Shown: piece by piece, positions 1-64,000 of the stretch
How the letters are laid out: each line of letters begins with the position of its first letter
Numbering within the stretch: position 1 is the stretch's first letter
Notes under the pieces: model-generated
The model's input: only the letters and a program-made list of their open reading frames with translations
Database searches by the model: none
Told to the model about the DNA's origin: nothing
Made by a program: the position numbers and the translations under genes
DNA from: a bacterium
GTDB lineage: Bacteria; Patescibacteriota; Saccharimonadia; Saccharimonadales; UBA4665
Length of the DNA stretch: 64,000 nucleotides
Assembly (NCBI GenBank): GCA_021848145.1
Contig: JAJZMX010000002.1
Location: forward strand, 1 to 64,000
Direction of reading: 5' to 3'

Positions 1-2
1 AA

Positions 3-131
3 CCAGGAGAGGTAAAGTTAAGTTCTGAGCATGATAAGTTCTTATGGACAAAAGAAGAAGGCTTAAACGATATTAAGATGACTAAAAGTATGGTCAACTG
101 TATTAAAGATGCGTTCACTAAGCTAACATAA
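3..131 (+). CDS. C-terminal end of a NUDIX-like protein (partial)
   Basis: An open frame enters from the left edge and stops at TAA 129-131, giving 42 residues. It contains 'LSSEHDKFLWTKEEGL', which resembles the segment after the catalytic box in NUDIX hydrolases, where a Ser/Asp-Glu-His is followed by an aromatic 'W.t.eE'. The NUDIX box itself would lie left of the window, so the call is by similarity only. The stop codon lies inside the first base pairs of the boundary repeat that follows. It could also be the tail of another small alpha/beta protein. Confidence 0.4.
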   Translation, partial: PGEVKLSSEHDKFLWTKEEGLNDIKMTKSMVNCIKDAFTKLT

Positions 132-231
132 CTCCCACTAGGAATATATTGCATTCAACCTTTTCTTACTAAGTTGCTCTTGCCTATATTGATTGTCCAG
201 AAGTACTCTCCATCTAAGAAGTTCCTGGGTG
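127..231 (+). repeat. Boundary repeat family 1, copy 1
   Basis: This ~105 bp intergenic repeat recurs at 772-897 and 1606-1726. It starts CATAACTCCCAC and ends AGAAGTTCCTGGGTG. Outer arms CCCA (134-137) and GGAA (141-144) can pair with TTCC (222-225) and TGGG (226-229), leaving CTA bulged. An inner stem pairs CAAC (156-159) with GTTG (173-176). The block AGTACTCTCCATCTAAGAAG is nearly invariant between copies. It follows the partial NUDIX gene and precedes the HicBA pair. I see no open reading frame in it. Role unknown: structured 3' RNA, processing site or recombination site are all possible. Confidence 0.85.
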
Positions 232-282
232 CTTAATGCATTGGAGGCACAATACATACACACAGACTTTGTATTTTTGTTA

Positions 283-295
283 TATAATAAGCTTA
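283..295 (+). promoter_or_regulatory. Candidate leaderless promoter of hicBA
   Basis: A consensus TATAAT lies at 283-288 and is followed by exactly six bases before the ATG at 295, so the expected transcription start coincides with the start codon. No Shine-Dalgarno sequence precedes the ATG. The -35 side is poor. Confidence 0.5.
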
Positions 296-513
296 TGAGA
301 AGCAATACATCATATACAGCTATTATTGAACAGGACACAACCACAGGATACTATGTGGCCTATATTCCTGATTTACCTGGAGCTCATACTCAAGCAGAAA
401 CACTAGAAGAGCTAAAAGATAATATTAAAGAAGTTGTTGAGTTAGTACTTGAAGAAAACCCTAAAAGTAAACCAGAGTCATACTTTATAGGAACACAACT
501 AGTTACTATTTAG
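295..513 (+). CDS. hicB: HicB-family antitoxin
   Basis: 72 residues with the HicB-like partial RNase H fold signature: a first strand 'YTAIIEQDTTTGYYVAYIPDLPGAHTQ', then the 'AETLEELKDNIKEVVELVLEE' helix. This family binds and neutralises the HicA mRNA interferase and often represses its own operon. The frame stays open upstream to 193, but that part runs through the repeat; ATG 295 is chosen because it matches the family start and sits six bases after a TATAAT. HicA follows nine bases downstream. Antitoxin-first order is less common than hicA-hicB but known. Confidence 0.85.
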   Translation: MRSNTSYTAIIEQDTTTGYYVAYIPDLPGAHTQAETLEELKDNIKEVVELVLEENPKSKPESYFIGTQLVTI

Positions 514-522
514 GTTAAGATT

Positions 523-750
523 ATGGGTAGCGATTTACCTGTTTTAAAACCAAAAGAGGTTGTAAAAATCCTCAATAATCTTGGGTTTGAGCTAGTTAGA
601 CAAAAAGGTTCACATCAACAATTTCGTCATTCAGATGGTAGAGCCACTACTGTGCCCATGCATAAATCCAGGGGCTTATCGCCCATCTTGCTCAGGCAGA
701 TTTGTAAGGACATAAACCTTACTACTGACGAGTTTTTAAAAGCCAAGTAA
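523..750 (+). CDS. hicA: HicA-family mRNA interferase toxin
   Basis: 75 residues with the double-stranded-RNA-binding-like HicA fold: 'KPKEVVKILNNLGFELVRQ', then 'KGSHQQFRH' with the catalytic His31, then 'TVPMHKSRGLSP'. Full length for the family (about 60-80). HicA toxins cleave mRNA in the cytoplasm and arrest growth when unbalanced by HicB. Co-transcribed with the HicB gene. The second copy of the boundary repeat begins 21 bases after the stop, so toxin and antitoxin form one repeat-bounded cassette. Confidence 0.87.
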   Translation: MGSDLPVLKPKEVVKILNNLGFELVRQKGSHQQFRHSDGRATTVPMHKSRGLSPILLRQICKDINLTTDEFLKAK

Positions 751-771
751 ATAGTTACATCTTAAATAGCT

Positions 772-897
772 CATAACTCCCACTAGGAATATATTGAGTT
801 CAGCCTTTTCTTGCTGAGCTGTTCTTGCTTATATGGACTATCCAGAAGTACTCTCCATCTAAGAAGTTCCTGGGTGAGAATATATAACTTATTTCTT
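772..897 (+). repeat. Boundary repeat family 1, copy 2
   Basis: Second copy, highly similar to 127-231 over its first 105 bp. The inner stem has changed on both sides: CAGC (801-804) pairs with GCTG (818-821), where copy 1 has CAAC and GTTG at the same 17-base spacing. The outer bulged stem is kept (CCCA 779-782, GGAA 786-789, TTCC 867-870, TGGG 871-874). Its tail, ATATAACTTATTTCTTT, is shared with copy 3 but not copy 1. Confidence 0.85.
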
Positions 898-907
898 TAA
901 TAATCCA

Positions 908-943
908 TTGACTTTATCTCAAAATATGAATACAATTATTGTA
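908..943 (+). promoter_or_regulatory. Sigma-70-type promoter, leaderless, of the RHH/PIN pair
   Basis: TTGACT (908-913), a 17-base spacer and TACAAT (931-936) form a near-consensus promoter. The ATG at 943 follows six bases after the -10, so translation should begin at the first transcribed base. There is no ribosome-binding site. Confidence 0.7.
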
Positions 944-1179
944 TGAAAGCACAGACATTTAATGTATCAATGCCAAAACGATTAGTTGAACGAATTGATG
1001 CTCAAACCAGACGTCAAGGAAGTACTCGTAGCGACTTTATTCGTCAGGCAGTGAATAAGCAGCTGTCTATCTTAGAGAGTTGGGAAAAACTAACTACTAA
1101 TACCCGCCAAGAATATAAAGGCAAAAAACTAAGCGAAAACGAGGTGGCTGATATTGTTCGAGACGAACGAAGTAAATAG
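943..1179 (+). CDS. Ribbon-helix-helix antitoxin
   Basis: 78 residues. The N-terminal half has the MetJ/Arc/CopG pattern: strand 'AQTFNVSMPKRLVERIDAQT' followed by 'STRSDFIRQAVNKQL', in which the strand dimerises and contacts operator DNA. The C-terminal half, rich in charged residues, is the likely toxin-binding tail. Its stop is immediately followed by the ATG of a PIN-domain gene (TAG/ATG without gap), so translational coupling is expected. It probably represses its own promoter, which overlaps the start codon. Confidence 0.85.
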   Translation: MKAQTFNVSMPKRLVERIDAQTRRQGSTRSDFIRQAVNKQLSILESWEKLTTNTRQEYKGKKLSENEVADIVRDERSK

Positions 1180-1578
1180 ATGCGAGTCGTCTTAGACACG
1201 AATGTTATTATCTCTGCGCTTCTATTTGGTGGCACACCTGAGCATTTAGTACTCAGCACTCTACTTGGGCCTAATCAATTAGTTTTATCGCCATATATAA
1301 TTACAGAGGTTACTCTTATATTAGAATCAAAGTTCTCGGTACATTCTAAAAACTTAGAGTTATTGCAACAAATATTGGGCGAATCTGAACTTGTATACTT
1401 CCAGCCTTTTCTTCATTTAGTCAGTGACGAGCCAGATAATAGAATTATAGAAACAGCCTTAAAGGGCGGAGCACACTATATAGTAACTGGTGACAAACTA
1501 TTATTGGAAATAGAAAGATATGAAAACATTCAAGTTATTAGTGTAAAAAAGTACCTAGAGATTACCGAAGGTTTTTAG
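1180..1578 (+). CDS. PIN-domain toxin (VapC-like)
   Basis: 132 residues. It opens with 'MRVVLDTNVIISALL', carrying the first catalytic Asp of PIN ribonucleases, followed by 'YIITEV' (conserved acidic), 'DEPDNRIIETAL' and 'YIVTGDKLLL', matching the quartet of acidic residues that binds Mg2+. This is the putative-toxin PIN family commonly paired with RHH antitoxins; such enzymes usually cleave tRNA or other structured RNA. It directly abuts its antitoxin gene. Boundary repeat copy 3 starts 28 bases after the stop. Confidence 0.87.
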   Translation: MRVVLDTNVIISALLFGGTPEHLVLSTLLGPNQLVLSPYIITEVTLILESKFSVHSKNLELLQQILGESELVYFQPFLHLVSDEPDNRIIETALKGGAHYIVTGDKLLLEIERYENIQVISVKKYLEITEGF

Positions 1579-1605
1579 ACAAGATATATGTTTTGGCTAA
1601 ACAAA

Positions 1606-1726
1606 CATAACTCATATTAGAAATATTTTGCACTTAATTTTTTCCTTCTTAGTTGCTCTTGTTTGTAGATATTATCCAATAGTACTCTCCACCTAGAAAG
1701 TTCTTCTATATATAACTTATTTCTTT
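1606..1726 (+). repeat. Boundary repeat family 1, copy 3
   Basis: A more diverged copy, aligned throughout with 127-231 and sharing the ATATAACTTATTTCTTT tail with copy 2. The inner stem is now TAAT (1635-1638) against GTTG (1652-1655) at the same spacing, which an RNA can still pair with two G-U wobbles. The outer stem is weakened (TTAGAA against TTCT). It follows the PIN toxin gene and precedes the promoter of the winged-helix gene. Confidence 0.8.
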
Positions 1727-1760
1727 GGTGGCCCTCCAACTACAGAATACAATAGTTCCT

Positions 1761-1802
1761 AGTTCCTAGTATACTAGGAACTTTTATGCTATACTAGTTG
1801 TA
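1761..1802 (+). promoter_or_regulatory. 22-bp palindromic operator over a leaderless promoter
   Basis: A perfect 22-bp palindrome spans 1761-1782 (half-site AGTTCCTAGTA). An extra half-site, AGTTCCTAG, starts at 1754. The -10 TATACT (1790-1795) ends six bases before ATG 1802, and the expected -35 position (1767-1772) lies inside the palindrome, so binding there should block RNA polymerase. The downstream gene has an N-terminal winged helix, making autoregulation likely. Confidence 0.7.
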
Positions 1803-2788
1803 TGAATACTTCACAGAAAATAATTCAATATGTAAAAGAACATGGTCAAGCAACAGGATCTGAGCTAGTAGACTATTTGGCTATAACTGACCGTGCAGTG
1901 CGCAAACAACTTAAGGCCTTGTTAGACAATGGCGTGGTTGTAAAAACGGGGAAACCACCGAAGGTTTATTACTCTATACGATCTGAAGCAAATAATACTG
2001 AAGTAAGGAAAGACCGACTTAAATCTATCGATAAAGCTATCCAAATCATCATTAAAGATAATTTCTTGTACATTACACCCAGGGGAACTATGCTAGAGGG
2101 TTTGGATGGATTTGTTGTGTGGTGCGAAGAAAGGAAACTTGATCCTATAAAGACCGCAGCTACTTATCAAAAAACGATTGCTAAGTACCAAAAATACAAG
2201 AAGGATGGCCTAATTGATGGTATGTACAAGATGAAATCAAGCTATGATGACGTAGCCCTTGACAAGGTTTTCTATATTGATTTTTACGCTGTTGAGGTTT
2301 TTGGTAAAACAAAACTTGGCCAACTTCTATTGTTTGCTAAACAGAGCCAAAATAAAGAACTAATCAATGAGCTGGCTGATACCATAAAGCCTTCCGTTCT
2401 AAAGGTAATTAGGAAATACGGCATTGACGGTGTAGGATTTATACCACCTACAGTTAAAAGGGAGCTACAACTTATAAGACAAGTTCAGAAAAAGCTAAAC
2501 CTTGACACAAGAACCTTAATAATTAATAAAGTTAAAACGCCAGTGGCTGTGCCGCAAAAGACACTCAGTAAAATTGAAGACAGGATAATAAACGCTAAGG
2601 AGACAATTGTTGTTGAGGGTAATGATAGTTACAATAATATTTTGCTTATAGATGATGCTGTCGGGTCGGGATCGACTCTTAACGAAACTGCCAAAAAAAT
2701 TCGTCAAAGGGGACAATGTCGGGGTAAAATTATAGGTCTAGCAATTACGGGTAGCTTTAAAGGCTTTGACGTTATAAGTGAAGTATAG
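1802..2788 (+). CDS. Winged-helix / phosphoribosyltransferase-like protein
   Basis: 328 residues. Residues about 1-60 form a DNA-binding winged helix ('GQATGSELVDYLAITDRAVR'). A long middle region without recognised motifs follows. Near the C-terminus 'NILLIDDAVGSGSTLNETA' is a type I phosphoribosyltransferase PRPP loop, preceded by hydrophobic strand residues, as in ComF-like proteins. The fusion suggests transcription control tied to a nucleotide or PRPP-related ligand, though catalysis is not assured. The gene has its own palindromic operator and leaderless promoter. Not identified as a named family. Confidence 0.65.
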   Translation: MNTSQKIIQYVKEHGQATGSELVDYLAITDRAVRKQLKALLDNGVVVKTGKPPKVYYSIRSEANNTEVRKDRLKSIDKAIQIIIKDNFLYITPRGTMLEGLDGFVVWCEERKLDPIKTAATYQKTIAKYQKYKKDGLIDGMYKMKSSYDDVALDKVFYIDFYAVEVFGKTKLGQLLLFAKQSQNKELINELADTIKPSVLKVIRKYGIDGVGFIPPTVKRELQLIRQVQKKLNLDTRTLIINKVKTPVAVPQKTLSKIEDRIINAKETIVVEGNDSYNNILLIDDAVGSGSTLNETAKKIRQRGQCRGKIIGLAITGSFKGFDVISEV

Positions 2789-2972
2789 TCGAGCATTTTA
2801 GATTGCTAATTCAATGCCTCACAACTCTGCTTCGTCTTAAATCGTAGCAATACACAATTGCTTGTTGTCCTTAATTTTGGTAGCTACAGCGTTCACGATG
2901 GCTCTCCAATTTGCTTATGGACGAATACACTTATTTGATAGATAGCAATTTTAGTATTAGTATTAAGATGGT
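2789..2972. other. Intergenic region with small inverted repeats
   Basis: 184 bases without a gene. AGCAAT-ACACA-ATTGCT forms a six-pair hairpin near 2846, and GCATT/AATGC arms bracket a second small structure just after the winged-helix stop. There is no T-tract, so this does not look like an intrinsic terminator. A TATTAA (2961-2966) ends six bases before ATG 2973 and may be a weak leaderless -10. Confidence 0.4.
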
Positions 2973-3431
2973 ATGGATAAATGCAAAAACTTAGATAGAA
3001 TAGAACAACCTGTAACAATTGGCCAGCTTATAGAAGATGTCTTTATTGATGAACATGCTACTAGATCCGACGATTTTCTACTAGTAGGACTTCAAGGAAT
3101 TGGCGTACAGGAATGGTCGAGACAATTAGAGCTTGTTGGTTGGGAAGACGAAATTGACCATCATTTTAGGCTTTTCGGGGGTCGCCTTGTTTTATCACAA
3201 GAGCACAAAGACTTATACAGAGGTACTATTGGAGCTTTTGCTGAAGCTAGCGATAGGTTCGAACTTTCTTACGATTATGCAACCGAAATTGGTGACCTAG
3301 CTACCAAACGCCTCTTCAGATATGATATCGATCCCAATACTCCAATAGATGACGACGGGATGGTTACTAGATTATTAAAGGCACACTTACTAAAAAGAGG
3401 ACAGGATAGAGAATCCGCTAAGTCTAGCTAA
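2973..3431 (+). CDS. Hypothetical protein
   Basis: 152 residues, acidic, no signal peptide or membrane segment and no motif I recognise. Repeated 'DDF', 'GWEDEIDHHFRLFGG' and 'DDDGMVTRLLKAHLLKRG' suggest a small soluble helical protein. Its last eight bases overlap the 3' end of the convergent NUDIX gene. ATG 2973 is the first in frame; there is no ribosome-binding site. It lies at the edge of the accessory region, so it may be a passenger gene. Confidence 0.6.
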   Translation: MDKCKNLDRIEQPVTIGQLIEDVFIDEHATRSDDFLLVGLQGIGVQEWSRQLELVGWEDEIDHHFRLFGGRLVLSQEHKDLYRGTIGAFAEASDRFELSYDYATEIGDLATKRLFRYDIDPNTPIDDDGMVTRLLKAHLLKRGQDRESAKSS

Positions 3432-3861
3432 GATTACGCACCAACCCACAAAAATCTTTAGAAAACTTATACTCCATCTCTTTTGACGCATCTTTTGGAG
3501 TAAACCAATTATAGTCGTCTTCGTTACTATCAGGATCTAACTTTACTTCAAATCCATGAGGCAAATCTACCTCATAAACAACATATATTAAAGGAATCCT
3601 GGTTTGACCTACAGGAATAGTAATCTTAGTTAAAAATGTCATTAGCTGTTTAGGATTCTCCTCGTAATCTATTCCTATTTCTTCCTTCAGCTCACGCTTT
3701 AGAGTATCTTGGAAAGTCTCTCCAGTATCTATTCTTCCACCAGGCAAATCCCAATGAGCACTATTGCCACTCCATTCTGGAATATGCACCATTAAAATAT
3801 CACCTTTATCATTACGGATTAATGCCTTAACCCCAACTTGAAACGTTTGTATTGTCGGCAT
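3424..3861 (-). CDS. NUDIX hydrolase
   Basis: 145 residues with a complete NUDIX box: 'GGRIDTGETFQDTLKREL' followed by 'KEEIGI', matching GX5EX7REUXEEXGU. It should hydrolyse a nucleoside diphosphate linked to another moiety using Mg2+; the substrate cannot be read from the sequence. ATG 3861 is preferred to the TTG one codon upstream because TATTAT (3868-3873, minus strand) ends six bases before it, the leaderless geometry seen elsewhere in this window. Convergent with the hypothetical gene to the left and divergent from the sortase. Confidence 0.85.
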   Translation of the reverse strand: MPTIQTFQVGVKALIRNDKGDILMVHIPEWSGNSAHWDLPGGRIDTGETFQDTLKRELKEEIGIDYEENPKQLMTFLTKITIPVGQTRIPLIYVVYEVDLPHGFEVKLDPDSNEDDYNWFTPKDASKEMEYKFSKDFCGLVRNLS

Positions 3862-3931
3862 CAACTAATAATAACACTATGTCTGTTAACATTAAGATGT
3901 GCCCTGGTTTTTAAACTTTAGAAATAGCATT

Positions 3932-4627
3932 ATGACTATTAGAGATAAATCTTCAAGCCATTACGCGATTAATATTCTTTTAAAAATATATAAAGCTAAG
4001 GCGTATTTGCTTATTGTAGTAGGATTAATTGGCATTTTTGCGAGTGCATATCTTTATTTGAACCAACCAGGCCCGCCAAAGCTAACTGGCAAAGCAAAAG
4101 CAATCGAATTAAGTAGTGCACCTTCAAGTACAAAACCCACTGCTTCAACTATTAATAGCTACAGCGTTCCGCCTAATCAACCAAAGTTCATATCTATTCC
4201 GGCAATTGGCGTTGATAATGCAATGGTTATAAGGCTTGGCCTACTTAAAAACGGATCGATTACTACACCAGACAACATCTATGAAACCGGATGGTACGAA
4301 AATAGCGCAGCCCCGGGTCAAATGGGGGCTATGTTTATCTTTGGCCACGTATCTAGTTGGACTGCAGATGGTGTATTTTATAACCTTAAACGTATTGTTC
4401 CTGGCAACCTCATAAAGATAACTCGCGGAGACAATAAGGAATTTACTTATAAGGTAGTTGCTTTAAAGATATATCCATACACCAAAGTGGACATGAACCA
4501 AGTTTTAGCCCCTATAAATAAAAACTTACCGGGTTTAAACCTTATGACATGCACCGGTAAGGTAATACCTGGAACCAGTGAATTCAATGAACGATTGGTT
4601 GTGTTTTCGCAACAAGTTAGTTCTTAG
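3932..4627 (+). CDS. Sortase
   Basis: 231 residues from ATG 3932. A membrane anchor spans about residues 19-41, followed by a Pro/Ser/Thr-rich linker and a sortase beta-barrel. Catalytic residues are visible: His139 in 'FIFGHVSSW', Cys207 in 'LMTCTG' and Arg221 in 'NERLVVF'. Sortases cut a C-terminal sorting signal and attach surface proteins to the peptidoglycan or pilin. The gene implies a Gram-positive-type envelope. The frame opens at GTG 3899, but the hydrophobic anchor is complete from 3932. No sorting substrate is adjacent. Convergent with the MMPL gene. Confidence 0.88.
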   Translation: MTIRDKSSSHYAINILLKIYKAKAYLLIVVGLIGIFASAYLYLNQPGPPKLTGKAKAIELSSAPSSTKPTASTINSYSVPPNQPKFISIPAIGVDNAMVIRLGLLKNGSITTPDNIYETGWYENSAAPGQMGAMFIFGHVSSWTADGVFYNLKRIVPGNLIKITRGDNKEFTYKVVALKIYPYTKVDMNQVLAPINKNLPGLNLMTCTGKVIPGTSEFNERLVVFSQQVSS

Positions 4628-4648
4628 AGTCTAGCTCAATAACAATCT

Positions 4649-6802
4649 CTAGGGATTTTTTACCTGCCGTGTCTCTTCTTCATATAGGTGAATCTTCTGG
4701 TAAAAAGTCTTTAAAGGCTTAGGAAGCCACCAATTATATTTGCCGAGTAGTTTCATACTTGCAGGCACAAGAAGCAGCCGCACAACAAAAACATCCACCA
4801 CTACGGCTACGATCAATCCGAAAGAAACCTCTTTCATGCTTAATACGCTCCCTATAGCAAATGAAGCAATCACAGCTAAAAGCAATATAGCGGCTGAAGT
4901 TATAATCCTTCCTGTTCGCATAACGCCCCAGACAATGGCCAAACTCATGTCTGCATACTCAACAAAGTATTCTCTAATTCTACTAAAAAGAAATGCGGCA
5001 TAGTCCATAGATAAACCAAACGCAAGAGAAAATACTATTACCAGTTGTGAAGCATCAAGACCTCCAAGAGATGGTATACCCAAAAGATTGTTAAGACGTC
5101 CTTCTTGAAATATTAAGACGAGGACGCCGAAAGCTGCACTTAAAGATAGTGTGGTTAAAATTATAGTTTTAATTGGTATTATTAAGCTTCCGAGCAACAA
5201 ATAGAACAATATGAGCATTGCTAAAGCAACTACAATAATTGCATAAATACCGTAGTTGGATATTAGACTTAAAAGATCTACTAGATCGGCAGTATCCCCA
5301 CCAACCATCCCCCTAATGCCATCTACTCTTGTTGCCCTTATATTTTTAACAAGATTTGAGTTTTGTGGAGAATAAGTGCTGTTTTTCGGTAAAATCATTA
5401 GCAGTAAAAACTTATCGTTAACTTTGTATTGCTCTAACCCGGAAACATTAGGTAATGACGTTATATTGTTGACATATGCCTTAATACTGGCAGTGTTATT
5501 AATCTCCCCTCTTGGTATGAGAACATACATTGGCGATTGGTTCCCGTATTTGAATTCTGAATTAAGTGTAGCTGCTACTTCCCTGGCAGTTGATCCTTTA
5601 GGTAGTATATTGTAACTGCCTTGAACAAATCGCACACGTAAGAAAGGAAAACCTATAGCAATTAATACGCCCAAAGTAATAACCACTGTCAGCAAGGGAT
5701 AACGCATCACTAATCTGGCAGTATGCTCCCATATATTACGTTTGGCTTTTATTTTTTTTCTCCACTTAAGCGGTATAATGCTAGATATTTTTAGAGAGTT
5801 TACATTATCTCCTAATAAGGCAAGTATTGCAGGCAAAAACAAAAGGGATCCAACTACGGCAATCAATACCGCTGCAGCTCCGCCAATTCCCATACTCCTA
5901 ATATAATCAATTGGGAAGATAATCAGGCCGGCAAGTGATATCATTACTGTTAAGCCGCTAAAAATAACCGTTTTACCTGCCGTGGAAACCGTTCGGGCCA
6001 AAACTTCCTCTTCATTGCCGGGGTCTTTGGCTAGTTCTTCCCTGTAACGGTTAACAATGAACAGGCTGTAATCAATGCCTAAGCCCAGACCTAGCAAGCT
6101 CACTATGTCTATTACGTATACAGACATCGGAATAGCTATAGTCACTAGACGGGAAATAAAAAAAGCACCAATAATTCCATAGAGTCCTAAAGCTAAGGGC
6201 AAAGCAGCGGCAGTCAGACTACCAAAAATAACAATTAGGAGTCCTGCAGTAATTGGTATGCTTATTTTTTCTGCTGTCCCTAAGTCTTTCTGGACCGCAC
6301 TGCTCAACTCTGCATCTGATGCAGCCGTACCACCAGGAATAATCTTTAATATAGGGCTTTTTAATTCAGGTAAAACCTTTGCCATTTCGTCAGCCTGTTG
6401 ATTTTCATTACCTTTCAAGCCTACGAACGCAAATGTTAAATGGGGGTTTTTAGATATAAAAATTTGACTGCCCGTTGAGTAGAAAGAGCTAGTGCTACTA
6501 ACTACTTCCAGAGCAGCTACCTTCTTTATTACTGCTTCTGCTGCTTGTCTGTATTTAGGGTCATTGTATTTAAGGTTCTTAGACGAGAATAGGAGTACCA
6601 ATGAACTTTTATTGCCGCCAAAATCATTTTTGACTACAGAATCGACATACCGTGATTCAGAATTTGGCGCAACGAAACCACTACTAGAAAGACTGGAAAA
6701 TATACCTATTGCATATACGGCACTTGTCCCCATACAGAATAGCCCAAAAAAAAGAAACCAAATTTTAAACCGGCTTACCAGCCTTGCGTACGCTTTTAAC
6801 AT
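4649..6802 (-). CDS. MMPL/RND-family membrane transporter
   Basis: 717 residues with the two-fold repeat of the MMPL family: an N-terminal membrane helix, a large extracytoplasmic loop (about residues 40-180), five membrane segments including 'DIVSLLGLGLGIDYSLFIVNRYREE', then a second set with a loop at about 400-500 and the matching 'VIVFSLAFGLSMDYAAFLF' helix. The GxxxDY(S/A) motifs are the proton-relay signature. It likely exports lipids or other hydrophobic molecules. ATG 6802 is chosen over the TTG just upstream. Confidence 0.9.
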   Translation of the reverse strand: MLKAYARLVSRFKIWFLFFGLFCMGTSAVYAIGIFSSLSSSGFVAPNSESRYVDSVVKNDFGGNKSSLVLLFSSKNLKYNDPKYRQAAEAVIKKVAALEVVSSTSSFYSTGSQIFISKNPHLTFAFVGLKGNENQQADEMAKVLPELKSPILKIIPGGTAASDAELSSAVQKDLGTAEKISIPITAGLLIVIFGSLTAAALPLALGLYGIIGAFFISRLVTIAIPMSVYVIDIVSLLGLGLGIDYSLFIVNRYREELAKDPGNEEEVLARTVSTAGKTVIFSGLTVMISLAGLIIFPIDYIRSMGIGGAAAVLIAVVGSLLFLPAILALLGDNVNSLKISSIIPLKWRKKIKAKRNIWEHTARLVMRYPLLTVVITLGVLIAIGFPFLRVRFVQGSYNILPKGSTAREVAATLNSEFKYGNQSPMYVLIPRGEINNTASIKAYVNNITSLPNVSGLEQYKVNDKFLLLMILPKNSTYSPQNSNLVKNIRATRVDGIRGMVGGDTADLVDLLSLISNYGIYAIIVVALAMLILFYLLLGSLIIPIKTIILTTLSLSAAFGVLVLIFQEGRLNNLLGIPSLGGLDASQLVIVFSLAFGLSMDYAAFLFSRIREYFVEYADMSLAIVWGVMRTGRIITSAAILLLAVIASFAIGSVLSMKEVSFGLIVAVVVDVFVVRLLLVPASMKLLGKYNWWLPKPLKTFYQKIHLYEEETRQVKNP

Positions 6803-6998
6803 CAAGGACTAGTTTAAATTTTTTAAGCTAAAATTTTAGCGAAAAAATCGACACTAATAAGGGTACCAGAAATTGTAATATTTTCCGCATAAACCATTTT
6901 TTTGTCATTAGGTAAATTTTTTTACTTACTAATGAGTTGTTATCTAGTTTACTTATCATTAAGTATTAACACGGTTAAAAACGTTGGGAGAAACTATT
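6803..6998. promoter_or_regulatory. Divergent promoter region with palindromes
   Basis: This 196-base gap serves the MMPL gene (left) and a small membrane protein (right). It contains a perfect 14-bp palindrome GCTAAAATTTTAGC (6827-6840), and CATTAG (6906-6911) with its complement CTAATG (6929-6934) flanking a T-run. These are candidate operators; no regulator is adjacent. Confidence 0.4.
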
Positions 6999-7376
6999 AT
7001 GAGTAAACTTTTACTTTTCCTATCTTTTTTAAGCTTAGTGGTTCTAGCTATCGGAACTTCAATTGCGCCACAGAGTCAAGTCTTTATATTTGCCAGTAAT
7101 TCAGCAGCCTTCGACTACATACGTGAAGGCTTAGCGACAGTACTGTTTATGCAATTAGTCACAAGACCGCCAAGACACTTAATTTTCAGATTGCTTACTG
7201 GCTCGATTGCTCTAGTTGCAACTGGCTGGGTCGTTTGGTCCGCACTAAATGGCACTATGCCCTTATTAGACGTATTAAGTATTGCTTCAGCAGCAGTGGC
7301 AATTGGAGTAACCACACTTGAGGTTAGGCCAGCTGAAAAATCACCAAAGAAGAATAGCAATCCTTTGCTGGCCTAA
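6999..7376 (+). CDS. Small membrane protein
   Basis: 125 residues. Three hydrophobic segments are visible: about residues 2-22, 55-85 with a short 'TRPPRHL' turn before the second, and 90-110; a short charged tail follows (EKSPKKNS). ATG 6999 is preceded by GGGAG at a spacing of eight, so it is preferred to the TTG at 6984. The gene overlaps the convergent membrane protein to its right by four bases. No function assigned. Confidence 0.7.
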   Translation: MSKLLLFLSFLSLVVLAIGTSIAPQSQVFIFASNSAAFDYIREGLATVLFMQLVTRPPRHLIFRLLTGSIALVATGWVVWSALNGTMPLLDVLSIASAAVAIGVTTLEVRPAEKSPKKNSNPLLA

Positions 7377-7882
7377 GACTTTGCTTTGCTGGTTTTCTTA
7401 GATTCTGCATGTTTAGAATTAAACCAGAAAAAGAATAAGGCTACGGCTGCTCCCACCCCCACGATCATGGCTTGATAGTGTATTAACTTACCCCAATACG
7501 CTGTTTTTATTATTGAATTCATGACTGAACCTGGTAGCGTAGGCACAACTAACAAAGCAATAAATAAGCCGCAGAAGGCAGCAGGGATAAGGTTCAAGAA
7601 ACGGTTACTGCCCTTAACGGAATGTATTTGACTAATTAGTGTTACAACCGCAGGACCGATAAGTAATACCAAATTAACAATGATATCGGTTGGCTTCAAG
7701 TGCGTAATCGCGCTTGAATGTATTGAGGCTAGTAGACTATGGGCATTATGGGTATCGAAAGAATACAACACATAGCCTAAACATAGACTCAAAAATATTG
7801 GAGCAGCATTAGCGCTAATAAGGAAGGTTCCAATAAAAGGTACTAGTATTATTATAGCGAGCCAGAAGGTGCCGTTTAGCAT
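7373..7882 (-). CDS. Multi-pass membrane protein of unknown function
   Basis: 169 residues with about five hydrophobic segments (residues 5-40 in two, 65-85, 95-115, 135-155) and a Lys-rich C-terminal tail ('KHAESKKTSKAKS'). The start ATG has AAGGGG seven to eight bases upstream and a TATAGT further up, so unlike many neighbours it has a normal leader. No enzymatic motif seen. Confidence 0.65.
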   Translation of the reverse strand: MLNGTFWLAIIILVPFIGTFLISANAAPIFLSLCLGYVLYSFDTHNAHSLLASIHSSAITHLKPTDIIVNLVLLIGPAVVTLISQIHSVKGSNRFLNLIPAAFCGLFIALLVVPTLPGSVMNSIIKTAYWGKLIHYQAMIVGVGAAVALFFFWFNSKHAESKKTSKAKS

Positions 7883-7916
7883 TGCTTACCCCCTTGCTAC
7901 TATAGCATGAGCGCTT

Positions 7917-8816
7917 TTAGGCGCCGACCTTATCCTTGCGCCGACCTGTCTTTGCAGAGTGTTCAGTGTATTCAATGATGCTCACAGCAACATTACGGTC
8001 AGTTATTTTTTCTATATTAAATCCTGGCGAAGAATTAACCTCTAAAACTAGGGGACCACGATCGGAGCGAAGCATGTCTACCCCAGCGACCGTAAGCCCC
8101 ATAGCCTTAGCCGCTTTTTGCGCAGTTCGGCGCTCAATATCCGTAAGCTTTACTTTCTCCCCAACTCCGCCTTGGTGTAAGTTTGAACGAAAATCCTCAC
8201 TACTTTTTCGTGTCATACTTGCAATCACTTTTCCATTAACTACAAATGCCCGGATATCCTCGCCCCTGCTTTCTTCAATGTATTCCTGAACCAAGAAGTT
8301 TACTCCTTCAACATTGAAGGCTTGCATTACTGCAAGCGCAGCTTTCCTGGTTTCTGCTAAAACTACACCAGTACCGTGAGTGCCTCGGGCAACTTTTATT
8401 ATTACAGGAGCGCCACCGACTTGCTCTAACACCCCTTCATAATCCGCAGTTTCCCGGGCAAAAACAGTTTTTGGTATACCAACCCCCGATTTAGCTAGAA
8501 GCTGCATGCTTCGAAGTTTGTCACGTGAACGTACGATTGAAATAGAACTAGTTGTCGTAAACACGTTCTGCATCTCAAACTGCCGCACAATAGAAGATCC
8601 ATAATTAGTCAAGCTAGCCGAAATTCGGGGAATTATTGCGTCTATACCGGACACTATCTCTCCCCTATAATGCACGATTGGATTATTTTGTTCCAAAGTC
8701 ACGAAGCACTTTGCGTAGTTTATTACCCTAACGTTATGCCCCCGCTCTTGTGCTTCCTCTACTAGGCGAATAGTTGAGTAGTTTTTAGGTCCTTTAGACA
8801 AAATAGCAATATTCAT
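7917..8816 (-). CDS. rimK: RimK-family ATP-grasp ligase
   Basis: 299 residues, full length for RimK. The N-terminal pre-ATP-grasp domain is followed by 'RDKLRSMQLLAKSGVGIPKT', 'VIIKVARGTHGTGV' (ATP-binding loop), 'FLVQEYIEE' and 'GVDMLRSDRGPLVLEVNSSPG' with the Mg2+ ligands Glu and Asn. RimK adds glutamates to the C-terminus of ribosomal protein S6; relatives make other peptide-like bonds. GAGGAA lies upstream of the ATG. It is the last gene of a three-gene operon with the protease/ATP-grasp fusion and a tiny membrane protein. Confidence 0.85.
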   Translation of the reverse strand: MNIAILSKGPKNYSTIRLVEEAQERGHNVRVINYAKCFVTLEQNNPIVHYRGEIVSGIDAIIPRISASLTNYGSSIVRQFEMQNVFTTTSSISIVRSRDKLRSMQLLAKSGVGIPKTVFARETADYEGVLEQVGGAPVIIKVARGTHGTGVVLAETRKAALAVMQAFNVEGVNFLVQEYIEESRGEDIRAFVVNGKVIASMTRKSSEDFRSNLHQGGVGEKVKLTDIERRTAQKAAKAMGLTVAGVDMLRSDRGPLVLEVNSSPGFNIEKITDRNVAVSIIEYTEHSAKTGRRKDKVGA

Positions 8817-8843
8817 TATTATTCCTCGCTCGTTTATTAAGCC

Positions 8844-10172
8844 CTAGTTACGTAAACGTTGGTTCAAATACTTAGCAACTGCAGCTTCTTTTTCTTTTAC
8901 GAAAGAGCCACTATATAACTGAGGAGCCTTATTAACTTCCAGACAATACCACAATTTAGTTACTTTGTCTTGGATTAAATCCAAGCCGGCAATCTGTAAC
9001 CCCATAAGTTTAGCCGACATGGGGGCTAAATTAAGCATCGACTGAGGTAAGCTATCTGGGTCAACTATTTGTATAGTGCTGCCTCTTGAGGAGCTATATA
9101 AATGGCTGCCCCCATCATCCGGACTACGTTTGAAAATTAGTGCTACCTGCCCACCTAAGGATATAAGTCTGTAAATCCCGTCATTGGGTATATATTGCTG
9201 AGCCAATAACCAGACATCGAAGTCATTTGCTTGTCTAAATGTCCTATCAAACTCGGCTTTTGAATTAATTAGGTAGTTGTACTTACCACGCCTCCCGTTA
9301 ATGTCTTTTAAAACAAAAGGTAGGCCTAAGTCAGCTACCAATTTCTCATATTCCGATTGCAGCCTAGAAGGTAACATAAAAATGGTCTTTGGAATATTCA
9401 CTCCGTTATCGCTTAAAAGAACATATTGGTGGAGTTTGGGGGGGTCGGGGTTAAATACAACCGCTTTATCTATAAAATCTGTATGTCTATTACTAAGGTA
9501 TTGAGCTATTGCTGAAGATACCCCAGTGTGTCCATAAACGTTACTGGTACGGAAGTATACAAGACTATAGCTAGATAAATCTTCACCACCGTTGTCGACA
9601 CTTATTGAATTAGACCCTTCGCCACCTAAATTAAACACTAATTGGTCATAGGTTATACGTTCAATATCTAGCCCCTCGGAAGCTAATGCTTCGACGTATG
9701 CTTCGCTGGCATTACCTAATTTAGCGAGTAATAGAGCTGTTCTTTGATTGCCTAAGCTCGGGTTGCGGCGTGAAGCATCAACTAAGAATTTGCCCTTTAC
9801 CGTTCGACGTCCAATAAGTATCGGGAATCTATTGTTTGATCTGTTGGCTAAAGTAAAGCGCGCCTTTATCGTACGATCATTTAAAAGTACCTTAATATCT
9901 ACTTTGTAACGCAGCTCTTTGTGCCCAAAGGAATTCTTTACTAGTACTTTTGAGAACTTTGAGGTTTTTATGACCTCCCCCGTGTAGTAGGGTGACGTTG
10001 GGCCGAATAGAATAAACTCCAACTTTCCGTTTTTTTCAAGTATGTGATTCGCCCAGATCGCCGAGCTGTCTGCGCCAGTATCTATTTTTGCCAATATGTT
10101 TTCAACACCATATCCGGGCAAACTAACAGCCTCTATTGTGCCAATGGTTGGTAATGGGTAGTTATTGTTCAT
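8844..10172 (-). CDS. RimB-like aspartic-protease-fold domain fused to ATP-grasp
   Basis: 442 residues. About residues 1-140 match the ATP-dependent zinc protease/RimB-like fold, with 'ILAKIDTGADSSAIWA' (the DTGA active-site loop) and 'FPILIGRRTVKGKFLVD'. About 200-440 is a second ATP-grasp ligase: 'LPFVLKDINGRRGKYNYLI', 'WLLAQQYIPNDGIYRL', 'GLDLIQ' and 'YCLEVNKAPQ'. In other bacteria the protease-like and RimK proteins are separate neighbours; here a fused protein sits 27 bases upstream of rimK. The pair probably builds and trims an amino-acid tail on a protein or peptide. Confidence 0.8.
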   Translation of the reverse strand: MNNNYPLPTIGTIEAVSLPGYGVENILAKIDTGADSSAIWANHILEKNGKLEFILFGPTSPYYTGEVIKTSKFSKVLVKNSFGHKELRYKVDIKVLLNDRTIKARFTLANRSNNRFPILIGRRTVKGKFLVDASRRNPSLGNQRTALLLAKLGNASEAYVEALASEGLDIERITYDQLVFNLGGEGSNSISVDNGGEDLSSYSLVYFRTSNVYGHTGVSSAIAQYLSNRHTDFIDKAVVFNPDPPKLHQYVLLSDNGVNIPKTIFMLPSRLQSEYEKLVADLGLPFVLKDINGRRGKYNYLINSKAEFDRTFRQANDFDVWLLAQQYIPNDGIYRLISLGGQVALIFKRSPDDGGSHLYSSSRGSTIQIVDPDSLPQSMLNLAPMSAKLMGLQIAGLDLIQDKVTKLWYCLEVNKAPQLYSGSFVKEKEAAVAKYLNQRLRN

Positions 10173-10178
10173 TAGTAG

Positions 10179-10295
10179 TTATTTAGACAGGTGATGAACC
10201 CTAGAATAAGCAATGTAGATTATAACTATCAAGACTAATAAGATGACAATTAACAGCGGTACAAAGCCTTCCTGATTGCTACGTAACCGCTTCAT
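10179..10295 (-). CDS. 38-residue single-pass membrane protein
   Basis: A short gene starting at ATG 10295: basic N-terminus (MKRLRSNQEG), one hydrophobic segment at about residues 11-31 and a short polar tail. It ends six bases before the ATG of the protease/ATP-grasp gene, so the three are likely co-transcribed. Upstream lies TTGCAA, 18 bases, GATAAT (10302-10307, minus strand), with the -10 ending six bases before the ATG: a leaderless start. Function unknown. Confidence 0.65.
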   Translation of the reverse strand: MKRLRSNQEGFVPLLIVILLVLIVIIYIAYSRVHHLSK

Positions 10296-10336
10296 GCTTA
10301 TATTATCTGTCTCAAAAGGTCTTTTTTGCAAACTTT

Positions 10337-11443
10337 CTAGCGCCAAAACCCTTTTTTATCTTTAGAAGATTCAGCTTCAAATTGCCGTAATATATCTTGC
10401 TGGTTCTTAGTTAACTTAGTCGGTGTGTCTACAATAATAGTAACTATGTGTGCTCCCCGGGAGCTACCTTTAATATGGGGAACGCCATGTCCAGAAAGTT
10501 TAAAATCACTATGGGTTTGAGTACCTGGCGGTATCTTCATCATCATAGGACCATCAACAGTATCTACCTCAATTTCTCCACCCAACGAAGCAGTTACTAT
10601 GTCTATATGCTCACTGCTCAAGATTAAGTCTCCCTCTCTAGTGAACTGCTTGTGAGGCTTGACCCTAATATTAACGTAAAGGTCTCCTTTTTTACCCCCT
10701 GCTATAGCCTCCCCATGTTCTCGTAGCCGTATAGTTGCACCATCATCTATTCCTGGTGGTACTTTCAGTTTTATCTTTTGTCGCTTGGGTTGTGTGCCTT
10801 TACCGTGACAAACACTACAGGCTTTCTCAGGAACCTTGCCGCTACCATTACAAGTTGGGCACACACTGGCCTGCTGTATATTGCCAAATACTGTTCTAGT
10901 AACACGCACTACCTGGCCGCTACCTTTACATGTTTCGCAAGTTTTTTGTCCATATCCCGGTTCTGCAGTAGTCCCCTTACAATGACTACAAACATCTTCC
11001 ATTGTTATGTTCAGGTCGACATCGGTTCCAAAAACAGCCTCTTTAAAATCTATCTCAACCCTTGTTTCGACATCGTTACCTCTATCTGGCTGCCTACGGG
11101 AACCACTAGAGCCTCCTCCGAAAAAGCTACCAAAAATATCCCCTAGGCCAAGGTCACCAAAATCAAAGTTAATGTTCTGAGCTCCACCGAAGTCAAAACC
11201 CCCAAATCCCCCAGATCCAGCACCGCCACCACCAACGCCGGCATGACCAAACTGATCATAGCGCTGTCGTTTAGCGGGATCCTTTAGGACCTCGTAGGCC
11301 TCATTAACTTCTTTAAACTTAGCCTCGTCACCGCCCCTATCTGGGTGGGAATCTATAGCTGCCCGGCGATAGGCTTTCTTTATTTCGTCAGGGGAGGCGC
11401 TTTTACCTACACCAAGTATTTCATAGTAATCTCGCTGGGCCAT
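10337..11443 (-). CDS. dnaJ: Chaperone DnaJ
   Basis: 368 residues. J-domain residues 1-68 with the HPD motif ('[13 protein letters not shown]'), a Gly/Phe-rich stretch at about 70-110, four CXXCXGXG-type zinc motifs ([32 protein letters not shown]; the first is degenerate, with Thr-Thr where Gly is usual) and a C-terminal substrate-binding domain. DnaJ delivers substrates to DnaK and stimulates its ATPase. It follows dnaK by 86 bases; AGAGG precedes the ATG and TACAAT further up may give it an extra promoter. Confidence 0.96.
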
Positions 11444-11529
11444 TACTTGCCTCTATCATTAATCTTTTAAACTGCCCTATTGTACCACCAAGCAAAGTTT
11501 AAGACTTTTTACTTAAGACGAAAGTATCG

Positions 11530-13446
11530 CTATTTATCTTCACTTTCGGCATTGTCGCCGTCTACTACTTCACCCTCTATTGGATCTTCCTTTGATTCGT
11601 CTTTGGCCTTGGCGTCATCAGTAGATTCCGAAGAGGAAGACTCGTACATTTTGGCTCCTATAGGCATCATAGTATCACCTAGTTTTTTAGCCGCCTCTTC
11701 TAACTCGGCCTTGCTAGCCTTATCGTTAGAAACGATCTTTTTGGCTTCGTCGACAGCTTCGTTAAGAGTCTTAGCATCGCTATCTGACAATTTATCCTTG
11801 TTGTCCTTGACCATCTTTTCTGCCTGGTAAATAGCGCTATCCAGCATATTGCGAGCCTCTACTGCTGCCTTGCGCTCTTTGTCTTCCTCGGCATGGCTCT
11901 CAGCTTCTTTAGCCATTCTCTCAACGTCTGCCTTGTCAAGGTTACCTGAACCGCTAATGGTTATGCTTTGTTCTTTGCCTGTAGCCTTGTCCTTTGCAGT
12001 AACGTTAAGGATACCGTTGGCATCAATATTGAACGTAACCTCAACCTGGGGAACGCCTCTAGGAGCCGGAGGAATACCATCCAAGATAAATCGTCCGAGA
12101 CTCTTGTTGCCCTCAACCATTTCACGCTCACCTTGAAGAACGTGGATTTCAACCTGAGACTGGTTGTCTGCTGCAGTTGAGAACACTTCGCTCTTGCTGG
12201 TAGGAATCGTCGTGTTACGTTCAATGAGTTTTGTCATGACACCGCCCATTGTTTCTATGCCCAGAGACAATGGGGTGACGTCCAGCAACAATACATCTTT
12301 AACTTCTCCCTGAAGAACGCCGGCTTGGATTGCCGCACCAATAGCAACTACCTCGTCCGGGTTAACTCCCTTCATAGGATCCTTGGAGAAGATTTTCTTA
12401 ACTTTTTCTTGGACTGCCGGCATGCGTGTCATGCCACCAACCAACACTACCGCGTCTATGTCGCTAGGCTTTAGTTTAGCGTCACTTAGAGCCTTTTTGC
12501 ATGGTATTTCGGTCTTATCTATTAAGTCACCAACAAGGCTTTCTAGTTTAGACCGAGAGAGTTTATGTTCAAAGTGCTTAGGACCTTCAGCGTCAGCTGT
12601 TAAGAAAGGCAGGTTAATGTCTACCTCTTGTGCAGTCGAAAGCTCAATTTTAGCTTTCTCCGCTTCGTCACGAAGTCGTTGCATCGCAGCCTTATCATCT
12701 GAGACATCAATGCCAGTATCCTTCTTAAACTCTTCAACAAAATAATTAATCAGTACACGGTCAAAGTCGGCGCCTCCTAAGTGAGTGTCACCATTTGTGC
12801 TTTTAACTTCAAACACGCCGTCTCCGAGCTCCAGTATTGAAATGTCGAAAGTACCACCACCAAGGTCATAGACAGCGATCTTCTCATCTGTCTTCCCTTG
12901 TTTGTCCAAACCATAAGCTAGAGCTGCGGCTGTAGGTTCATTAATGATTCTCTTTACTTCAAGACCTGCGATCTTTCCAGCGTCTTTAGTTGCCTGGCGT
13001 TGACTATCGTCAAAGTAAGCTGGAACCGTAATTACCGCTTCGCTAACTTTATCTCCCAGAAAAGCCTCAGCGTCCGACTTCAGCTTAGCTAAAACCATGG
13101 CCGAAATTTCTTCTGGGCTATATTCCTTATCAGCCATTACGACCTTTACGCCATTGCCGCTTTTCTTTATCTCATAGCCCATTAGCTTAAGGTCACGCTG
13201 GACTTCAGCATCTGAGAAATTACGACCAATAAGGCGCTTTACTTCATAAATAGTGTTTTTAGGGTTGGTTACCTGCTGACGACGAGCTACCTGCCCAACC
13301 AATCGTTCATTGTTCTTATTAACTGCAACTACTGAAGGTGTCGTCCGATTACCTTCACTGTTCGCAATTATTTCTGGTTTACCAGCCTGCATGACTGCCA
13401 TGGCCGAATTGGTTGTACCAAGGTCAATCCCGATAATTTTTGACAT
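11530..13446 (-). CDS. dnaK: Chaperone DnaK (Hsp70)
   Basis: 638 residues, normal length. '[14 protein letters not shown]' (phosphate 1), '[15 protein letters not shown]' (phosphate 2), '[14 protein letters not shown]' (adenosine motif) and the linker '[15 protein letters not shown]' are all present. The C-terminus is acidic and ends in SEDK. Upstream lie a degenerate and a canonical CIRCE element, indicating HrcA repression. AAAGGG is the ribosome-binding site. Confidence 0.97.
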
Positions 13447-13464
13447 ATCTTATTACCCTTTCAT

Positions 13465-13491
13465 TTAGCAGCATAAATGCCCGAGTGCTAA
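13465..13491 (-). promoter_or_regulatory. Degenerate CIRCE element (dnaK leader)
   Basis: On the plus strand TTAGCAGCA, nine bases, GAGTGCTAA. The right arm is perfect and the left arm matches six of nine positions of TTAGCACTC. It lies between the dnaK promoter and the start codon, 22 bases from the canonical CIRCE. Confidence 0.6.
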
Positions 13492-13512
13492 CAATAGTTC
13501 TATATTAAAAAA

Positions 13513-13539
13513 CTGGCACTCCTATGTCAAGAGTGCCAG
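13513..13539 (-). promoter_or_regulatory. CIRCE operator with embedded promoter (dnaK)
   Basis: CTGGCACTC, nine bases, GAGTGCCAG: a clear HrcA operator. On the minus strand the spacer holds TTGACA (13530-13525), which together with TAATAT (13507-13502) at 17 bases makes the dnaK promoter, so bound HrcA would cover the -35. Confidence 0.9.
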
Positions 13540-13555
13540 ATATATATTCAACTTT

Positions 13556-15094
13556 TTATTGCACTTTAGATAGATTGCCCAACTTGGCCTTGAATGATTG
13601 ACCTAGTTGAGAAAATAGCTGCAATACTGATTCTGAGTTAGCTGGAGCAGATACTGTCACGTTATTATAGTTGATTGTAGCCACTATAGAACCACTAAAC
13701 TTCGAACCCGGGATAGAATTAAGCTCAACCTTGTTTATTAAGTTATTGGACTTATCTACCCATATAGTAAGCGGCGTCTGTTTCCCGTCAGCTAGAGAGC
13801 TGAAATTGCCTTGACTATTTTTACCTCCAAGACATTCTTGGTAGTTTTTGTAGGCCTGAAGATTACCAATCCCCTTAAGATAGTTCGCCGCCTCGTTATC
13901 GTTCATGGTCACTGACAGTTTGTCTGAAGCAACACCACCAACCGTATCACTAGTTAATGTATTGACTTTGAAGAACGGCTTTTTCATGTAGCTACTAGTT
14001 AAATAGTTGGTGTCGCTACTAGATAAGGTCCAGTTACCATTCAACAGGCATTTTACAGGTTTACTTTGGTCTAGCATTGCTTTGCCAACACTCAACCAGT
14101 GGTTATTTATTAATTTAATGAGCTGAGGAGGAAAAAGATTTAAAACAGAAACGTTACTTAAATTAGAATTAGACGACCCACTGCCTGATGACGCAGACTG
14201 TAGTATATTAAGCAAAGACGGTGGCATGCTAACTTTAAAATAGAGATTCCCATTAACTAGTCTACCTTGTATAGGAATACTAGTATTTCCACCAAACCCA
14301 AGGTTTAAGCCTAGATCTTCATTAATTTGTTTAGTTTTTAAATTAACTGCCGAAGTACTTGTTATCTGTACTGGTAGTGTTGTTTTGCCCCCAGAGCTAT
14401 TAGCTACAATATTAGCTGTAAACTGGTCTTGGCTCATAGTATTTTTTAAGGCATTATCCAAGATATACCAAGGCTGACTTGGAAGATAAACAGTAAATAA
14501 AGCTAGAGCACCGCCACCCATTAAAACAATTAAGATTCCACAAGCAATGACCACATTGCGCCAGAAATGCTTACGCCCACTTTTACCAAATTTACTAGAA
14601 GTTTTAGGCACTTTCTCCGGTTTAGCTTCACTATCCTTACCTCCTGATGAAACTACAATTGGTTCTGTGGTTGATGTAGTTTGTTCTTGGATAGAGTGGA
14701 TTTCTGATGAAGGAGAAGTTTCAACCCTTACTGTGCTTGGTGGAGTTTCCTCTACTGTGCTCACGGCTGGAGAAGTCTGGCTAGTGGTTATATCGGTTAT
14801 TGGCTTTGGTTGACTGTCATTGTTGACGACGCCAGCTTGGTTTAGCGTGTCTGTTTCACCTGCACTAACGAAGGAAGAAGCCACTTCAGGCTCAGGAGTA
14901 GACGATTCTTCCTCTTGTGAGGTTTCTGTAGGTAATGAAACACCCTCATTCATGTCATTAACCGACTCGGTTTCACTACTAGAAACAGAGTCCTGGGTGT
15001 CATAACTTGGTTTTATTTGTTGTTGGTTTTCATCTTCGGACTGAGGCTGGTCTTGACCCGGCAGCCCTGAAACTTGATTATCGTTGGATTCCAT
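13556..15094 (-). CDS. Membrane protein in the heat-shock cluster, disordered N-terminus
   Basis: 512 residues. About 1-170 is Ser/Thr/Glu/Gln-rich and probably disordered; one membrane helix at about 178-203 ('NVVIACGILIVLMGGGALAL'); the remainder is an extracytoplasmic domain, rich in Ser/Asn, that begins 'QPWYILDNALKNTMSQDQF' and resembles lipoprotein-like beta domains (for example 'KTPLTIWVDKSNNLINKVEL'). No enzymatic motif. It sits between grpE and dnaK. Topology puts the long tail in the cytoplasm. Function unknown. Confidence 0.7.
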   Translation of the reverse strand: MESNDNQVSGLPGQDQPQSEDENQQQIKPSYDTQDSVSSSETESVNDMNEGVSLPTETSQEEESSTPEPEVASSFVSAGETDTLNQAGVVNNDSQPKPITDITTSQTSPAVSTVEETPPSTVRVETSPSSEIHSIQEQTTSTTEPIVVSSGGKDSEAKPEKVPKTSSKFGKSGRKHFWRNVVIACGILIVLMGGGALALFTVYLPSQPWYILDNALKNTMSQDQFTANIVANSSGGKTTLPVQITSTSAVNLKTKQINEDLGLNLGFGGNTSIPIQGRLVNGNLYFKVSMPPSLLNILQSASSGSGSSNSNLSNVSVLNLFPPQLIKLINNHWLSVGKAMLDQSKPVKCLLNGNWTLSSSDTNYLTSSYMKKPFFKVNTLTSDTVGGVASDKLSVTMNDNEAANYLKGIGNLQAYKNYQECLGGKNSQGNFSSLADGKQTPLTIWVDKSNNLINKVELNSIPGSKFSGSIVATINYNNVTVSAPANSESVLQLFSQLGQSFKAKLGNLSKVQ

Positions 15095-15159
15095 TCTAAT
15101 GCCTATAAGTTAATTCTTAGGTTAAATTATACATAAGCACTAGCTTTTTTTACAGCAGA

Positions 15160-15645
15160 CTATTGTTCGAGGGGTACATTTACCATAGCATGGCGTATAA
15201 CTTCATCCCCCAAAAGATACCCGGATTGAAGCTCTTCACTAACAACTTCACGACTACCTCCTGAAGAATCATCTAGGTGTACCGCCTCATGTAATTTAGG
15301 ATCGAATTCCTCTCCTACAGTTTTTATCTTACTAACGCCAAGGTCAGAAAATATTTTATCAAACTGTTTCGCTACAGCCTCAACACCTTTCATATATTCA
15401 TGCCCTTTTAGGTCTTCTGGTACATGCTTCAGTGCACGTTCTAAATTGTCGATGGCTGGAAGCAATTCCTTAACGACTTTAGCCGTACTTAGTTGGCGGA
15501 CACTAGAAAGCTGAATTTCGTGCTGACGTCGCAAATTAATCGAATCAGCTCTTTCACGCTGAAGAGCTTCGGTTAGTTCAGCTACTTTTTTTTGAGCCTC
15601 TTCTAATTCCGGATCGGTTGGTTTTTTACTCTTGTTATCTGCCAC
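15160..15645 (-). CDS. grpE: Nucleotide exchange factor GrpE
   Basis: 161 residues, short for GrpE. The N-terminal coiled coil (about residues 8-60, 'AQKKVAELTEALQRERAD') and the beta-wing signature 'GVSKIKTVGEEFDPKLHEAV' through 'GYLLGDEVIRHAMVNV' are clear. It releases ADP from DnaK. Its start overlaps the end of hrcA by 11 bases, showing an hrcA-grpE operon under the upstream CIRCE. Confidence 0.95.
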   Translation of the reverse strand: MADNKSKKPTDPELEEAQKKVAELTEALQRERADSINLRRQHEIQLSSVRQLSTAKVVKELLPAIDNLERALKHVPEDLKGHEYMKGVEAVAKQFDKIFSDLGVSKIKTVGEEFDPKLHEAVHLDDSSGGSREVVSEELQSGYLLGDEVIRHAMVNVPLEQ

Positions 15646-16348
15646 TTAATGCCCCTTCTAATTCTTGTCCTGCACGTCGGACTAAATGCATTACATCTTT
15701 ATATTGCTGCCGAGTTGGCCCTAAAACCCCAATATAGCTGTGGTCACTGAAACCGCTTCTAAATCGGGAAATGATCAAACTGGCTCCCGCACTACGACCT
15801 ACTGGGTTCTCGCGACCAATATATACGTTTAAAGGTTGGTTTGGCGACGCTTCTCTTAACCAGGGCTCAAGATTATCCAGTAGTTGCGCAACTTGGCGCA
15901 CCTGGCTTCCACTAATAAACTCTGGTTGACCAAACAAGTTGCTGAGACCACTAATATATAGCTGGTTACCTATGGTAGCTAACCCTAAATTATGGGTGAG
16001 TTCAACTAAAGTATCTACGGCATTGCGTATAATTCTCTCAGGTATGCCTCCTTCCTGAACCCTGATCGTTAAAGCTCGTGTGGCCCGTCCGTCCAATATG
16101 TCATCTTCGGACGCTTCGTTAAGCTTATTTACATAGAAGCGGTATCCTTTGTCTGTGGGAATACGTCCTGCGCTCGTATGGGGTTGCATGATATAGCCCA
16201 TCCTCTCAAGCTCAGCCATTTCGGCCCGAATCGTTGCCGAAGAAACATTAAATACTTTAGCTAGCAGATTAGACCCAACTGGACTGGCAACTTCAGCATA
16301 CTGTTCAACAATTGCTTTTAAAATTTCACTTTGACGTTCGCTCATCAT
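15635..16348 (-). CDS. hrcA: Heat-inducible repressor HrcA (short form)
   Basis: 237 residues; typical HrcA proteins have about 340. The N-terminal winged helix is intact ('LLAKVFNVSSATIRAEMAEL', 'LPHTSAGRIPT' equivalent 'QPHTSAGRIPTDKGYRFYV'), and the C-terminal 'YIGVLGPTRQQYKDVMHLV' matches the end of the family, so the shortening is in the middle inserted domain. It binds CIRCE and is released when GroEL or another chaperone is titrated. ATG 16348 is chosen over the TTG at 16357; an AGGTG lies 11 bases upstream. Confidence 0.92.
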   Translation of the reverse strand: MMSERQSEILKAIVEQYAEVASPVGSNLLAKVFNVSSATIRAEMAELERMGYIMQPHTSAGRIPTDKGYRFYVNKLNEASEDDILDGRATRALTIRVQEGGIPERIIRNAVDTLVELTHNLGLATIGNQLYISGLSNLFGQPEFISGSQVRQVAQLLDNLEPWLREASPNQPLNVYIGRENPVGRSAGASLIISRFRSGFSDHSYIGVLGPTRQQYKDVMHLVRRAGQELEGALSGR

Positions 16349-16379
16349 TTCGGGCAAAACACCTGTCTATTCAGATAAC

Positions 16380-16417
16380 ATTCTAGAAGTTTAGCACTCA
16401 ATAGTCAAGAGTGCCAG
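16380..16417 (-). promoter_or_regulatory. CIRCE operator and promoter of hrcA-grpE
   Basis: CIRCE at 16391-16417: TTAGCACTC, nine bases, GAGTGCCAG. On the minus strand the spacer carries TTGACT (16408-16403), followed after 17 bases by TAGAAT (16385-16380). The operator thus overlaps the -35 and spacer, giving HrcA autorepression. Confidence 0.9.
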
Positions 16418-17167
16418 CTAACTTGCGCTACTGCCCTTATCTAGAAGATATTTGGAAGTTTGATCAAAAAGTGAGCCTAGAAGATCAAGATTTACCCGTT
16501 TATTTTGCTGAACTCCACCATGAGCCAGAATATCTATCTCCTTAGCTGCTGCATCAAGTCTGTCGTTAACCACTATATTTAAGGTTTTGTTGTTTAACGC
16601 TTCTTTAAAAATGCGCCGACCCGTTTCCAGGCGATTAATAATCTCAGCTTTAGACATTTCGCCGCGGTTAGTTAAACGTCTTATCCACTCATTAAAGGAT
16701 GGTGGCAAAATTAATATACCGACACTATCCGGTTTTATTGCGCTAACATTGTTGAATCCCCCGATCTCAATATCTTTAATTGCGATCTTGTTTTCCATTT
16801 GAGCGCGCTCAAGTTCCCTGATACTAATTCCTGAAACCTGCTGGTCATGGATTATTTCCGCCTCGAGAAACTTGCCGCTGCGCAGATCTTCTAGCACGTC
16901 ATCCTCTTTTCGAAACCAATAGTTGATTCCATTTTTTTCCTGTATACCGTTATTGGTACGTGGTTTTCGTGTCGTATCCGAAACTATAAAATGGTAGTCA
17001 CCGGTTTTTAAAAGTTCATTAATAATAGTATTTCTACCTACCGCAGAGGGACCGCTTAGCAATACTAAGGGTATCTTGACAAGCAGATTTAGGCCATCAC
17101 TGGAAACCTTATAGTTGGCGAGTATTGTTTCTAATTCTTTACGGTAATGCAATTGGTTCATGTTCAT
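16418..17167 (-). CDS. Guanylate-kinase-like protein with altered P-loop
   Basis: 249 residues, longer than Gmk (about 205). 'LLSGPSAVGRNTIINELL' occupies the P-loop position and 'VSDTTRKPRTNNGIQEKNGI' is the GMP-binding arm with 'FLEAEIIHDQQVSG' following, so the fold is guanylate kinase. In the P-loop GxxxxGK[ST], the invariant Lys is replaced by Arg (GPSAVGRNT). It begins one base after the lepA stop. It might be a non-classical kinase acting on another partner, or catalytically weak; which one cannot be told from sequence. Confidence 0.75.
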   Translation of the reverse strand: MNMNQLHYRKELETILANYKVSSDGLNLLVKIPLVLLSGPSAVGRNTIINELLKTGDYHFIVSDTTRKPRTNNGIQEKNGINYWFRKEDDVLEDLRSGKFLEAEIIHDQQVSGISIRELERAQMENKIAIKDIEIGGFNNVSAIKPDSVGILILPPSFNEWIRRLTNRGEMSKAEIINRLETGRRIFKEALNNKTLNIVVNDRLDAAAKEIDILAHGGVQQNKRVNLDLLGSLFDQTSKYLLDKGSSAS

Positions 17168-17168
17168 C

Positions 17169-18944
17169 CTAACGTTTCATCATCACAAAAAATGCTTCAC
17201 TTGGTATGTCCACCTTGCCGAACCGCTTAAGACGTTTCTTTCCTTTTTTTTGCTTTTCTAATACTTTACGTTTACGGGTAACATCGCCTCCATATAAACC
17301 AACCGTAACATCTTTGCGGTAGGCGCTAATATCTTCACGGGCAACTATTTTGCCGCTAATGGCAGCCTGTAATGAAACCTTGAAGTTTTGTCGAGGAATA
17401 ATTTCCTTAAGCTTAGATAGTATAGACCTGCCTAGTGATTCAGCTTCGCTTCGGTGCACCATCACAGATAAAGCGTCGATCTTTTCTCCGGCAACCAAAA
17501 AATCTAATCTAACGAGATCATCTGTCCTATAGTCTGCTAGTTCGTAGTTAAAGGAGCCGAAGCCACTGGTCAAGCTCTTTAGTTGGTCGTAAAAATCCGT
17601 TAACAAATTTGCTAACGGAGCCTCAAAACTAATTAGTGCCTGTTCATCTACATAACTTAGGTTCGATTGTTTACCTCGCTTGGAAATAATAAGGCTAATG
17701 ACTGAGCCTACATACTCTTTTGGCAAAACCAATTCACCTTTTATCCACGGCTCCCTAATTTCTTTTATCAGGGTCGGGTCTGGCAAGTCAGAAGCGCTTT
17801 TAATATCCAGTTCATTGCCACTTGTTAAAACGACATGGTAATCGGTAGAAGGATTAGTTACGACCAAATCTAGTCCATATTCCCTCTCTAACCTTTCGCG
17901 TATTATGTCCAGATGCAGCAAGCCCAAGAATCCAATCCGGACACCAAAACCAAGTACTGGAGAGTTTTCGCTCGTATATTTTAGAGCCGAATCGTTAAGC
18001 GCCAGCTTGGACACAGCGTCCTTTAACGCTTGGTAATCTGCATTGCTCTCAGGGAAGAATCCCGCGTAAACAAATGGCAGCACTTCTTTGTATCCCGGAA
18101 GCGGATTACTCGCAATCTTATTGGAAAGAGTGACTGTGTCTCCCACCCGAGCTTCATTGGCTGTTTTTAAATTTGTAACTATATATCCAATTTCTCCTGA
18201 GCTTAACTGGTTAGTTGGTGTCATGTTGGGAGTTAGTGAGCCAACCTCTAAAGCTAAACCATCGGCTCTTGATGCCATCATCTGTATAGCATCTTGTTTG
18301 TTAAGCTTACCGTCAACAACCCTAACGTAGAGAATAACGCCACGGTAATCGTCAAAATAGCTATCAAAGATTAATGCACGGGTGGGGGATTCCAAATTAA
18401 CTTTAGGCGGAGGTATATTAAGTATTATTCTTTCAAGTAACTCATCAACTCCATCACCAGTTTTAGCGGATATGGATAGTATTTCATCTCTCCTGCACCC
18501 AAGAAGGCTAACGATTTCCAGTGCCGTTTTTTCAATGTCTGCAGCCGGAAGGTCAATCTTATTCATTACTGGAATCAGTTTTAGATCCGCTGCCATAGCC
18601 AAATATACATTAGCAAGAGTTTGGGCTTGGATACCCTGTGTAGCGTCAACCACAAGAAGTGCACCCTCACACGCCGCCAGACTACGCGATACTTCATAAC
18701 TAAAATCAACATGGCCAGGAGTATCAATAAGATTAAGTTCGTAGTCCCTATATTTCATCCTGACAGGTGCAAGTTTAATTGTTATGCCCTTTTCTCGCTC
18801 CAAGTCCATCTTGTCTAGTATTTGGGCTTTCATTTCCCTAGGATTTACAGTTCCAGTAAGCTCTAGCAAACGGTCCGCCAAAGTGGACTTGCCGTGGTCA
18901 ATATGGGCAATTATACAAAAATTACGAATTCGGTTTTCTTCCAT
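17169..18944 (-). CDS. lepA: Translation elongation factor 4 (LepA)
   Basis: 591 residues, full length. G1 'IAHIDHGKSTLADRLLELTG', G2 'EREKGITIK', G3 'DTPGHVDF', G4 'NKIDLP', then domain II, the EF-G-like domains and the LepA-specific C-terminal domain ending near 'AISGKIVAREDISAYRKDVT' and 'KKRLKRFGKVDIP'. It is a GTPase acting on ribosomes during initiation or back-translocation. It is co-transcribed with the guanylate-kinase-like gene. Confidence 0.97.
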   Translation of the reverse strand: MEENRIRNFCIIAHIDHGKSTLADRLLELTGTVNPREMKAQILDKMDLEREKGITIKLAPVRMKYRDYELNLIDTPGHVDFSYEVSRSLAACEGALLVVDATQGIQAQTLANVYLAMAADLKLIPVMNKIDLPAADIEKTALEIVSLLGCRRDEILSISAKTGDGVDELLERIILNIPPPKVNLESPTRALIFDSYFDDYRGVILYVRVVDGKLNKQDAIQMMASRADGLALEVGSLTPNMTPTNQLSSGEIGYIVTNLKTANEARVGDTVTLSNKIASNPLPGYKEVLPFVYAGFFPESNADYQALKDAVSKLALNDSALKYTSENSPVLGFGVRIGFLGLLHLDIIRERLEREYGLDLVVTNPSTDYHVVLTSGNELDIKSASDLPDPTLIKEIREPWIKGELVLPKEYVGSVISLIISKRGKQSNLSYVDEQALISFEAPLANLLTDFYDQLKSLTSGFGSFNYELADYRTDDLVRLDFLVAGEKIDALSVMVHRSEAESLGRSILSKLKEIIPRQNFKVSLQAAISGKIVAREDISAYRKDVTVGLYGGDVTRKRKVLEKQKKGKKRLKRFGKVDIPSEAFFVMMKR

Positions 18945-18968
18945 TGAATCTCTTCAGAACCTTTTGGC

Positions 18969-20558
18969 CTAAGTAAAATCTATCTTAACTGGCCGTAGAG
19001 CAATTCTACGAATGAAGCTTACAATCGGCCTTGCCTCTTCCAAGTCAAACAGCAGAGACACAATAAAGTGTACTGCCAAAGTCACAATAGTAATAATAAA
19101 TAGTTTACCCCCTAGAGTAACAAAGCCCCTGTCTAAAAGACCTAGAGGCATTAAAGTAACCATAATAAAACCAGCTAGGACGGTAAAACCCGTGACTGAT
19201 GCTATTTTAATCACCCCACCCCAAAATTTAGGATCAAGCAACTTACGGTCACGCCAAACCATAATAAAGCCAAGAATAAAGATCTCGGTAGCCGCCACAA
19301 TCGACTGAGCTATCGCCAGTCCGGATACGCCAAACACAGATGGCTTGGCTAAGGTTATTGCTAAATATACGTTGAGACCGATAGTAAAAATCGACATATA
19401 CATTGGAGTCCGTGTATCTTTTTTTGAATAGTACCACCTGGATATAAGGGCATAGAGAATGCGGAAAAAAATTGCAGCCGCTAAAAATCCAAATATAACA
19501 GCAATTTTATCGTTTCCCTTGGAGAATATGATCCTGGCTAAATAGCCACGACAAAAATAACTAATGACAACTACTGGTGCGGCTACCCAGATCATTACCC
19601 TAAGAACGCTCAGGAAGTCTTTTCGGAAAAGGTCTGGTCTACCCTGGCTGATACGAGCATTAAGTTTAGGAAAAGCAGCTGTCGCAATCGTCGTGCCAAT
19701 TAGAAGAATTGGTGCTGTGCTCAATGTATAAGCATAGTTGTAGTAAGAGATGTTTCCGCTGCCGAGACCACTAGCTATGTGGGTTTCGACAATATCCTCA
19801 ATCTGATCCATGCCCTGGTCTAGAGATCTAGGAGGCAAGTTCTTCAGTACGGTCCTGAGGTGAGTATTCTTCCAATCAATGACTGGCTTCCATGAAAAAT
19901 TCAACTTCCTAAGTCCGGCTAGAACTACTATTAGCTGCAGAACCGCTCCCCCTAAGGCACCGAAGCCAAGTCCGACAATACCTATGTTATGTCGAAAAAC
20001 AAAAATACTTGTAATGATTGTTAAGTTGTAAACGATTGGAGCAATAGCAAAGAAGAGCCACCTGCCTAAGGTTTGCTGTACGCTAGTTAATACACCCGAG
20101 ACCGTAAATAATAGTGGGTTAAATGCCAGTAGCCGCATAATGTCCGCTGCTCTATTAAGCTGAGGTGCAGACAGACCCGGAGCGACAATATCATGCACCA
20201 GAGGCTTTGCAAAAATCAGAATTACAATGCCTACGACAAACATCACTACCATAAGAAGATTCAAAAAGCTAGTTGTTAGCTCCCACACCGCTTTGCGCCC
20301 GTTATTGTGGAGATAATCGGACAGTACAGGCATAAATGCCACCCCCAATGCACCAGCTGCAATCGTATAGAAAAACAGGTCAGGAATAGTAAAGGCAGCG
20401 AAGTAAGCGTCGGTACTGCCTGCGCCAGTAATTGGAAAATTGGCACTAACTAACTTGGTTCTTAGGAAACCAAGAATCTGACCGACGATTGAAGTCGCTA
20501 TGAGCAAGGTTGCGACATTAAAAATTGTCGACTTTTTCTTATGCTTGGTTGATTCCAT
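18969..20558 (-). CDS. murJ: Lipid II flippase MurJ
   Basis: 529 residues with about 14 membrane segments of the MviN/MurJ family; N-terminal 'GQILGFLRTKLVSANFPITGAGSTDAYFAAFTIPDLF' motif is diagnostic, and 'PKLNARISQGRPDLFRKD' matches the middle loop. It flips lipid-linked peptidoglycan precursor to the outer face of the membrane, consistent with MurC elsewhere in the window. Confidence 0.95.
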   Translation of the reverse strand: MESTKHKKKSTIFNVATLLIATSIVGQILGFLRTKLVSANFPITGAGSTDAYFAAFTIPDLFFYTIAAGALGVAFMPVLSDYLHNNGRKAVWELTTSFLNLLMVVMFVVGIVILIFAKPLVHDIVAPGLSAPQLNRAADIMRLLAFNPLLFTVSGVLTSVQQTLGRWLFFAIAPIVYNLTIITSIFVFRHNIGIVGLGFGALGGAVLQLIVVLAGLRKLNFSWKPVIDWKNTHLRTVLKNLPPRSLDQGMDQIEDIVETHIASGLGSGNISYYNYAYTLSTAPILLIGTTIATAAFPKLNARISQGRPDLFRKDFLSVLRVMIWVAAPVVVISYFCRGYLARIIFSKGNDKIAVIFGFLAAAIFFRILYALISRWYYSKKDTRTPMYMSIFTIGLNVYLAITLAKPSVFGVSGLAIAQSIVAATEIFILGFIMVWRDRKLLDPKFWGGVIKIASVTGFTVLAGFIMVTLMPLGLLDRGFVTLGGKLFIITIVTLAVHFIVSLLFDLEEARPIVSFIRRIALRPVKIDFT

Positions 20559-20598
20559 TTAACAGGGCACTCTGCGTTAGGGAAATATTCTTACTGAA

Positions 20599-20627
20599 AG
20601 TATAGCTCAGCTATAGTGGGTACTCAA
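20599..20627 (-). promoter_or_regulatory. Promoter of murJ
   Basis: On the minus strand TTGAGT (20627-20622), 17 bases, TATACT (20604-20599). It predicts a leader of about 34 bases before the murJ ATG at 20558. Confidence 0.65.
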
Positions 20628-20646
20628 AGGATCTTTTGAAGTAATT

Positions 20647-22512
20647 TTAATACAGTGCTGCGGCTTTAGGCATATGCGCGCCACTCAGTACTTCAGCTAC
20701 TTCATCCGCTTCTACAGTTTCTTTTGTTAGCAAGCGGTCTTTTAAGGCTTCAAGCTTATCACGGTTGGCTTTAATTACTAGCCTTGCACGATTTGCGGCC
20801 TCGGTTATTAGAGCTTCAACTTCTTGGTCAATAACCTTAGCTGTGTCGTCGGAATATTCACGCTCATGCACAAGTTTATCCAGCATCATGCCATCATCAA
20901 CCTTGAACACTTGATCACGTAACTGCTTACCCATACCTTGATTAATAACCATGTCACGTGCAATCTCTGCTGTGTGCTGTAGGTCGCTACCCGCACCGGT
21001 AGTGATATGGTCAGGTCCAAGTACAACTTCTTCGGCAATACGACCCCCCATGCCCCTAGCCAACATGTCCTTAAACTGGACAAGTGATACATATACCCGA
21101 TCTTCAGGAGGAATAAACCAAGTTACACCCCCAGTACCTCCACGCGGAATAATGGTAACCTTGTGGACTGGATCGCTATCCGGTAGAACGTGCCCAACCA
21201 GAGCATGACCAGCTTCATGATAAGCAGTTGTAATTTTGTCAGCCTCTGTCATTACCTTGCTCTTGCGCTCCGGCCCAATGGCTACCCTTTCAAAAGCTTC
21301 AGTAACATCTTTCTGATTAATAGTATGGCTGTTGTTTCTTGCAGCTATAATGGCTGCTTCATTAGCAATATTTGCAAGGTCAGCACCAGAACTGCCAGCG
21401 CTTTTTGCAGCTAATGCATCTAAATCTACATCTTTTGCTAAAGGCTTCTTAGTGAAGTGAACTTTCAATATAGACTCACGTTCCTTTCTGTCTGGTAAAC
21501 CAATATTTACACGCCTATCAAAACGTCCAGGCCTAAGCAGAGCCGGATCTAATACGTCGGCACGGTTGGTAGCTGCAAGTACAATTACGTTCTGCCCTTG
21601 TTCAAAGCCATCCATCTCTACCAATATCTGGTTTAGGGTTTGTTCCCGCTCATCGTGACCCCCACCCATTCCTGAACCACGCCTACGGCCCACAGCATCA
21701 ATTTCATCTATAAAGATTATGCAAGGCGAATTCTTTTTAGCTTTAGAGAACAGATCACGCACCCTACTGGCTCCTACGCCGACAAACATTTCAACAAACT
21801 CAGATCCAGAGATGCTGAAAAAGGGTACATTTGCCTCACCTGCAACCGCCCTCGCTAACATAGTTTTACCCGTTCCGGGAGGACCTACGAGTAAGACTCC
21901 CTTGGGTATTCTTGCGCCCAAGCTAGCAAACTTCTTGGGATATTTTAAGAATTCTACTACTTCAGATAAATCTTGCTTAGCTTCAGCAGACCCCGCAATA
22001 TCCGCAAATGTTGCCTTATCTTTTTCGTTACCATACAGCCTAGCCCGGCTCTTTCCGAAGCTTAATGCCTGGTTTCCCTGGCCTTGTGCACTCCTAAGCA
22101 TAAAGAAAAGTACTCCGGCAATAATCAGTACGGGTATAACTGACTCACCGATGGTTATCCAAGCTGAGGTTGAGCTAGTTTGAGGCTTATAAGAAACAGT
22201 AACTTTACTGTAGTCAATGCCTTGAGATTTCAAGCTTGCATTAGGATCTGTATAGCTTTTAAGAGTCGGACTGGATTTACTCTTAGGCGTAATCTCTAAC
22301 TCATTACCATTGACTGTAATTGACTTATAATCACCTGCGTTGGCCTGTGATACTGCTTCAGTTAGAGGTATTGTCTTAAGGTTTGAGGGCTGGTTATACG
22401 CACTGAATATGATCAAACCCAAAAGCACCAATATAACCACAAACCCTATATTCTTCATATTACGGCGGTTATTGTTATTATTACGATTCGGTCTAATTGG
22501 TTTCTTCTCCAT
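20647..22512 (-). CDS. ftsH: ATP-dependent zinc metalloprotease FtsH
   Basis: 621 residues. Two membrane helices at about 21-40 and 116-138 bracket an extracytoplasmic domain. The AAA+ module has '[18 protein letters not shown]' (Walker A), '[16 protein letters not shown]' (Walker B) and '[19 protein letters not shown]' (second region of homology). The zinc site is '[13 protein letters not shown]'. It degrades membrane and regulatory proteins. The N-terminus before the first helix is Asn-rich. A TATAAT lies upstream of the ATG. Confidence 0.97.
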
Positions 22513-22550
22513 AGCTATTCCTAATTATATACTGCCTTTAACACTTTTTA

Positions 22551-23438
22551 CTAGCGCTCAACGCCAACGAGTGCCAAATATTCTTTTTCAACCCTTATTT
22601 GGTTACCATCAAAGACATCAAGTTTGGTCCCTGGCCGCTTAGTTTTGGAGGCTAGAGTCAATCGCTCAATAGTCATACGATCAAAGTTAAACAGATTATT
22701 CTGCCTTAGCCAAGAGGCAATTAATTCTTCACTTTCTACAAATGACAAATTACTCAAAATTCGTCTCCTTAATTTCCTGCTGTCGCCCTCTAAAAGTCCG
22801 TTCATTATCTGGTCAATCTGCTGGTTAATTACCGTTTGATCATCCATTAAAGCAATAAGCCTATCTCTGGTCCCCTTATCAAGCTTAGTTAAAACGTTAT
22901 GTCGAATATAGTTTCGTAAGTACTTATCACTGCTATTGGTGCTGTCCTCACGCCATTTTAGACCATAGATCCTTGCATATTCCTTAAGGTCATCCTTACT
23001 ATACTTTAATAGTGGTCGTTTAATGTATTCTGATTCCTGAATGGAGGCCAAACCACGTCGTCCGGTGCCCCGAATAATGTTGATAAACATTGTTTCTAAA
23101 CGATCATCTAAATGGTGTGCTGTAATGATAGAAGACGCCCCCTGAGCTTTCATTGTGTCAAACAGGAAGGCATACCTTGCTTGCCTAGCTTTTTCCTCGC
23201 TTGCGTTAGCGCCCAGGCTTTCTAAGCCGACAACTAAAGGCAGTTTATATTTTTTCGATAGACTCCTTACAAAAGCTACATCAAGGTGGCTATCATTTCT
23301 AATTCCGTGGTTGAAGTGGGAAATAATAAGCTTATGTCTCCCCTCCTTGGCTAATAAATCAAGTAAGCAGACTGAGTCAATGCCACCACTAACTGCTACT
23401 ACATAGGTACCTGGTTTTGTTGGTAAGCTAAGCTCCAT
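22551..23438 (-). CDS. tilS: tRNA(Ile)-lysidine synthase TilS (short form)
   Basis: 295 residues: the N-type ATP-pyrophosphatase domain with 'VVAVSGGIDSVCLLDLL' (PP-loop), 'ISHFNHGIRNDSHLDVAFV', 'ASEEKARQARYAF' and 'TAHHLDDRLETMF'. The C-terminal TilS_C domain of longer forms is missing or reduced. It converts C34 of the CAU tRNA(Ile) to lysidine so it reads AUA; a tRNA resembling that substrate is at 34807-34882. Confidence 0.92.
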   Translation of the reverse strand: MELSLPTKPGTYVVAVSGGIDSVCLLDLLAKEGRHKLIISHFNHGIRNDSHLDVAFVRSLSKKYKLPLVVGLESLGANASEEKARQARYAFLFDTMKAQGASSIITAHHLDDRLETMFINIIRGTGRRGLASIQESEYIKRPLLKYSKDDLKEYARIYGLKWREDSTNSSDKYLRNYIRHNVLTKLDKGTRDRLIALMDDQTVINQQIDQIMNGLLEGDSRKLRRRILSNLSFVESEELIASWLRQNNLFNFDRMTIERLTLASKTKRPGTKLDVFDGNQIRVEKEYLALVGVER

Positions 23439-23469
23439 AACGTATCATTTTATAAGGAGAATGATCGTA

Positions 23470-23982
23470 ATGAAACACTTGTATTTTATGCGACACGGCA
23501 TAAGTGAAATGAATCAGAGAGGACTGTTTTCAGGCCGAAGCGACACACCACTTACTAAAGAGGGCATTGATCAGTGTAAAAAAGCAGCTGCTGATTTAGA
23601 GGGTGTCGTAGTTGATCTTATTGTTAGCTCACCAATGAAGCGTACATATGACTCCGCTCGGGTTATTGCCGATGAGATAGGTTATCCTGAAAACAAGATA
23701 ATTTTAAGCGACTTATTTATGGAACGTGAACTAGGAGAGCTTGAGGGAACTGACTACAGAAAAGGCTTAAACCTTAAAAAATATGAGGGAGTCGAGCAAA
23801 ACGAGAATTTACTAGCAAGAGCTAAAATCGGCCTTGAATATCTTAACGGATTAGACGCCGACACAATAGTATTGGTTAGCCACAGCGCTATTGGACGTGC
23901 CCTAAAGTCGGTTATTGACCCTAAACAAAAACTACACAGAGTTAGTAGTTTTAAAAACGCTGAATTAGTCAAACTAATATAA
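23470..23982 (+). CDS. Histidine phosphatase family protein
   Basis: 170 residues. 'YFMRHGISEMNQRGLFSGRSDTPLT' contains the phosphorylated His in RHG and the following Arg; 'SPMKRTYDSARVIADEI', 'MERELGELEG' and 'VLVSHSAIGRAL' with the second His complete the phosphoglycerate-mutase-like active site. It is likely a small-molecule or sugar-phosphate phosphatase; the substrate is unknown. ATG 23470 has AAGGAG at a spacing of ten; the ATG at 23461 is too close to it. Confidence 0.88.
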   Translation: MKHLYFMRHGISEMNQRGLFSGRSDTPLTKEGIDQCKKAAADLEGVVVDLIVSSPMKRTYDSARVIADEIGYPENKIILSDLFMERELGELEGTDYRKGLNLKKYEGVEQNENLLARAKIGLEYLNGLDADTIVLVSHSAIGRALKSVIDPKQKLHRVSSFKNAELVKLI

Positions 23983-24002
23983 GGTATAATGTCCCTGTTA
24001 AT

Positions 24003-24079
24003 GGCGGCGTAGCTCAGCTGGTTAGAGCACAGGACTCATAAGCCTGGGGTCGGTGGTTCAAGTCCACTCGCCGCTACCA
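24003..24079 (+). tRNA. tRNA-Met (CAU), elongator type
   Basis: A 77-base cloverleaf with encoded CCA: acceptor GGCGGCG pairs with CGCCGCT (G1-U72 wobble), D-arm AGCTCAGCTGGTTAGAGC, anticodon loop CTCATAA (CAU), variable GGGGTC, T-arm GTGGTTCAAGTCCAC. A TATAAT at 23985-23990 provides the promoter. The anticodon stem has an A31-G39 apposition next to the loop. The GGGGTC variable region resembles elongator tRNA-Met. A decayed recombinase gene reads into its 3' end on the other strand. Confidence 0.92.
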
Positions 24080-24500
24080 TACTTGGATTTTTGGCATTTT
24101 GTTTCACAATATCTTCAATTAACAGATACGATTTACTTAAAACGGGTGGTTCGAATCCAGAATCGAAGTCATAAACCAATCCTTCAGGGAACAATACGTC
24201 TTGTATACGTTTCTTAGACTCTAAACTTGCAATATTCCAAAATGCTGCGGGGTCGGACATGAATAACATACCACCATCGACTATTTCTTCCTTTTGGTCA
24301 ACGTAAGTATCAGCGTCTAGTTGTTTGAGCTTAAACTGGGCTATCTATTCTTCTATCTGGGCAATCTTCTTGTCTTTAGTTTCTTAGTCTATCTTTTAGT
24401 CTAAAAAGTAATCAATAACTTTATATTTACGCTCAGTTAGAGCGTCTAGTTGGTCATTTATTATCAATGAACGGATTCTTGTCTACGCTACACTCCAACA
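24041..24500 (-). pseudogene. C-terminal remnant of a large serine recombinase
   Basis: On the minus strand a continuous frame is broken by in-frame TAA/TAG codons (three within about 24336-24410). Readable parts include 'NDQLDALTERKYKVIDYFL', 'IAQFKLKQLDADTYVDQKEE', 'MSDPAAFWNIASLESKKR' and 'LFPEGLVYD', the last two typical of the C-terminal end of phage-type serine recombinases. The frame then runs antisense through the tRNA-Met 3' half, giving 'VAASGLEPPTPGL', as expected if the attachment site lies in the tRNA. The catalytic N-terminus is lost. Confidence 0.7.
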
Positions 24501-24524
24501 GTAGATACTAAACATAACAGTTAA

Positions 24525-24553
24525 TTGACGTATAGCCAATAGTATGCTAGTAT
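24525..24553 (+). promoter_or_regulatory. Promoter of the FHA gene
   Basis: TTGACG (24525-24530), a 17-base spacer and TAGTAT (24548-24553). The predicted start of transcription is about 22 bases before ATG 24582. The ATG at 24552 overlaps the -10, so it cannot be used on this transcript. Confidence 0.55.
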
Positions 24554-24581
24554 GTTTATTGTATTAAATAAAAATAAACAT

Positions 24582-25145
24582 ATGTCAGAATCATTCCCTC
24601 AAACATCAGCTGAAACCTCTACTCCGGTAACGGAAAGATTGTTACATGGTGAAGCTGTCCAGATACCTAGTGGTCAAGTATTGCGTGACCTTGAAGCCAC
24701 TCGCGCTCAAGGTTTTAATGGTGCTACTGTTACAGAACTAGTATTACCTTCTCCGGTAGCTCCCGGATCGGACGTAGATAGGAGAGTAGCTCTTATTGAT
24801 TTTGGTGAAGAAGCCGAAACCACAGGTAAAGCAGTACTTTACTACCCTGATACGCAAAAAGAGTTAACTGCTCTAGGGGTAACTCGTACTAGGTATGGAT
24901 TGGTTACATTAAATTATCACCCAGAAGACCGATTGGCAGGAATTGTACCCCTGCGCCCTGGCAGGAGCGAAACTATTGGTAGAGATAAAGATAATAGAAA
25001 TAACTACCTTCTCGGTTTGTTAGACGGAGAAAACCAAGACTTGTCTAGAACACAAGCTACTATATCTTTGGATGAATCAGGTGCAATAACTATCGAAGAC
25101 CATTCAACCAATGGTACTAAAGTAGTTTTGCCAGCAGAACAATAG
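24582..25145 (+). CDS. FHA-domain protein
   Basis: 187 residues from ATG 24582. The C-terminal half is a forkhead-associated domain: 'RPGRSETIGRDKDNRNNYL' supplies the conserved Gly-Arg, 'LSRTQATISLDESGAITIED' the Ser-Arg and strand, and 'HSTNGTKVVLP' the Thr-Asn-Gly loop. FHA domains bind phosphothreonine peptides. No Ser/Thr kinase is in the window. The N-terminal half has no recognised motif. No Shine-Dalgarno; the leader is A-rich. Confidence 0.85.
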   Translation: MSESFPQTSAETSTPVTERLLHGEAVQIPSGQVLRDLEATRAQGFNGATVTELVLPSPVAPGSDVDRRVALIDFGEEAETTGKAVLYYPDTQKELTALGVTRTRYGLVTLNYHPEDRLAGIVPLRPGRSETIGRDKDNRNNYLLGLLDGENQDLSRTQATISLDESGAITIEDHSTNGTKVVLPAEQ

Positions 25146-25323
25146 TTTTAGAATCAATAAAGCAAATTCAAGGTTGTGTAGAGCTGTAACCTAAAAAATC
25201 AGCTTTAGTAAGCAACTTGCCTATTAGCTTGTATTTCAGTTACTAACTTCCAGTAACCTATTAACTCCTGCTTGATTTGTGTCCAATGCGTCCAACTCAC
25301 GCCTACCAAGTTTAACTAACCCT

Positions 25324-25348
25324 ACCCGGCTTAAGCCGGTTGTTTTAT
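25324..25348 (+). terminator. Intrinsic terminator after the FHA gene
   Basis: The 14-bp palindrome CCGGCTTAAGCCGG (25326-25339) is followed on the plus strand by TTGTTTTATTG. It lies in a 200-base gap that otherwise shows nothing, and its T-tract overlaps the last codons of the convergent gene. Confidence 0.65.
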
Positions 25349-26205
25349 TGTTGTCCTGTTGTTGCGTCAGGAGGAGACACTATATTATTGCTACTTGGCT
25401 GGTTATTGGGATCTTGCTGTGCGGGAGCATTTTGGGGTTGTGGCACTTGCGAAGGAGATTGTTGTGCAGGAATTTGCATACTTTCTGGGGTAACCGGAGT
25501 CTGCGCCATTGTCTCGACTTGAGCAGATGTCTGCATCGTCATTGGCTCAGCTGGCTGTGGTGCTGGGTTAGAAGTTATTGGCTGCATAGGTGCTGGCGGT
25601 GGAGTCTGAGGAAATTGACCCATAGGCGCTACTGGATCCTGGCCAGATGGTCCTATAGGCTGCGCTCCAGTGCTAGGGCCAGCTTCTAGCGTATCGTTAA
25701 TGGCATCTTGAACTAAAGCAACCCCTATAAAATGTAGCAACCATAGCAATAAGAACGATACTGCCGTGCCCATCTTTCCCTTGGTGTATTCGTTAATGGA
25801 TTTTGAATACTTGAAGAACCAATACGGCACTACGGTTAGGAATAGTAAATAGGCTATGATAGTTATGACAAAACCTGCAACTCCCAATCCTGATAAGGAA
25901 GAATTGCCATTTGATACGCTAGATCCTGACGCATACGTCGGCGTATTGTTAAAGGAGTTATTGTTAAAACTGTAGCTGCCAGCAGTATAAGAACTTGTTG
26001 CAGGCAAAGACCTTGTGCCTACTATCATTAATATGAGTCCGGCTCCTAAAACAATAAATGGAATTATGATTAGCCATATCGTAGGTACGTGCTTGGTGGT
26101 TTCTTTATTTAGATCTGCTCTGGTTTTTACTAACCAATAGAGATCATAAATACCTAAAGTTACTATGCTTAGCAAAAAGACTTTAATTGGACTGCGTATT
26201 TTCAT
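25345..26205 (-). CDS. DUF4234-like membrane protein with Pro/Gln-rich tail
   Basis: 286 residues. The N-terminal 'PIKVFLLSIVTLGIYDLYWLVKTRADLN' matches the DUF4234 opening (a helix followed by Y-x-x-Y-W). Three further hydrophobic segments follow at about 45-65, 105-128 and 145-170. Residues about 190-286 are a low-complexity tail rich in Pro, Gln, Met and Ala, probably cytoplasmic and disordered. Function unknown. Confidence 0.75.
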   Translation of the reverse strand: MKIRSPIKVFLLSIVTLGIYDLYWLVKTRADLNKETTKHVPTIWLIIIPFIVLGAGLILMIVGTRSLPATSSYTAGSYSFNNNSFNNTPTYASGSSVSNGNSSLSGLGVAGFVITIIAYLLFLTVVPYWFFKYSKSINEYTKGKMGTAVSFLLLWLLHFIGVALVQDAINDTLEAGPSTGAQPIGPSGQDPVAPMGQFPQTPPPAPMQPITSNPAPQPAEPMTMQTSAQVETMAQTPVTPESMQIPAQQSPSQVPQPQNAPAQQDPNNQPSSNNIVSPPDATTGQQ

Positions 26206-26270
26206 TTTTTTCTTTATTTATATTGATATTCTTTGCTTAATTATATTTAAAATAACACGAAAAACAACGC

Positions 26271-26825
26271 TTATGCTTTTTTGAACGCCTGGCTAGATAA
26301 TAAAAAAGCCAGGGCTTGAATAACAGCCATAGCAATAAAAAGGCCTTTAAAACTATAAAGACTAATTATTGTTCCTCCAATAAAGGCGCCAATTGAAGCA
26401 GCGAGCATATTGCCGCTATCCATCCAAGACCATTCTTCGCTCTCCCTGCCCTTGTTTTCATTTCTGGCAAACAAAGTCTTAATTGATGGGAAGGTAACAC
26501 CTGACCCTACAGCAGCAAGAAGCAGTACTAAAAGCAAAGACTCAGGATTATGAACAAACAAGAATAATAGGTCGCTAGCTACATAAATTAGCATTCCCAA
26601 TTTAATAAAACCTTCCTTTTTCTTCTTGTTTTCAAACTTACCAAATACTAGTATAAAAAAAGCCGAAGCAAGAGTGTATGTACCCCATATGAAACCTATG
26701 GACTTTGGAGTCATATTTAAGCTCTTGCCAAACAAGGCATACAAAGGCGAGAAAACATAGAAACTTACTTGGCTTAATAGATATATGCCAAGTAAAAACT
26801 TCAAGCGTGATTTTATTTTTTTCAT
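26271..26825 (-). CDS. Half-length MFS-type transporter
   Basis: 184 residues with six hydrophobic segments. 'FGKFENKKKKEGFIKLG' is the loop between the second and third helices, equivalent to the MFS A-motif. The usual family length is about 400 with twelve helices, so this is one half. The stop is clean and the neighbour 3' does not contain the other half; it could dimerise or be a reduced form. TATAAT lies 19 bases upstream of the ATG. Confidence 0.7.
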   Translation of the reverse strand: MKKIKSRLKFLLGIYLLSQVSFYVFSPLYALFGKSLNMTPKSIGFIWGTYTLASAFFILVFGKFENKKKKEGFIKLGMLIYVASDLLFLFVHNPESLLLVLLLAAVGSGVTFPSIKTLFARNENKGRESEEWSWMDSGNMLAASIGAFIGGTIISLYSFKGLFIAMAVIQALAFLLSSQAFKKA

Positions 26826-26871
26826 TTTTAACTAACTCTTGGCTATTATAAGATAAGAAGAGTATTTTTGG

Positions 26872-27303
26872 CTATCCACTAAAACTAGTATTAGCAATTA
26901 CTACACCAGCCTTGCTTGGATCACTCCTGGATTCACGTATTAGAACCCGATAACCTGCCCGGATCTGAGAAGCATTGGCCTTGGTTCCGTTTATGCTGAA
27001 AATAGTCTTTTTGGAAATAGCAAAAGTTTTTGTGTATGTATTTTCCTCGTTAGTAATAGTGATTGACTTAGGATTAATGTAAACTACGAGGCCAACTGCA
27101 AATCGGTGGTTAATAGTATTTGACGCAATATTACTTGGGCTGTTGCTATCGCTGGTTCCATAGAGCACGCCACCATAGAAACTTAGGCTCACCAATACAA
27201 CTACTAAGAATACCTTAACAATAGTGCTAAGATGCATAACTACCGACCGTCCTATTGCGGTTGAGCTAATGCTGGTGGATTCTATGGATTCTTTAGTGGC
27301 CAC
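26872..27303 (-). CDS. Membrane-anchored small protein, DUF5666-like
   Basis: 143 residues from GTG 27303 (AAAGAG upstream). One membrane helix at about 27-48 and an extracytoplasmic beta-domain of about 75 residues ('HRFAVGLVVYINPKSITI', 'ASQIRAGYRVLI') that resembles OB-like DUF5666 domains. It follows the histidine kinase gene by 24 bases and is probably in the same operon, perhaps as a sensor partner. An internal ATG at 27237 would also keep the helix. Confidence 0.6.
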   Translation of the reverse strand: MATKESIESTSISSTAIGRSVVMHLSTIVKVFLVVVLVSLSFYGGVLYGTSDSNSPSNIASNTINHRFAVGLVVYINPKSITITNEENTYTKTFAISKKTIFSINGTKANASQIRAGYRVLIRESRSDPSKAGVVIANTSFSG

Positions 27304-27327
27304 TTCAAATATGCTCTTTCTTTATTT

Positions 27328-28110
27328 TTAACACATCTGCCTTAAAGTTGGCTTTATTTGCAATTTTATTAAGGGAAAAGTCAGAATAAAGCAGGCGCCC
27401 TTATTGGATCTGGAAACTACCCTTACTGTGCCACTAAAATCTTGTTCAACGTAACGCTTAACCATATCGAGCCCGACGCCTGTACCTCGACCAAATTTAC
27501 TCTTAGTGCTATAAAAAGGTTCAAAAATCTGATTTATAAATATTGGGCTTATGCCGAGTCCGTTATCTTCAACCTTAATTATTAGAGCCGTTTTGGTTAA
27601 ATCCAAATTTAACACTACACTTTTTTGTTCATCACTAGAGTTAGCTTCGCAAGCGTCGATAGCGTTGTTTATGAGATTGCCAATAATTTGACGGAATTTA
27701 ACTGGATCACCATATAGTCTTGGGCTGACATTGCCTAGAACCATGACCTTAGTATTTGCCTCATTGGCTCTAGCACCTAAAGTTCTCACGACCTGACGGA
27801 TAGCCAAAACTGGCGAAAAGTAAACGGGATCACTCTCGCCTTTTAGTTGTTGTCTTGCAGCCATTATGTAGCGCTCAAGTAATCGCAAATCTTTTCTTAC
27901 TTGCTTAACTAGGTCGTCAGTGTTTTGGTTATCATATTGATCGAGCGTCAAAGTGGCGGAAGTCAACGGAGTACTTATCTCATGTATTAAACCAGCAATA
28001 ATCCTTCCGTATTGAGCCCATTTTACTAATTCTTGACTATTGGCTAGAGCTTTACTTGAGCGTTTTGGAGCTGGGCCGCCGGCTGATTTAATAGGTATCC
28101 GGCTTGACAT
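27328..28110 (-). CDS. Soluble sensor histidine kinase
   Basis: 260 residues, no membrane helix. 'IIAGLIHEISTPLTSATLTL' is the H-box with His43; 'LINNAIDACEANS' is the N-box; 'VEDNGLGISP' the G1 box and 'GRGTGVGLDMVKRYV' the G2 box. There is no input domain of size, so the signal must come from a partner or the short N-terminus. It starts two bases after the response regulator, forming a two-component pair. Confidence 0.9.
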   Translation of the reverse strand: MSSRIPIKSAGGPAPKRSSKALANSQELVKWAQYGRIIAGLIHEISTPLTSATLTLDQYDNQNTDDLVKQVRKDLRLLERYIMAARQQLKGESDPVYFSPVLAIRQVVRTLGARANEANTKVMVLGNVSPRLYGDPVKFRQIIGNLINNAIDACEANSSDEQKSVVLNLDLTKTALIIKVEDNGLGISPIFINQIFEPFYSTKSKFGRGTGVGLDMVKRYVEQDFSGTVRVVSRSNKGACFILTFPLIKLQIKPTLRQMC

Positions 28111-28112
28111 TT

Positions 28113-28814
28113 TTAAACCCTTACTTTCGGTTTTTTGGCATCGTACATATATCCTAGCCCATGTACGGTTGCTATTAAATTACTTAACCCAACTAATTTT
28201 AGTTGATCTCTAAGAGACTTAACGTGAACGTCCAATGAATTATTACTTACTGTTTTATCATTACCCCAGACGTATGTCCTTAAGTAGTCCCTGTCCACGC
28301 CACTGCCAGCATTACGCACCAAACATTCGAGGATAAGAAATTCCTTTTTTCTTAAAGTAAGCTCTTGTCCATTAACAGTTATTCGCAACGTGCTAGGATT
28401 TAGCTCTAGCTCCCCACTTACCAAGACACCGCGAACGGGTGAAATGTCTCTTCGCATAAATACACGAATGCGTGCCCTTAATTCGGCCAGACTAAATGGT
28501 TTCGTAACATAGTCATTTGCGCCACTGTCTAGTAAGTCGACCTTACTAACAAGGCTTGAATCACCACTTAAAACCAAGACAGGAGTGTTTATTCCCTCTT
28601 CACGCAACCTTCTTGTGATTTTTAATCCAGAACAGTCCGGTAAGTTAAGGTCTAGAATAATCAGGTCTAAAGGTAAGCTTCTGGCTTTTCTAAGCCCACT
28701 TGCCGCAGTTTTAGCAGTGTCAACCTTATACGTGTGGCTCAGAGCACGGTAAAGGGCCAACACTAAGTTGAGGTCGTCTTCAACGATCAGGATTCGTTTG
28801 GTTGCTTCCACCAT
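28113..28814 (-). CDS. OmpR/PhoB-family response regulator
   Basis: 233 residues. Receiver domain about 1-120 with acidic pocket 'VEDD' (12-14), phospho-acceptor Asp55 in 'LIILDLNLPD' and Lys in 'YVTKPFS'. C-terminal winged helix about 130-228 ('LTLRKKEFLILECLV', 'NNSLDVHVKSLRDQL', 'ATVHGLGYMY'). It controls transcription when phosphorylated by the adjoining kinase. A 12-bp palindrome lies between the -35 and -10 of its promoter. Confidence 0.93.
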   Translation of the reverse strand: MVEATKRILIVEDDLNLVLALYRALSHTYKVDTAKTAASGLRKARSLPLDLIILDLNLPDCSGLKITRRLREEGINTPVLVLSGDSSLVSKVDLLDSGANDYVTKPFSLAELRARIRVFMRRDISPVRGVLVSGELELNPSTLRITVNGQELTLRKKEFLILECLVRNAGSGVDRDYLRTYVWGNDKTVSNNSLDVHVKSLRDQLKLVGLSNLIATVHGLGYMYDAKKPKVRV

Positions 28815-29115
28815 GTGCCCTATTTACCTACCCTAGCATCATGAGGAGATGCCTTACCCCGCCACCCCTTAAGGCTGAAAATACAATATATTGTTTTTTT
28901 GTGCAAGTATTTTTTATAAGTACATTAAACGAATCGCCTTGGTGTTATCGGTGTACTTACTACTTTAATGCAAATATATTTACAGGGGTAAGTATCAGGA
29001 TTTATAAGGCTTAGCATGCTTGCGAAACGTATTAATCGGTTCCTTAAATTTATATGAACTTTAGGTAATTACTAATCTTATTGCAATTTTGTTTCAGTTA
29101 CTATAAGATTTGTCT
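28815..29115. promoter_or_regulatory. Divergent control region of the two-component and Fur-family genes
   Basis: 301 bases. Left-pointing: TTGCAC, 17 bases, TATTTT with the palindrome ACAATATATTGT (28883-28894) inside the spacer, about 60 bases before the response regulator ATG. Right-pointing: TTGCAA (29081-29086), 17 bases, TAAGAT (29104-29109), then six bases to ATG 29116. GTAATTAC (29065-29072), a short palindrome, sits just before that -35 and may be a metal-regulator site. The middle ~150 bases show nothing. Confidence 0.5.
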
Positions 29116-29547
29116 ATGTCGGAGAATGACCTAATTAAGTTTAGAAATATACTAACAAGCAACGGGTACCGCATAACCAAGGCTCGTGAAGCTACCTTTA
29201 ACCTGCTATTAAACCCTGAACCTCAGTCAATTAGGGAAATTCTATCTAGAACCAAAGGGGAGGTAGATCGGGTTAGCGTTTATAGAAACATTGAGCTATT
29301 TGAGAAATTAGGGCTTGTCCACCGAATATACGTCGGCTGGAAGTACAAACTAGAACTAAGTGACCAGTTCTTATCCCACCACCACCATTTAAGCTGCCTA
29401 AGGTGCGGAAAAGTAATTGACATTGCTGATGAAAAACACATCAAAATGTTTATTAAAACAATATCTAAAAAATTTGGATTTGAAGCAATGCGGCACCAAT
29501 TCGAAATCGCTGGTCTTTGCTCTCAATGTCAAGTTAAACAGAACTAG
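29116..29547 (+). CDS. Fur-family metalloregulator
   Basis: 143 residues. N-terminal winged helix ('YRITKAREATFNLLLN', 'VDRVSVYRNIELFEKLGLV'), then 'SHHHHLSCLRCGKVIDI' with a His-rich metal site and the first CxxC, and 'GLCSQCQ' with the second CxxC (structural zinc). Fur, Zur and PerR share this plan; the metal cannot be assigned. The TTG start at 29110 is rejected because TAAGAT ends six bases before ATG 29116. It overlaps the convergent NUDIX gene by 14 bases. Confidence 0.92.
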   Translation: MSENDLIKFRNILTSNGYRITKAREATFNLLLNPEPQSIREILSRTKGEVDRVSVYRNIELFEKLGLVHRIYVGWKYKLELSDQFLSHHHHLSCLRCGKVIDIADEKHIKMFIKTISKKFGFEAMRHQFEIAGLCSQCQVKQN

Positions 29548-30004
29548 GGTTTATATAATTGAATATCTCTAGATTGCCGTCTTTAATATCTAATGCAATG
29601 TTCCGTTCGCTAAGAAAGGTCGGTAAAACAACGTTGTTAATAGGATCTATAAAATTAATCTCAGCTATTTCAATTACTCCATTTGTAGTTTCTTCTAGAA
29701 CTATACTCCTATAATCTTTTGCATTAATTACATGGAAGAAAAACTCCAAATGTTCTGAGTTCTCATGCTGAAATTGTTGTATATATATGAGCCTTCCTAA
29801 TATTGGCTTAATACCAGTCTCTTCTATAAGTTCTCTTTCTAGGGCAGAAACTAGCGGTTCGCCAATATCGACTCCTCCGCCGGGAGTACACCAGTAGTCC
29901 TGACCATCACTAGTTGCCTTGCCTGGATATTTCTTTAACCTAACGCATAGCAACTTACCATCTTCAATGATAATTGCCCGCACTGCAACTCTTCTTTTTT
30001 CCAT
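29534..30004 (-). CDS. NUDIX hydrolase
   Basis: 156 residues. NUDIX box 'GGGVDIGEPLVSALEREL' then 'IEETGI' is complete, with the aromatic 'DYWCTPGGG' before it, as in ADP-ribose- or nucleotide-cleaving members. ATG 30004 is chosen: TTGGAT, 17 bases, TATAGT (minus strand 30017-30012) ends seven bases before it. The upstream ATG at 30040 would place 12 codons before the promoter start. First gene of the second accessory array. Confidence 0.85.
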   Translation of the reverse strand: MEKRRVAVRAIIIEDGKLLCVRLKKYPGKATSDGQDYWCTPGGGVDIGEPLVSALERELIEETGIKPILGRLIYIQQFQHENSEHLEFFFHVINAKDYRSIVLEETTNGVIEIAEINFIDPINNVVLPTFLSERNIALDIKDGNLEIFNYINPSSV

Positions 30005-30130
30005 AGCTAATACTATATGTAAGCGATATTGAATATCCAAATGAAGCTAGCATTAATATGCCCCCGTAAATTCAATATAAACAAAAACGCTGCCCTAGCA
30101 ACCGGAATGAATACATTTGGTTACCCAAAC

Positions 30131-30180
30131 ACGCTTGAACTAGAACTGTAACTTGCCAAAGTTAAATCGGTGAATATAGC
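30131..30180 (-). repeat. Boundary repeat family 2, partial copy D
   Basis: On the minus strand CTATAT, about 27 bases, AAGTTACAGTTCTAGTTCAAGCG, which parallels the better copies at 30989-31064 and 31806-31880 (CTATATAGCT ... AAGTTGGTTCCAGTTCGAA). Lies 3' of the NMP-kinase-like gene. Similarity is partial and could be fortuitous. Confidence 0.4.
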
Positions 30181-30219
30181 TTACTATACACACCCATTGA
30201 GCTTCCATGCCTTAGCAGG

Positions 30220-30834
30220 CTAGAACTTGTTACTCTTAACGCTGTGGCGCTCGTAAATTACAAGTAATTCTTCTGCATTCTTTTCAATGGGCAAAGTGCC
30301 ATCCAGCCTGTAAGTTGGATAATCGGCAGCCAAAACACTTAAAGTTGGTACAACATTGTCTCGGTGGTCTGCTAATCGTTCTGTTGGGTCTTTAATTTTC
30401 TGTTCAGGCCTAACCTCTCGGTTCATAAGACGTTCCATCAGGACCTTTTCATCATCAACTTCGACAACCACAAGAGCCAAGACGTTTGCTCCAATTCGTT
30501 GCATTGATTCCTTAAATGGCTCTACCCTATCCATATAACGCGGAAAACCATCGACAATTGTCAAGCCGCTGGGGTTCATCATTATAAATTCTTCCATGAT
30601 GTCGGCCATGGCATCGCTAGGTGCAGCGCCAGTTCTACGGTCAGGATGTTCAATTTTATTCAATCTATCAGCGTGAATAGATTTTATTTTCCCGGACGTA
30701 ATATCTCTCTTTAAATCGCCAATTGATTTGTGGCGAGCACCTTTTGGCACTCCCATGCTTTCGAACCTTTCGCCAATACTGGATTTCCCTGACCCGGGAG
30801 ACCCACCTAACAAAATTATTTCTGGACTCGGCAT
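30220..30834 (-). CDS. Adenylate-kinase-like nucleoside monophosphate kinase
   Basis: 204 residues from ATG 30834. 'IILLGGSPGSGKSSIGERF' is the P-loop, 'IVDGFPRYMDRVEPF' the NMP-binding D-G-F-P-R motif and 'RLADHRDNVVPTL' the region after the lid. Genuine adenylate kinases have this order, but the lid is short and the nucleotide-binding arm ('HKSIGDLKRDITSGK') is variant. It sits in a toxin/kinase array rather than in a ribosomal-protein operon, so it may be an accessory kinase. TTGCAT, 16 bases, TAAAAT is a possible promoter. Confidence 0.78.
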   Translation of the reverse strand: MPSPEIILLGGSPGSGKSSIGERFESMGVPKGARHKSIGDLKRDITSGKIKSIHADRLNKIEHPDRRTGAAPSDAMADIMEEFIMMNPSGLTIVDGFPRYMDRVEPFKESMQRIGANVLALVVVEVDDEKVLMERLMNREVRPEQKIKDPTERLADHRDNVVPTLSVLAADYPTYRLDGTLPIEKNAEELLVIYERHSVKSNKF

Positions 30835-30988
30835 AGTAATTGAACATTTTAACGTTTCATGTAATAAATGCAAGCAAGAGCAAAAATTACTAAACAAGAT
30901 TCGAACCATTTAACTTCTTAGGATTTGTTTCGTCAAACTAAAATCTCTATTGCGATAACAGAGGTAGAATAAACTTGGTGCCCTTGTG

Positions 30989-31064
30989 CATTCGAACTGG
31001 AACCAACTTCTAGCGGAATTGTCTCGTTGGAGAAAGCTATATAGAGGCGAACATGAGTCGGTTA
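30989..31064 (-). repeat. Boundary repeat family 2, copy A
   Basis: About 76 bases, roughly 70-75 percent identical to 31806-31880. Read on the minus strand it begins TAACCGACTC, has CTATATAGCT in the middle, and ends AGAAGTTGGTTCCAGTTCGAAT. CCAAC and GTTGG arms (plus strand, 31003-31007 and 31026-31030) can form a stem. It lies just 3' of vapC. The end resembles a tRNA T-arm but lacks a matching stem. Confidence 0.65.
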
Positions 31065-31117
31065 ATTATACCGAATCTTAGTAGAATAACGTTAGACATA
31101 GATTCAAGAAAGGATGG

Positions 31118-31474
31118 TTACAGGGGACTGGTCACATTTAAGCCTTCAATGTGTTTGAAGTCCTCTTTATTCACTGTCCAGAGTTCCAGGTCGTGTTCTA
31201 AAGCTGTGGCTGCAATTATTGCATCACCAAGACTCATACGCTTTGCCTGTCTAAGTTGTACAGCTCGATTAACTATAGTGTCAGTTAACGGCAAATTATA
31301 TGATTCTTCGAACAGGCTGGTTAGTATGAGAAGTTCATTCGCAGGAATAGTTGAGAAGCCCAGTGCTTCAATCTTAGTAACGCTGGCATGTCCGATATCT
31401 GTTTTAGCAACTATATCAGTCGGCAACATACTATTTGCAATATATATGAAGATGTTGGTATCAAGAATAACCAT
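31118..31474 (-). CDS. vapC: PIN-domain toxin VapC
   Basis: 118 residues from ATG 31474. 'MVILDTNIFIYIAN' carries the first catalytic Asp, 'ALGFSTIPANELLIL' holds the second acidic position, 'KRMSLGDAIIAATAL' is the D-A-I-I-A motif and 'LELWTVNKEDFKHI' completes the site. VapC enzymes cleave tRNA or 23S rRNA. The four-base gap to the antitoxin implies co-transcription. The frame extends upstream to 31699 without a start suited to the family. Confidence 0.9.
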   Translation of the reverse strand: MVILDTNIFIYIANSMLPTDIVAKTDIGHASVTKIEALGFSTIPANELLILTSLFEESYNLPLTDTIVNRAVQLRQAKRMSLGDAIIAATALEHDLELWTVNKEDFKHIEGLNVTSPL

Positions 31475-31478
31475 CGAG

Positions 31479-31742
31479 CTAACTTCTACCTGGTAGTGGA
31501 CGATCTTTACGTATCTCTCTTTGCCAGGCAGCCGGATCTTTAATATCTTTGTAAGCTCCAAGCTCCTGAAGCTGCTTAAATAGTGATTGAATCCTGGCTC
31601 GATCTTGTTTAACTTCGGGGATAGGCAGCTGAATGGTCGCCTTTTGCCCAAGTTTAAGATTAGCGTCATTAATATACTGCTTAGGGACACGTAACGCATA
31701 TGAATTACCGGTTCTAATAACAGTAGTGGAGTATTTATTCAT
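31479..31742 (-). CDS. vapB: AbrB/SpoVT-type antitoxin VapB
   Basis: 87 residues. The N-terminal swapped-hairpin DNA-binding domain ('YSTTVIRTGNSYALRVPKQY', 'LKLGQKATIQLP') is of the AbrB/MazE class; the C-terminal helix and 'PAAWQREIRKDRPLPGRS' bind the toxin. It should repress its own promoter: the palindrome at 31744-31763 overlaps the -10. Confidence 0.9.
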   Translation of the reverse strand: MNKYSTTVIRTGNSYALRVPKQYINDANLKLGQKATIQLPIPEVKQDRARIQSLFKQLQELGAYKDIKDPAAWQREIRKDRPLPGRS

Positions 31743-31743
31743 A

Positions 31744-31780
31744 GTAACTACTATTATAGTTACATGTTTGTTAATGTCAA
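31744..31780 (-). promoter_or_regulatory. Consensus promoter and operator of vapBC
   Basis: On the minus strand TTGACA (31780-31775), 16 bases, TATAAT (31758-31753): a perfect consensus. GTAACTA (31744-31750) and TAGTTAC (31757-31763) form an inverted repeat covering the -10, a natural operator for the VapB/VapC complex. The leader is about four bases. Confidence 0.82.
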
Positions 31781-31805
31781 TCTGTTTGTGCTTGTTTCTT
31801 GATTT

Positions 31806-31880
31806 ATTCGAAATGGAGCCAACTTCTTACGGAGTTAATTAGGTGGCAAGAGCTATATAGGGGGGCGTTGGAGTCAGTTA
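31806..31880 (-). repeat. Boundary repeat family 2, copy B
   Basis: Homologous to 30989-31064. On the minus strand it begins with the TAACTGACTC that includes the stop codon of the P-loop kinase gene, then CCCCCTATATAGCTCTTGCC and ends GTAAGAAGTTGGCTCC. The words GCTCTTGCC and TAAGAAGTT also occur in boundary repeat family 1. Confidence 0.65.
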
Positions 31881-32386
31881 CTCTGACGTGTAAGACTAAA
31901 ACCTGATTGCTCTAGAATATCGTCAGCCACTTTTTCTATTGGTCTAGTAGAGTCGACCACGATTGAACCAATACTTTTTGCATAATCTATCGTTCCCTTA
32001 TTCCATTCCAGCTGTCTAGCTAAATCATCAGGATTTTTGCCGAAGTGGTTATTGGTCCGATTCAAAAGCCTCTGTATAATTGTTTCATCGTCTATAACTA
32101 AAGTGAACCTACGGCTAAATAGTTTTCTAACTTTATCTTGGTTCATAGCACCTCCGCAGACGAAAATAACATCTTCACCAGGGGATTGAGCCAGTTCTTT
32201 GACTTTGTCTAGGTTCAATAACCAATTCGCTTGAACTTGTTCATCGGTCGTTTCGCCGGTTTCCGGGTTACCGTAGTACCCAAAGGCTGCATCCGAATCT
32301 AAGGCACTATAGCCGCATCTCGTAAACTCTTCAGCTAACGATGTTTTGCCTGTGCCTGAAATACCGTCTATATGAACTAACTTCAT
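31874..32386 (-). CDS. P-loop nucleotide kinase of unknown substrate
   Basis: 170 residues. Walker A 'HIDGISGTGKTSLAEEF' at residues 5-21, an acidic residue in 'YSALDSDAAFGYY' and a Walker B-like 'VIFVCGGAMNQ'; the helix 'QRLLNRTNNHFG' holds candidate lid arginines. This pattern fits small-molecule or shikimate/dephospho-CoA-like kinases (AAA_17/18 types). The substrate is not evident. Flanked by family 2 repeats, so it is its own cassette. Confidence 0.72.
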   Translation of the reverse strand: MKLVHIDGISGTGKTSLAEEFTRCGYSALDSDAAFGYYGNPETGETTDEQVQANWLLNLDKVKELAQSPGEDVIFVCGGAMNQDKVRKLFSRRFTLVIDDETIIQRLLNRTNNHFGKNPDDLARQLEWNKGTIDYAKSIGSIVVDSTRPIEKVADDILEQSGFSLTRQSN

Positions 32387-32414
32387 AGTTTAATAATAGC
32401 AAGCAACCAAGCAG

Positions 32415-32450
32415 GAATCGAACCAAATAACTTCTTAGCGGGCTTTAGGC
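32415..32450 (-). repeat. Boundary repeat family 2, partial copy C
   Basis: Minus strand GCCTAAAGCCCGCTAAGAAG followed by TT and a T-arm-like GGTTCGATTCC. It shares TAAGAAGTT and the order of elements with copies A and B, upstream of the P-loop kinase gene. Weaker than A and B. Confidence 0.4.
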
Positions 32451-32480
32451 AAACAAAAACCTCTGCTTTAAAAACAGAGG
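32451..32480 (-). terminator. Intrinsic terminator, minus strand
   Basis: CCTCTG (32460-32465) and CAGAGG (32475-32480) form a six-pair hairpin followed on the minus strand by TTTTTGTTT. The only thing upstream on that strand is a tRNA 3'-end remnant, so it is probably a leftover tRNA terminator. Confidence 0.65.
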
Positions 32481-32492
32481 CTATAGCACTTA

Positions 32493-32520
32493 TGGTTGCC
32501 AGGAATAGACTCGAACCAGG
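32493..32520 (-). pseudogene. tRNA 3'-end remnant
   Basis: On the minus strand GGTTCGAGTC followed by TATTCCTGGCAACCA gives a T-loop, a 7-base acceptor strand (CCTGGCA), discriminator A and CCA. The 5' T-stem does not pair and there is no upstream cloverleaf. It lies 13 bases before a terminator, as after a real tRNA gene. Likely a recombination scar. Confidence 0.5.
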
Positions 32521-32606
32521 CACATCTACCGCCTATCTTTAGGCCCGCTTCACTTTAACTTACTCGTAATCATTATCAAAATCTTTTGACCAAGCTTAGC
32601 GATCTA

Positions 32607-32635
32607 TTGCAATCTAATACAATCTCATATATAAT
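32607..32635 (+). promoter_or_regulatory. Promoter of the Fic gene
   Basis: TTGCAA (32607-32612), 17 bases, TATAAT (32630-32635), with ATG 32649 thirteen bases after the -10, so the leader is about six bases. The ATG at 32638 runs into a stop after four codons. Confidence 0.7.
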
Positions 32636-32648
32636 CTATGGTAGATTT

Positions 32649-33701
32649 ATGAATAACCTAGATAAACGCATTGCAGATCTGCCACCATCTTTATACCGCA
32701 CTCTATCGCAGATTGATGAACTTAACGGTCAGTGGAAAGGTGGCCTAAATTTAAGCCCACAAATGCTGGGCAGATTAAAGCAATCAGCGCTCGCAACATC
32801 TACTGGTGCTTCGACCCGTATTGAAGGTGCAAAGCTCTCTGATGAAGAAGTTGAAACCTTGATGCGTGGTCTATCAATGCAGAAAATGCGTGATAGGGAT
32901 GCACAAGAAGTCCGTGGCTACTATGAGACACTACGGATGATTTTTGATAGCTACCACGACGTAGATTTTACCGAGAACACTATACTACATTTACACAACC
33001 AGCTACTCAAATATTCAGATAAGGATGAACGCCACAAAGGCCAGTACAAGCACTTGGAAAATGAAGTGCAGATGAAAGATCAAGCTGGCAATGTTCTGAG
33101 CGTATTGTTTAAAACGACGCCAGCATATTTAACGCCGAAAGCCATGAATGAGCTAGTTGGATGGGCTCAAAATCAGGTTAAAGCTGACGTGAATCACCCG
33201 CTTATTGTTATAAGTGCTTTTATTGTTGAGTTCCTCAAAATACACCCTTTTGTTGATGGCAATGGACGTCTCAGCCGTATCCTGACTGATCTACTGCTTT
33301 TGCAAGCTGGATACGCTTATGTGCCCTATGTATCACACGAAAAAATCATCGAAGACAGTAAGGCCGAGTATTATATTGCTCTACGAAAAAGCCAAACCAC
33401 CTTTGATACAAAGCAGGAATCAATCCTGGCTTGGGCAGAATACTTTTTAAACGTCATACTTGAACAGGCTAAACAGGCCGTGGCATTACTGACCGCTGAA
33501 GATATTGAGAAATTGCTTTCTCCGCAACAGCTGAAGGTCTGGACATACCTGGGCAAAGTACGTGAGGCAACACCGGGTGTTATCGCAGAAGATACAGGAG
33601 TAGCTCGTCCAACGGTTTCACAGGCACTTGACAGGTTACTGCGCATGAAAAAGGTTGAGCGCATCGGCCAAGGTAGTACAACTCGTTATCGAAAGCTCTA
33701 G
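32649..33701 (+). CDS. Fic-family protein with C-terminal winged helix
   Basis: 350 residues. The Fic core carries 'HPFVDGNGRLSRILTD' from His199, the full catalytic motif for transfer of AMP or another phosphate-linked group to hydroxyl side chains. The N-terminal 'TGASTRIEGAKLSDEEVETL' contains the (S/T)xxxE(G/N)-like inhibitory helix motif (STRIEG), so it is an autoinhibited form. The C-terminal ~60 residues ('VARPTVSQALDRLLRMKKV') form a winged helix. Together with adjacent modules it looks like a regulatory or stress gene. Confidence 0.9.
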   Translation: MNNLDKRIADLPPSLYRTLSQIDELNGQWKGGLNLSPQMLGRLKQSALATSTGASTRIEGAKLSDEEVETLMRGLSMQKMRDRDAQEVRGYYETLRMIFDSYHDVDFTENTILHLHNQLLKYSDKDERHKGQYKHLENEVQMKDQAGNVLSVLFKTTPAYLTPKAMNELVGWAQNQVKADVNHPLIVISAFIVEFLKIHPFVDGNGRLSRILTDLLLLQAGYAYVPYVSHEKIIEDSKAEYYIALRKSQTTFDTKQESILAWAEYFLNVILEQAKQAVALLTAEDIEKLLSPQQLKVWTYLGKVREATPGVIAEDTGVARPTVSQALDRLLRMKKVERIGQGSTTRYRKL

Positions 33702-33703
33702 CA

Positions 33704-33932
33704 ATGCCAGCCGAAGACAAAATCAAGCTTTACCGATCCATCTTTCGCGGTCGCGAAGATAGGGGTACTGGTCCTAGCTTTTCCGTTTGCCTCTGAGGGC
33801 AAGCTAACACAGTACGTTGGCCGCTTGATGCACAGTTCTAGCCCCAAAGTGCTGGTTGACTACCATGACAAGAAGATTGCTTTTTTGGATCGGCAATTCA
33901 AACGACGTGAGCGGTTATACAAGAAGTTGTAG
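33704..33932 (+). pseudogene. Wreck of a TOTE-type primase-helicase gene
   Basis: ATG 33704 opens 'MPAEDKIKLYRSIFRGRED', which matches the beginning of the TOTE conflict-system primase domain. After codon 19 the frame is lost; a second frame then gives 'VLVLAFPFASEGKLTQYVGR' and 'VLVDYHDKKIAFLDRQFKRR' to a stop at 33930, matching the last part of the associated DEAD/DEAH helicase. An internal deletion thus joined the two ends, with frameshift. It starts three bases after the Fic stop. Confidence 0.6.
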
Positions 33933-34059
33933 GGGGCTTTTAGGCATAACGGTCAAGGAACCCGGTCTAGGTCGTGGGTGCCCAGCCACCATATAGAAGA
34001 GTGGGCAGTTCTAGAACCACCCCGTAGGGGTAATCTAGACATTTCAGCGCTTTAGCAAG

Positions 34060-34100
34060 GTTCAAGCCAATGGGGATAGGACTCGAACCAGTCAACAGTG
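34060..34100 (-). pseudogene. Second tRNA 3'-end-like remnant
   Basis: Minus strand GACTGGTTCGAGTCCTATCC, resembling a T-arm with 3' acceptor strand, but without a complete acceptor or anticodon arm. It is 70 bases to the left of the real tRNA-fMet. The remaining 33933-34059 stretch holds only short inverted repeats (for example CCCCGTAGGGG). Confidence 0.4.
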
Positions 34101-34116
34101 GTGATGATTTAAAGAG

Positions 34117-34146
34117 AAAATAAGAAAACCGGTCATGGAGACCGGT
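34117..34146 (-). terminator. Terminator of tRNA-fMet
   Basis: ACCGGTC (34128-34134), loop ATGGA and GACCGGT (34140-34146), followed on the minus strand by TTTTCTTATTTT. It lies 22 bases after the tRNA. Confidence 0.8.
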
Positions 34147-34168
34147 CTAACTCTGTTGGTGCATGATC

Positions 34169-34243
34169 TGGTTGCGGGGGCAGGACTCGAACCTGCGACC
34201 TCGTGGTTATGAGCCACGCGAGCTGCCGCTGCTCCACCCCGCG
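34169..34243 (-). tRNA. Initiator tRNA-fMet (CAU)
   Basis: 75-base cloverleaf with encoded CCA. Position 1 is C and position 72 is A, unpaired, the hallmark of bacterial initiators. Acceptor CGCGGGG with CCCCGCA, anticodon loop CTCATAA, T-arm GCAGGTTCGAGTCCTGC. The anticodon stem is CGTGG/CCACG, so position 29-41 is T-A and only two of the usual three G-C pairs remain. Promoter at 34267-34295. Confidence 0.92.
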
Positions 34244-34266
34244 ATATCTATCAAAAAGTCCAAGCT

Positions 34267-34295
34267 ATCTTAACAAACAGAGGTAGAAAAGTCAA
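34267..34295 (-). promoter_or_regulatory. Promoter of tRNA-fMet
   Basis: Minus strand TTGACT (34295-34290), 17 bases, TAAGAT (34272-34267). This use supports TAAGAT as a real -10 in this genome; it recurs at the Fur-family gene (29104) and near the CBS-domain gene (45394-45399). Confidence 0.72.
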
Positions 34296-34300
34296 TTGGT

Positions 34301-34744
34301 CTATTTCCTATGTAAGAAAAAGTTAACCCAGTCAGTAATGTGTTGTTGTAATGTCGGTGCTTTAATTTTAGAAGATTGACCATCATTAATGTTAATCTTT
34401 GGTGCATATGAAAGAGCGACATGTTTAGGTACTAATATCTCCTGTTCTCCCGGCATTGCCAGACCAAAATTTCTTCTGGCTTGAAGCTCTAGGTATTGTT
34501 TAGACTGATAGTACTCATTCTGAAGCTTCAAGTTAGAGTTCTGAAGTTGTTGCAAATAATTTTCTTGCTTGTTGGTTGCTATTTGTTTTTGCAAATTAAA
34601 GTTCATTTGAATTGCTTTAACCCCACTCCAACTAATCATCAGCACTATTAGCACAAACAACACTTGCCCAGCAAAGCGGATATCACGTAATCTATAGATA
34701 AAGTCTGTAACAAAAGCTCGTAAATATCTAATTTTTGTTTGCAT
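34301..34744 (-). CDS. DivIC/FtsB-like septum protein
   Basis: 147 residues. One membrane helix at about 26-44 and a following coiled coil about 48-90 ('QKQIATNKQENYLQQLQNSN'), then 'ARRNFGLAMPGEQEILVPK', the pattern of DivIC/FtsB ('A R . . L G . . . P G E'). In such proteins the helix anchors the divisome complex with FtsL and FtsQ. Short, no enzyme motif. Confidence 0.8.
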   Translation of the reverse strand: MQTKIRYLRAFVTDFIYRLRDIRFAGQVLFVLIVLMISWSGVKAIQMNFNLQKQIATNKQENYLQQLQNSNLKLQNEYYQSKQYLELQARRNFGLAMPGEQEILVPKHVALSYAPKININDGQSSKIKAPTLQQHITDWVNFFLHRK

Positions 34745-34781
34745 AGGCCAAGCTAATTATATAACTTACGAGTTATTCTGG

Positions 34782-34787
34782 TATACT
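34782..34787 (+). promoter_or_regulatory. Extended -10 of the Ile2/Met tRNA
   Basis: TGG-TATACT at 34779-34787, with the -10 ending 19 bases before the tRNA. The -35 side is weak. Confidence 0.5.
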
Positions 34788-34806
34788 CCGTTAACAGGCA
34801 CCACGT

Positions 34807-34882
34807 GGGGATGTAGCTCAGTGGTTAGAGCAGTCGGCTCATAACCGATTGGTCGCTGGTTCAAATCCAGCCATCCCCACCA
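34807..34882 (+). tRNA. tRNA (CAU), probably tRNA-Ile2 (lysidine-type)
   Basis: 76-base cloverleaf with encoded CCA; acceptor GGGGATG/CATCCCC, anticodon loop CTCATAA, T-arm GCTGGTTCAAATCCAGC. The variable region and T-arm TTGGTCGCTGGTTCAA closely resemble tRNA-Ile2 of other bacteria, where the C34 becomes lysidine through TilS. Elongator tRNA-Met is the alternative. Confidence 0.85.
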
Positions 34883-34885
34883 AAC

Positions 34886-35887
34886 TTAAATGTAAGAATA
34901 TTCTTCGCTAAAAGATTCCACTTCATCCAACATTTGTTGGATGCTTTTTCTTGAAGCCAGTTTATCCCTTAGCTCTTTTGCCCCATCAAATCCGCAAATA
35001 TATATCTTTGCATACTTGTTTAGCCTTGCCACGCCTTTATCAGGGTTTATCGCCCACTGCATATATAAACGGAGGTGGTTTTTAAATAAATTTAGTCTGT
35101 CTGAAGCCTCCATGCCTTCCCATGGGCTTGAATCACTAAACACGAAAGGATCGTGAAAAACTCCACGACCAATCATAACTCCATCAAGTCCATAGCAGTC
35201 AATTAATTCTTGACCATGTTCTCGGCTTAATATATCACCGTTGGCTACTAAGAGGGTGTTTGGAGCTAGACTATCTCGTTCTTCTTTTATTCTCTTTAAC
35301 TCATTAAAGTGGGCAGGCACTTTGCTCATTTCTTTAACGGTACGTAAATGTATCGTTAACATACTTACATCTTGCTTTAACAAGAATTGTGTCCACTCAG
35401 GTTCAATTCTTTCGTATCCTAACCGTGTCTTAACACTAACCGGCAGTCTTCCTCCGGCACCTTTTTTGGTGGCTTTAATGATTTCAGCAGCCAACTCGTG
35501 ATTCTTGATTAAAGCAGAACATGCGCCTGATTTAACCACGGTTCTTGCAGGACAACCCATATTAAGATCAATCCCAGCATAGTTTTGTTTAAGGCCCAAT
35601 TCTTTTGCTATTTTCCCTGATGCAATGTCGTCAGCCATAACCCTGAAGTGGTCAGGGTTTATGCCCCATATGTGGGCTATGAGTGGGGGTTCTATCGAGT
35701 TCCAGTCAAGCTTTGGAAGCAACCTGCTTCTACCGGGACTCAGTAGTCCTTCTACGTTCACGAATTCACTGAAACAATAGTCTGGGGCAGCACAAGAACT
35801 TACAATTTGCCGAAAAACAGTATCAGTAACATCATCCATTGGAGCCAGGATGAATAGTGGACTCTTAAGTTCCCCCTTCTTTGCCAT
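34886..35887 (-). CDS. dus: tRNA-dihydrouridine synthase
   Basis: 333 residues from ATG 35887 (GGTG nine bases upstream, preferred to GTG 35899). 'PLFILAPMDDVTDTVFRQIV' is the Dus opening, 'GIDLNMGCPARTVVKSGACS' contains the catalytic Cys, 'PVSVKTRLGY' and 'HLRTVKEM' bind FMN and RNA, and 'VANGDILS' with 'DGVMIGRGVFHDPFVF' completes the TIM barrel. It reduces uridines in tRNA. Overlaps the upstream small gene by 23 bases. Confidence 0.93.
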   Translation of the reverse strand: MAKKGELKSPLFILAPMDDVTDTVFRQIVSSCAAPDYCFSEFVNVEGLLSPGRSRLLPKLDWNSIEPPLIAHIWGINPDHFRVMADDIASGKIAKELGLKQNYAGIDLNMGCPARTVVKSGACSALIKNHELAAEIIKATKKGAGGRLPVSVKTRLGYERIEPEWTQFLLKQDVSMLTIHLRTVKEMSKVPAHFNELKRIKEERDSLAPNTLLVANGDILSREHGQELIDCYGLDGVMIGRGVFHDPFVFSDSSPWEGMEASDRLNLFKNHLRLYMQWAINPDKGVARLNKYAKIYICGFDGAKELRDKLASRKSIQQMLDEVESFSEEYSYI

Positions 35888-36155
35888 TAATGTCTTCACC
35901 TTTATCTCTTAATTGTGTAGCGCGAATTAATTTAACCATATTGCTTGCATGCCGTATTTGGCCTGGAGCTAATATACCAACTCTATTTTCCGGTATTTCT
36001 TTATTAACATCGCTTCTTGCATTTTCGTTGTCCCGCTGTACTCGTAACTCGCCGCTTCGAGCCACATCTCTTGCAAATGCGTCAGCATCAAAACGTTTAG
36101 TTTCAAACCCGGGTAGTTGCGTCTGCTCTTGGACAAGTTCTGGATTATCTGGCAT
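35865..36155 (-). CDS. Small hypothetical protein, 96 aa
   Basis: Charged, soluble, with 'FETKRFDADAFARDVARSGE' and 'ENRVGILAPGQIRHASNMVK'. No domain recognised. It overlaps dus by 23 bases and is probably co-transcribed with it. Possibly a lineage-specific conserved small protein. Confidence 0.65.
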   Translation of the reverse strand: MPDNPELVQEQTQLPGFETKRFDADAFARDVARSGELRVQRDNENARSDVNKEIPENRVGILAPGQIRHASNMVKLIRATQLRDKGEDINGKEGGT

Positions 36156-36240
36156 TTACTAAATAGTACCATAATCCTGTTTATTTGTCCATTGACAAAA
36201 CTGTCAATCCAATGGTTAGTTCTGTACTGAGAATGTCATA

Positions 36241-36270
36241 AATAAAAACTGCCGGAACGTGTCCGGCAGT
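36241..36270 (-). terminator. Terminator of the 64-aa protein gene
   Basis: ACTGCCGGA, loop ACGTG, TCCGGCAGT (36248-36270) with TTTTTATT on the minus strand: a strong rho-independent terminator after the small gene at 36292. Confidence 0.88.
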
Positions 36271-36291
36271 AGTTTGTGAGGATAAACTAAC

Positions 36292-36486
36292 TTATTTACG
36301 CTTTACGGTCAAAAAGCCGTTGCGTGGGTTTTCGTTTACTTCGCGGTCTGCAGGCAGATCAGTTGCTTCAGGACGCTTGTCCTTGCTGAAGTAGTAAATG
36401 GTCTGCACCTTACCGCCACGAAGGGTGACCTTTTTCGAGTTTAAGTAGTATGTGACACCTTTTGAATTTGTGTGCTGGTATGCCAT
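36292..36486 (-). CDS. Conserved small basic protein, 64 aa
   Basis: From ATG 36486, with GGGAAAGG ten bases upstream; the ORF opens earlier at 36534 but lacks a ribosome-binding site. Sequence 'YQHTNSKGVTYYLNSKKV' and 'TIYYFSKDKRPEATDLPADR' then 'NPRNGFLTVKRK', a compact beta-rich small protein of a type I recognise only as conserved in Saccharibacteria. It has its own promoter (TTGACA, 18 bases, TATGGT, minus strand) and terminator, hinting at high expression. Function unknown. Confidence 0.75.
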   Translation of the reverse strand: MAYQHTNSKGVTYYLNSKKVTLRGGKVQTIYYFSKDKRPEATDLPADREVNENPRNGFLTVKRK

Positions 36487-36589
36487 ATGCTGTATACCTT
36501 TCCCTCTTAAATAAGTTGATGGTACACCTACCATACTCTGTTGGCTTTTTATTTGTCAAATATTTTATACATAATCTAGTTTTTATGTA

Positions 36590-36619
36590 TTGCATAAGGG
36601 ATATGCTTTGCTTTAAACT
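36590..36619 (+). promoter_or_regulatory. Promoter of the 213-aa membrane protein gene
   Basis: TTGCAT (36590-36595), 18 bases, TAAACT (36614-36619), about 48 bases before ATG 36667. Confidence 0.5.
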
Positions 36620-36666
36620 ATGCAGGTAAGCATAAACACTAATTTTGGGTGGAGAAGAAACAAAAT

Positions 36667-37308
36667 ATGGATTTTTCTACGCGTGGTAGCAATTCACCGT
36701 TACCGCAACAAAACCCCGTTACCCACAACCCGGTACAACCCTCAAAGCACGATAAGTCATCAACCAGTAAACAACTGGGTTTACTTAAGTGGGCAACCCT
36801 CGGTTTAGGAGGGGTTATTGTATTATTAATAGTTGCTGTGATCTTGGTGCTTATATTTTCGGCACCTAAGTCACAAGCCAATTACGTGTACAACAATAAA
36901 CTTCAGGCAGTCTTCCTTAATACCGGTCAGGTATATTTTGGCAACATTAAAAATATTAATGCCCAATACCTTGTTCTTACTAATATTTTCTATTTACAAA
37001 CTAACAACAAGAGTGGATCATCAAGCACAAATACTAGCTCTAATTCTAATGTATCCCTAGTAAAGCTAGGTTGTGAATTACATGCGCCTTATGACCAAAT
37101 GGTTATAAATATGCAGCAAGTTACCTTTTGGGAGAACCTCCAGGACAAAGGTCAAGTAGCAAAAGCGGTTGCTCAGTACTACAAAGAATATCCACACGGA
37201 CAAACATGCACTAACCAATCGACTAGTTCAAGCACGCCAAGCTCAACTAACGCTGTACAACAACCAGCAAATACGAGCAAAGCAACACCAGCAGCTTCCA
37301 AGCCGTAA
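36667..37308 (+). CDS. Single-pass membrane protein, 213 aa
   Basis: From ATG 36667 with GGAG upstream. A Pro/Asn/Ser-rich N-terminus, membrane helix at about residues 38-62 ('TLGLGGVIVLLIVAVILVLI'), an extracytoplasmic domain with 'KLQAVFLNTGQVYFGNI' and 'DQMVINMQQVTFWENL', and a Ser/Thr-rich tail with two Cys (in 'LGCELHAP' and 'GQTCTNQ') that could form a disulfide. No function known. Confidence 0.75.
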   Translation: MDFSTRGSNSPLPQQNPVTHNPVQPSKHDKSSTSKQLGLLKWATLGLGGVIVLLIVAVILVLIFSAPKSQANYVYNNKLQAVFLNTGQVYFGNIKNINAQYLVLTNIFYLQTNNKSGSSSTNTSSNSNVSLVKLGCELHAPYDQMVINMQQVTFWENLQDKGQVAKAVAQYYKEYPHGQTCTNQSTSSSTPSSTNAVQQPANTSKATPAASKP

Positions 37309-37325
37309 ATAGTAACTTAAATGCT

Positions 37326-37357
37326 AAAACACCCCTTAATTAAAGAGGGGGTGTTTA
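37326..37357. terminator. Bidirectional terminator
   Basis: AAAACACCCC, TTAATTAAAGA and GGGGGTGTTT form an eight-pair stem between convergent genes, A/T-rich on both sides. It ends transcription from both 36667 and 37355. Confidence 0.75.
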
Positions 37358-37978
37358 GCTTTTAGGAGAAAAGTGGCGATTAAAGTAGCGGGCCAAGAAA
37401 AGTACAGCGGTCAATATTGCGAGCAAAATAGTAAGCATAAGTGTCCAACCTGCTAGATCAGGACTCCAAGTTGGTGAAACAAAATCAAACTCATAAAGTG
37501 CCGCAGGTATTTTGGGTAGCTTAGCTCCATGGCTAGTTACGTACTGTGCGATACAGGGAACTCGGTTACGACCCGAAAAATCTGTAGGATCAAGATTTTG
37601 GCAATAATTCTGGGCAGCAGTGTATAAACCTGCATCATTACTTAGGGCTGCCTGATCCTGAGCCTTAACTAACCTAAGGTATGTGTATTCAAGTTGTATT
37701 GGCGGATATACAGATCCATTGCCAGTAGATAAGTTCGTATTCATATTAGAAGTGACATATGCCTGTAGATTATCCAGGGCTTGCTGCACGTTGTCGTTAT
37801 TTTTATCTGCGGAGTACACTGCTTGCTTTAACTGTTCCATGTGTTGGTTGTTATGTCTCAATGCAATCAGACATATAGACCCGCAAACCAAGGTAGCAAT
37901 CAACAAGTAAATCGGGCTAATGCCCAAAACTCCTTGGTATTTTTTTGTTACTTTAACCTTATTTCTTACCATAGCCAT
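37355..37978 (-). CDS. Two-helix membrane protein, 207 aa
   Basis: Membrane segments at about 17-38 and 175-198 bracket an extracytoplasmic region of ~135 residues with two Cys ('AQNYCQNLD', 'RVPCIAQYV') that may form a disulfide. The ends are short and basic. It diverges from murC across 47 bases. No motif recognised. Confidence 0.65.
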   Translation of the reverse strand: MAMVRNKVKVTKKYQGVLGISPIYLLIATLVCGSICLIALRHNNQHMEQLKQAVYSADKNNDNVQQALDNLQAYVTSNMNTNLSTGNGSVYPPIQLEYTYLRLVKAQDQAALSNDAGLYTAAQNYCQNLDPTDFSGRNRVPCIAQYVTSHGAKLPKIPAALYEFDFVSPTWSPDLAGWTLMLTILLAILTAVLFLARYFNRHFSPKS

Positions 37979-38025
37979 ATTTTACCTCAGAAACAGTCGG
38001 TAAAGGCTCGTGCTAGACTAAAAGC

Positions 38026-39321
38026 ATGCATATTTACTTCTCTGGCATCGGTGGGGCAGGAATAGGTCCATTAGCAGAAATTGCCTATGCTGCCGGTTAT
38101 GAAGTTTCAGGGTCAGACAAACGAAACTCAAGTTACATTGAGCACTTAAAAAAGAATGGTATTTCTGACATTTACATAGACCAAAGCTACGAAAAGATAG
38201 CAAGCGTACATAAAGAACACCCTATAGATTGGCTGGTTTATAGCTCTGCACTCACAATAGAACAACCTAATGCGCCCGAAATTTTGTTTGCAAAGGACAA
38301 CAAAATAAAGGTAAGCAAAAGAGATGAGCTTATTAATGCCATAGCTAAAGAAAAAAACCTATCGCTGATTGCCGTTGCTGGTACGCATGGCAAAACTACT
38401 ACTACGGCCTTAATAGTCTGGCTTTGCTACCAACACCAATTGCCAGTCAGTTATTTATTGCCAGCAAAAACCAGCTTTGGCCCAATGGGTAGTTACGTGA
38501 AAGGTAGTCATTATTTTGTTTTTGAGGCCGATGAATTTGACCGTAATTTTCTCCACTTTCAACCCTGGTTAAGTGTAATAACCGGTGTAAGCTGGGATCA
38601 CCACGAAGTCTTTCCGTCAAGAGAAAGTTACCAGCAAGCATTTAAGGAGTTCATTTCTCAAAGTGAACAGACATTAATTTGGCAAGATGACTCGGCTTAT
38701 CTTGACCTAGGGGAGGATGACCGCGTAGCAATTCAAAACCCATCACACCCAAAAATTCAGAATATTAGCTTAAAGGGCTTATATAACAGGCTTGATGGAT
38801 GGCTTGCCTTACAGACATTACTAAGAATTTGTGACGATCCCATTGACCAACTCATTGAAAGCGTCAACCTTTTCCCTGGGCTATCCAGAAGAATGGAACA
38901 AATAGTGCCCAACCTATATAGCGATTATGCCCATACGCCAGAAAAAATACGTGGCGCTATGAGCGTAGCCAGAGAAATGGCCGCCAAAACCAATCAAAAT
39001 GTTATTGTCATATACGAGCCTTTAACCAACCGTCGCCAGCACTATATGATAAACGATTATGGCGACTGTTTTAGTGGGGCAAGCCAGGTGTATTGGGTAC
39101 CGAGCTATTTAGCTCGTGAAGACCCCAACCAGCGCATCCTACCCCCCTCAGAGCTAATATCTCACTTATCCGACCCTACGATTGCTGTACCTGCTGAGCG
39201 CAATGAAGATTTAAAACGTACCATTGATGCTCACCTCAATAAGGGAGATATGGTTGTTGTTATGGCCGGAGGAGGCGGGGGTAGCTTGGACGACTGGATA
39301 AGGGATAACTATTTCGCCTAA
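38026..39321 (+). CDS. murC: Mur ligase, MurC type
   Basis: 431 residues. 'FSGIGGAGIGPLAEIAYAAG' is the UDP-binding Rossmann start, 'AVAGTHGKTTTTALIVWLC' the ATP P-loop, 'FEADEFDRNFL' and 'YSDYAHTPEKI' (the DYAHxP motif) the catalytic region. It adds the first amino acid to UDP-MurNAc; the related recycling ligase Mpl remains possible at this length. TAGACT (38014-38019) ends six bases before the ATG, a leaderless start. It overlaps the convergent gene by four bases. Confidence 0.88.
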   Translation: MHIYFSGIGGAGIGPLAEIAYAAGYEVSGSDKRNSSYIEHLKKNGISDIYIDQSYEKIASVHKEHPIDWLVYSSALTIEQPNAPEILFAKDNKIKVSKRDELINAIAKEKNLSLIAVAGTHGKTTTTALIVWLCYQHQLPVSYLLPAKTSFGPMGSYVKGSHYFVFEADEFDRNFLHFQPWLSVITGVSWDHHEVFPSRESYQQAFKEFISQSEQTLIWQDDSAYLDLGEDDRVAIQNPSHPKIQNISLKGLYNRLDGWLALQTLLRICDDPIDQLIESVNLFPGLSRRMEQIVPNLYSDYAHTPEKIRGAMSVAREMAAKTNQNVIVIYEPLTNRRQHYMINDYGDCFSGASQVYWVPSYLAREDPNQRILPPSELISHLSDPTIAVPAERNEDLKRTIDAHLNKGDMVVVMAGGGGGSLDDWIRDNYFA

Positions 39322-40544
39322 GGCCGTTGTGATTCCAGATTTACTCCATAAGACATTTCAGCAACGTTTATAAAAGTGTCCTTGTCCCGGATTATAGCTT
39401 GGGGTGGCAATTGCTCCCTTTGGGTGTTAACCCCTTCCATGCGCTTAACTGCAGTGCCAATAGCCAAGAATTCAATTACACCGTTACCTACGTTATATAT
39501 GTATGTTTTTATTCCTAGAACGTCATCTGCTCCAACTTCCGCTGCTTGTTCCCTGACTCTTGCTAAAGACTTCTCTCTAGCTTCATAGATAAGCTCGCTT
39601 AAGACTTTTACCTCTCCTTTTACGAGGTTTCTAAACGAGGCTTTAACTCCTCCTGCAAAACCAAGAGAGAAAACTGATGTCCCAAGCACTAACTTAAGTG
39701 GCACATAGCCAAGTTTAGTAACATTCCACGTTTCTTCTGCGGTAAGATCACTAGTAATTACGCCGCCTACACTATCTGCAATAGCCTTAATGTTGGGGTT
39801 AAAAGACGCGGTCCCTATCATGACCATCTCTTGTATACCAGTTAAGCCTACAGGCAAAATAGTGGTGCGTATACCAACTACGCTATTAGCGTTTTTGCTT
39901 TTCGCCTCATCAATAATCCTCTGTAGTGCCAAATTACGTGTTTTATTAAAAATCTCCGAGAACTGGGTCACCTCGCCCTTAACCAATTCCTTTAGGTTTC
40001 CAAGCATGCCCCTAGCAATGCCTATAGAGTAAGCTACGTTGCCAAAGACAAATGCTAGCGGCGTATAGCCAGCATCTACCTGGCAATAAAGCTCCTGCCC
40101 ATCGCTCGATGATGTAAAGCTAAACTGCTCCATTGCATTATTTGTTGGGTAAATAACGGATCCGACAGATAAAAATTCAACATTTCCCGGGTGAAAGATT
40201 AACTCGCTAGTTACGCCAGTGGCAGCCTTGGCTCCACTGCTATTTAGTTCGCCGTTAAATCGCTCAAGACTTAAGCGCCTACCTTCGGCAATCATAGTAG
40301 TTATTTGGCTTATTTCTCCCCCAACTGCCGTGCGAACATTGGAGGTAATTCCCCCGAAAAAACCTAAAGCGAAAACACTATTGCCTACAATAAGATTTCC
40401 TGGTCTAAATCCGAGCAAGTTTAAACAATACATCTCATTGCCAGATAGACCGGTAAATACAGGTCCTCCCGACACATCCTGGGATGTCTCGCCTGGTTGC
40501 TGTAAAGGATCGCCTTGTTGGATGTTATTAGAGAAAATAGCCAT
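39318..40544 (-). CDS. Triple YbjQ-domain protein
   Basis: 408 residues made of three consecutive YbjQ/DUF74 domains of about 115 residues, each with a start like 'GFRPGNLIVGNSVFALGF', 'GYTPLAFVFGNVAYSIGI' or 'GYVPLKLVLGTSVFSLGF', a helix with 'GEISQ/GEVTQ/GEVKVL..AR..AL.R', and 'GA..V.GI.T.......EF..IGTA'. YbjQ alone forms a homopentameric heavy-metal-binding-like fold. Here a fused trimer suggests an internally pseudo-symmetric ring. AAAGGA is upstream of the start. Confidence 0.78.
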   Translation of the reverse strand: MAIFSNNIQQGDPLQQPGETSQDVSGGPVFTGLSGNEMYCLNLLGFRPGNLIVGNSVFALGFFGGITSNVRTAVGGEISQITTMIAEGRRLSLERFNGELNSSGAKAATGVTSELIFHPGNVEFLSVGSVIYPTNNAMEQFSFTSSSDGQELYCQVDAGYTPLAFVFGNVAYSIGIARGMLGNLKELVKGEVTQFSEIFNKTRNLALQRIIDEAKSKNANSVVGIRTTILPVGLTGIQEMVMIGTASFNPNIKAIADSVGGVITSDLTAEETWNVTKLGYVPLKLVLGTSVFSLGFAGGVKASFRNLVKGEVKVLSELIYEAREKSLARVREQAAEVGADDVLGIKTYIYNVGNGVIEFLAIGTAVKRMEGVNTQREQLPPQAIIRDKDTFINVAEMSYGVNLESQRP

Positions 40545-40625
40545 ATAAATAGTCCTTTTACGGTTAAGCTTAGGTCCTATTGTATGTGAAAGTTAAAGAC
40601 TGGCAAGCGTAGCTTTATATTGCAC

Positions 40626-41186
40626 TCAGATTTTTACAGCGCCTTGGCGCACGACTTCAATAGCATCGTCTATAACACGGATTATAGTGCTGGGCTGGTG
40701 GCCTTTTATTTCACCACCGTCAAAATAATATTTAACTTTGTCCTTAAAATAGGCTTTTGCCTGGTCAACTGTTTCAGCGGGAGTCTCACCAGGCAAGTTA
40801 GCACTACTAGTCATAAGCGGGCCAGTCAACTTAAGAACATCCCGTACCATCGCATTGTCCGGTACGCGCACTGCTAGCTGGGGTAAATTTTGGGTTAAAT
40901 ATTCCAGGCTAGGATTTGAACAAGGGATAAGGACACTGACCGCTCCTGGCCAATACTGCTCAACTGCTTTCAGATAACGCTTCTTTAAACCAATTGCGCT
41001 AAGCTGCTCTACGTTCGAGCCAATCAAGGTACCTGGCTTGTTATGACGGTCTTTAAGACCATATAAGGCCTCAACAGCTTTTATATCTGTAGCTCTTGCT
41101 ACTAGTCCATAAATCGTGTCCGTGGGCATAACAGCAACCGACCCCGGTTTGTTTAAAACGTCAGCGATTTCTTCTGGATTAACCAT
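40626..41186 (-). CDS. tsaC: Threonylcarbamoyl-AMP synthase TsaC
   Basis: 186 residues of the Sua5/YciO/YrdC family: 'MPTDTIYGLVARATDIKAVE', 'KDRHNKPGTLI' (KxR...SKP) and 'LTGPLMTSSANLPGETPA'. It makes threonylcarbamoyl-adenylate for t6A37 of ANN-reading tRNAs. Short form without the Sua5 extension. TAAAAT eleven bases upstream of the ATG may be its -10. Confidence 0.92.
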   Translation of the reverse strand: MVNPEEIADVLNKPGSVAVMPTDTIYGLVARATDIKAVEALYGLKDRHNKPGTLIGSNVEQLSAIGLKKRYLKAVEQYWPGAVSVLIPCSNPSLEYLTQNLPQLAVRVPDNAMVRDVLKLTGPLMTSSANLPGETPAETVDQAKAYFKDKVKYYFDGGEIKGHQPSTIIRVIDDAIEVVRQGAVKI

Positions 41187-41223
41187 GACAGGGTGATATT
41201 TTACCCACTCTAGCCAAGATTGG

Positions 41224-41523
41224 CTATTTCTTTAAGTAAGCAAAGACTATTAGAACAGCTATGATAACAATTATTACAACCGTGGCTACTATCGCTGCGT
41301 TTGAGCTGTTGCCGTTTTTTCTAGTCGGTATTCGTTGTTTTTTGTCTGAAACTGGTAACTTTGGCAGCGGATTATTTGGTTTTGGGGGCTCGGCAGGTTG
41401 TTCAGGTTCAGGAACAGGCTCTGGTGCTGGTGCCGGTTCAGGACTTTCGTTTGGCGCACTTACTGGAAGTGTCTCGGGTGGCACCTGGTTTGTATTTTCC
41501 GATTGTTGATCGTTATCGCTCAT
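41224..41523 (-). CDS. Tail-anchored Pro-rich protein, 99 aa
   Basis: A cytoplasmic Pro/Glu/Ala-rich repeat ('PEPAPAPEPVPEPEQP') then basic 'KKQRIPTRKNGN' and a C-terminal helix 'AAIVATVVIIVIIAVLIVFA'. No enzymatic motif. Follows a same-strand run of membrane-associated proteins. Confidence 0.6.
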   Translation of the reverse strand: MSDNDQQSENTNQVPPETLPVSAPNESPEPAPAPEPVPEPEQPAEPPKPNNPLPKLPVSDKKQRIPTRKNGNSSNAAIVATVVIIVIIAVLIVFAYLKK

Positions 41524-41545
41524 GCTTATACATTAACATAACAGG

Positions 41546-42190
41546 CTAGAGGTGCTTACGTATACTACTCCAATGGACTTTGCTTAAGGGGGTATATATT
41601 GATGGATCAACAATATATACCGCAACCGCTATAGCAATTAAACTGAGAAGAGCAATAATTGACCAGAATATCCTGTGGTGATGTTCTCTATTAACCGGTG
41701 TTGCAGCTTTCTTAGCCCTAGAAAGCTTTTGGTCATTAAGAGCTAGTATCATGTCGCTTTCATGAGACACAATATCGTCAATGGCTTGGGTTGTTTGTGG
41801 ATCGTCATAATTGTCGGGCCTATCTGGCCGTTCTAAAACCGCCTCTTCAGGATGATCGTCTTTTTCTTCGTCCTCAGACAGCGACTGATCTTCTATTACA
41901 GGTTCATCAGTACTAACCTTCACGGTAGTTTTCTTGGCTCTATTTTTTTTAGCGTGGGGCTTTTCTAACAAAGGGGCGCTCGGAGTATCGGCGAAAATAT
42001 CCAATTCAGGAGTTGACTCATCGCTAGTTTCTGAATCAACTATAGCCTCGTTTGGATCGTTTTCCGACCCTTGATTTTCCGTAGCTTTCTTAGGATCCAT
42101 CATTTGATCCACTTTCTCAACCAGCTTTGGGTCTTCGCTAACTTCTTCGTTGTCTTCAGCCTGGATTTTTATTTTACCCGCCATAAGCAT
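41546..42190 (-). CDS. Acidic protein with a C-terminal membrane helix
   Basis: 214 residues. Residues 1-150 are acidic and disordered ('EDNEEVSEDPKLVEKVDQMM', many D/E/S), and a hydrophobic segment at about 175-195 ('IFWSIIALLSLIAIAVAVYI') anchors the C-terminus. It may have started at the second ATG (42184). The gene upstream has a similar plan with the helix near the N-terminus. Function unknown. Confidence 0.55.
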   Translation of the reverse strand: MLMAGKIKIQAEDNEEVSEDPKLVEKVDQMMDPKKATENQGSENDPNEAIVDSETSDESTPELDIFADTPSAPLLEKPHAKKNRAKKTTVKVSTDEPVIEDQSLSEDEEKDDHPEEAVLERPDRPDNYDDPQTTQAIDDIVSHESDMILALNDQKLSRAKKAATPVNREHHHRIFWSIIALLSLIAIAVAVYIVDPSIYTPLSKVHWSSIRKHL

Positions 42191-42212
42191 TTATTATCTA
42201 ATGCTTAGCGTT

Positions 42213-43049
42213 TTAGGTAAAGTCAAATGATTTAATAATATTAATTATTGGGTCTGAAAAACTTGTATCTTTCCAGTCGGTTGAAGCAATGGTCAAGGGC
42301 TTTCTAGTCGATATCGGGCACTGTTGTGAGGCACAGGAATAGAAACTGAAATAGACTAAAGGATCAATTGCCGCTATATCTGATCCTGGTATAGACTGGT
42401 ATTTTTGGTAGCCATAATTACCAGTCAGATAAATAGCATTTAACCCCCCAACCGTGGTTGTCGTCGGATACTGGACAAAACTAACATATGCCTGCGCTGC
42501 CTGTGTGGTAGAAGGGCTAGTAAAAGATATCTTAATGGAATTCATCACCGCGACGGACTGAGTGCCTAGTTCTGGTGGCACTGTACCTTTTTTGGCCAAT
42601 GTAAGAACAACTTCACCGAGAACGCTCTGTCCTTTATCTGAAATAATGTTCATTGGGGTCGAGGTAACCGTCAGCGGTGCACTACCGCTATCAACAACAT
42701 TCCATCCGGTTGGATAACTAAAGGTGGTATTGAAATTAGTTGACGTATAGCTAGTAGTTGGAACAGCTGGAGACTTAGGTTTAGTAGAAGCTTTCTTTGG
42801 TGCTACTGCCGTCTGGTTCTTCGTGCTATGGTTTGCGGTCGCTTTCGGCTTATAGCCTTTATACACAACATAGCCTAGGCCGCCTAGGATAATTAGAGAA
42901 ACAACAACTATTACCCAAGGTAACCACTTGTGACCACCTTGTTTTTTGGGAGCGTAATTATGTGGTGGGGGCTGCGGAAGATCTGGGATATCGTTATACC
43001 TGTTACCCCAGCTGCTTTGCGTATCAGCCCTGAACCGTTCTGGGTCCAT
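42213..43049 (-). CDS. Single-pass membrane protein, 278 aa
   Basis: Pro-rich cytoplasmic N-terminus, membrane helix at about 43-62 ('WLPWVIVVVSLIILGGLGYV'), Lys/Thr/Ser linker, and an extracytoplasmic domain 'FNTTFSYPTGWNVVDSGSA' typical of PsbP-like folds, with two Cys in 'YSCASQQCPI'. Presumably envelope; function unknown. Confidence 0.65.
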   Translation of the reverse strand: MDPERFRADTQSSWGNRYNDIPDLPQPPPHNYAPKKQGGHKWLPWVIVVVSLIILGGLGYVVYKGYKPKATANHSTKNQTAVAPKKASTKPKSPAVPTTSYTSTNFNTTFSYPTGWNVVDSGSAPLTVTSTPMNIISDKGQSVLGEVVLTLAKKGTVPPELGTQSVAVMNSIKISFTSPSTTQAAQAYVSFVQYPTTTTVGGLNAIYLTGNYGYQKYQSIPGSDIAAIDPLVYFSFYSCASQQCPISTRKPLTIASTDWKDTSFSDPIINIIKSFDFT

Positions 43050-43084
43050 ACTTTAATTGTAGAACAAAAAGCTTAAAAAAGAGC

Positions 43085-44389
43085 TTAAGGAGTCAGTCTA
43101 TTTATATCCCTTGGGAAAAGTATGGCCTCTTTTATGTTGCCTAGGCCAATTGTTTTCTCGACTAAGCGGTCAACTCCAAACCCGCAGCCGCCATGAGGTG
43201 GTAGACCGTGTTTGAAAGCCTCTAAATAAAACTTGTATGCCGGGTCGTCACTACTAATACCCGACCCCTTCATCTGTTCCGTAAGGACGTCGTAGCGATG
43301 TTCCCGTTGCGGTACCGTAGCTAATTCAAGCCCCCTAAATAACAGGTCTGCACTTCGTGCGGAATTATCGTCCTTGCTCATGTGGTAAAACTTCATCTTG
43401 CTCTTAGGCAAGTCAGTTGCAAATACCGCTTCGCAACCGTCATGTTCTTTGGCATATTCACATATCCACCTCTCTTCATCAGGGGTAAGATCTATCTCTC
43501 CAGACATATCTTTCTTGTTAGCTTCCCCGTAAAGCTCATGGATGTTTTGCATGCTGTATCGCGGAAATGGCGTTTTTAGGACTAGTTCGGGAGCCTTTAG
43601 TTCGCGCAAAGTATCTGCCTGCTGCTCCCAAACTTTAGTCAGAACATAATAAAGCAGGTCTTGAACCATGTTTAAAACATCATCATGATCTTTTATGAAC
43701 GCCATTTCAATATCCAGCATAGTAACCTCGGATACGTGGCGAGTGGTAGCACTAGGCTCTGCCCTAAATGCCGGCCCTATCTCAAAGACGCGTTCAAACA
43801 CTCCAACCATTACTTGCTTATAAAGCTGGGGACTTTGTGCTAATGAGGCCTGCTTACCAAAATAATCCAGCTTGAATACTTCGGCTCCACCTTCGGCTGC
43901 GTTTGCTACTAGTTTTGGTGTTTGTATCTCTACGAAATCATGGTCGTACAAGAACTGACGGATAAGTTTTAACAAAACCGAACGAACCAAGAAAACTTTA
44001 GCCTCACTAACGTTACGCAGACCTATTGAACGGTGCTCAAATAAAGTATCTAGGTTTTCAGGACGATGGCTTAAAGGTTTGTCGATCTCAACCGGAGGTT
44101 CCTGAGTAACTGGCACCATGATCTCTATTTTTGTGTCATGGAGTTCGATGCCACCCGGGGCCCGAGATTCGCTAACTACTTTTCCTTCTAGTGCCAGAAC
44201 CGTACCAATATGCAGTCCCTTTAGCTTGTCTACCTCAGACTTATCCTTGATAACTGCTTGGACTATGCCGCCACGGTCACGCAGGTTAATGAACGTCAAG
44301 CCGCCAAGTAAACGTTTCTTATGTAGCCATCCTTCAACCCGAACATCTTCTCCAACATGGTCATTTAAATCTTTAGTAAGCAGTCTCAC
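43085..44389 (-). CDS. aspS: Aspartyl-tRNA synthetase, archaeal-type
   Basis: 434 residues. OB-fold anticodon domain with 'VRVEGWLHKKRLLGGLTFIN' and class II motifs: motif 2 'FEIGPAFRAEPSATTRHVSE' and motif 3 'GLPPHGGCGFGVDRLVE'. Length and motif details fit the archaeal/short AspRS (no bacterial insertion domain), of the type often non-discriminating and able to charge tRNA-Asn, in which case Asn-tRNA would need a transamidase. It overlaps the upstream gene by 17 bases. Confidence 0.88.
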   Translation of the reverse strand: MRLLTKDLNDHVGEDVRVEGWLHKKRLLGGLTFINLRDRGGIVQAVIKDKSEVDKLKGLHIGTVLALEGKVVSESRAPGGIELHDTKIEIMVPVTQEPPVEIDKPLSHRPENLDTLFEHRSIGLRNVSEAKVFLVRSVLLKLIRQFLYDHDFVEIQTPKLVANAAEGGAEVFKLDYFGKQASLAQSPQLYKQVMVGVFERVFEIGPAFRAEPSATTRHVSEVTMLDIEMAFIKDHDDVLNMVQDLLYYVLTKVWEQQADTLRELKAPELVLKTPFPRYSMQNIHELYGEANKKDMSGEIDLTPDEERWICEYAKEHDGCEAVFATDLPKSKMKFYHMSKDDNSARSADLLFRGLELATVPQREHRYDVLTEQMKGSGISSDDPAYKFYLEAFKHGLPPHGGCGFGVDRLVEKTIGLGNIKEAILFPRDINRLTP

Positions 44390-45386
44390 TTTTTGCCATC
44401 TCCTTATCTTTAGTCTCTACAGTTTGTCCTAGTTTATCTGGGTTATCCTCTACTTCAATTGGTTCTTCACTTGCAATGAATGATCCCAATATATCCTTCA
44501 GTGTTATAGTACCGACCACGCTGCTATCCCTATCGGTAACAATAAGTAGTGGTAAAGGCGAATCAGCAAATTGTAGCAAAGCTGCTTCAATAGATGAATC
44601 CTCGCTTGCTGTTTCTACTTTTTCCTGCATATAATCTCCCACTAATCCGTTGCTATGCAAGCCGACTGCATCCCTAGATATAACACCAACTACATGATGG
44701 CTGTTTTTGCTAGCAGTAACCGCAAAAGCCGTTTGTTCAGACCGATGCATTTCATCAAGCAGCTTAGGGCCAATTGGTTCTTCCCTATTAAGCCTCATAG
44801 ACTTTTTCCATGGACGCATATATTCTCTAACTTTGGCCTCTTCAATGGCGATTATTTTTCCTAGCCTCAATAACTGATTAACAGATATACGGTTATCTTC
44901 TTGGCGAACCTGGCGTTGCAACAGCTCCCTCAGATCTTCATTCTCGTACACCCTTGTATGCGGACCTTGATAGCGATCCTGAATTTTTTCAAGATATTTA
45001 AGGGCGGGATAGCTCCAATTTAGAAACCAAATGAAAAAAGGCGTCAATTTCTGGGCAAGTTTCTGACTAAACGAAGATGCCTGACGATTTGGTATCCAAG
45101 AAAAAGCTAGCCAAATCCAAATCACTGCTAACGACAAGCCTAAAGGAAGCGGGGCTTTACGGTTAAACATGATTACTGCAAGAGAGCTGCATATTGCCAT
45201 CAATAGCCAGAGGAACCCTCTGAAGGCAGGAAAAGATGCAGCCGGATAGATAGCACGAGCAAAGCCATCACCTCGCGCTGCCTGTCGCTTCAACTCATAA
45301 GAAGGCAAGCTGAAATAGGCTTTCCTGAGCATTAATAATATAAGCGCTATTAATAAGCAAACCGCTGCAGTAACGAGATCGGCCAT
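44373..45386 (-). CDS. CorC/CNNM-like CBS-domain membrane protein
   Basis: 337 residues. Three or four hydrophobic segments in the first 135 residues, then 'LLRLGKIIAIEEAKVREYMR' linker and two CBS motifs ('AFAVTASKNSHHVVGVISRD' and 'PLPLLIVTDRDSSVVGTITL'). This is the plan of DUF21/CBS ion-transport proteins, though the membrane part is not fully canonical. CBS pairs sense adenine nucleotides. It begins just upstream of aspS and overlaps it. Confidence 0.75.
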   Translation of the reverse strand: MADLVTAAVCLLIALILLMLRKAYFSLPSYELKRQAARGDGFARAIYPAASFPAFRGFLWLLMAICSSLAVIMFNRKAPLPLGLSLAVIWIWLAFSWIPNRQASSFSQKLAQKLTPFFIWFLNWSYPALKYLEKIQDRYQGPHTRVYENEDLRELLQRQVRQEDNRISVNQLLRLGKIIAIEEAKVREYMRPWKKSMRLNREEPIGPKLLDEMHRSEQTAFAVTASKNSHHVVGVISRDAVGLHSNGLVGDYMQEKVETASEDSSIEAALLQFADSPLPLLIVTDRDSSVVGTITLKDILGSFIASEEPIEVEDNPDKLGQTVETKDKEMAKSETAY

Positions 45387-45475
45387 ATGTTCAATCTTAA
45401 CATTTTTAGCTTTAGCCCAGGTCGGTTTGCTAAATTATTTGTTATACTTAGTTCAAGATAACAAGGGAGAGAGAA

Positions 45476-46192
45476 GTGAGTAAGTCCTTTTGGGGGTTTT
45501 TAGCGGCTATCGTAGTGGTCTTCGGTTTAGTATTTTTCTTTACTCATAAAAGTTCGACCAACAACAGTAGTGGTAGCAAGCCTACTCAACATATCGAAGG
45601 GGACACATCCTCAAATATTAAACTAGTAGAATATGGGGATTACCAGTGTCCTTACTGTGGTGAAGTTTATCCAGTTCTACAACAGGTGCTTCCAAAATAT
45701 TTAAACAAAATCTCTTTTCAGTTTAGGAACTTCCCGCTAACAAATCTTCACCCGAATGCTTACGCCGGAGCTAGGGCAGCCGAAGCTGCAGGCCTAATGG
45801 GAAAGTTCTGGCAAATGCACAATAAGCTGTACGAGGAGAACGTGACTTACTATAGCGACCAACAGACTGGCACTAAGTTTAATACCTGGATTAATGCCAG
45901 CAATCCTCTACCAGAGTTTGACTCATACGCCAAACAGCTAGGCCTAAACGTTACCCAGTTCAATAAGTACTACAACAGCAACCGTGTAAACAACGCCATT
46001 GAAGCAGACATGACTGCTGGCAATAACCTAAACGTCCAAGGCACTCCTACATTCTTCTTAAACGGCAAAAACATAGGAAACCCCGCAACGGTAAGCGGCT
46101 TTGAAAAGGAAATCAATGCCGCAATCGCCAATAACGGCAAAATTTCATCGACTACTAAGACAAAAACTAGTACAAACCAGACTAAGAAGTAA
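45476..46192 (+). CDS. DsbA-family thiol oxidoreductase
   Basis: 238 residues from GTG 45476 (GGGAGAG upstream; extended -10 TGT-TATACT at about 45446). N-terminal membrane anchor about residues 4-22. 'VEYGDYQCPYCGEVYPVLQQ' carries the CPYC active site, 'FQFRNFPLTNLHPNAYAGAR' and 'VQGTPTFFLNG' the conserved cis-Pro region. Likely oxidises cysteines in secreted proteins; several neighbours have paired extracytoplasmic Cys. Charged/Thr-rich tail. Confidence 0.9.
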   Translation: MSKSFWGFLAAIVVVFGLVFFFTHKSSTNNSSGSKPTQHIEGDTSSNIKLVEYGDYQCPYCGEVYPVLQQVLPKYLNKISFQFRNFPLTNLHPNAYAGARAAEAAGLMGKFWQMHNKLYEENVTYYSDQQTGTKFNTWINASNPLPEFDSYAKQLGLNVTQFNKYYNSNRVNNAIEADMTAGNNLNVQGTPTFFLNGKNIGNPATVSGFEKEINAAIANNGKISSTTKTKTSTNQTKK

Positions 46193-46194
46193 GT

Positions 46195-46287
46195 CTAGTA
46201 ATATATAAACTGCTGCCAGTTAGGACGTGGAACTACCCTAACTTCTACAGTTTGCTCCTGGTCGCTGCTTTTAACATGTATTAACAT
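46195..46287 (-). CDS. Candidate 30-residue peptide after a structured leader
   Basis: Short frame from ATG 46287: 'MLIHVKSSDQEQTVEVRVVP' and 10 more residues ending 'QQFIYY', stop just beyond the convergent dsbA-like gene. Amino-acid composition looks protein-like, but there is no Shine-Dalgarno. It is preceded by a near-consensus promoter (46442-46413) and a ~120-base leader with inverted repeats. It may instead be only the tail of a structured RNA. Confidence 0.4.
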   Translation of the reverse strand: MLIHVKSSDQEQTVEVRVVPRPNWQQFIYY

Positions 46288-46412
46288 TTTATTTTTGTTT
46301 AAGGGTCCCCTTCACCGACCCATTATCCCAGGCCGAATATAACCTTGAGATAAAGCCTTTTAGTTTTAAGTTTTTTATCTTTTAGGCTTAGCGCCTATGT
46401 AAGAATGGGCTG

Positions 46413-46442
46413 ATTGTAGCTAAAAATTTACACCTTTGTCAA
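46413..46442 (-). promoter_or_regulatory. Near-consensus orphan promoter
   Basis: Minus strand TTGACA (46442-46437), 18 bases, TACAAT (46418-46413). It faces left into 46193-46406, a 210-base stretch with no large gene. The leader has AAGCCT/AGGCTT and GATAAA/TTTATC arms that overlap (alternative pairings), GGGTC/GACCC and AGTTAGG/CCTAACT. The remaining 46443-46542 shows nothing except AAGGAGT/ACTCCTT arms (46441-46469). Confidence 0.6.
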
Positions 46443-46542
46443 GGAGTTAATTTGTGTATTCGACTCCTTTTAATAAAGATAACCATTAACACCTTAGGGT
46501 TTATGCTAAAAATACTGCGAACAATAAATTTACAACCACGTT

Positions 46543-47130
46543 TTAGGCTAGTGAAATGTATAGCCAATTGCTATCACTATACCTTCTGACACTTGAAAGA
46601 AGTCCATCTGCCTCTTGTTGACTACGCAAAGCCTCACGTATCTTGGTCGAAGATACGCTGGGAGCATAGCTCTTTATTAAATACATGGTCTTTGGCTGTC
46701 TTGGAAGTTCCTTAATCCATTGATCAACCATTGGCTCATCACCAGCCCTAATACCAACAACCAGTTCAGAGTATTTGAGCAAGGTATCGACTTTTGGCCA
46801 ATTTTTTATGTTTTCAAGGTTATCTGACCCCATTAAGAACACAAGGCTTGCGCCAAAGAACTGATTCCTAAGTTTAGGCAGGGTCTTCTCTACACTAAAA
46901 CTAACATCACTGTTTTCAATTAGACCAAAACTGTTATATGGGCGTATAGCCTGCCTTACCATCGCTACACGATGTCCAAAATGAGCAATGTCTGTTTTAT
47001 TTGGCCTATAGCGTTCTGGCATAAAAAATACCTTATCTAAGTTTGCCTTCTTAACAGACTGCAGAGCAAAGGCTATGTGTCCTGCATGTACTGGATTAAA
47101 AGTGCCACTGTATATACCTACCCTTTTCAT
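46543..47130 (-). CDS. nadD: Nicotinate-nucleotide adenylyltransferase NadD
   Basis: 195 residues from ATG 47130. 'VGIYSGTFNPVHAGHIAFAL' holds the HxGH nucleotidyltransferase motif, 'FFMPERYRPNK' and 'LVFLMGSDNLENIKNWPK' the substrate region and 'SVSSTKIREAL' the ISSTxIR motif. It makes deamido-NAD. Its ATG overlaps the stop of the zinc-ribbon gene (ATGA), so they are translationally coupled. Confidence 0.92.
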   Translation of the reverse strand: MKRVGIYSGTFNPVHAGHIAFALQSVKKANLDKVFFMPERYRPNKTDIAHFGHRVAMVRQAIRPYNSFGLIENSDVSFSVEKTLPKLRNQFFGASLVFLMGSDNLENIKNWPKVDTLLKYSELVVGIRAGDEPMVDQWIKELPRQPKTMYLIKSYAPSVSSTKIREALRSQQEADGLLSSVRRYSDSNWLYISLA

Positions 47131-47306
47131 GATTCCTGTGGGCCTCCCTCGCAACATTTAGTAGGCAACTTGCATTCTGGACAAACATAGTGACCGTGTA
47201 TTGGCATTAGCGGGTAGGCACCGCAATTATCACAGATAAGGTAAGGAGAGCAAACAGGATTGGTTTCTTCATCTAATTTAATGTCTTGGTCAGAATCTTT
47301 ACCCAT
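47127..47306 (-). CDS. Small zinc-ribbon protein, 59 aa
   Basis: ATG 47306 to TGA 47127. Cys19, Cys25/Cys28 ('CDNCGAYP'), Cys42/Cys45 ('CPECK') and Cys51/Cys52 give at least one zinc ribbon. The stop overlaps the nadD start. TAGAAT (47313-47318, minus strand) ends six bases before the ATG, another leaderless start. Such proteins often bind nucleic acid; function unknown. Confidence 0.75.
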   Translation of the reverse strand: MGKDSDQDIKLDEETNPVCSPYLICDNCGAYPLMPIHGHYVCPECKLPTKCCEGGPQES

Positions 47307-47351
47307 ACTCTAATTCTACTATTTTCTGGAGCTGAAAACGCTGTAATTTTA

Positions 47352-48560
47352 TTAAGCTTTATATGTCTTGGACTTATTGCACTTAGCGCAAGTTATGATT
47401 TTTTCAGTTCCTTTGTATTCTATAGTGGCGTCAACTCCGGGTTTATGGCACAAAGGACAAGTGACACACTTCATGACTTCGGTTTTGCTACTACTTGAGC
47501 CAAATATTGCTCCGTGAATATCGGCCGCAGATTCGCCGAGAACCGAATCATCAAAACCGATGGACCCGCCACACCCAAACAACACCTTCCTTGAAACGAC
47601 AAACTCTCGGTATGCTTGCCAGACTTCAGTTGATAGCTGTCTTTGAATGTATACATTGCTGACACCAGATCGCTTTAAGTTTACGCCTTCATTTCTGTCT
47701 AACCTCTTCTTCATCAATGCCCATACGCCATAAATATGCCTCTTTGTAGCTTTTTCTAGCTCAACATAGTCATTCCTTCCCGCGGCAATTGCTTCCAGGC
47801 CATTTAGCAGATATTCAACTAAATCACTGTTAGAAGAAACGGTCTTCCATGCGTTTTCATAACGCTCGGCTTCACTCCTGCCCGCATAAAACCTGCCCCC
47901 ATATTTAGTGGACAGCGTTAAATCGTGAACCTCTACTAGATCGTCAAGGCTGAGAGCATCATTTTTTGCTAAGGCATCCATTATGCTATACATTGCGTCT
48001 TCATCACTCTTATCTAGTGTTTGTGATTCCAAACAGATTGACCCGTCTTCAAGACAAGAGGCTTGGTAAACATAGCCCATTTTGCGTTCAGGGTTCATCC
48101 CACGGCTAGCTAGAAAACCGGGGCCATATTTTTGTTCAATATCTTCTGGATAGGCATTAATCCAGATATGGCGTTCACCAGGAATAAGCTTTTGTATTTG
48201 TTCAAAATGGTAGCGGTCTTTTTCTGCCCAGCCAACCAAGAATTCACATCTAGAATCTATACTGGCATCATGCCTTGCAGCATCAAGCCCAGCTTCTATC
48301 ATTTCAGCGTATGGCCGCCATTTAGCTTCGTTAAAATAAGCCAGCTCACCGTTTACACGCTTGAGCTTAAAACTAGTCCTCGAGGCCCGGTCTATACCTT
48401 CGGTTATAAAGCTAAGTTGTTCGTTGCATACCTGTTCCCTAGTTTCAGGCAAAACATAACCATAATTTTCCAAGTCAAACTTTAGGGAATTAACATTAGC
48501 AAGAATATTAAATGAGTGGTAGTTCTCTTTTTCTATTTTTTTTTGTGTTAAAGTTTCCAT
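47352..48560 (-). CDS. B12-riboswitch-controlled protein of unknown function
   Basis: 402 residues from ATG 48560. No signal peptide or membrane helix. The first ~300 residues are mixed, with 'ERHIWINAYPEDIEQKYGPG', 'GYVYQASCLEDGSICLE' and 'YGGRFYAGRSEAERYENAWK'; later 'RKVLFGCGGSIGFDD' and a C-terminal zinc ribbon with Cys365, Cys368, Cys371 and Cys391, Cys394. I do not recognise the family. The riboswitch upstream implies a role connected with cobalamin supply or with a B12-independent alternative route. The ATG at 48602 is rejected: it lies in the terminator stem. Confidence 0.7.
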   Translation of the reverse strand: METLTQKKIEKENYHSFNILANVNSLKFDLENYGYVLPETREQVCNEQLSFITEGIDRASRTSFKLKRVNGELAYFNEAKWRPYAEMIEAGLDAARHDASIDSRCEFLVGWAEKDRYHFEQIQKLIPGERHIWINAYPEDIEQKYGPGFLASRGMNPERKMGYVYQASCLEDGSICLESQTLDKSDEDAMYSIMDALAKNDALSLDDLVEVHDLTLSTKYGGRFYAGRSEAERYENAWKTVSSNSDLVEYLLNGLEAIAAGRNDYVELEKATKRHIYGVWALMKKRLDRNEGVNLKRSGVSNVYIQRQLSTEVWQAYREFVVSRKVLFGCGGSIGFDDSVLGESAADIHGAIFGSSSSKTEVMKCVTCPLCHKPGVDATIEYKGTEKIITCAKCNKSKTYKA

Positions 48561-48573
48561 TTGAATAAAAAAT

Positions 48574-48742
48574 GCCCTTGCTCTTTCGGGGGCAAGGGCC
48601 ATTAATTTCTTAATACCAATGCTCTTGCTCGAGAGACTTAAACTACCGTATCTGGCTTACTAATATTTAGCTTACAGTTGCGGCACAGCCCAGGAATTAC
48701 ACCTGGTTCCGGTATTTGTTCTGTTAAAGTGTCTCTAGTGTA
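48574..48742 (-). promoter_or_regulatory. Cobalamin riboswitch with terminator platform
   Basis: Minus strand. Core motifs: GGAACCAGGTGTAATTCC, CTGTGCCGCAACTGTAAGC and the B12-box GCCAGATAC (48656-48648). P1 pairs AGAGAC (48736-48731) with GTCTCT (48637-48632). Expression platform: GCCCTTGC/GCAAGGGC hairpin (48599-48592 with 48581-48574) followed by ATTTTTTATT, a terminator. GCAAGAGC (48628-48621) can pair with GCCCTTGC (48599-48592) as antiterminator. A TATGGT (48754-48749) fits a start near 48742. Confidence 0.9.
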
Positions 48743-48784
48743 GCACAAACCATACCCACACTACATATAGTATTAATTACCGCG

Positions 48785-49246
48785 TTAAGTAGACAACCGC
48801 CCTTTTAGCTCTTTAAGGCGAGGACTGAAACTCTGAGCAGCACCCTCAAGCCCCAACACCTTCAGGGCACCTACTAATACTATTAAGTTGTCTACTTCTT
48901 GAGCCATCGGGGCGGCAGACTGTTCCACTTCCTTAAATAAGTGTTCGATCTTTTCTACCAGCCATTTCTCTTCTCCAGGCGAAACTTCATTGGTTAAAAG
49001 GGTTTTAGATGGGTTAGAGTCCACTACTTCTAATGATCTGGCTGAGTGGTCACGCTTAATTAGATGTCCCCGCTTAATGAGGCTGTTAACATGAAGTGCC
49101 ACAGTAGCAACTGAAGTGTAGTTTAGCCCATTCATTATTTCTCTATAGCTAGGACTATATCCGTGTTCAGCTATGAAAGCACTAATGAAGCTAAGCAGTT
49201 CCCTCTGCTTCTTGGTTGGCCTAACCTGGTTTTTATTTTCGTTCAT
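48785..49246 (-). CDS. LexA-like DNA-binding protein without peptidase
   Basis: 153 residues. Residues about 8-75 match the LexA N-terminal winged helix: 'RPTKKQRELLSFISAFIAEH', 'GYSPSYREIM', 'SVATVALHVNSLIKRGHL' and 'HSARSLEVV'. The S24-type Ser-Lys peptidase domain is absent; the C-terminal half is helical. It starts two bases after the alpha-2-macroglobulin-like gene, so they are coupled. It could be an autonomous regulator; SOS cleavage is not possible without the peptidase. Confidence 0.82.
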   Translation of the reverse strand: MNENKNQVRPTKKQRELLSFISAFIAEHGYSPSYREIMNGLNYTSVATVALHVNSLIKRGHLIKRDHSARSLEVVDSNPSKTLLTNEVSPGEEKWLVEKIEHLFKEVEQSAAPMAQEVDNLIVLVGALKVLGLEGAAQSFSPRLKELKGRLST

Positions 49247-49248
49247 TA

Positions 49249-52200
49249 CTAATTAGCTGTGAACTCAATTTGTTTCTGGGCAACTTGTGTACCTGAACTC
49301 ATCGAATAAACATTGACTATCCAGTTACCCTTTGGTGGATTAAAGCTAATACTGGCACTCCCTGACGTATTCGTTGAAAGGCTTGGATCCCAGTAAAGAG
49401 TATTCCCAATCGCTGCAGCAAAGCTTGGCAGTTGTCCGCCCCCGCCACCACACCTACCACCACCACTACCAATAGGCGATAGAGAGGAAGAAGAGCTTGT
49501 CATTATCGGTCTCGGGTTATACAAGACATTAAACATATTTGGGTTTACTGAGCGGCTTAAGTCATAAGCATTTGCACTAACAACATCGACTATTAAGTTA
49601 CTCTGTAGTGGGTTGCCATTTGAATCAGTAGTATTCAATGTAAGTGTTAGTGGCTGATTGGCTTTAACACTAGAAGATAAACCCGAGACGCTAATATTCG
49701 CCAGCTTTGATGGGTTATTCACGGTAAAGTTAACACCCTCTGAATGATATACGCCATTTAAGAAGTAATTAAAGGTTAGGGCAAAAGAAGGCGCCATATT
49801 GCTTGTTACATTAAAACTAAATGAATTTGCGCCTGGCTTAAGACTTAACATTTGTGGATCATATACCCTCCCACGATCCATACTAACTAGCGTCCTAATT
49901 GCGCTTGGCGAGTTAATTGTAAGATTGACAGTATCGCCAATTTTAACTACGCCGGAAGATCCAGACACATTAAGATTAAAGAGGCCTTGGGAACTAGTAT
50001 CGAAGTTACCAATAGTGGACGAATCCTGAACAGAGTAGTAGCCCGTAGCATTAACAATGTTTCCATATTGGTCCTTTGCCGACAGAGTTAATTGCATACC
50101 ATCCTTGCTGGAAAGTTCAGAACTTGGAATGTCAAGTACTGCTTGCCCATTCGATCCAGTCGTTAGTGACCCCTTAGCAAGTACAGAGCTAGTGTTGGTA
50201 TCGGTTAGAACATAGTTAACTCCTTCAGCGCCCATAGGGCTACCACTAAGGGTGTTGACGTAGATTGTCGTTTTTAGGTCTGACCCCACTGGTACCATTG
50301 TTCTCCCAAGTCCCAAGTTAATGACTGCATCCCCTTGATGCACTATAGCCGTTGCACCTCCTGCAGCACCTACGCCGCTAACACCCGGCATACTGGCTTG
50401 AATGTTAACAAGTTGACTGCTGCCATCTGAAGGCAAGATTGACGGGTCAATGGCATAAGTGGCTTGTCCTTGTGAATTAAGCGTAATGGTTTTAGGGCTG
50501 CCAGGAAGTTCATTTCCTACATACCCAAAATTCTCTAAGTTTGCAGATGGGTTATTTTCATAATAATTTTGGGAATAAATATGGACTTCGACTTGTTGGT
50601 TAGACAACGGTTGTCCTGAAGAATTAGTTGCAGTTATCTGAGCAACTATTTTGTCGTTTGGTAGATACTGTGACTGGTTGAAACTAACCTTTACACTATC
50701 GCTGGCGTTTACGCCAGGTGTAAGAGAAAAACTAGAAAGGGGGATATCGTTAACTGGATTGCCGTCCGGCGCCGCCAGAAAAAGCTGAAACTGATCAAAA
50801 GCATCCCCGCTTGTTAGCCAACTTGAATTAGGTTGGAATGAACCACTAAACATGCCGTTTGAGTCAACCGGCAACGTAATGCTATATAGGGGCGTTCCTC
50901 CTTTATATGTCGCAACGTAAACCTTCACCGTACCACCGCCCGGATTTACGTACTGAGCATCGTTGTCATTACGAACGTATCCGGCAAACTTGACTATACC
51001 ACCTACTTTATATGTGGGCTTATTGGTAACCGCATAAGCTTGTTGGGCAGTACTTAAGTTCTGGTCGACGCGGATATCCCCACCACTATCTAAAATGTTA
51101 ATTGGAATTATTGCAGTTTCGTTAGCGCTTTTTGCAACCGCAACATCAACACTAGGATTATAAGGAAAATTAATAGTAGTTAATCCGTTGACGTTTTGTT
51201 CCTTTAGCAAGTTCACACTTCCGTTTAAGTTATAGAAGCTAACATTTGCTGCTTGGTCTTGTGAACTAGCAAAGCTCTGGGCATCCAGTATAATCTTCTG
51301 GTCATCTTGCCTTAATAAGACACCAAAATTAGCAAAGTCGATCCAGACCATACCAACTTCCTTGCCACTAGAATTTGTTGCTACCAGAACATATAGGCCA
51401 TCAGGTTCTTTAACATTAAAGGTTGAGTTATTTACTAAGCCCGTCTTACTCGTAATCTGAGTAAGACCAGATGTTGATACTGCTAAATCGTTAAATTGGG
51501 GGAAGTTATAGCTTGAGCTACCCGTTTTTGTATATACGAGAGAACTTAATAAGTCTGAGACATCCCCTTTATATAAGGCAACGCTTGCAGTTTTACCTAC
51601 ATTAGGACCAAAGAGTAGTGTGTAGTTAACGGTTTGGCCAGACTGCATTGACGTAAGCTGATCTATCAGACCATTTTGATCCTGAAAAACTATACTGTTG
51701 CCTGGAATCGAGGTCCTGAATTTATACAACGTAGGAGTTCCCAGAAGAGATCCTTGATTGCTAGCAAAGGTACCATTTATCATGACACTAACCTTAGTGC
51801 CTTGCGGAAAGGGTTGATCAGGTTTGAAAATAATTTGGTCTGGACCCTTGCCTTCTTCGTATTTACCATTAACTACAGGCGTCAAAAACATATTGTTAAT
51901 CATCTTGGCTGCAGTGACAGGTTGGTTGAAGTTCAACACTATTTCCGAGGACGTATTAACGTTCGTAGCACCTTTAGCGGGAATAGTTGAGACAAGCTTA
52001 AAGGGAACTACTTTTAGTTTAAAACTGCTGTTTATAACCGATGGCTTGCTATTGTTTAAGCCAAAACGCCAATAAGATAAGCCGCCGATTATAACAATAA
52101 ATAAAGCAAGCAGAAGCACCGTGACTGGCCTTGCCTGTTTGCCAAGACGTCGCCTAATGAAAGGTGGCAAGAGGCGTTCAACCCTAAACTTTGATTGTTT

Positions 52201-52347
52201 CTCTTGGTTCACCACTACGTTTCCATTATCCTCCTCTACGGAGACAATATTTTCAGTATTGCTTTGATCGGGTATATCGGTTTTTTCTATCCGGGTGTCT
52301 GGAGTCTGTTCTGGCCTATCTTCTTCGGGAGCGTCTTCATTTGCCAT
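49249..52347 (-). CDS. Alpha-2-macroglobulin-like surface protein lacking thioester
   Basis: 1032 residues from ATG 52347. Acidic cytoplasmic N-terminus, a membrane helix at about 75-96 ('VTVLLLALFIVIIGGLSYW'), then a Big_5/SbsA-like Ig domain ('STIPAKGATNVNTSSEIVLN'), macroglobulin domains ('PTYKVGGIVKFAGYVRND', 'SFNQSQYLPNDKIVAQITAT') and a C-terminal part 'LYWDPSLSTNTSGSASISFN' that aligns with the end of A2M. A Gly-rich 'GSGGGRCGGGGG' precedes it. The thioester (GCGEQ) and terpenoid-cyclase-like domain are absent. Large extracellular adhesin or matrix role more likely than protease trapping. Confidence 0.75.
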   Translation of the reverse strand: MANEDAPEEDRPEQTPDTRIEKTDIPDQSNTENIVSVEEDNGNVVVNQEKQSKFRVERLLPPFIRRRLGKQARPVTVLLLALFIVIIGGLSYWRFGLNNSKPSVINSSFKLKVVPFKLVSTIPAKGATNVNTSSEIVLNFNQPVTAAKMINNMFLTPVVNGKYEEGKGPDQIIFKPDQPFPQGTKVSVMINGTFASNQGSLLGTPTLYKFRTSIPGNSIVFQDQNGLIDQLTSMQSGQTVNYTLLFGPNVGKTASVALYKGDVSDLLSSLVYTKTGSSSYNFPQFNDLAVSTSGLTQITSKTGLVNNSTFNVKEPDGLYVLVATNSSGKEVGMVWIDFANFGVLLRQDDQKIILDAQSFASSQDQAANVSFYNLNGSVNLLKEQNVNGLTTINFPYNPSVDVAVAKSANETAIIPINILDSGGDIRVDQNLSTAQQAYAVTNKPTYKVGGIVKFAGYVRNDNDAQYVNPGGGTVKVYVATYKGGTPLYSITLPVDSNGMFSGSFQPNSSWLTSGDAFDQFQLFLAAPDGNPVNDIPLSSFSLTPGVNASDSVKVSFNQSQYLPNDKIVAQITATNSSGQPLSNQQVEVHIYSQNYYENNPSANLENFGYVGNELPGSPKTITLNSQGQATYAIDPSILPSDGSSQLVNIQASMPGVSGVGAAGGATAIVHQGDAVINLGLGRTMVPVGSDLKTTIYVNTLSGSPMGAEGVNYVLTDTNTSSVLAKGSLTTGSNGQAVLDIPSSELSSKDGMQLTLSAKDQYGNIVNATGYYSVQDSSTIGNFDTSSQGLFNLNVSGSSGVVKIGDTVNLTINSPSAIRTLVSMDRGRVYDPQMLSLKPGANSFSFNVTSNMAPSFALTFNYFLNGVYHSEGVNFTVNNPSKLANISVSGLSSSVKANQPLTLTLNTTDSNGNPLQSNLIVDVVSANAYDLSRSVNPNMFNVLYNPRPIMTSSSSSLSPIGSGGGRCGGGGGQLPSFAAAIGNTLYWDPSLSTNTSGSASISFNPPKGNWIVNVYSMSSGTQVAQKQIEFTAN

Positions 52348-52384
52348 AAGCATAATATATGCCAATAGACGTTAAAAATAAAAA

Positions 52385-53725
52385 CTACACCGCTTTTGGT
52401 TTTTTGTTGTCAGCTGGATTTTCAGCAATAGCCAATCCTGCGAGTCCCCACCAAATATATGAGAGAGTGTCGTCGGTCCAGGAAAGCAACAGTAAGTTAA
52501 CAAAGCTTATTCCAATCAAGCTCACGAACATGACAAGGGCAAACGGAGAACGCCGCCGTAGCCACAACTCTCTGCCTAAGAAAACATTAATGGCTACAAA
52601 TAGGATTAATCCAATCCAACCTGTTTCCTCTCCAACTTCTAAGAAATAGTTTTCCGGAATTCTAGCTGGTGCATAATGGTTGTATACGCTAGCTGGACCA
52701 GATGTTCCTGGACCATTACCAAATGGCTGCTTAATTAACGCCTTAACCCCACTTTCAAGGGCGGTTAAGTGTTGTTGGTCGGAGCTCACTTTAATGGCGG
52801 AATTAGTTTGGGTATGGAAAACAATATTCTGGAAGTGTTTACTACTTCCAAGAGCTACAAAACCACCAGCAATGATGACTACTGCCACTACTATTCCTAC
52901 TCCAAGCGCCTTACGGTATTTAACGACTTGTTCTTTTTTAACTTGGGTAGCTATAGCAACCAAAGCCGCCAGCAGAGCACCAATCCAAGCCCCCCGGGAA
53001 TAGCTACCTATTAGCACAGCGATTGCCGCAGCTAAGAACATTAACCTAAGCCAAAGCCAATTTCTTTTGAACTTTAGCAATAAGACTACCAGGGCGCTTA
53101 TCGGCAAAATAAGGTAGGCCCCCAAAGGATCGGCGCCCCTGAGCGTAGACAAAATCCTAATGTAGTTAGGATTATTGTTAATGGTTTGGTACGGCATAAT
53201 CGTATGAGGCCCATAGCCAAAATGAGACAAGAAGTTAGCTGGTAACAGGCTCATTTGCAAAACCCCAAACGCCACCACTACCGCCGCAGGTATTAAGACA
53301 ATCTTTTCCCAACGCTTATTTAAATAATGACTGTTTAAAGCAGCTGCCCAGCAGATAATGAAAAAGGCTAAAAAGCGTAGGTCGTCTAGAAGACCGTAGG
53401 CCACGGCCTTACCACTAATACCGTGGTTATGGTAGGCAATACCAGCGCTAATAAAGTCGACTACCGCATAAGCCCCGATAAACCAGCTAAGTTTATGCTT
53501 AAGAATCTTTATTCGAACATTCTTATCTAAAAATAAAAGACTTATTACAATCAGGCCACAAATAAGTACTAAGAACTCTTTCCAAAGCCTAAATAACGTA
53601 TAGTGTCCAAAGTTAGAACCTGCCCATACCGTCATAAGGGCATGAAAAGGCAAAAGAACAATAACGATTCCAATAAGGGAAATAAGAATAGATACTAATG
53701 ATCTTTTGTTAGTTAGCGCCTTCAT
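52385..53725 (-). CDS. O-antigen ligase/polymerase-like membrane protein
   Basis: 446 residues with about 12 hydrophobic segments. The extracytoplasmic loop near residues 320-350 ('PFGNGPGTSGPASVYNHYAP') followed by 'NYFLEVGEETGWIG' fits the Wzy/WaaL superfamily, as do the repeated 'GSYSRGAWIG' and C-terminal 'SWTDDTLSYIWWGLAGLA'. It would polymerise or ligate glycans. Directly next to the EPS phosphotransferase gene. Confidence 0.85.
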   Translation of the reverse strand: MKALTNKRSLVSILISLIGIVIVLLPFHALMTVWAGSNFGHYTLFRLWKEFLVLICGLIVISLLFLDKNVRIKILKHKLSWFIGAYAVVDFISAGIAYHNHGISGKAVAYGLLDDLRFLAFFIICWAAALNSHYLNKRWEKIVLIPAAVVVAFGVLQMSLLPANFLSHFGYGPHTIMPYQTINNNPNYIRILSTLRGADPLGAYLILPISALVVLLLKFKRNWLWLRLMFLAAAIAVLIGSYSRGAWIGALLAALVAIATQVKKEQVVKYRKALGVGIVVAVVIIAGGFVALGSSKHFQNIVFHTQTNSAIKVSSDQQHLTALESGVKALIKQPFGNGPGTSGPASVYNHYAPARIPENYFLEVGEETGWIGLILFVAINVFLGRELWLRRRSPFALVMFVSLIGISFVNLLLLSWTDDTLSYIWWGLAGLAIAENPADNKKPKAV

Positions 53726-53875
53726 TTTCTAACATTATACCTTCTACGTATTACTAGTTTGAATTTGTTTTATTAACCACCAACTCTGTACAAAGAGCCT
53801 GCTAGCAAGGTATCCTATGACTACGGCTGATTTACTCTTAACTAACCACTTAAAGCGTCGGCCATAGCGTGCTAG

Positions 53876-55312
53876 ATGAAGAATAGTTCCTCGCTTGTTT
53901 ACAATGTGTTCTTGGTTATAGGCGACTTCTTGGCGCTTGTAGGCGCTTTTTCTATTGCATACATTCTCAGAGTCAGTGTAAGTCATGTCCGTATATCTAC
54001 ACCGATTACGGCCGTAGACTACCTGGAAACTTTCTTGATTCTGTTGCCATTCTTCATACTGTTCTTTGCCTTGCTCGGTCTTTATACAAGAGAAATTTAC
54101 GAACAACGCTTCAAAGAGATGGGGCGCCTGGCAGTAGGTGTTTTCATAGGCATATTGTTCATTATTAGTTATGGTTACGTCTTAAACAAACCTATATTCC
54201 CTGCACGTTTAGTTATAGTCTACGGCTATATACTAGCTTTGCTTCTTATTATTGGCTTTAGGACCGTCACCCACTGGGGCCGACACATTCTATTTCGCTT
54301 TAATAAAGGAATAAACAACGTCCTTATAGTTGGCGACACTAACGTAACCCATCAGCTTATAAAACTGCTTACTCCGTCAGAAAATTCAGGTTACAGGGTA
54401 CTTGGAGTGGTTGGAGGCGTTAAGCATCCCTTAAAACAGGAGGCGTCATACGCCCTGTTTTCTAGCTTCGAACAAGCGATCAATAAAATTGGTCCCAGAC
54501 TCCACACTATTATCCAAACCGAACTCTATAGTGACGAAGCTAAAAACAGTTGTGTATTAACATTTTCTCAAGAGAACCACGTTTCCTATCGTTTTGTTCC
54601 TGGTAACAGCGAACTGTTTGTCGGTAATATCGACGTTGAGATATTTCGGGGAATGCCCGTTATTGAAGTTCACCAAACAGCCCTAGTAGGTTGGGGACAA
54701 ATAGTTAAACGTGCAACCGATTTAATCCTGGGCTCATTACTGTTAATAATTAGCTCCCCCTTCATGCTGTTGATCGCAATTGCAATAAAACTTGATGACC
54801 AAGGGCCGGTTTTTTTTCAACAGATTCGCCTCACGCGCTTTGACCAAAAATTTAAGGTCTATAAATTCCGAACCAATAGGATGAATATTAATGGCATGAG
54901 TCCGGAGGAAGCCTTTGAAAAGCTTGGCCGTAAAGATTTAGCCGAAGCTTACAGAAAGAACGGAGACTTTATAGATCATGACCCGAGAATTACTAGAGTC
55001 GGTCATTTCTTGCGCAAAACATCTCTGGATGAACTCCCCCAGTTATTTAATGTCATTAAAGGGGATTTAAGTATGGTAGGTCCTCGTGCACTAATACCTG
55101 AAGAGCTTGCCCTGTACTCAAAGCGCTGGGCGATTTTAAGCGTACGCTCAGGGCTAACCGGCCTTGCACAAGTTTCTGGTAGACGCAACATATCTTTCGA
55201 TGAGAGGCGTCAACTTGACATATACTATGTGCAGAACTGGACTTTTTGGAATGATCTCGTGATATTAGCCAAAACCGTTTGGGCCGTACTTAGACAAAAA
55301 GGCGCTGCTTAA
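53876..55312 (+). CDS. Exopolysaccharide polyprenyl glycosylphosphotransferase
   Basis: 478 residues. Four or five N-terminal membrane helices (about 10-125), a Rossmann-like CoA-binding_3 domain ('GINNVLIVGDTNVTHQLIKL'), and the C-terminal sugar transferase: 'RATDLILGSLLLIISSPFML', 'FKVYKFRTNRMN' (variant of KFRSM) and 'RKTSLDELPQLFNVIKGDLS' with 'MVGPRALIPEE'. It loads the first sugar-phosphate onto undecaprenyl phosphate. Its stop (TAATGG) overlaps the next start. Confidence 0.92.
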   Translation: MKNSSSLVYNVFLVIGDFLALVGAFSIAYILRVSVSHVRISTPITAVDYLETFLILLPFFILFFALLGLYTREIYEQRFKEMGRLAVGVFIGILFIISYGYVLNKPIFPARLVIVYGYILALLLIIGFRTVTHWGRHILFRFNKGINNVLIVGDTNVTHQLIKLLTPSENSGYRVLGVVGGVKHPLKQEASYALFSSFEQAINKIGPRLHTIIQTELYSDEAKNSCVLTFSQENHVSYRFVPGNSELFVGNIDVEIFRGMPVIEVHQTALVGWGQIVKRATDLILGSLLLIISSPFMLLIAIAIKLDDQGPVFFQQIRLTRFDQKFKVYKFRTNRMNINGMSPEEAFEKLGRKDLAEAYRKNGDFIDHDPRITRVGHFLRKTSLDELPQLFNVIKGDLSMVGPRALIPEELALYSKRWAILSVRSGLTGLAQVSGRRNISFDERRQLDIYYVQNWTFWNDLVILAKTVWAVLRQKGAA

Positions 55313-56448
55313 TGGCAAAGAATAAACTAAAAGTTGCGCTTGTTTGTGATTGGCTGCTTGGAACAGGTGGAGCCGAGCGAGTAGTTTATGAATTGCATCG
55401 TATGTTTCCTGATGCCCCCATCTATACTTCACAGTACGATGACAATCCAAAGGTCTGGTACGGATACAACTGGTTTGATGACGCGGATATCCGGACTTCT
55501 AAACTTCAAAAGCTACCAAAAGCCTTAAAGAAGTTTTTGCCAGTCTTAAGAGCCATTACTTTCCGTGAAACTGACCTCAGTGAATACGATTTGGTAATAT
55601 CTTCATCTGGCGCTGAAGCAAAGGCTGTGCACACCGGACCTAACACGCTGCACATTAACTATTGCCACTCGCCAACCCACTACTATTGGCAAAGGCATGA
55701 CGAATACATGAAACACCCTGGATTTCCAAAAGGAACAAACTGGCTTGCGAGGATAGGACTCAAGCTACTGGTTGCTCCGCTTAGAGTTTGGGATCGCCAC
55801 GCTGCAAAGCAACCGGATATTATGGTTGCCAACTCAACCCACACTCAGGAGATGATCAAAAAGTATTACCGAAGGGATTCGGTAGTTATATTTCCGCCTG
55901 TAGACACAAGCCGCTTTAAAATTAAAGGCACACCCCCTACAAGGCACGGCTTTGTGGTAGCGGGCCGGCAAACACCATATAAACGAATAGACCTTGCAAT
56001 TAAAGCCTGCAACGAACTTAAAGTACCTTTAGTTGTCATCGGCAACGGCCCTGAGCACAAAAAACTTGAAAAAATTGCTGAGCGAAACATAACCTTTTTA
56101 ACTATGGTCAGTGATGAAGACATTGTTAGCCATTTCCAGTCATCGCTAGCTCTAATATTTCCAACCAATACTGAGGATTTTGGAGTAACCCCCATAGAGG
56201 CCATGGCAGCCGGAACACCCGTAATAGCTTACAAAAAAGGTGGCCCAATAGACTATATTAAACCTAAAACTGGACTTTTATTTGACCGTTTAACTCCTAA
56301 AAGCCTAGAAAAAGCAATTGAAAGCTTTAACCCTAATAAGTATGACCCCATAAAAATTGCTGAATTCGCGGATAACTTCTCTGCAGATAAGTTCAAAAGG
56401 AGCATGGAAAAATTAATCAATGAATCCTTAGATGGATTCAGCGCCTAA
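55312..56448 (+). CDS. Glycosyltransferase family 4
   Basis: 378 residues with a GT-B fold: 'VCDWLLGTGGAERVVYELHR' at the N-terminus, 'VAGRQTPYKRIDLAIKAC' linker and 'SLALIFPTNTEDFGVTPIEA' with the E-x7-E donor motif. It transfers a nucleotide-sugar to a lipid-linked acceptor. Its ATG overlaps the stop of the priming transferase by one base; GlmS follows five bases downstream, so they share an operon. Confidence 0.9.
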   Translation: MAKNKLKVALVCDWLLGTGGAERVVYELHRMFPDAPIYTSQYDDNPKVWYGYNWFDDADIRTSKLQKLPKALKKFLPVLRAITFRETDLSEYDLVISSSGAEAKAVHTGPNTLHINYCHSPTHYYWQRHDEYMKHPGFPKGTNWLARIGLKLLVAPLRVWDRHAAKQPDIMVANSTHTQEMIKKYYRRDSVVIFPPVDTSRFKIKGTPPTRHGFVVAGRQTPYKRIDLAIKACNELKVPLVVIGNGPEHKKLEKIAERNITFLTMVSDEDIVSHFQSSLALIFPTNTEDFGVTPIEAMAAGTPVIAYKKGGPIDYIKPKTGLLFDRLTPKSLEKAIESFNPNKYDPIKIAEFADNFSADKFKRSMEKLINESLDGFSA

Positions 56449-56452
56449 AGAC

Positions 56453-58285
56453 ATGTGCGGCATTGTAGGTTATATAGGTTCAAAAGAAGCAACAGACGTA
56501 GTAGTCGAGGGTCTAAGGGCTCTAGAATACAGGGGTTACGACTCTACCGGCATAGCCTGCATTGAAGACAGTGGCAATGCCAAACTACTTAAGCAATCGG
56601 GTCGAGTCGATAACTTAATTTCTTTAATAAAAGAATCGGCTCCCCGTTCGCATGTTGCGATCGGACATACGCGTTGGGCTACTCACGGTCTACCTAACAG
56701 CGTAAACGCCCACCCTCATGCCAATAACAACCAGGATATATTTGTTGTTCATAATGGCATAATTGAAAACTATCAGGAACTCAAAGAGCAACTAATTAAA
56801 AACGGCTACATATTTAAGTCCCAAACGGATTCAGAAATAATACCAAATTTAATAGATTATTACGTTAGACAAATTGGTAGTTTTGAGAAGGGTCTAAGTG
56901 CGGCATTAAACGACTTAAAAGGTGCTTTTGCTATTGCTGTAATAGCAAAAAACAAACCTAAAACAATATACGCCGCCAAGGTTTCTAGCCCCCTGGTTAT
57001 TGGCGTTGGTAAAAACAAGGAATACATCCTGGCATCAGACCCAAACGCCATTTTAGAGCACACCAAAGAAGTAGTATTTCTAGAAGACGGCGATCTTGCG
57101 GTAATTGGACCCGACAAACTAAAGATCTATAACTTCAAAAAAAGTAACAAGAAAAAGCCTAAACTAGAGTTACTAGACTACGACCAAGAGAAAGCCTCCC
57201 TAGGTCAATTCCCTAACTTCATGTTAAAGGAGATTTTTGAGGCTCCAAAAACTATTCAATCCGCAATTCTAGGTCGAGTTCGTCCTGACGAAAAGATAAT
57301 TAAATTGGGTGGCCTCGAGGGAGTCAGTACGCAACTTAACTATATCGATAGGATTGTAATTGTAGCTTGTGGAACATCATATTACGCCGGGCTTGTTGGT
57401 GAATACATAATTGAGGATATAGCGGGCATACCTGTAGAAGTCCAGCTGGCAAGCGAATTTAAATACAGGAACGAGCCCTTCTCTAGATCAACCATGTTAC
57501 TAGCAATATCCCAATCGGGCGAAACTGCCGATACCATTGCCGCCCTTGAAAAAGTTAAAGACTTTGGTTGTTTAAGGCTTGGCATTATTAACACTACGGG
57601 CAGCACGATAGCCAGACTTACCGACGCGGGTGTCTATTGTCATGCCGGACCAGAAAGAGCCGTAGCTTCGACCAAGGCTTTCATCGCTCAAGTTACAGTA
57701 CTTACTTTGATTGCTCTCTATTTATCCAAAGGAAACAATAAAAACTATACTAAGCTCCTAGAAGAGCTAATTTCGCTACCCCAAAAAGCACAGGATGTCA
57801 TTGATCTTGCTCCTGAAATTAAAAAGATTGCCCTAAAGTACAAGAACTACAGAAGCTTCCTTTTCATTGGCCGTGGTTATGGCTACCCAAGTGCCCTGGA
57901 GGGAGCATTAAAGTTAAAAGAAATTTCCTACATCCATGCGGAAGGTTATGCAGCGGGTGAGATGAAACACGGTCCACTAGCCTTAATAGACAAAGACTTC
58001 CCTACCTTTGCTATTGCGACAAACACAAATGATCTTGATAAGATCATGTCAAATATAGAAGAGATTAGAGCCAGGGGCGGTCCAGTAGTGGCGGTAGCCA
58101 CTAAAGGAAATAAAGCAATTAAAAGACTCGTTCAAGATGTAATATATATACCGAAAACCCTGAGTCATACACAGCCCCTGCTACTTGCGACCATAATGCA
58201 GCTGTTCTCTTACTACATTGCTGAAGCCAAAAAAGTAGACATAGACCATCCTCGAAACCTAGCAAAATCGGTAACCGTTGAATGA
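56453..58285 (+). CDS. glmS: Glutamine-fructose-6-phosphate aminotransferase
   Basis: 610 residues, full length. ATG 56453 is chosen because the mature N-terminal nucleophile must be Cys2 ('MCGIVGYIGSKEATDV'). The glutaminase half has 'GHTRWATHGLP'; the isomerase half has two SIS domains ('ISQSGETADTIAALE', 'GRGYGYPSALEGALKLKEIS'). It makes glucosamine-6-phosphate for peptidoglycan and glycan. GTG/ATG alternatives at 56432 would bury Cys2. The next gene overlaps by four bases. Confidence 0.95.
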   Translation: MCGIVGYIGSKEATDVVVEGLRALEYRGYDSTGIACIEDSGNAKLLKQSGRVDNLISLIKESAPRSHVAIGHTRWATHGLPNSVNAHPHANNNQDIFVVHNGIIENYQELKEQLIKNGYIFKSQTDSEIIPNLIDYYVRQIGSFEKGLSAALNDLKGAFAIAVIAKNKPKTIYAAKVSSPLVIGVGKNKEYILASDPNAILEHTKEVVFLEDGDLAVIGPDKLKIYNFKKSNKKKPKLELLDYDQEKASLGQFPNFMLKEIFEAPKTIQSAILGRVRPDEKIIKLGGLEGVSTQLNYIDRIVIVACGTSYYAGLVGEYIIEDIAGIPVEVQLASEFKYRNEPFSRSTMLLAISQSGETADTIAALEKVKDFGCLRLGIINTTGSTIARLTDAGVYCHAGPERAVASTKAFIAQVTVLTLIALYLSKGNNKNYTKLLEELISLPQKAQDVIDLAPEIKKIALKYKNYRSFLFIGRGYGYPSALEGALKLKEISYIHAEGYAAGEMKHGPLALIDKDFPTFAIATNTNDLDKIMSNIEEIRARGGPVVAVATKGNKAIKRLVQDVIYIPKTLSHTQPLLLATIMQLFSYYIAEAKKVDIDHPRNLAKSVTVE

Positions 58286-59280
58286 AACAACCAAAGATCG
58301 TATCAATTGGTGGTGGAACAGGTAGCTTTACTCTGCTACAGCAATTTAAGATTTGGACCCCGAACATAACGGCAATAGTTAACATGAGCGACGATGGAGG
58401 ATCGTCTGGTCAACTAAGAGATGAACTTGGCGTATTACCGCCAGGGGACGTGCGGCAATGCTTAGTGGCACTATCTAACCACCCAGATGCCAGAGAGTTA
58501 TTTGACTACCGGTTCGGAGGCGACGGCAAGCTAGCCAGCCATTCAGCGGGAAACATTATATTGTCTGCACTGGAGCTACAAACGGGTAGTTTTACAAAAG
58601 CCATAAAGATAGCGTCAGATTTTTTAAAAATAACCGGTAAGGTAGTTCCTGTTACCGAAGACAGCCATAAGCTAGTTTTAGTTGACGGCGACAAAGTTGT
58701 TGATGGCGAATTCAAGATCAGCAAGCACGCCATTAAACATAAGGGAGCTAGACTACACTTAGAGCCCGAAGCGGTTATTAATAAAGAGGCTAACTCTGCC
58801 ATAGAACAAGCAGACATGGTTATTATTGCCCCAGGAAACTTTTATGGGTCTTTGCTTCCGGCCTTGTCTGTAAAAGGCATGGCCGAGGCATTAAATTCTA
58901 CAAAAGCCAAAGTAGTAATGATAGCAAACCTGGTCAACAAACCACAGCAAGCTTTGAACTGGCATGTAGTCGACTATGTGCTCGAGATGGAAAGTTATAT
59001 CGGTAAAAACACCATCGACATAGTCTTGTTTAATACAGAACTTCCTAGCGAAAGATTGCTCAAATACTACGCGGAAGATAAGGAATTCCCAGTCTTAATA
59101 AATCCTAAACGATTTAGCGAAATTAGTGCTCGCTCAATTGGAGCAAAGCTAGTTGCATCTAACATGTTAAAGCAAAACCCTAACGACAATTTTATTAGGC
59201 GCACGCTAATCCGTCACGATGCCTCTGAAGTAACGCGCCAATTAGCTAAATTGATAGAATCTAAGGCTCACACAATATGA
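58282..59280 (+). CDS. YvcK/GlmR-family UDP-GlcNAc-binding protein
   Basis: 332 residues. 'IVSIGGGTGSFTLLQQFKIW' (Rossmann loop), 'VNMSDDGGSSGQLRDELGVL', 'GKLASHSAGNIILSALE' and 'ADMVIIAPGNFYGSLLPALS' define the CofD/YvcK family. In Bacillus, YvcK (GlmR) binds UDP-GlcNAc and stimulates GlmS, which here lies just upstream with an ATGA overlap. A role in cofactor F420 assembly is unlikely. Confidence 0.9.
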   Translation: MKQPKIVSIGGGTGSFTLLQQFKIWTPNITAIVNMSDDGGSSGQLRDELGVLPPGDVRQCLVALSNHPDARELFDYRFGGDGKLASHSAGNIILSALELQTGSFTKAIKIASDFLKITGKVVPVTEDSHKLVLVDGDKVVDGEFKISKHAIKHKGARLHLEPEAVINKEANSAIEQADMVIIAPGNFYGSLLPALSVKGMAEALNSTKAKVVMIANLVNKPQQALNWHVVDYVLEMESYIGKNTIDIVLFNTELPSERLLKYYAEDKEFPVLINPKRFSEISARSIGAKLVASNMLKQNPNDNFIRRTLIRHDASEVTRQLAKLIESKAHTI

Positions 59281-60041
59281 AGCATTGCTTCTAGCGCAAA
59301 GGCTGTATCTTGCCACGAGGACACTTCTAGGCTATCTATACCGAATGCCTTTACGGGGAAATCGTTCCCCCCTTCCTGCAGCTTATCGCCAAAGAATAGA
59401 ATATCTTTCTTGTCTATTCCCAGATAGTCGATTAATTTTTGCATACCATAAGCTTTATCTATTCCCTGCTTGGTAATGTCTATGGTTGTAGTGCCCCCAG
59501 TCCTGACTTCAAACTCTGGAATCATCGGCGCAACCATCTCCCTAATTTTCTCCTTTTTGGAACCGTCTGGATCCCACGCTTCCTTACGTTTAACGCCTTC
59601 CTCCCCTAGAACATCGACTATATCCTGCCCCAGAGCCGACCAGGATATCTGACTACCTCTGTCCTCAATCTGTTCACCATAAACCTTAACCTTATCTAGC
59701 CCAAGACTGTGAGTAACCTCCCTTATGGCTTTAATAATTTTTGTTTTTTGAGTTTCGCTAAAATCTTCAGCATAAACTTGTTCCCAGATTCTTGTCTTGG
59801 TGGAAAATAAATAATACCTAGTGCCACAAGTAGGCATAATATGCAGCTTGATTAACCTCTCTGGATCAGCTTTCAAATTACCCATTAACTGATTATTGAA
59901 TTGCTCAAATTTGCCGCCAGAAATTACGCATATATGAAAATACTCTAAAAGCTCAGTCAAAAGTTCAGAAATACGATCTGGCAGGGGCGATTTACTTGGA
60001 GCTAGCGTGCCGTCAAGATCAAAGGCAAGAACTTTTTTCAT
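59268..60041 (-). CDS. HAD-IIB phosphomannomutase-like protein
   Basis: 257 residues. HAD motif I 'LAFDLDGTLAPSKSPLPDRI' with the two Asp, motif II 'VISGGKFEQF', the cap with 'EDRGSQISWSALGQD' and 'WDPDGSKKEKI', and motif III/IV 'ILFFGDKLQEGGNDFPVK'. This HAD-IIB subgroup includes eukaryote-type phosphomannomutases and sugar phosphatases. Directly next to a mannose-1-phosphate guanylyltransferase with an ATGA overlap, so it likely supplies mannose-1-phosphate. Confidence 0.82.
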   Translation of the reverse strand: MKKVLAFDLDGTLAPSKSPLPDRISELLTELLEYFHICVISGGKFEQFNNQLMGNLKADPERLIKLHIMPTCGTRYYLFSTKTRIWEQVYAEDFSETQKTKIIKAIREVTHSLGLDKVKVYGEQIEDRGSQISWSALGQDIVDVLGEEGVKRKEAWDPDGSKKEKIREMVAPMIPEFEVRTGGTTTIDITKQGIDKAYGMQKLIDYLGIDKKDILFFGDKLQEGGNDFPVKAFGIDSLEVSSWQDTAFALEAMLHIV

Positions 60042-61081
60042 TTAGCATTCCTTGCTGCAATTTTCTTGGCAATATCCCCTACTTTTTGTGACAAATCCTT
60101 TCTCGTAACCAGTATCCCGTCCTCAGTGTTTATAACAACACAGTTATCCATGCCAATAACAGCGACCGGCTTCTTGCCGCGGTTTTCTATATATGAATTA
60201 CTTACTTCTTCGATTTCAATGTCACCTTTTAAGTAGTTCCCAGACTCGTCAGCCGTAACAGTTCCCGAAAGATCATTATATGAACCCAGATCGACCCAAT
60301 CAAAACTAGCAGGCACTACTAATAGATCGTCCACTTTTTCAATAAGTGCGTAGTCGATAGCCTCATTATCCAGCTCCAAATAAGCCGGCACAAAACCATC
60401 CTCATCTACTTCGCTTAGTTTAGTAAAGCTAGAAAGTAGCTCTGGAGAAAATTGCTCCATCTTATTCTTAAAGGTTGACATGGAGCCTACAAAATAACCG
60501 CAGTTCCATAGGTAGTTGCCGCTTTTTAAATAAGTTTGAGCAGTCTTAAAATCTGGCTTTTCTTTAAAAGAACCTACCTTGTATACAAAGTGTTCCTCGT
60601 CATATATGCCATCCTTCTCGATATATCCAAAACCAGTGGCTGGATATCTAGGCTCAACTCCCACTAGTACTATTTTTTGTTCTTTGCTTGACGAGATTGT
60701 TGCAACATTGAAACTGTGAACAAAGCCTTTAACATCACGAATGAAATGGTCTGCATGAATAAACGCTACTGGCTCATTTGGATCGTTATCCTTTGACAGC
60801 TTTGCCATAGCCGCGATTATGCAATTTGCCGTACCTCTTCGTGCTGGCTCTATTAAGAACTTATCCTCACTAAGCTCAGACAATTGCTTCTTGACCTCAT
60901 CAATATGGCTTTGTTCGGAAACAATATATATTTTATCCGTTAGGCTAGAGGCTCTATCGAAGGTTTTCTGAAGAATGGACTTGTCGTCATCATTAACTTT
61001 AAGCAAATGTTTTGGGTGCTCAGGAGTTGAAAGAGGCCAGAGCCGAGTCCCTGCGCCTCCAGCGATAATAACAACAATCAT
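60038..61081 (-). CDS. manC: Mannose-1-phosphate guanylyltransferase
   Basis: 347 residues. 'VIIAGGAGTRLWPLSTPEHP' is the nucleotide-binding signature, 'FLIEPARRGTANCI' and 'FIHADHFIRD' bind the sugar nucleotide, 'KPDFKTAQTYLKSGNYLWNC' is a family hallmark. It makes GDP-mannose for the neighbouring GT2. No fused isomerase domain. The start overlaps by four bases with the HAD gene. Confidence 0.9.
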   Translation of the reverse strand: MIVVIIAGGAGTRLWPLSTPEHPKHLLKVNDDDKSILQKTFDRASSLTDKIYIVSEQSHIDEVKKQLSELSEDKFLIEPARRGTANCIIAAMAKLSKDNDPNEPVAFIHADHFIRDVKGFVHSFNVATISSSKEQKIVLVGVEPRYPATGFGYIEKDGIYDEEHFVYKVGSFKEKPDFKTAQTYLKSGNYLWNCGYFVGSMSTFKNKMEQFSPELLSSFTKLSEVDEDGFVPAYLELDNEAIDYALIEKVDDLLVVPASFDWVDLGSYNDLSGTVTADESGNYLKGDIEIEEVSNSYIENRGKKPVAVIGMDNCVVINTEDGILVTRKDLSQKVGDIAKKIAARNAK

Positions 61082-61116
61082 TACCTAAATAATAACAAAT
61101 GAAGGCTAGATTATTA

Positions 61117-61644
61117 TTATAATTCGGCGGCTCTAATTGCTTCTTCCTCGCTGTTTGTATCATTTTTAAATATTACTTTGTTGTACCACATAAAGTTCCA
61201 GATAAAAGTGACCCCCGTGGCAATAAGTTTTGGAAGCACCGTCTTGACAATATGCCCAAAGGAATTTGCCGGTGGCCATGTGTTTTTGAGCAAATGGTTA
61301 ATGATAGGAGTAAGTGCGTAAATGATCCCTGTTTGCATTACCCATAAGCCAAATATGGTAACAACTACAAAAAGTACAAAACTTTTAGGTGTCCACTTTT
61401 TAAATTTAAACGTATAACGAGAATTAAGAATATAGCTCCCTATTATGGCTGCAGTGGTAGCTATAATGTTGGCAATTATTATCGAGCCAGTTAAGTTATT
61501 AAATATGACATAAAGAACTAAATCAAAGAGGGTGTTAAAAACACCAATTATCCCAAATAGGACGACCCTTAAATCTTTCTTTTTTTCTTTAGTGCCTTGA
61601 ATTGTGTTCTTTGAAGCCGTGGCAATTCCTCTCGTTGATTGCAT
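61117..61644 (-). CDS. GtrA-family membrane protein
   Basis: 175 residues with four membrane segments and the GtrA pattern 'GIIGVFNTLFDLVLYVIFNN', 'SYILNSRYTFKFK' and 'FIWNFMWYNKVIFK'. GtrA proteins help flip polyprenol-linked sugars. Directly precedes (3') the GT2 gene by three bases. Confidence 0.85.
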   Translation of the reverse strand: MQSTRGIATASKNTIQGTKEKKKDLRVVLFGIIGVFNTLFDLVLYVIFNNLTGSIIIANIIATTAAIIGSYILNSRYTFKFKKWTPKSFVLFVVVTIFGLWVMQTGIIYALTPIINHLLKNTWPPANSFGHIVKTVLPKLIATGVTFIWNFMWYNKVIFKNDTNSEEEAIRAAEL

Positions 61645-61647
61645 TTC

Positions 61648-62589
61648 CTAGGAATCAGAGTTTGTAATTGACTCAATAATATATAGTGGCCTGTTTTGTG
61701 ATTCGGCGTAGATGCGTCCAATATAGTTACCGATTACTCCAAGCAGGACCAACTGGATACCCCCTATGAGTAGTACTGCTATCACAGTAAATGTCCACCC
61801 AGATACAACATGTTTAGGGAAAAATATCTTCTCTACAAGAGCATAAATAATACCGACTAGGCTAAGCAGCGATATGAAGTAACCAACTCTTAGGATTAAT
61901 CTAAGTGGAGCGTTAGAAAATCCGACAATTCCGTCACTCGCCAATTTAAACATTTTTTTGAGAGGATAGTTAGACCTCCCCGAATGTCTACTATCCCTAT
62001 CGAACAAGACCGAAGTATTGCTGAATCCAACATAACTAACAAGTCCTCTTAGGTATCTATCGTGCTCCCTAAACTGGTTTAAAGCGTCAACCACTCTTCT
62101 GTCCATAAGCCTAAAATCACCTATATTTCGAGGTATGTCTATATCAGAAAGTTTACTCAGAATTCGGTAATAAATGTTGGCTGTAAACTTTTTGAAAACC
62201 GTGTCCTGCCTTGTTCTTCTCTGGGCATAAACGATATCATAACCTTTTTCCCACATAGAAATTAGCTCAAGGCTAACGGAGGGAGGATCTTGTAAATCAC
62301 TGTCCATTACTATAACGGCATTTCCCTTAGAGTAGTCCATGCCAGCAGTGACCGCTACTTGATGGCCAAAATTTCTAGCGAAATTTATAACCTTCACTCT
62401 TTTGTCTTTATTGCTCAATTCCCGGAGGATGCTTAATGATCTGTCTGTACTGCCGTCATTTATAAATATAAATTCAAGATCGTACTTATTTCTTATTTTT
62501 TCAACGCTACTACATAGTGTTTCATAAAGAAGCCTAATATTGCCCTCTTCGTTATATACAGGAAAGATATATGTAATTGTTTTCTTCAA
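61648..62589 (-). CDS. GT2, polyprenyl-phosphate sugar transferase (GtrB/DPM-like)
   Basis: 313 residues. 'TYIFPVYNEEGNIRLLYETL', 'FINDGSTDRSL', 'DSDLQDPPSV' and 'GDFRLMDRRVVDAL' are the GT-A motifs; two C-terminal membrane helices (about 235-258, 270-292). It moves a sugar from NDP/GDP-sugar to undecaprenyl phosphate on the cytosolic face. With GtrA and manC, the donor is likely GDP-mannose. Confidence 0.9.
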   Translation of the reverse strand: MKKTITYIFPVYNEEGNIRLLYETLCSSVEKIRNKYDLEFIFINDGSTDRSLSILRELSNKDKRVKVINFARNFGHQVAVTAGMDYSKGNAVIVMDSDLQDPPSVSLELISMWEKGYDIVYAQRRTRQDTVFKKFTANIYYRILSKLSDIDIPRNIGDFRLMDRRVVDALNQFREHDRYLRGLVSYVGFSNTSVLFDRDSRHSGRSNYPLKKMFKLASDGIVGFSNAPLRLILRVGYFISLLSLVGIIYALVEKIFFPKHVVSGWTFTVIAVLLIGGIQLVLLGVIGNYIGRIYAESQNRPLYIIESITNSDS

Positions 62590-62787
62590 TGCATACCTCC
62601 AACGCCCCTAATAGTAGATGGAAAAATTGATTTAATATTAGCACGAACGTGTTTTATGGTTATATTTATAACAATTATTGATTTTAAGGTACAATTTTAA
62701 TTAATTAAGTTTTGGACTCGAACATTCATCGCTAAAATGGCAGCCTGTTATTGAGAAAAAGGCAAAAATCTATTATTTATTACAACT
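62590..62787. other. Divergent intergenic region
   Basis: 198 AT-rich bases between the GT2 and the partial membrane-protein gene. CACG-AA-CGTG near 62643 and TATTAT about 62771-62776 (11 bases before ATG 62788) are the only hints; no clear promoter pair. Confidence 0.3.
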
Positions 62788-64000
62788 ATGCAAATACCTA
62801 CAACAGCTAAGAAGAGACTAGATGTCACAGAATTTGCAAAGGATAAATATGGACTGTTGAAAGATTATGAACTTAAAATAATCAAAAATAAGAAACTACT
62901 ATTCTTTATTCTTAGCGTTCTGATGGGCCTAATTCTTCTGTCTGCTGCAATATACGTTTCAGTTAATACCAACTATCAACTGACCAACGACTCTGATGCA
63001 ATAATATACCCTTACTTGTTTAAACATTTTACTCTTAACAATATTATCCTCCCGGGGCACCATAGCAATGTGCTATTGTTTCCGTTATACCTAATACAGG
63101 GACTTCTTCCTTACAATTATGCAACTTTTTCTGCTGTAACTATAAGCTTAACTATTGTAACTATAGCTCTTTGGACTTTCTTTACAACTTTTATTGTGGG
63201 AAAGAAGTACTTTCCAGTTGTTTGTGCTTCTTTAACGCTATTCTTAATAGCATCGCCAACATTGGTTAGTTCTATGACGGGGAACACCATACGAAATATC
63301 GAATACCCCATTGGTCTTGCCTTTCTACTGAGCATAGCTTGGATAATTAAAGACAGGCTAAAAACTTGGCAAAAAATAGTAGCGGTTCTTTCTTCTATCC
63401 TCTTGTGCCTGGCACTAGCTGGCGACGAGCTAGTGTTATTTTGCTTTATTATCCCAATAATACTATCTATTATCTTATACATATTAAAGGGTCATAAAAT
63501 AAATAGACGACTCTTTTTATCCTTGTCTTTGGTTGGGGGCGTCTTTTTGTTTTCTTTTATACTAAACGACTTAATTCAACATGTAGGCATCGCAGACTAC
63601 TATTATGCCGCCGTTTTTAGTCCACATACAGTACCCTTAAATGAACTAAGCTTTTCATTCACTACTGCTACGCGCCAACTTTTAAAACTAACCGGTGCAA
63701 ATATTTTTGGGCTCCCTAAGATTAGCTCTGGCACAATTATCTTATTTGTTAACTTCGCGCTATTAGCAAGTGCAGTAATGGGCTTTTGTATTTTACTAAA
63801 ACAATCTCTTTTTGACAGAAAAAAAGAGAACTTCGAAGTAAAGGATCTAATTTTAGTAGCACTAGCTATTAGTTTTTTCTTAATTTTTGGCGTGTACATA
63901 CTGTCCGGCCAAGTAGTGCACTTAACACCCTCCGGCACTCTTGTAAGTAGTAGTCAATTTAGATATATGAGTCTTATGCCACTTTTAGCTATCATAGGTA
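62788..64000 (+). CDS. Multi-pass membrane protein (partial, runs off the window)
   Basis: Open from ATG 62788 to the end of the window (404 codons). Residues about 40-63 form the first hydrophobic helix ('LFFILSVLMGLILLSAAIYV'), then an extracytoplasmic loop 'NYQLTNDSDAIIYPYLFKHF' and seven to eight more segments. The Asp-containing loop after the first helix resembles GT-C glycosyltransferases, whose catalytic acidic residue lies there. Plausible last member of the surface-glycan cluster; divergent to GT2. Confidence 0.6.
   Translation, partial: MQIPTTAKKRLDVTEFAKDKYGLLKDYELKIIKNKKLLFFILSVLMGLILLSAAIYVSVNTNYQLTNDSDAIIYPYLFKHFTLNNIILPGHHSNVLLFPLYLIQGLLPYNYATFSAVTISLTIVTIALWTFFTTFIVGKKYFPVVCASLTLFLIASPTLVSSMTGNTIRNIEYPIGLAFLLSIAWIIKDRLKTWQKIVAVLSSILLCLALAGDELVLFCFIIPIILSIILYILKGHKINRRLFLSLSLVGGVFLFSFILNDLIQHVGIADYYYAAVFSPHTVPLNELSFSFTTATRQLLKLTGANIFGLPKISSGTIILFVNFALLASAVMGFCILLKQSLFDRKKENFEVKDLILVALAISFFLIFGVYILSGQVVHLTPSGTLVSSSQFRYMSLMPLLAIIG

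Follow-up and report, generated by a model that had tools for sequence, protein, structure and literature searches.

A cobalamin riboswitch paired with hypervariable zinc-ribbon proteins of an undescribed family at one fixed locus in Saccharibacteria

What does a cobalamin (B12) riboswitch control when the gene behind it encodes a protein that resembles nothing known? This question is raised by a locus in a stretch of 64,000 nucleotides from a Saccharimonadales genome (henceforth the window), where a first-pass annotation had described a riboswitch core with its B12 box and P1 arms, followed by a terminator with a competing antiterminator and the ATG of a 402-residue zinc-ribbon protein of unknown family (henceforth X), and had proposed for X an unrecognised B12-related function. 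The structural part of this description held in every element, as detailed below. The proposed function is supported, while its exact nature (salvage, binding or substitution) is not shown.

Searching with the Rfam Cobalamin model (RF00174) revealed a match on the minus strand at 48743-48624 that scores 34.5 bits, above the gathering score of 31.5 that marks membership in the family (E 4.7e-5, computed over the whole window), and the same Rfam search returned no other match in the 950-kb genome. The core GCCGCAACUGU is intact at 48684-48674, as is the B12 box (GCCAGAUAC, also given as GCCAGATAC) at 48648..48656 (-), and the P1/P2 arms can be read in the sequence at 48735-48723 and 48643-48633 (-). 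The aptamer as a whole (48624..48743, minus strand) is compact and misses the large peripheral domain. A custom model with 20 base pairs (R1), made from 30 of the Rfam-matched relatives' sequences, gives 114 bits at 48754-48629, the window itself being among the training sequences; across 30 sequences, 13 of the 20 aptamer pairs show compensatory (double) changes, as the pairing of RF00174 demands. The Rfam score, conservation and covariation together rule out a chance riboswitch. Another leader match, L10, was spurious (17.9 bits against a cut-off of 44). We conclude that the RNA belongs to the known family RF00174, which shares a clan with AdoCbl-II (RF01689): it is alike in core motifs, covarying pairing and terminator-coupled control, but differs in lacking the large peripheral domain and in having a target gene outside the known B12 families. 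Its ligand and the direction of control are inferred, with no binding data.

The expression platform expected of a riboswitch is also present. Folding of the nascent strand yields an antiterminator hairpin, GCAAG...CUUGC, at 48592..48628 (-), which takes up the 5' arm of a strong intrinsic terminator at 48567..48599 (-), so that the two compete. The terminator comprises an 8-bp GC-rich stem (48599-48592/48581-48574) and a U6 tract (48572-48567), its last base lying 7 nt ahead of the X start codon. Aptamer, terminator and antiterminator are thus evident in the sequence; because the overlap of the extended P1 with the antiterminator is small, the route of switching stays plausible but unproven. 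A simple scan found no sigma-70 promoter. X itself occupies 47352..48560 (-) and starts at the ATG at 48560, giving 402 residues, whereas a 416-residue reading in the open reading frame list would start within the terminator.

Is the pairing of riboswitch and X peculiar to this genome? The Rfam search matched the riboswitch in 46 of 61 related genomes, and R1 added nine slots (G020, G026, G038, G041, G043, G046, G050, G057 and G060), bringing the combined count to 55 of 61. Among the remaining six, a contig end cuts inside X in G005, G017 is fragmented, the slot could not be located in G055, and no riboswitch was seen in the slot examined in G047, G052 and G054. A terminator follows the aptamer at a distance of at most 110 nt in 27 of 47 loci, versus 8 of 900 random windows from the same loci, and in nearly every locus an X gene of 340-550 codons sits directly downstream of the riboswitch. 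A LexA-like gene adjoins in 27 of the 47 loci and nadD is a same-strand neighbour in 35. The pairing of riboswitch and X is therefore conserved, and at a constant position, in nearly all related Saccharibacteria examined. The two outcomes that would have refuted the first-pass annotation, a covariance score below threshold and homologues without the riboswitch, did not materialize. Several other families of the order gave no RF00174 match in the Rfam search, the only one applied there (R1 was not), and we found no report of a cobalamin riboswitch in Saccharibacteria in the literature searched, which left out most subscription journals.

In the window, the conserved upstream neighbour is a LexA-like DNA-binding protein (48785..49246, minus strand; PF01726). 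Between X and nadD lies a small Cys-rich ORF of 59 codons, recognized by its sequence, ICDNCG...CPECKLPTKCCEGGPQ (47127..47306, minus strand), for which a Pfam search gave no match; ORFs of similar size occupy this position in several members of the genus. Its TGA overlaps the ATG of nadD (ATGA), which encodes a NadD-like nucleotidyltransferase (46543..47130, minus strand; PF01467) and, judging from the sequence, is probably the final gene of the transcription unit. X, the small ORF and nadD are all co-directional. The slot of L181 (G054), devoid of X, contains the LexA-like gene, about 1.5 kb without a long ORF, and then a PIN-like ORF.

What kind of protein is X? Searches of Pfam, NCBIfam and PHROGs (the last run with the A2 relatives) and a sequence search of the PDB gave no match. 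No curated family or solved structure ties X to known B12 transport, salvage or enzyme families, in which it therefore cannot be placed, and a corrinoid-binding signature was not found. X thus represents a target family undescribed in the libraries searched, as the first-pass annotation had held. It is soluble and predicted to be cytosolic, without membrane segment or signal peptide (by hydropathy only), and is present in single copy. Its C-terminus is a C..C/C..C zinc ribbon (Cys365/368/371 and Cys391/394; 47355..47483, minus strand, from sequence and model), and an invariant cysteine, Cys330 (codon at 47571..47573, minus strand; alignment A1), lies in a G-C-G-G motif before the linker. A small-residue-Cys-[GPSA] motif together with a C-terminal zinc ribbon is found in all 53 complete X proteins checked, three of which have a shortened second knuckle; very few residues are invariant in the alignment. 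An AlphaFold model built on six sequences, from six loci of the close-relative alignment, reached a pLDDT of 69 and a pTM of 0.63 and shows an alpha/beta domain, a helical domain, a low-confidence linker and the zinc ribbon. Foldseek found no match to the whole fold (best E 0.11); the ribbon hit Elf1-like ribbons with a probability of 0.94 but an E of 0.37, a weak likeness in shape and cysteine spacing that leaves the rest of X unrelated.

Three further candidates were discarded. Recurrent weak structure matches to the LuxR ligand domain (GAF-like; probability about 0.2, TM below 0.4) are not evidence for such a fold. The ribbon looks by eye like the tail of the ribonucleotide reductase NrdJ, but the profile search was not significant (best E 1.8). 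Membership in a genome-wide zinc-ribbon tag family is ruled out, as X and its ribbon each occur only once in the genome.

The X proteins are hypervariable. Within the genus of the window, median pairwise identity is 28% for X versus 65% for the LexA-like protein and 62% for NadD. One and the same ribbon module is found on bodies of different X types that have no detectable mutual similarity, the window's own ribbon type is carried by a different body in L156, and several non-similar ribbon types occur among X proteins. Profile comparison of X subfamilies (hhalign) gave probabilities of only 1.4 and 2.5, so profiles leave a single family unproven; the shared motif order and the small-Cys/zinc-ribbon tail are merely suggestive of one. 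The slot holds clearly different types of X, apparently by replacement and by the swapping of modules at a constant chromosomal position. This variability and the exchangeable ribbons go beyond what the first-pass annotation could see.

A B12-switched gene calls for a look at B12 demand and supply. The sole ribonucleotide reductase of the genome is the class II, B12-dependent NrdJ (NF005122, 1376 bits; PF08471), whose gene adjoins that of NrdR. The adenosyltransferase BtuR is encoded in 55 of the 61 relatives, this genome included, which rules out X as a missing adenosyltransferase. NrdJ and BtuR thus constitute a B12 demand that X probably serves, X being unrelated to either. We found no known B12 importer in the genome on searching for FecCD, DUF6580 and DUF4430; ECF modules were outside the search and an unrecognised importer remains possible. 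DUF4430, a C-terminal domain common to transcobalamins (PMC4350170), and the membrane protein DUF6580 co-occur in four relatives, and their linkage to X is evident in the sequence: G030 has riboswitch, DUF4430, DUF6580, X and nadD in one run, and the X slot of G026 holds riboswitch, DUF4430 and DUF6580 with no X. G047, the sole relative shown to encode only the class I NrdAB, lacks BtuR as well as riboswitch and X in the slot, a correlation that rests on a single genome and a single event. G052 and G054 are counter-examples, having kept a reductase and BtuR while the slot examined shows neither riboswitch nor X; G055 kept a reductase (class not determined) and lacks BtuR and riboswitch. The slot of G047 (L170, L140) is filled by ABC-transporter and UppP-like genes. 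In G223, riboswitch, a soluble protein, an NrdR-like ORF and a class II reductase are consecutive.

In other Patescibacteria, an RF00174-type riboswitch leads genes for DUF4430, for DUF6580 and for an alpha-toroid protein that matches transcobalamin weakly (PF01122, E 0.0045). Such genes stand behind a cobalamin riboswitch in L230, L229 and L141 (a weak one in L141), which we read, from the sequence, as a bacterial transcobalamin-like uptake set, uptake being presumed. These genes resemble X in riboswitch and, in some relatives, in chromosomal slot or operon, and are presumed to acquire corrinoid; their products are recognized by Pfam and are exported or located in the membrane, whereas X has neither signal peptide nor membrane segment and matches nothing. 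Elsewhere (L217, L218 and L221 in G141, G215 and G226, and also L214 in G155) a cobalamin riboswitch precedes the gene for a soluble protein of 720-860 residues, largely of low complexity and ending in -AA, followed by a Clp-type AAA+ ATPase, which in most cases is joined by a type IV coupling-protein-like ATPase. Going by their riboswitches, these Clp clusters would be B12-switched, to an unknown purpose. In L222 (G234) and L226 (G245), a riboswitch-led soluble Cys-Gly/zinc-ribbon protein lies beside divergent PrgI-, TraC- and VirB4-like genes.

On balance, and by a modest margin, we favor a model in which B12 shortage turns on X and X acts in acquiring or handling corrinoid for NrdJ; there is no biochemical evidence for it. 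With corrinoid plentiful, the aptamer would bind it and the extended P1 would block the antiterminator, whereupon the terminator would form and X would not be made. Under corrinoid shortage the antiterminator would form instead and X would be transcribed, perhaps along with the 59-codon ORF and nadD; by helping to acquire or handle corrinoid, X would then allow BtuR to produce the adenosylcobalamin that NrdJ requires. Several facts reinforce the B12 link: NrdJ is the sole reductase, BtuR is present, operon and slot are common to X and DUF4430/DUF6580, and X is lost in the genome with a class I reductase. That X contacts a corrinoid is inferred, and such variability and swapping of modules would be unusual in a protein that carries a cofactor inside the cell.

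Two alternatives are possible, and their strengths overlap that of the favored model where they are sub-cases of it. X might be a host-facing effector: B12 shortage would signal poor or absent host supply, and X would be exported without a Sec signal, for instance through a type IV secretion-like system, to act on the host, its types diversifying by an arms race. This would fit the switching of X types at a fixed locus amid far better conserved neighbours and the zinc-ribbon module common to dissimilar bodies, as well as the three VirB4-like and three coupling-protein-like matches in the genome, the riboswitch-led proteins beside PrgI/TraC/VirB4-like genes in G234 and G245, and those ahead of Clp-type and coupling-protein-like ATPases in G141, G215 and G226. 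However, X has no known export signal and nothing shows its export, no secretion gene adjoins it in the window, homology to X is not shown for the long acidic proteins that the Clp clusters encode, and cysteine zinc ribbons suggest the cytosol. Alternatively, as a sub-case of the favored model, X could be an internal corrinoid chaperone or NrdJ-maintenance factor, with the invariant cysteine acting as thiolate and the ribbon docking on NrdJ or BtuR. Its cytosolic character by sequence, the single Cys motif conserved across all X proteins, its tie to genomes with class II reductase and BtuR in the cases examined, and the gene order in G223 support this idea; sequence turnover far above that of the neighbours speaks against it, and the ribbon does not qualify as a class II reductase Cys tail (best E 1.8, as above). 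Action inside the cell and at the host thus both remain compatible with the data: diversification and type IV secretion neighbours elsewhere argue for the latter, while for an internal carrier or NrdJ helper the cysteines fit and the turnover does not.

Other explanations appear very unlikely. B12-independent isozymes are a classical target of cobalamin riboswitches, and X could stand in for NrdJ activity when B12 is absent, but X is similar to no reductase or radical enzyme, is hypervariable with hardly an invariant residue, and is missing from G047, which switched to a class I reductase. Equally improbable is that nadD is the regulated gene that matters and X a passenger. The co-directional arrangement with its ATGA overlap, and nadD following in 35 of 47 loci, would allow this, but in the 12 loci where nadD is absent or distant the riboswitch still mostly precedes X, and no nadD was seen after the riboswitch in other Patescibacteria. 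Finally, X could be a variable island gene, anti-phage or otherwise, that has acquired a B12 switch, since types that change at a constant position recall a diversity hotspot. There is little to sustain this: PADLOC gave nothing for the window protein and two models weakly matching one other member each (best E 4.8e-4), which falls short of an assignment, and the single conserved regulatory RNA and the G030 operon with B12 uptake-like genes argue against it.

A bolder extension of the favored model, which we regard as no more than a possibility, is that the locus encodes a B12-switched set of interchangeable zinc-ribbon proteins that take corrinoid from hosts. X would then be a vitamin-acquisition protein of a new kind, with effector-like diversification, in place of a conventional importer and with parallels next to type IV secretion genes elsewhere in the Patescibacteria. 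Epibionts such as these depend on B12 to make DNA precursors, and this genome has none of the known importers searched for. With X, a new protein family joins the targets of a well-studied riboswitch, and by marking a gene that would be turned on when B12 runs out, the riboswitch may offer an entry to how Patescibacteria acquire vitamins from their hosts.
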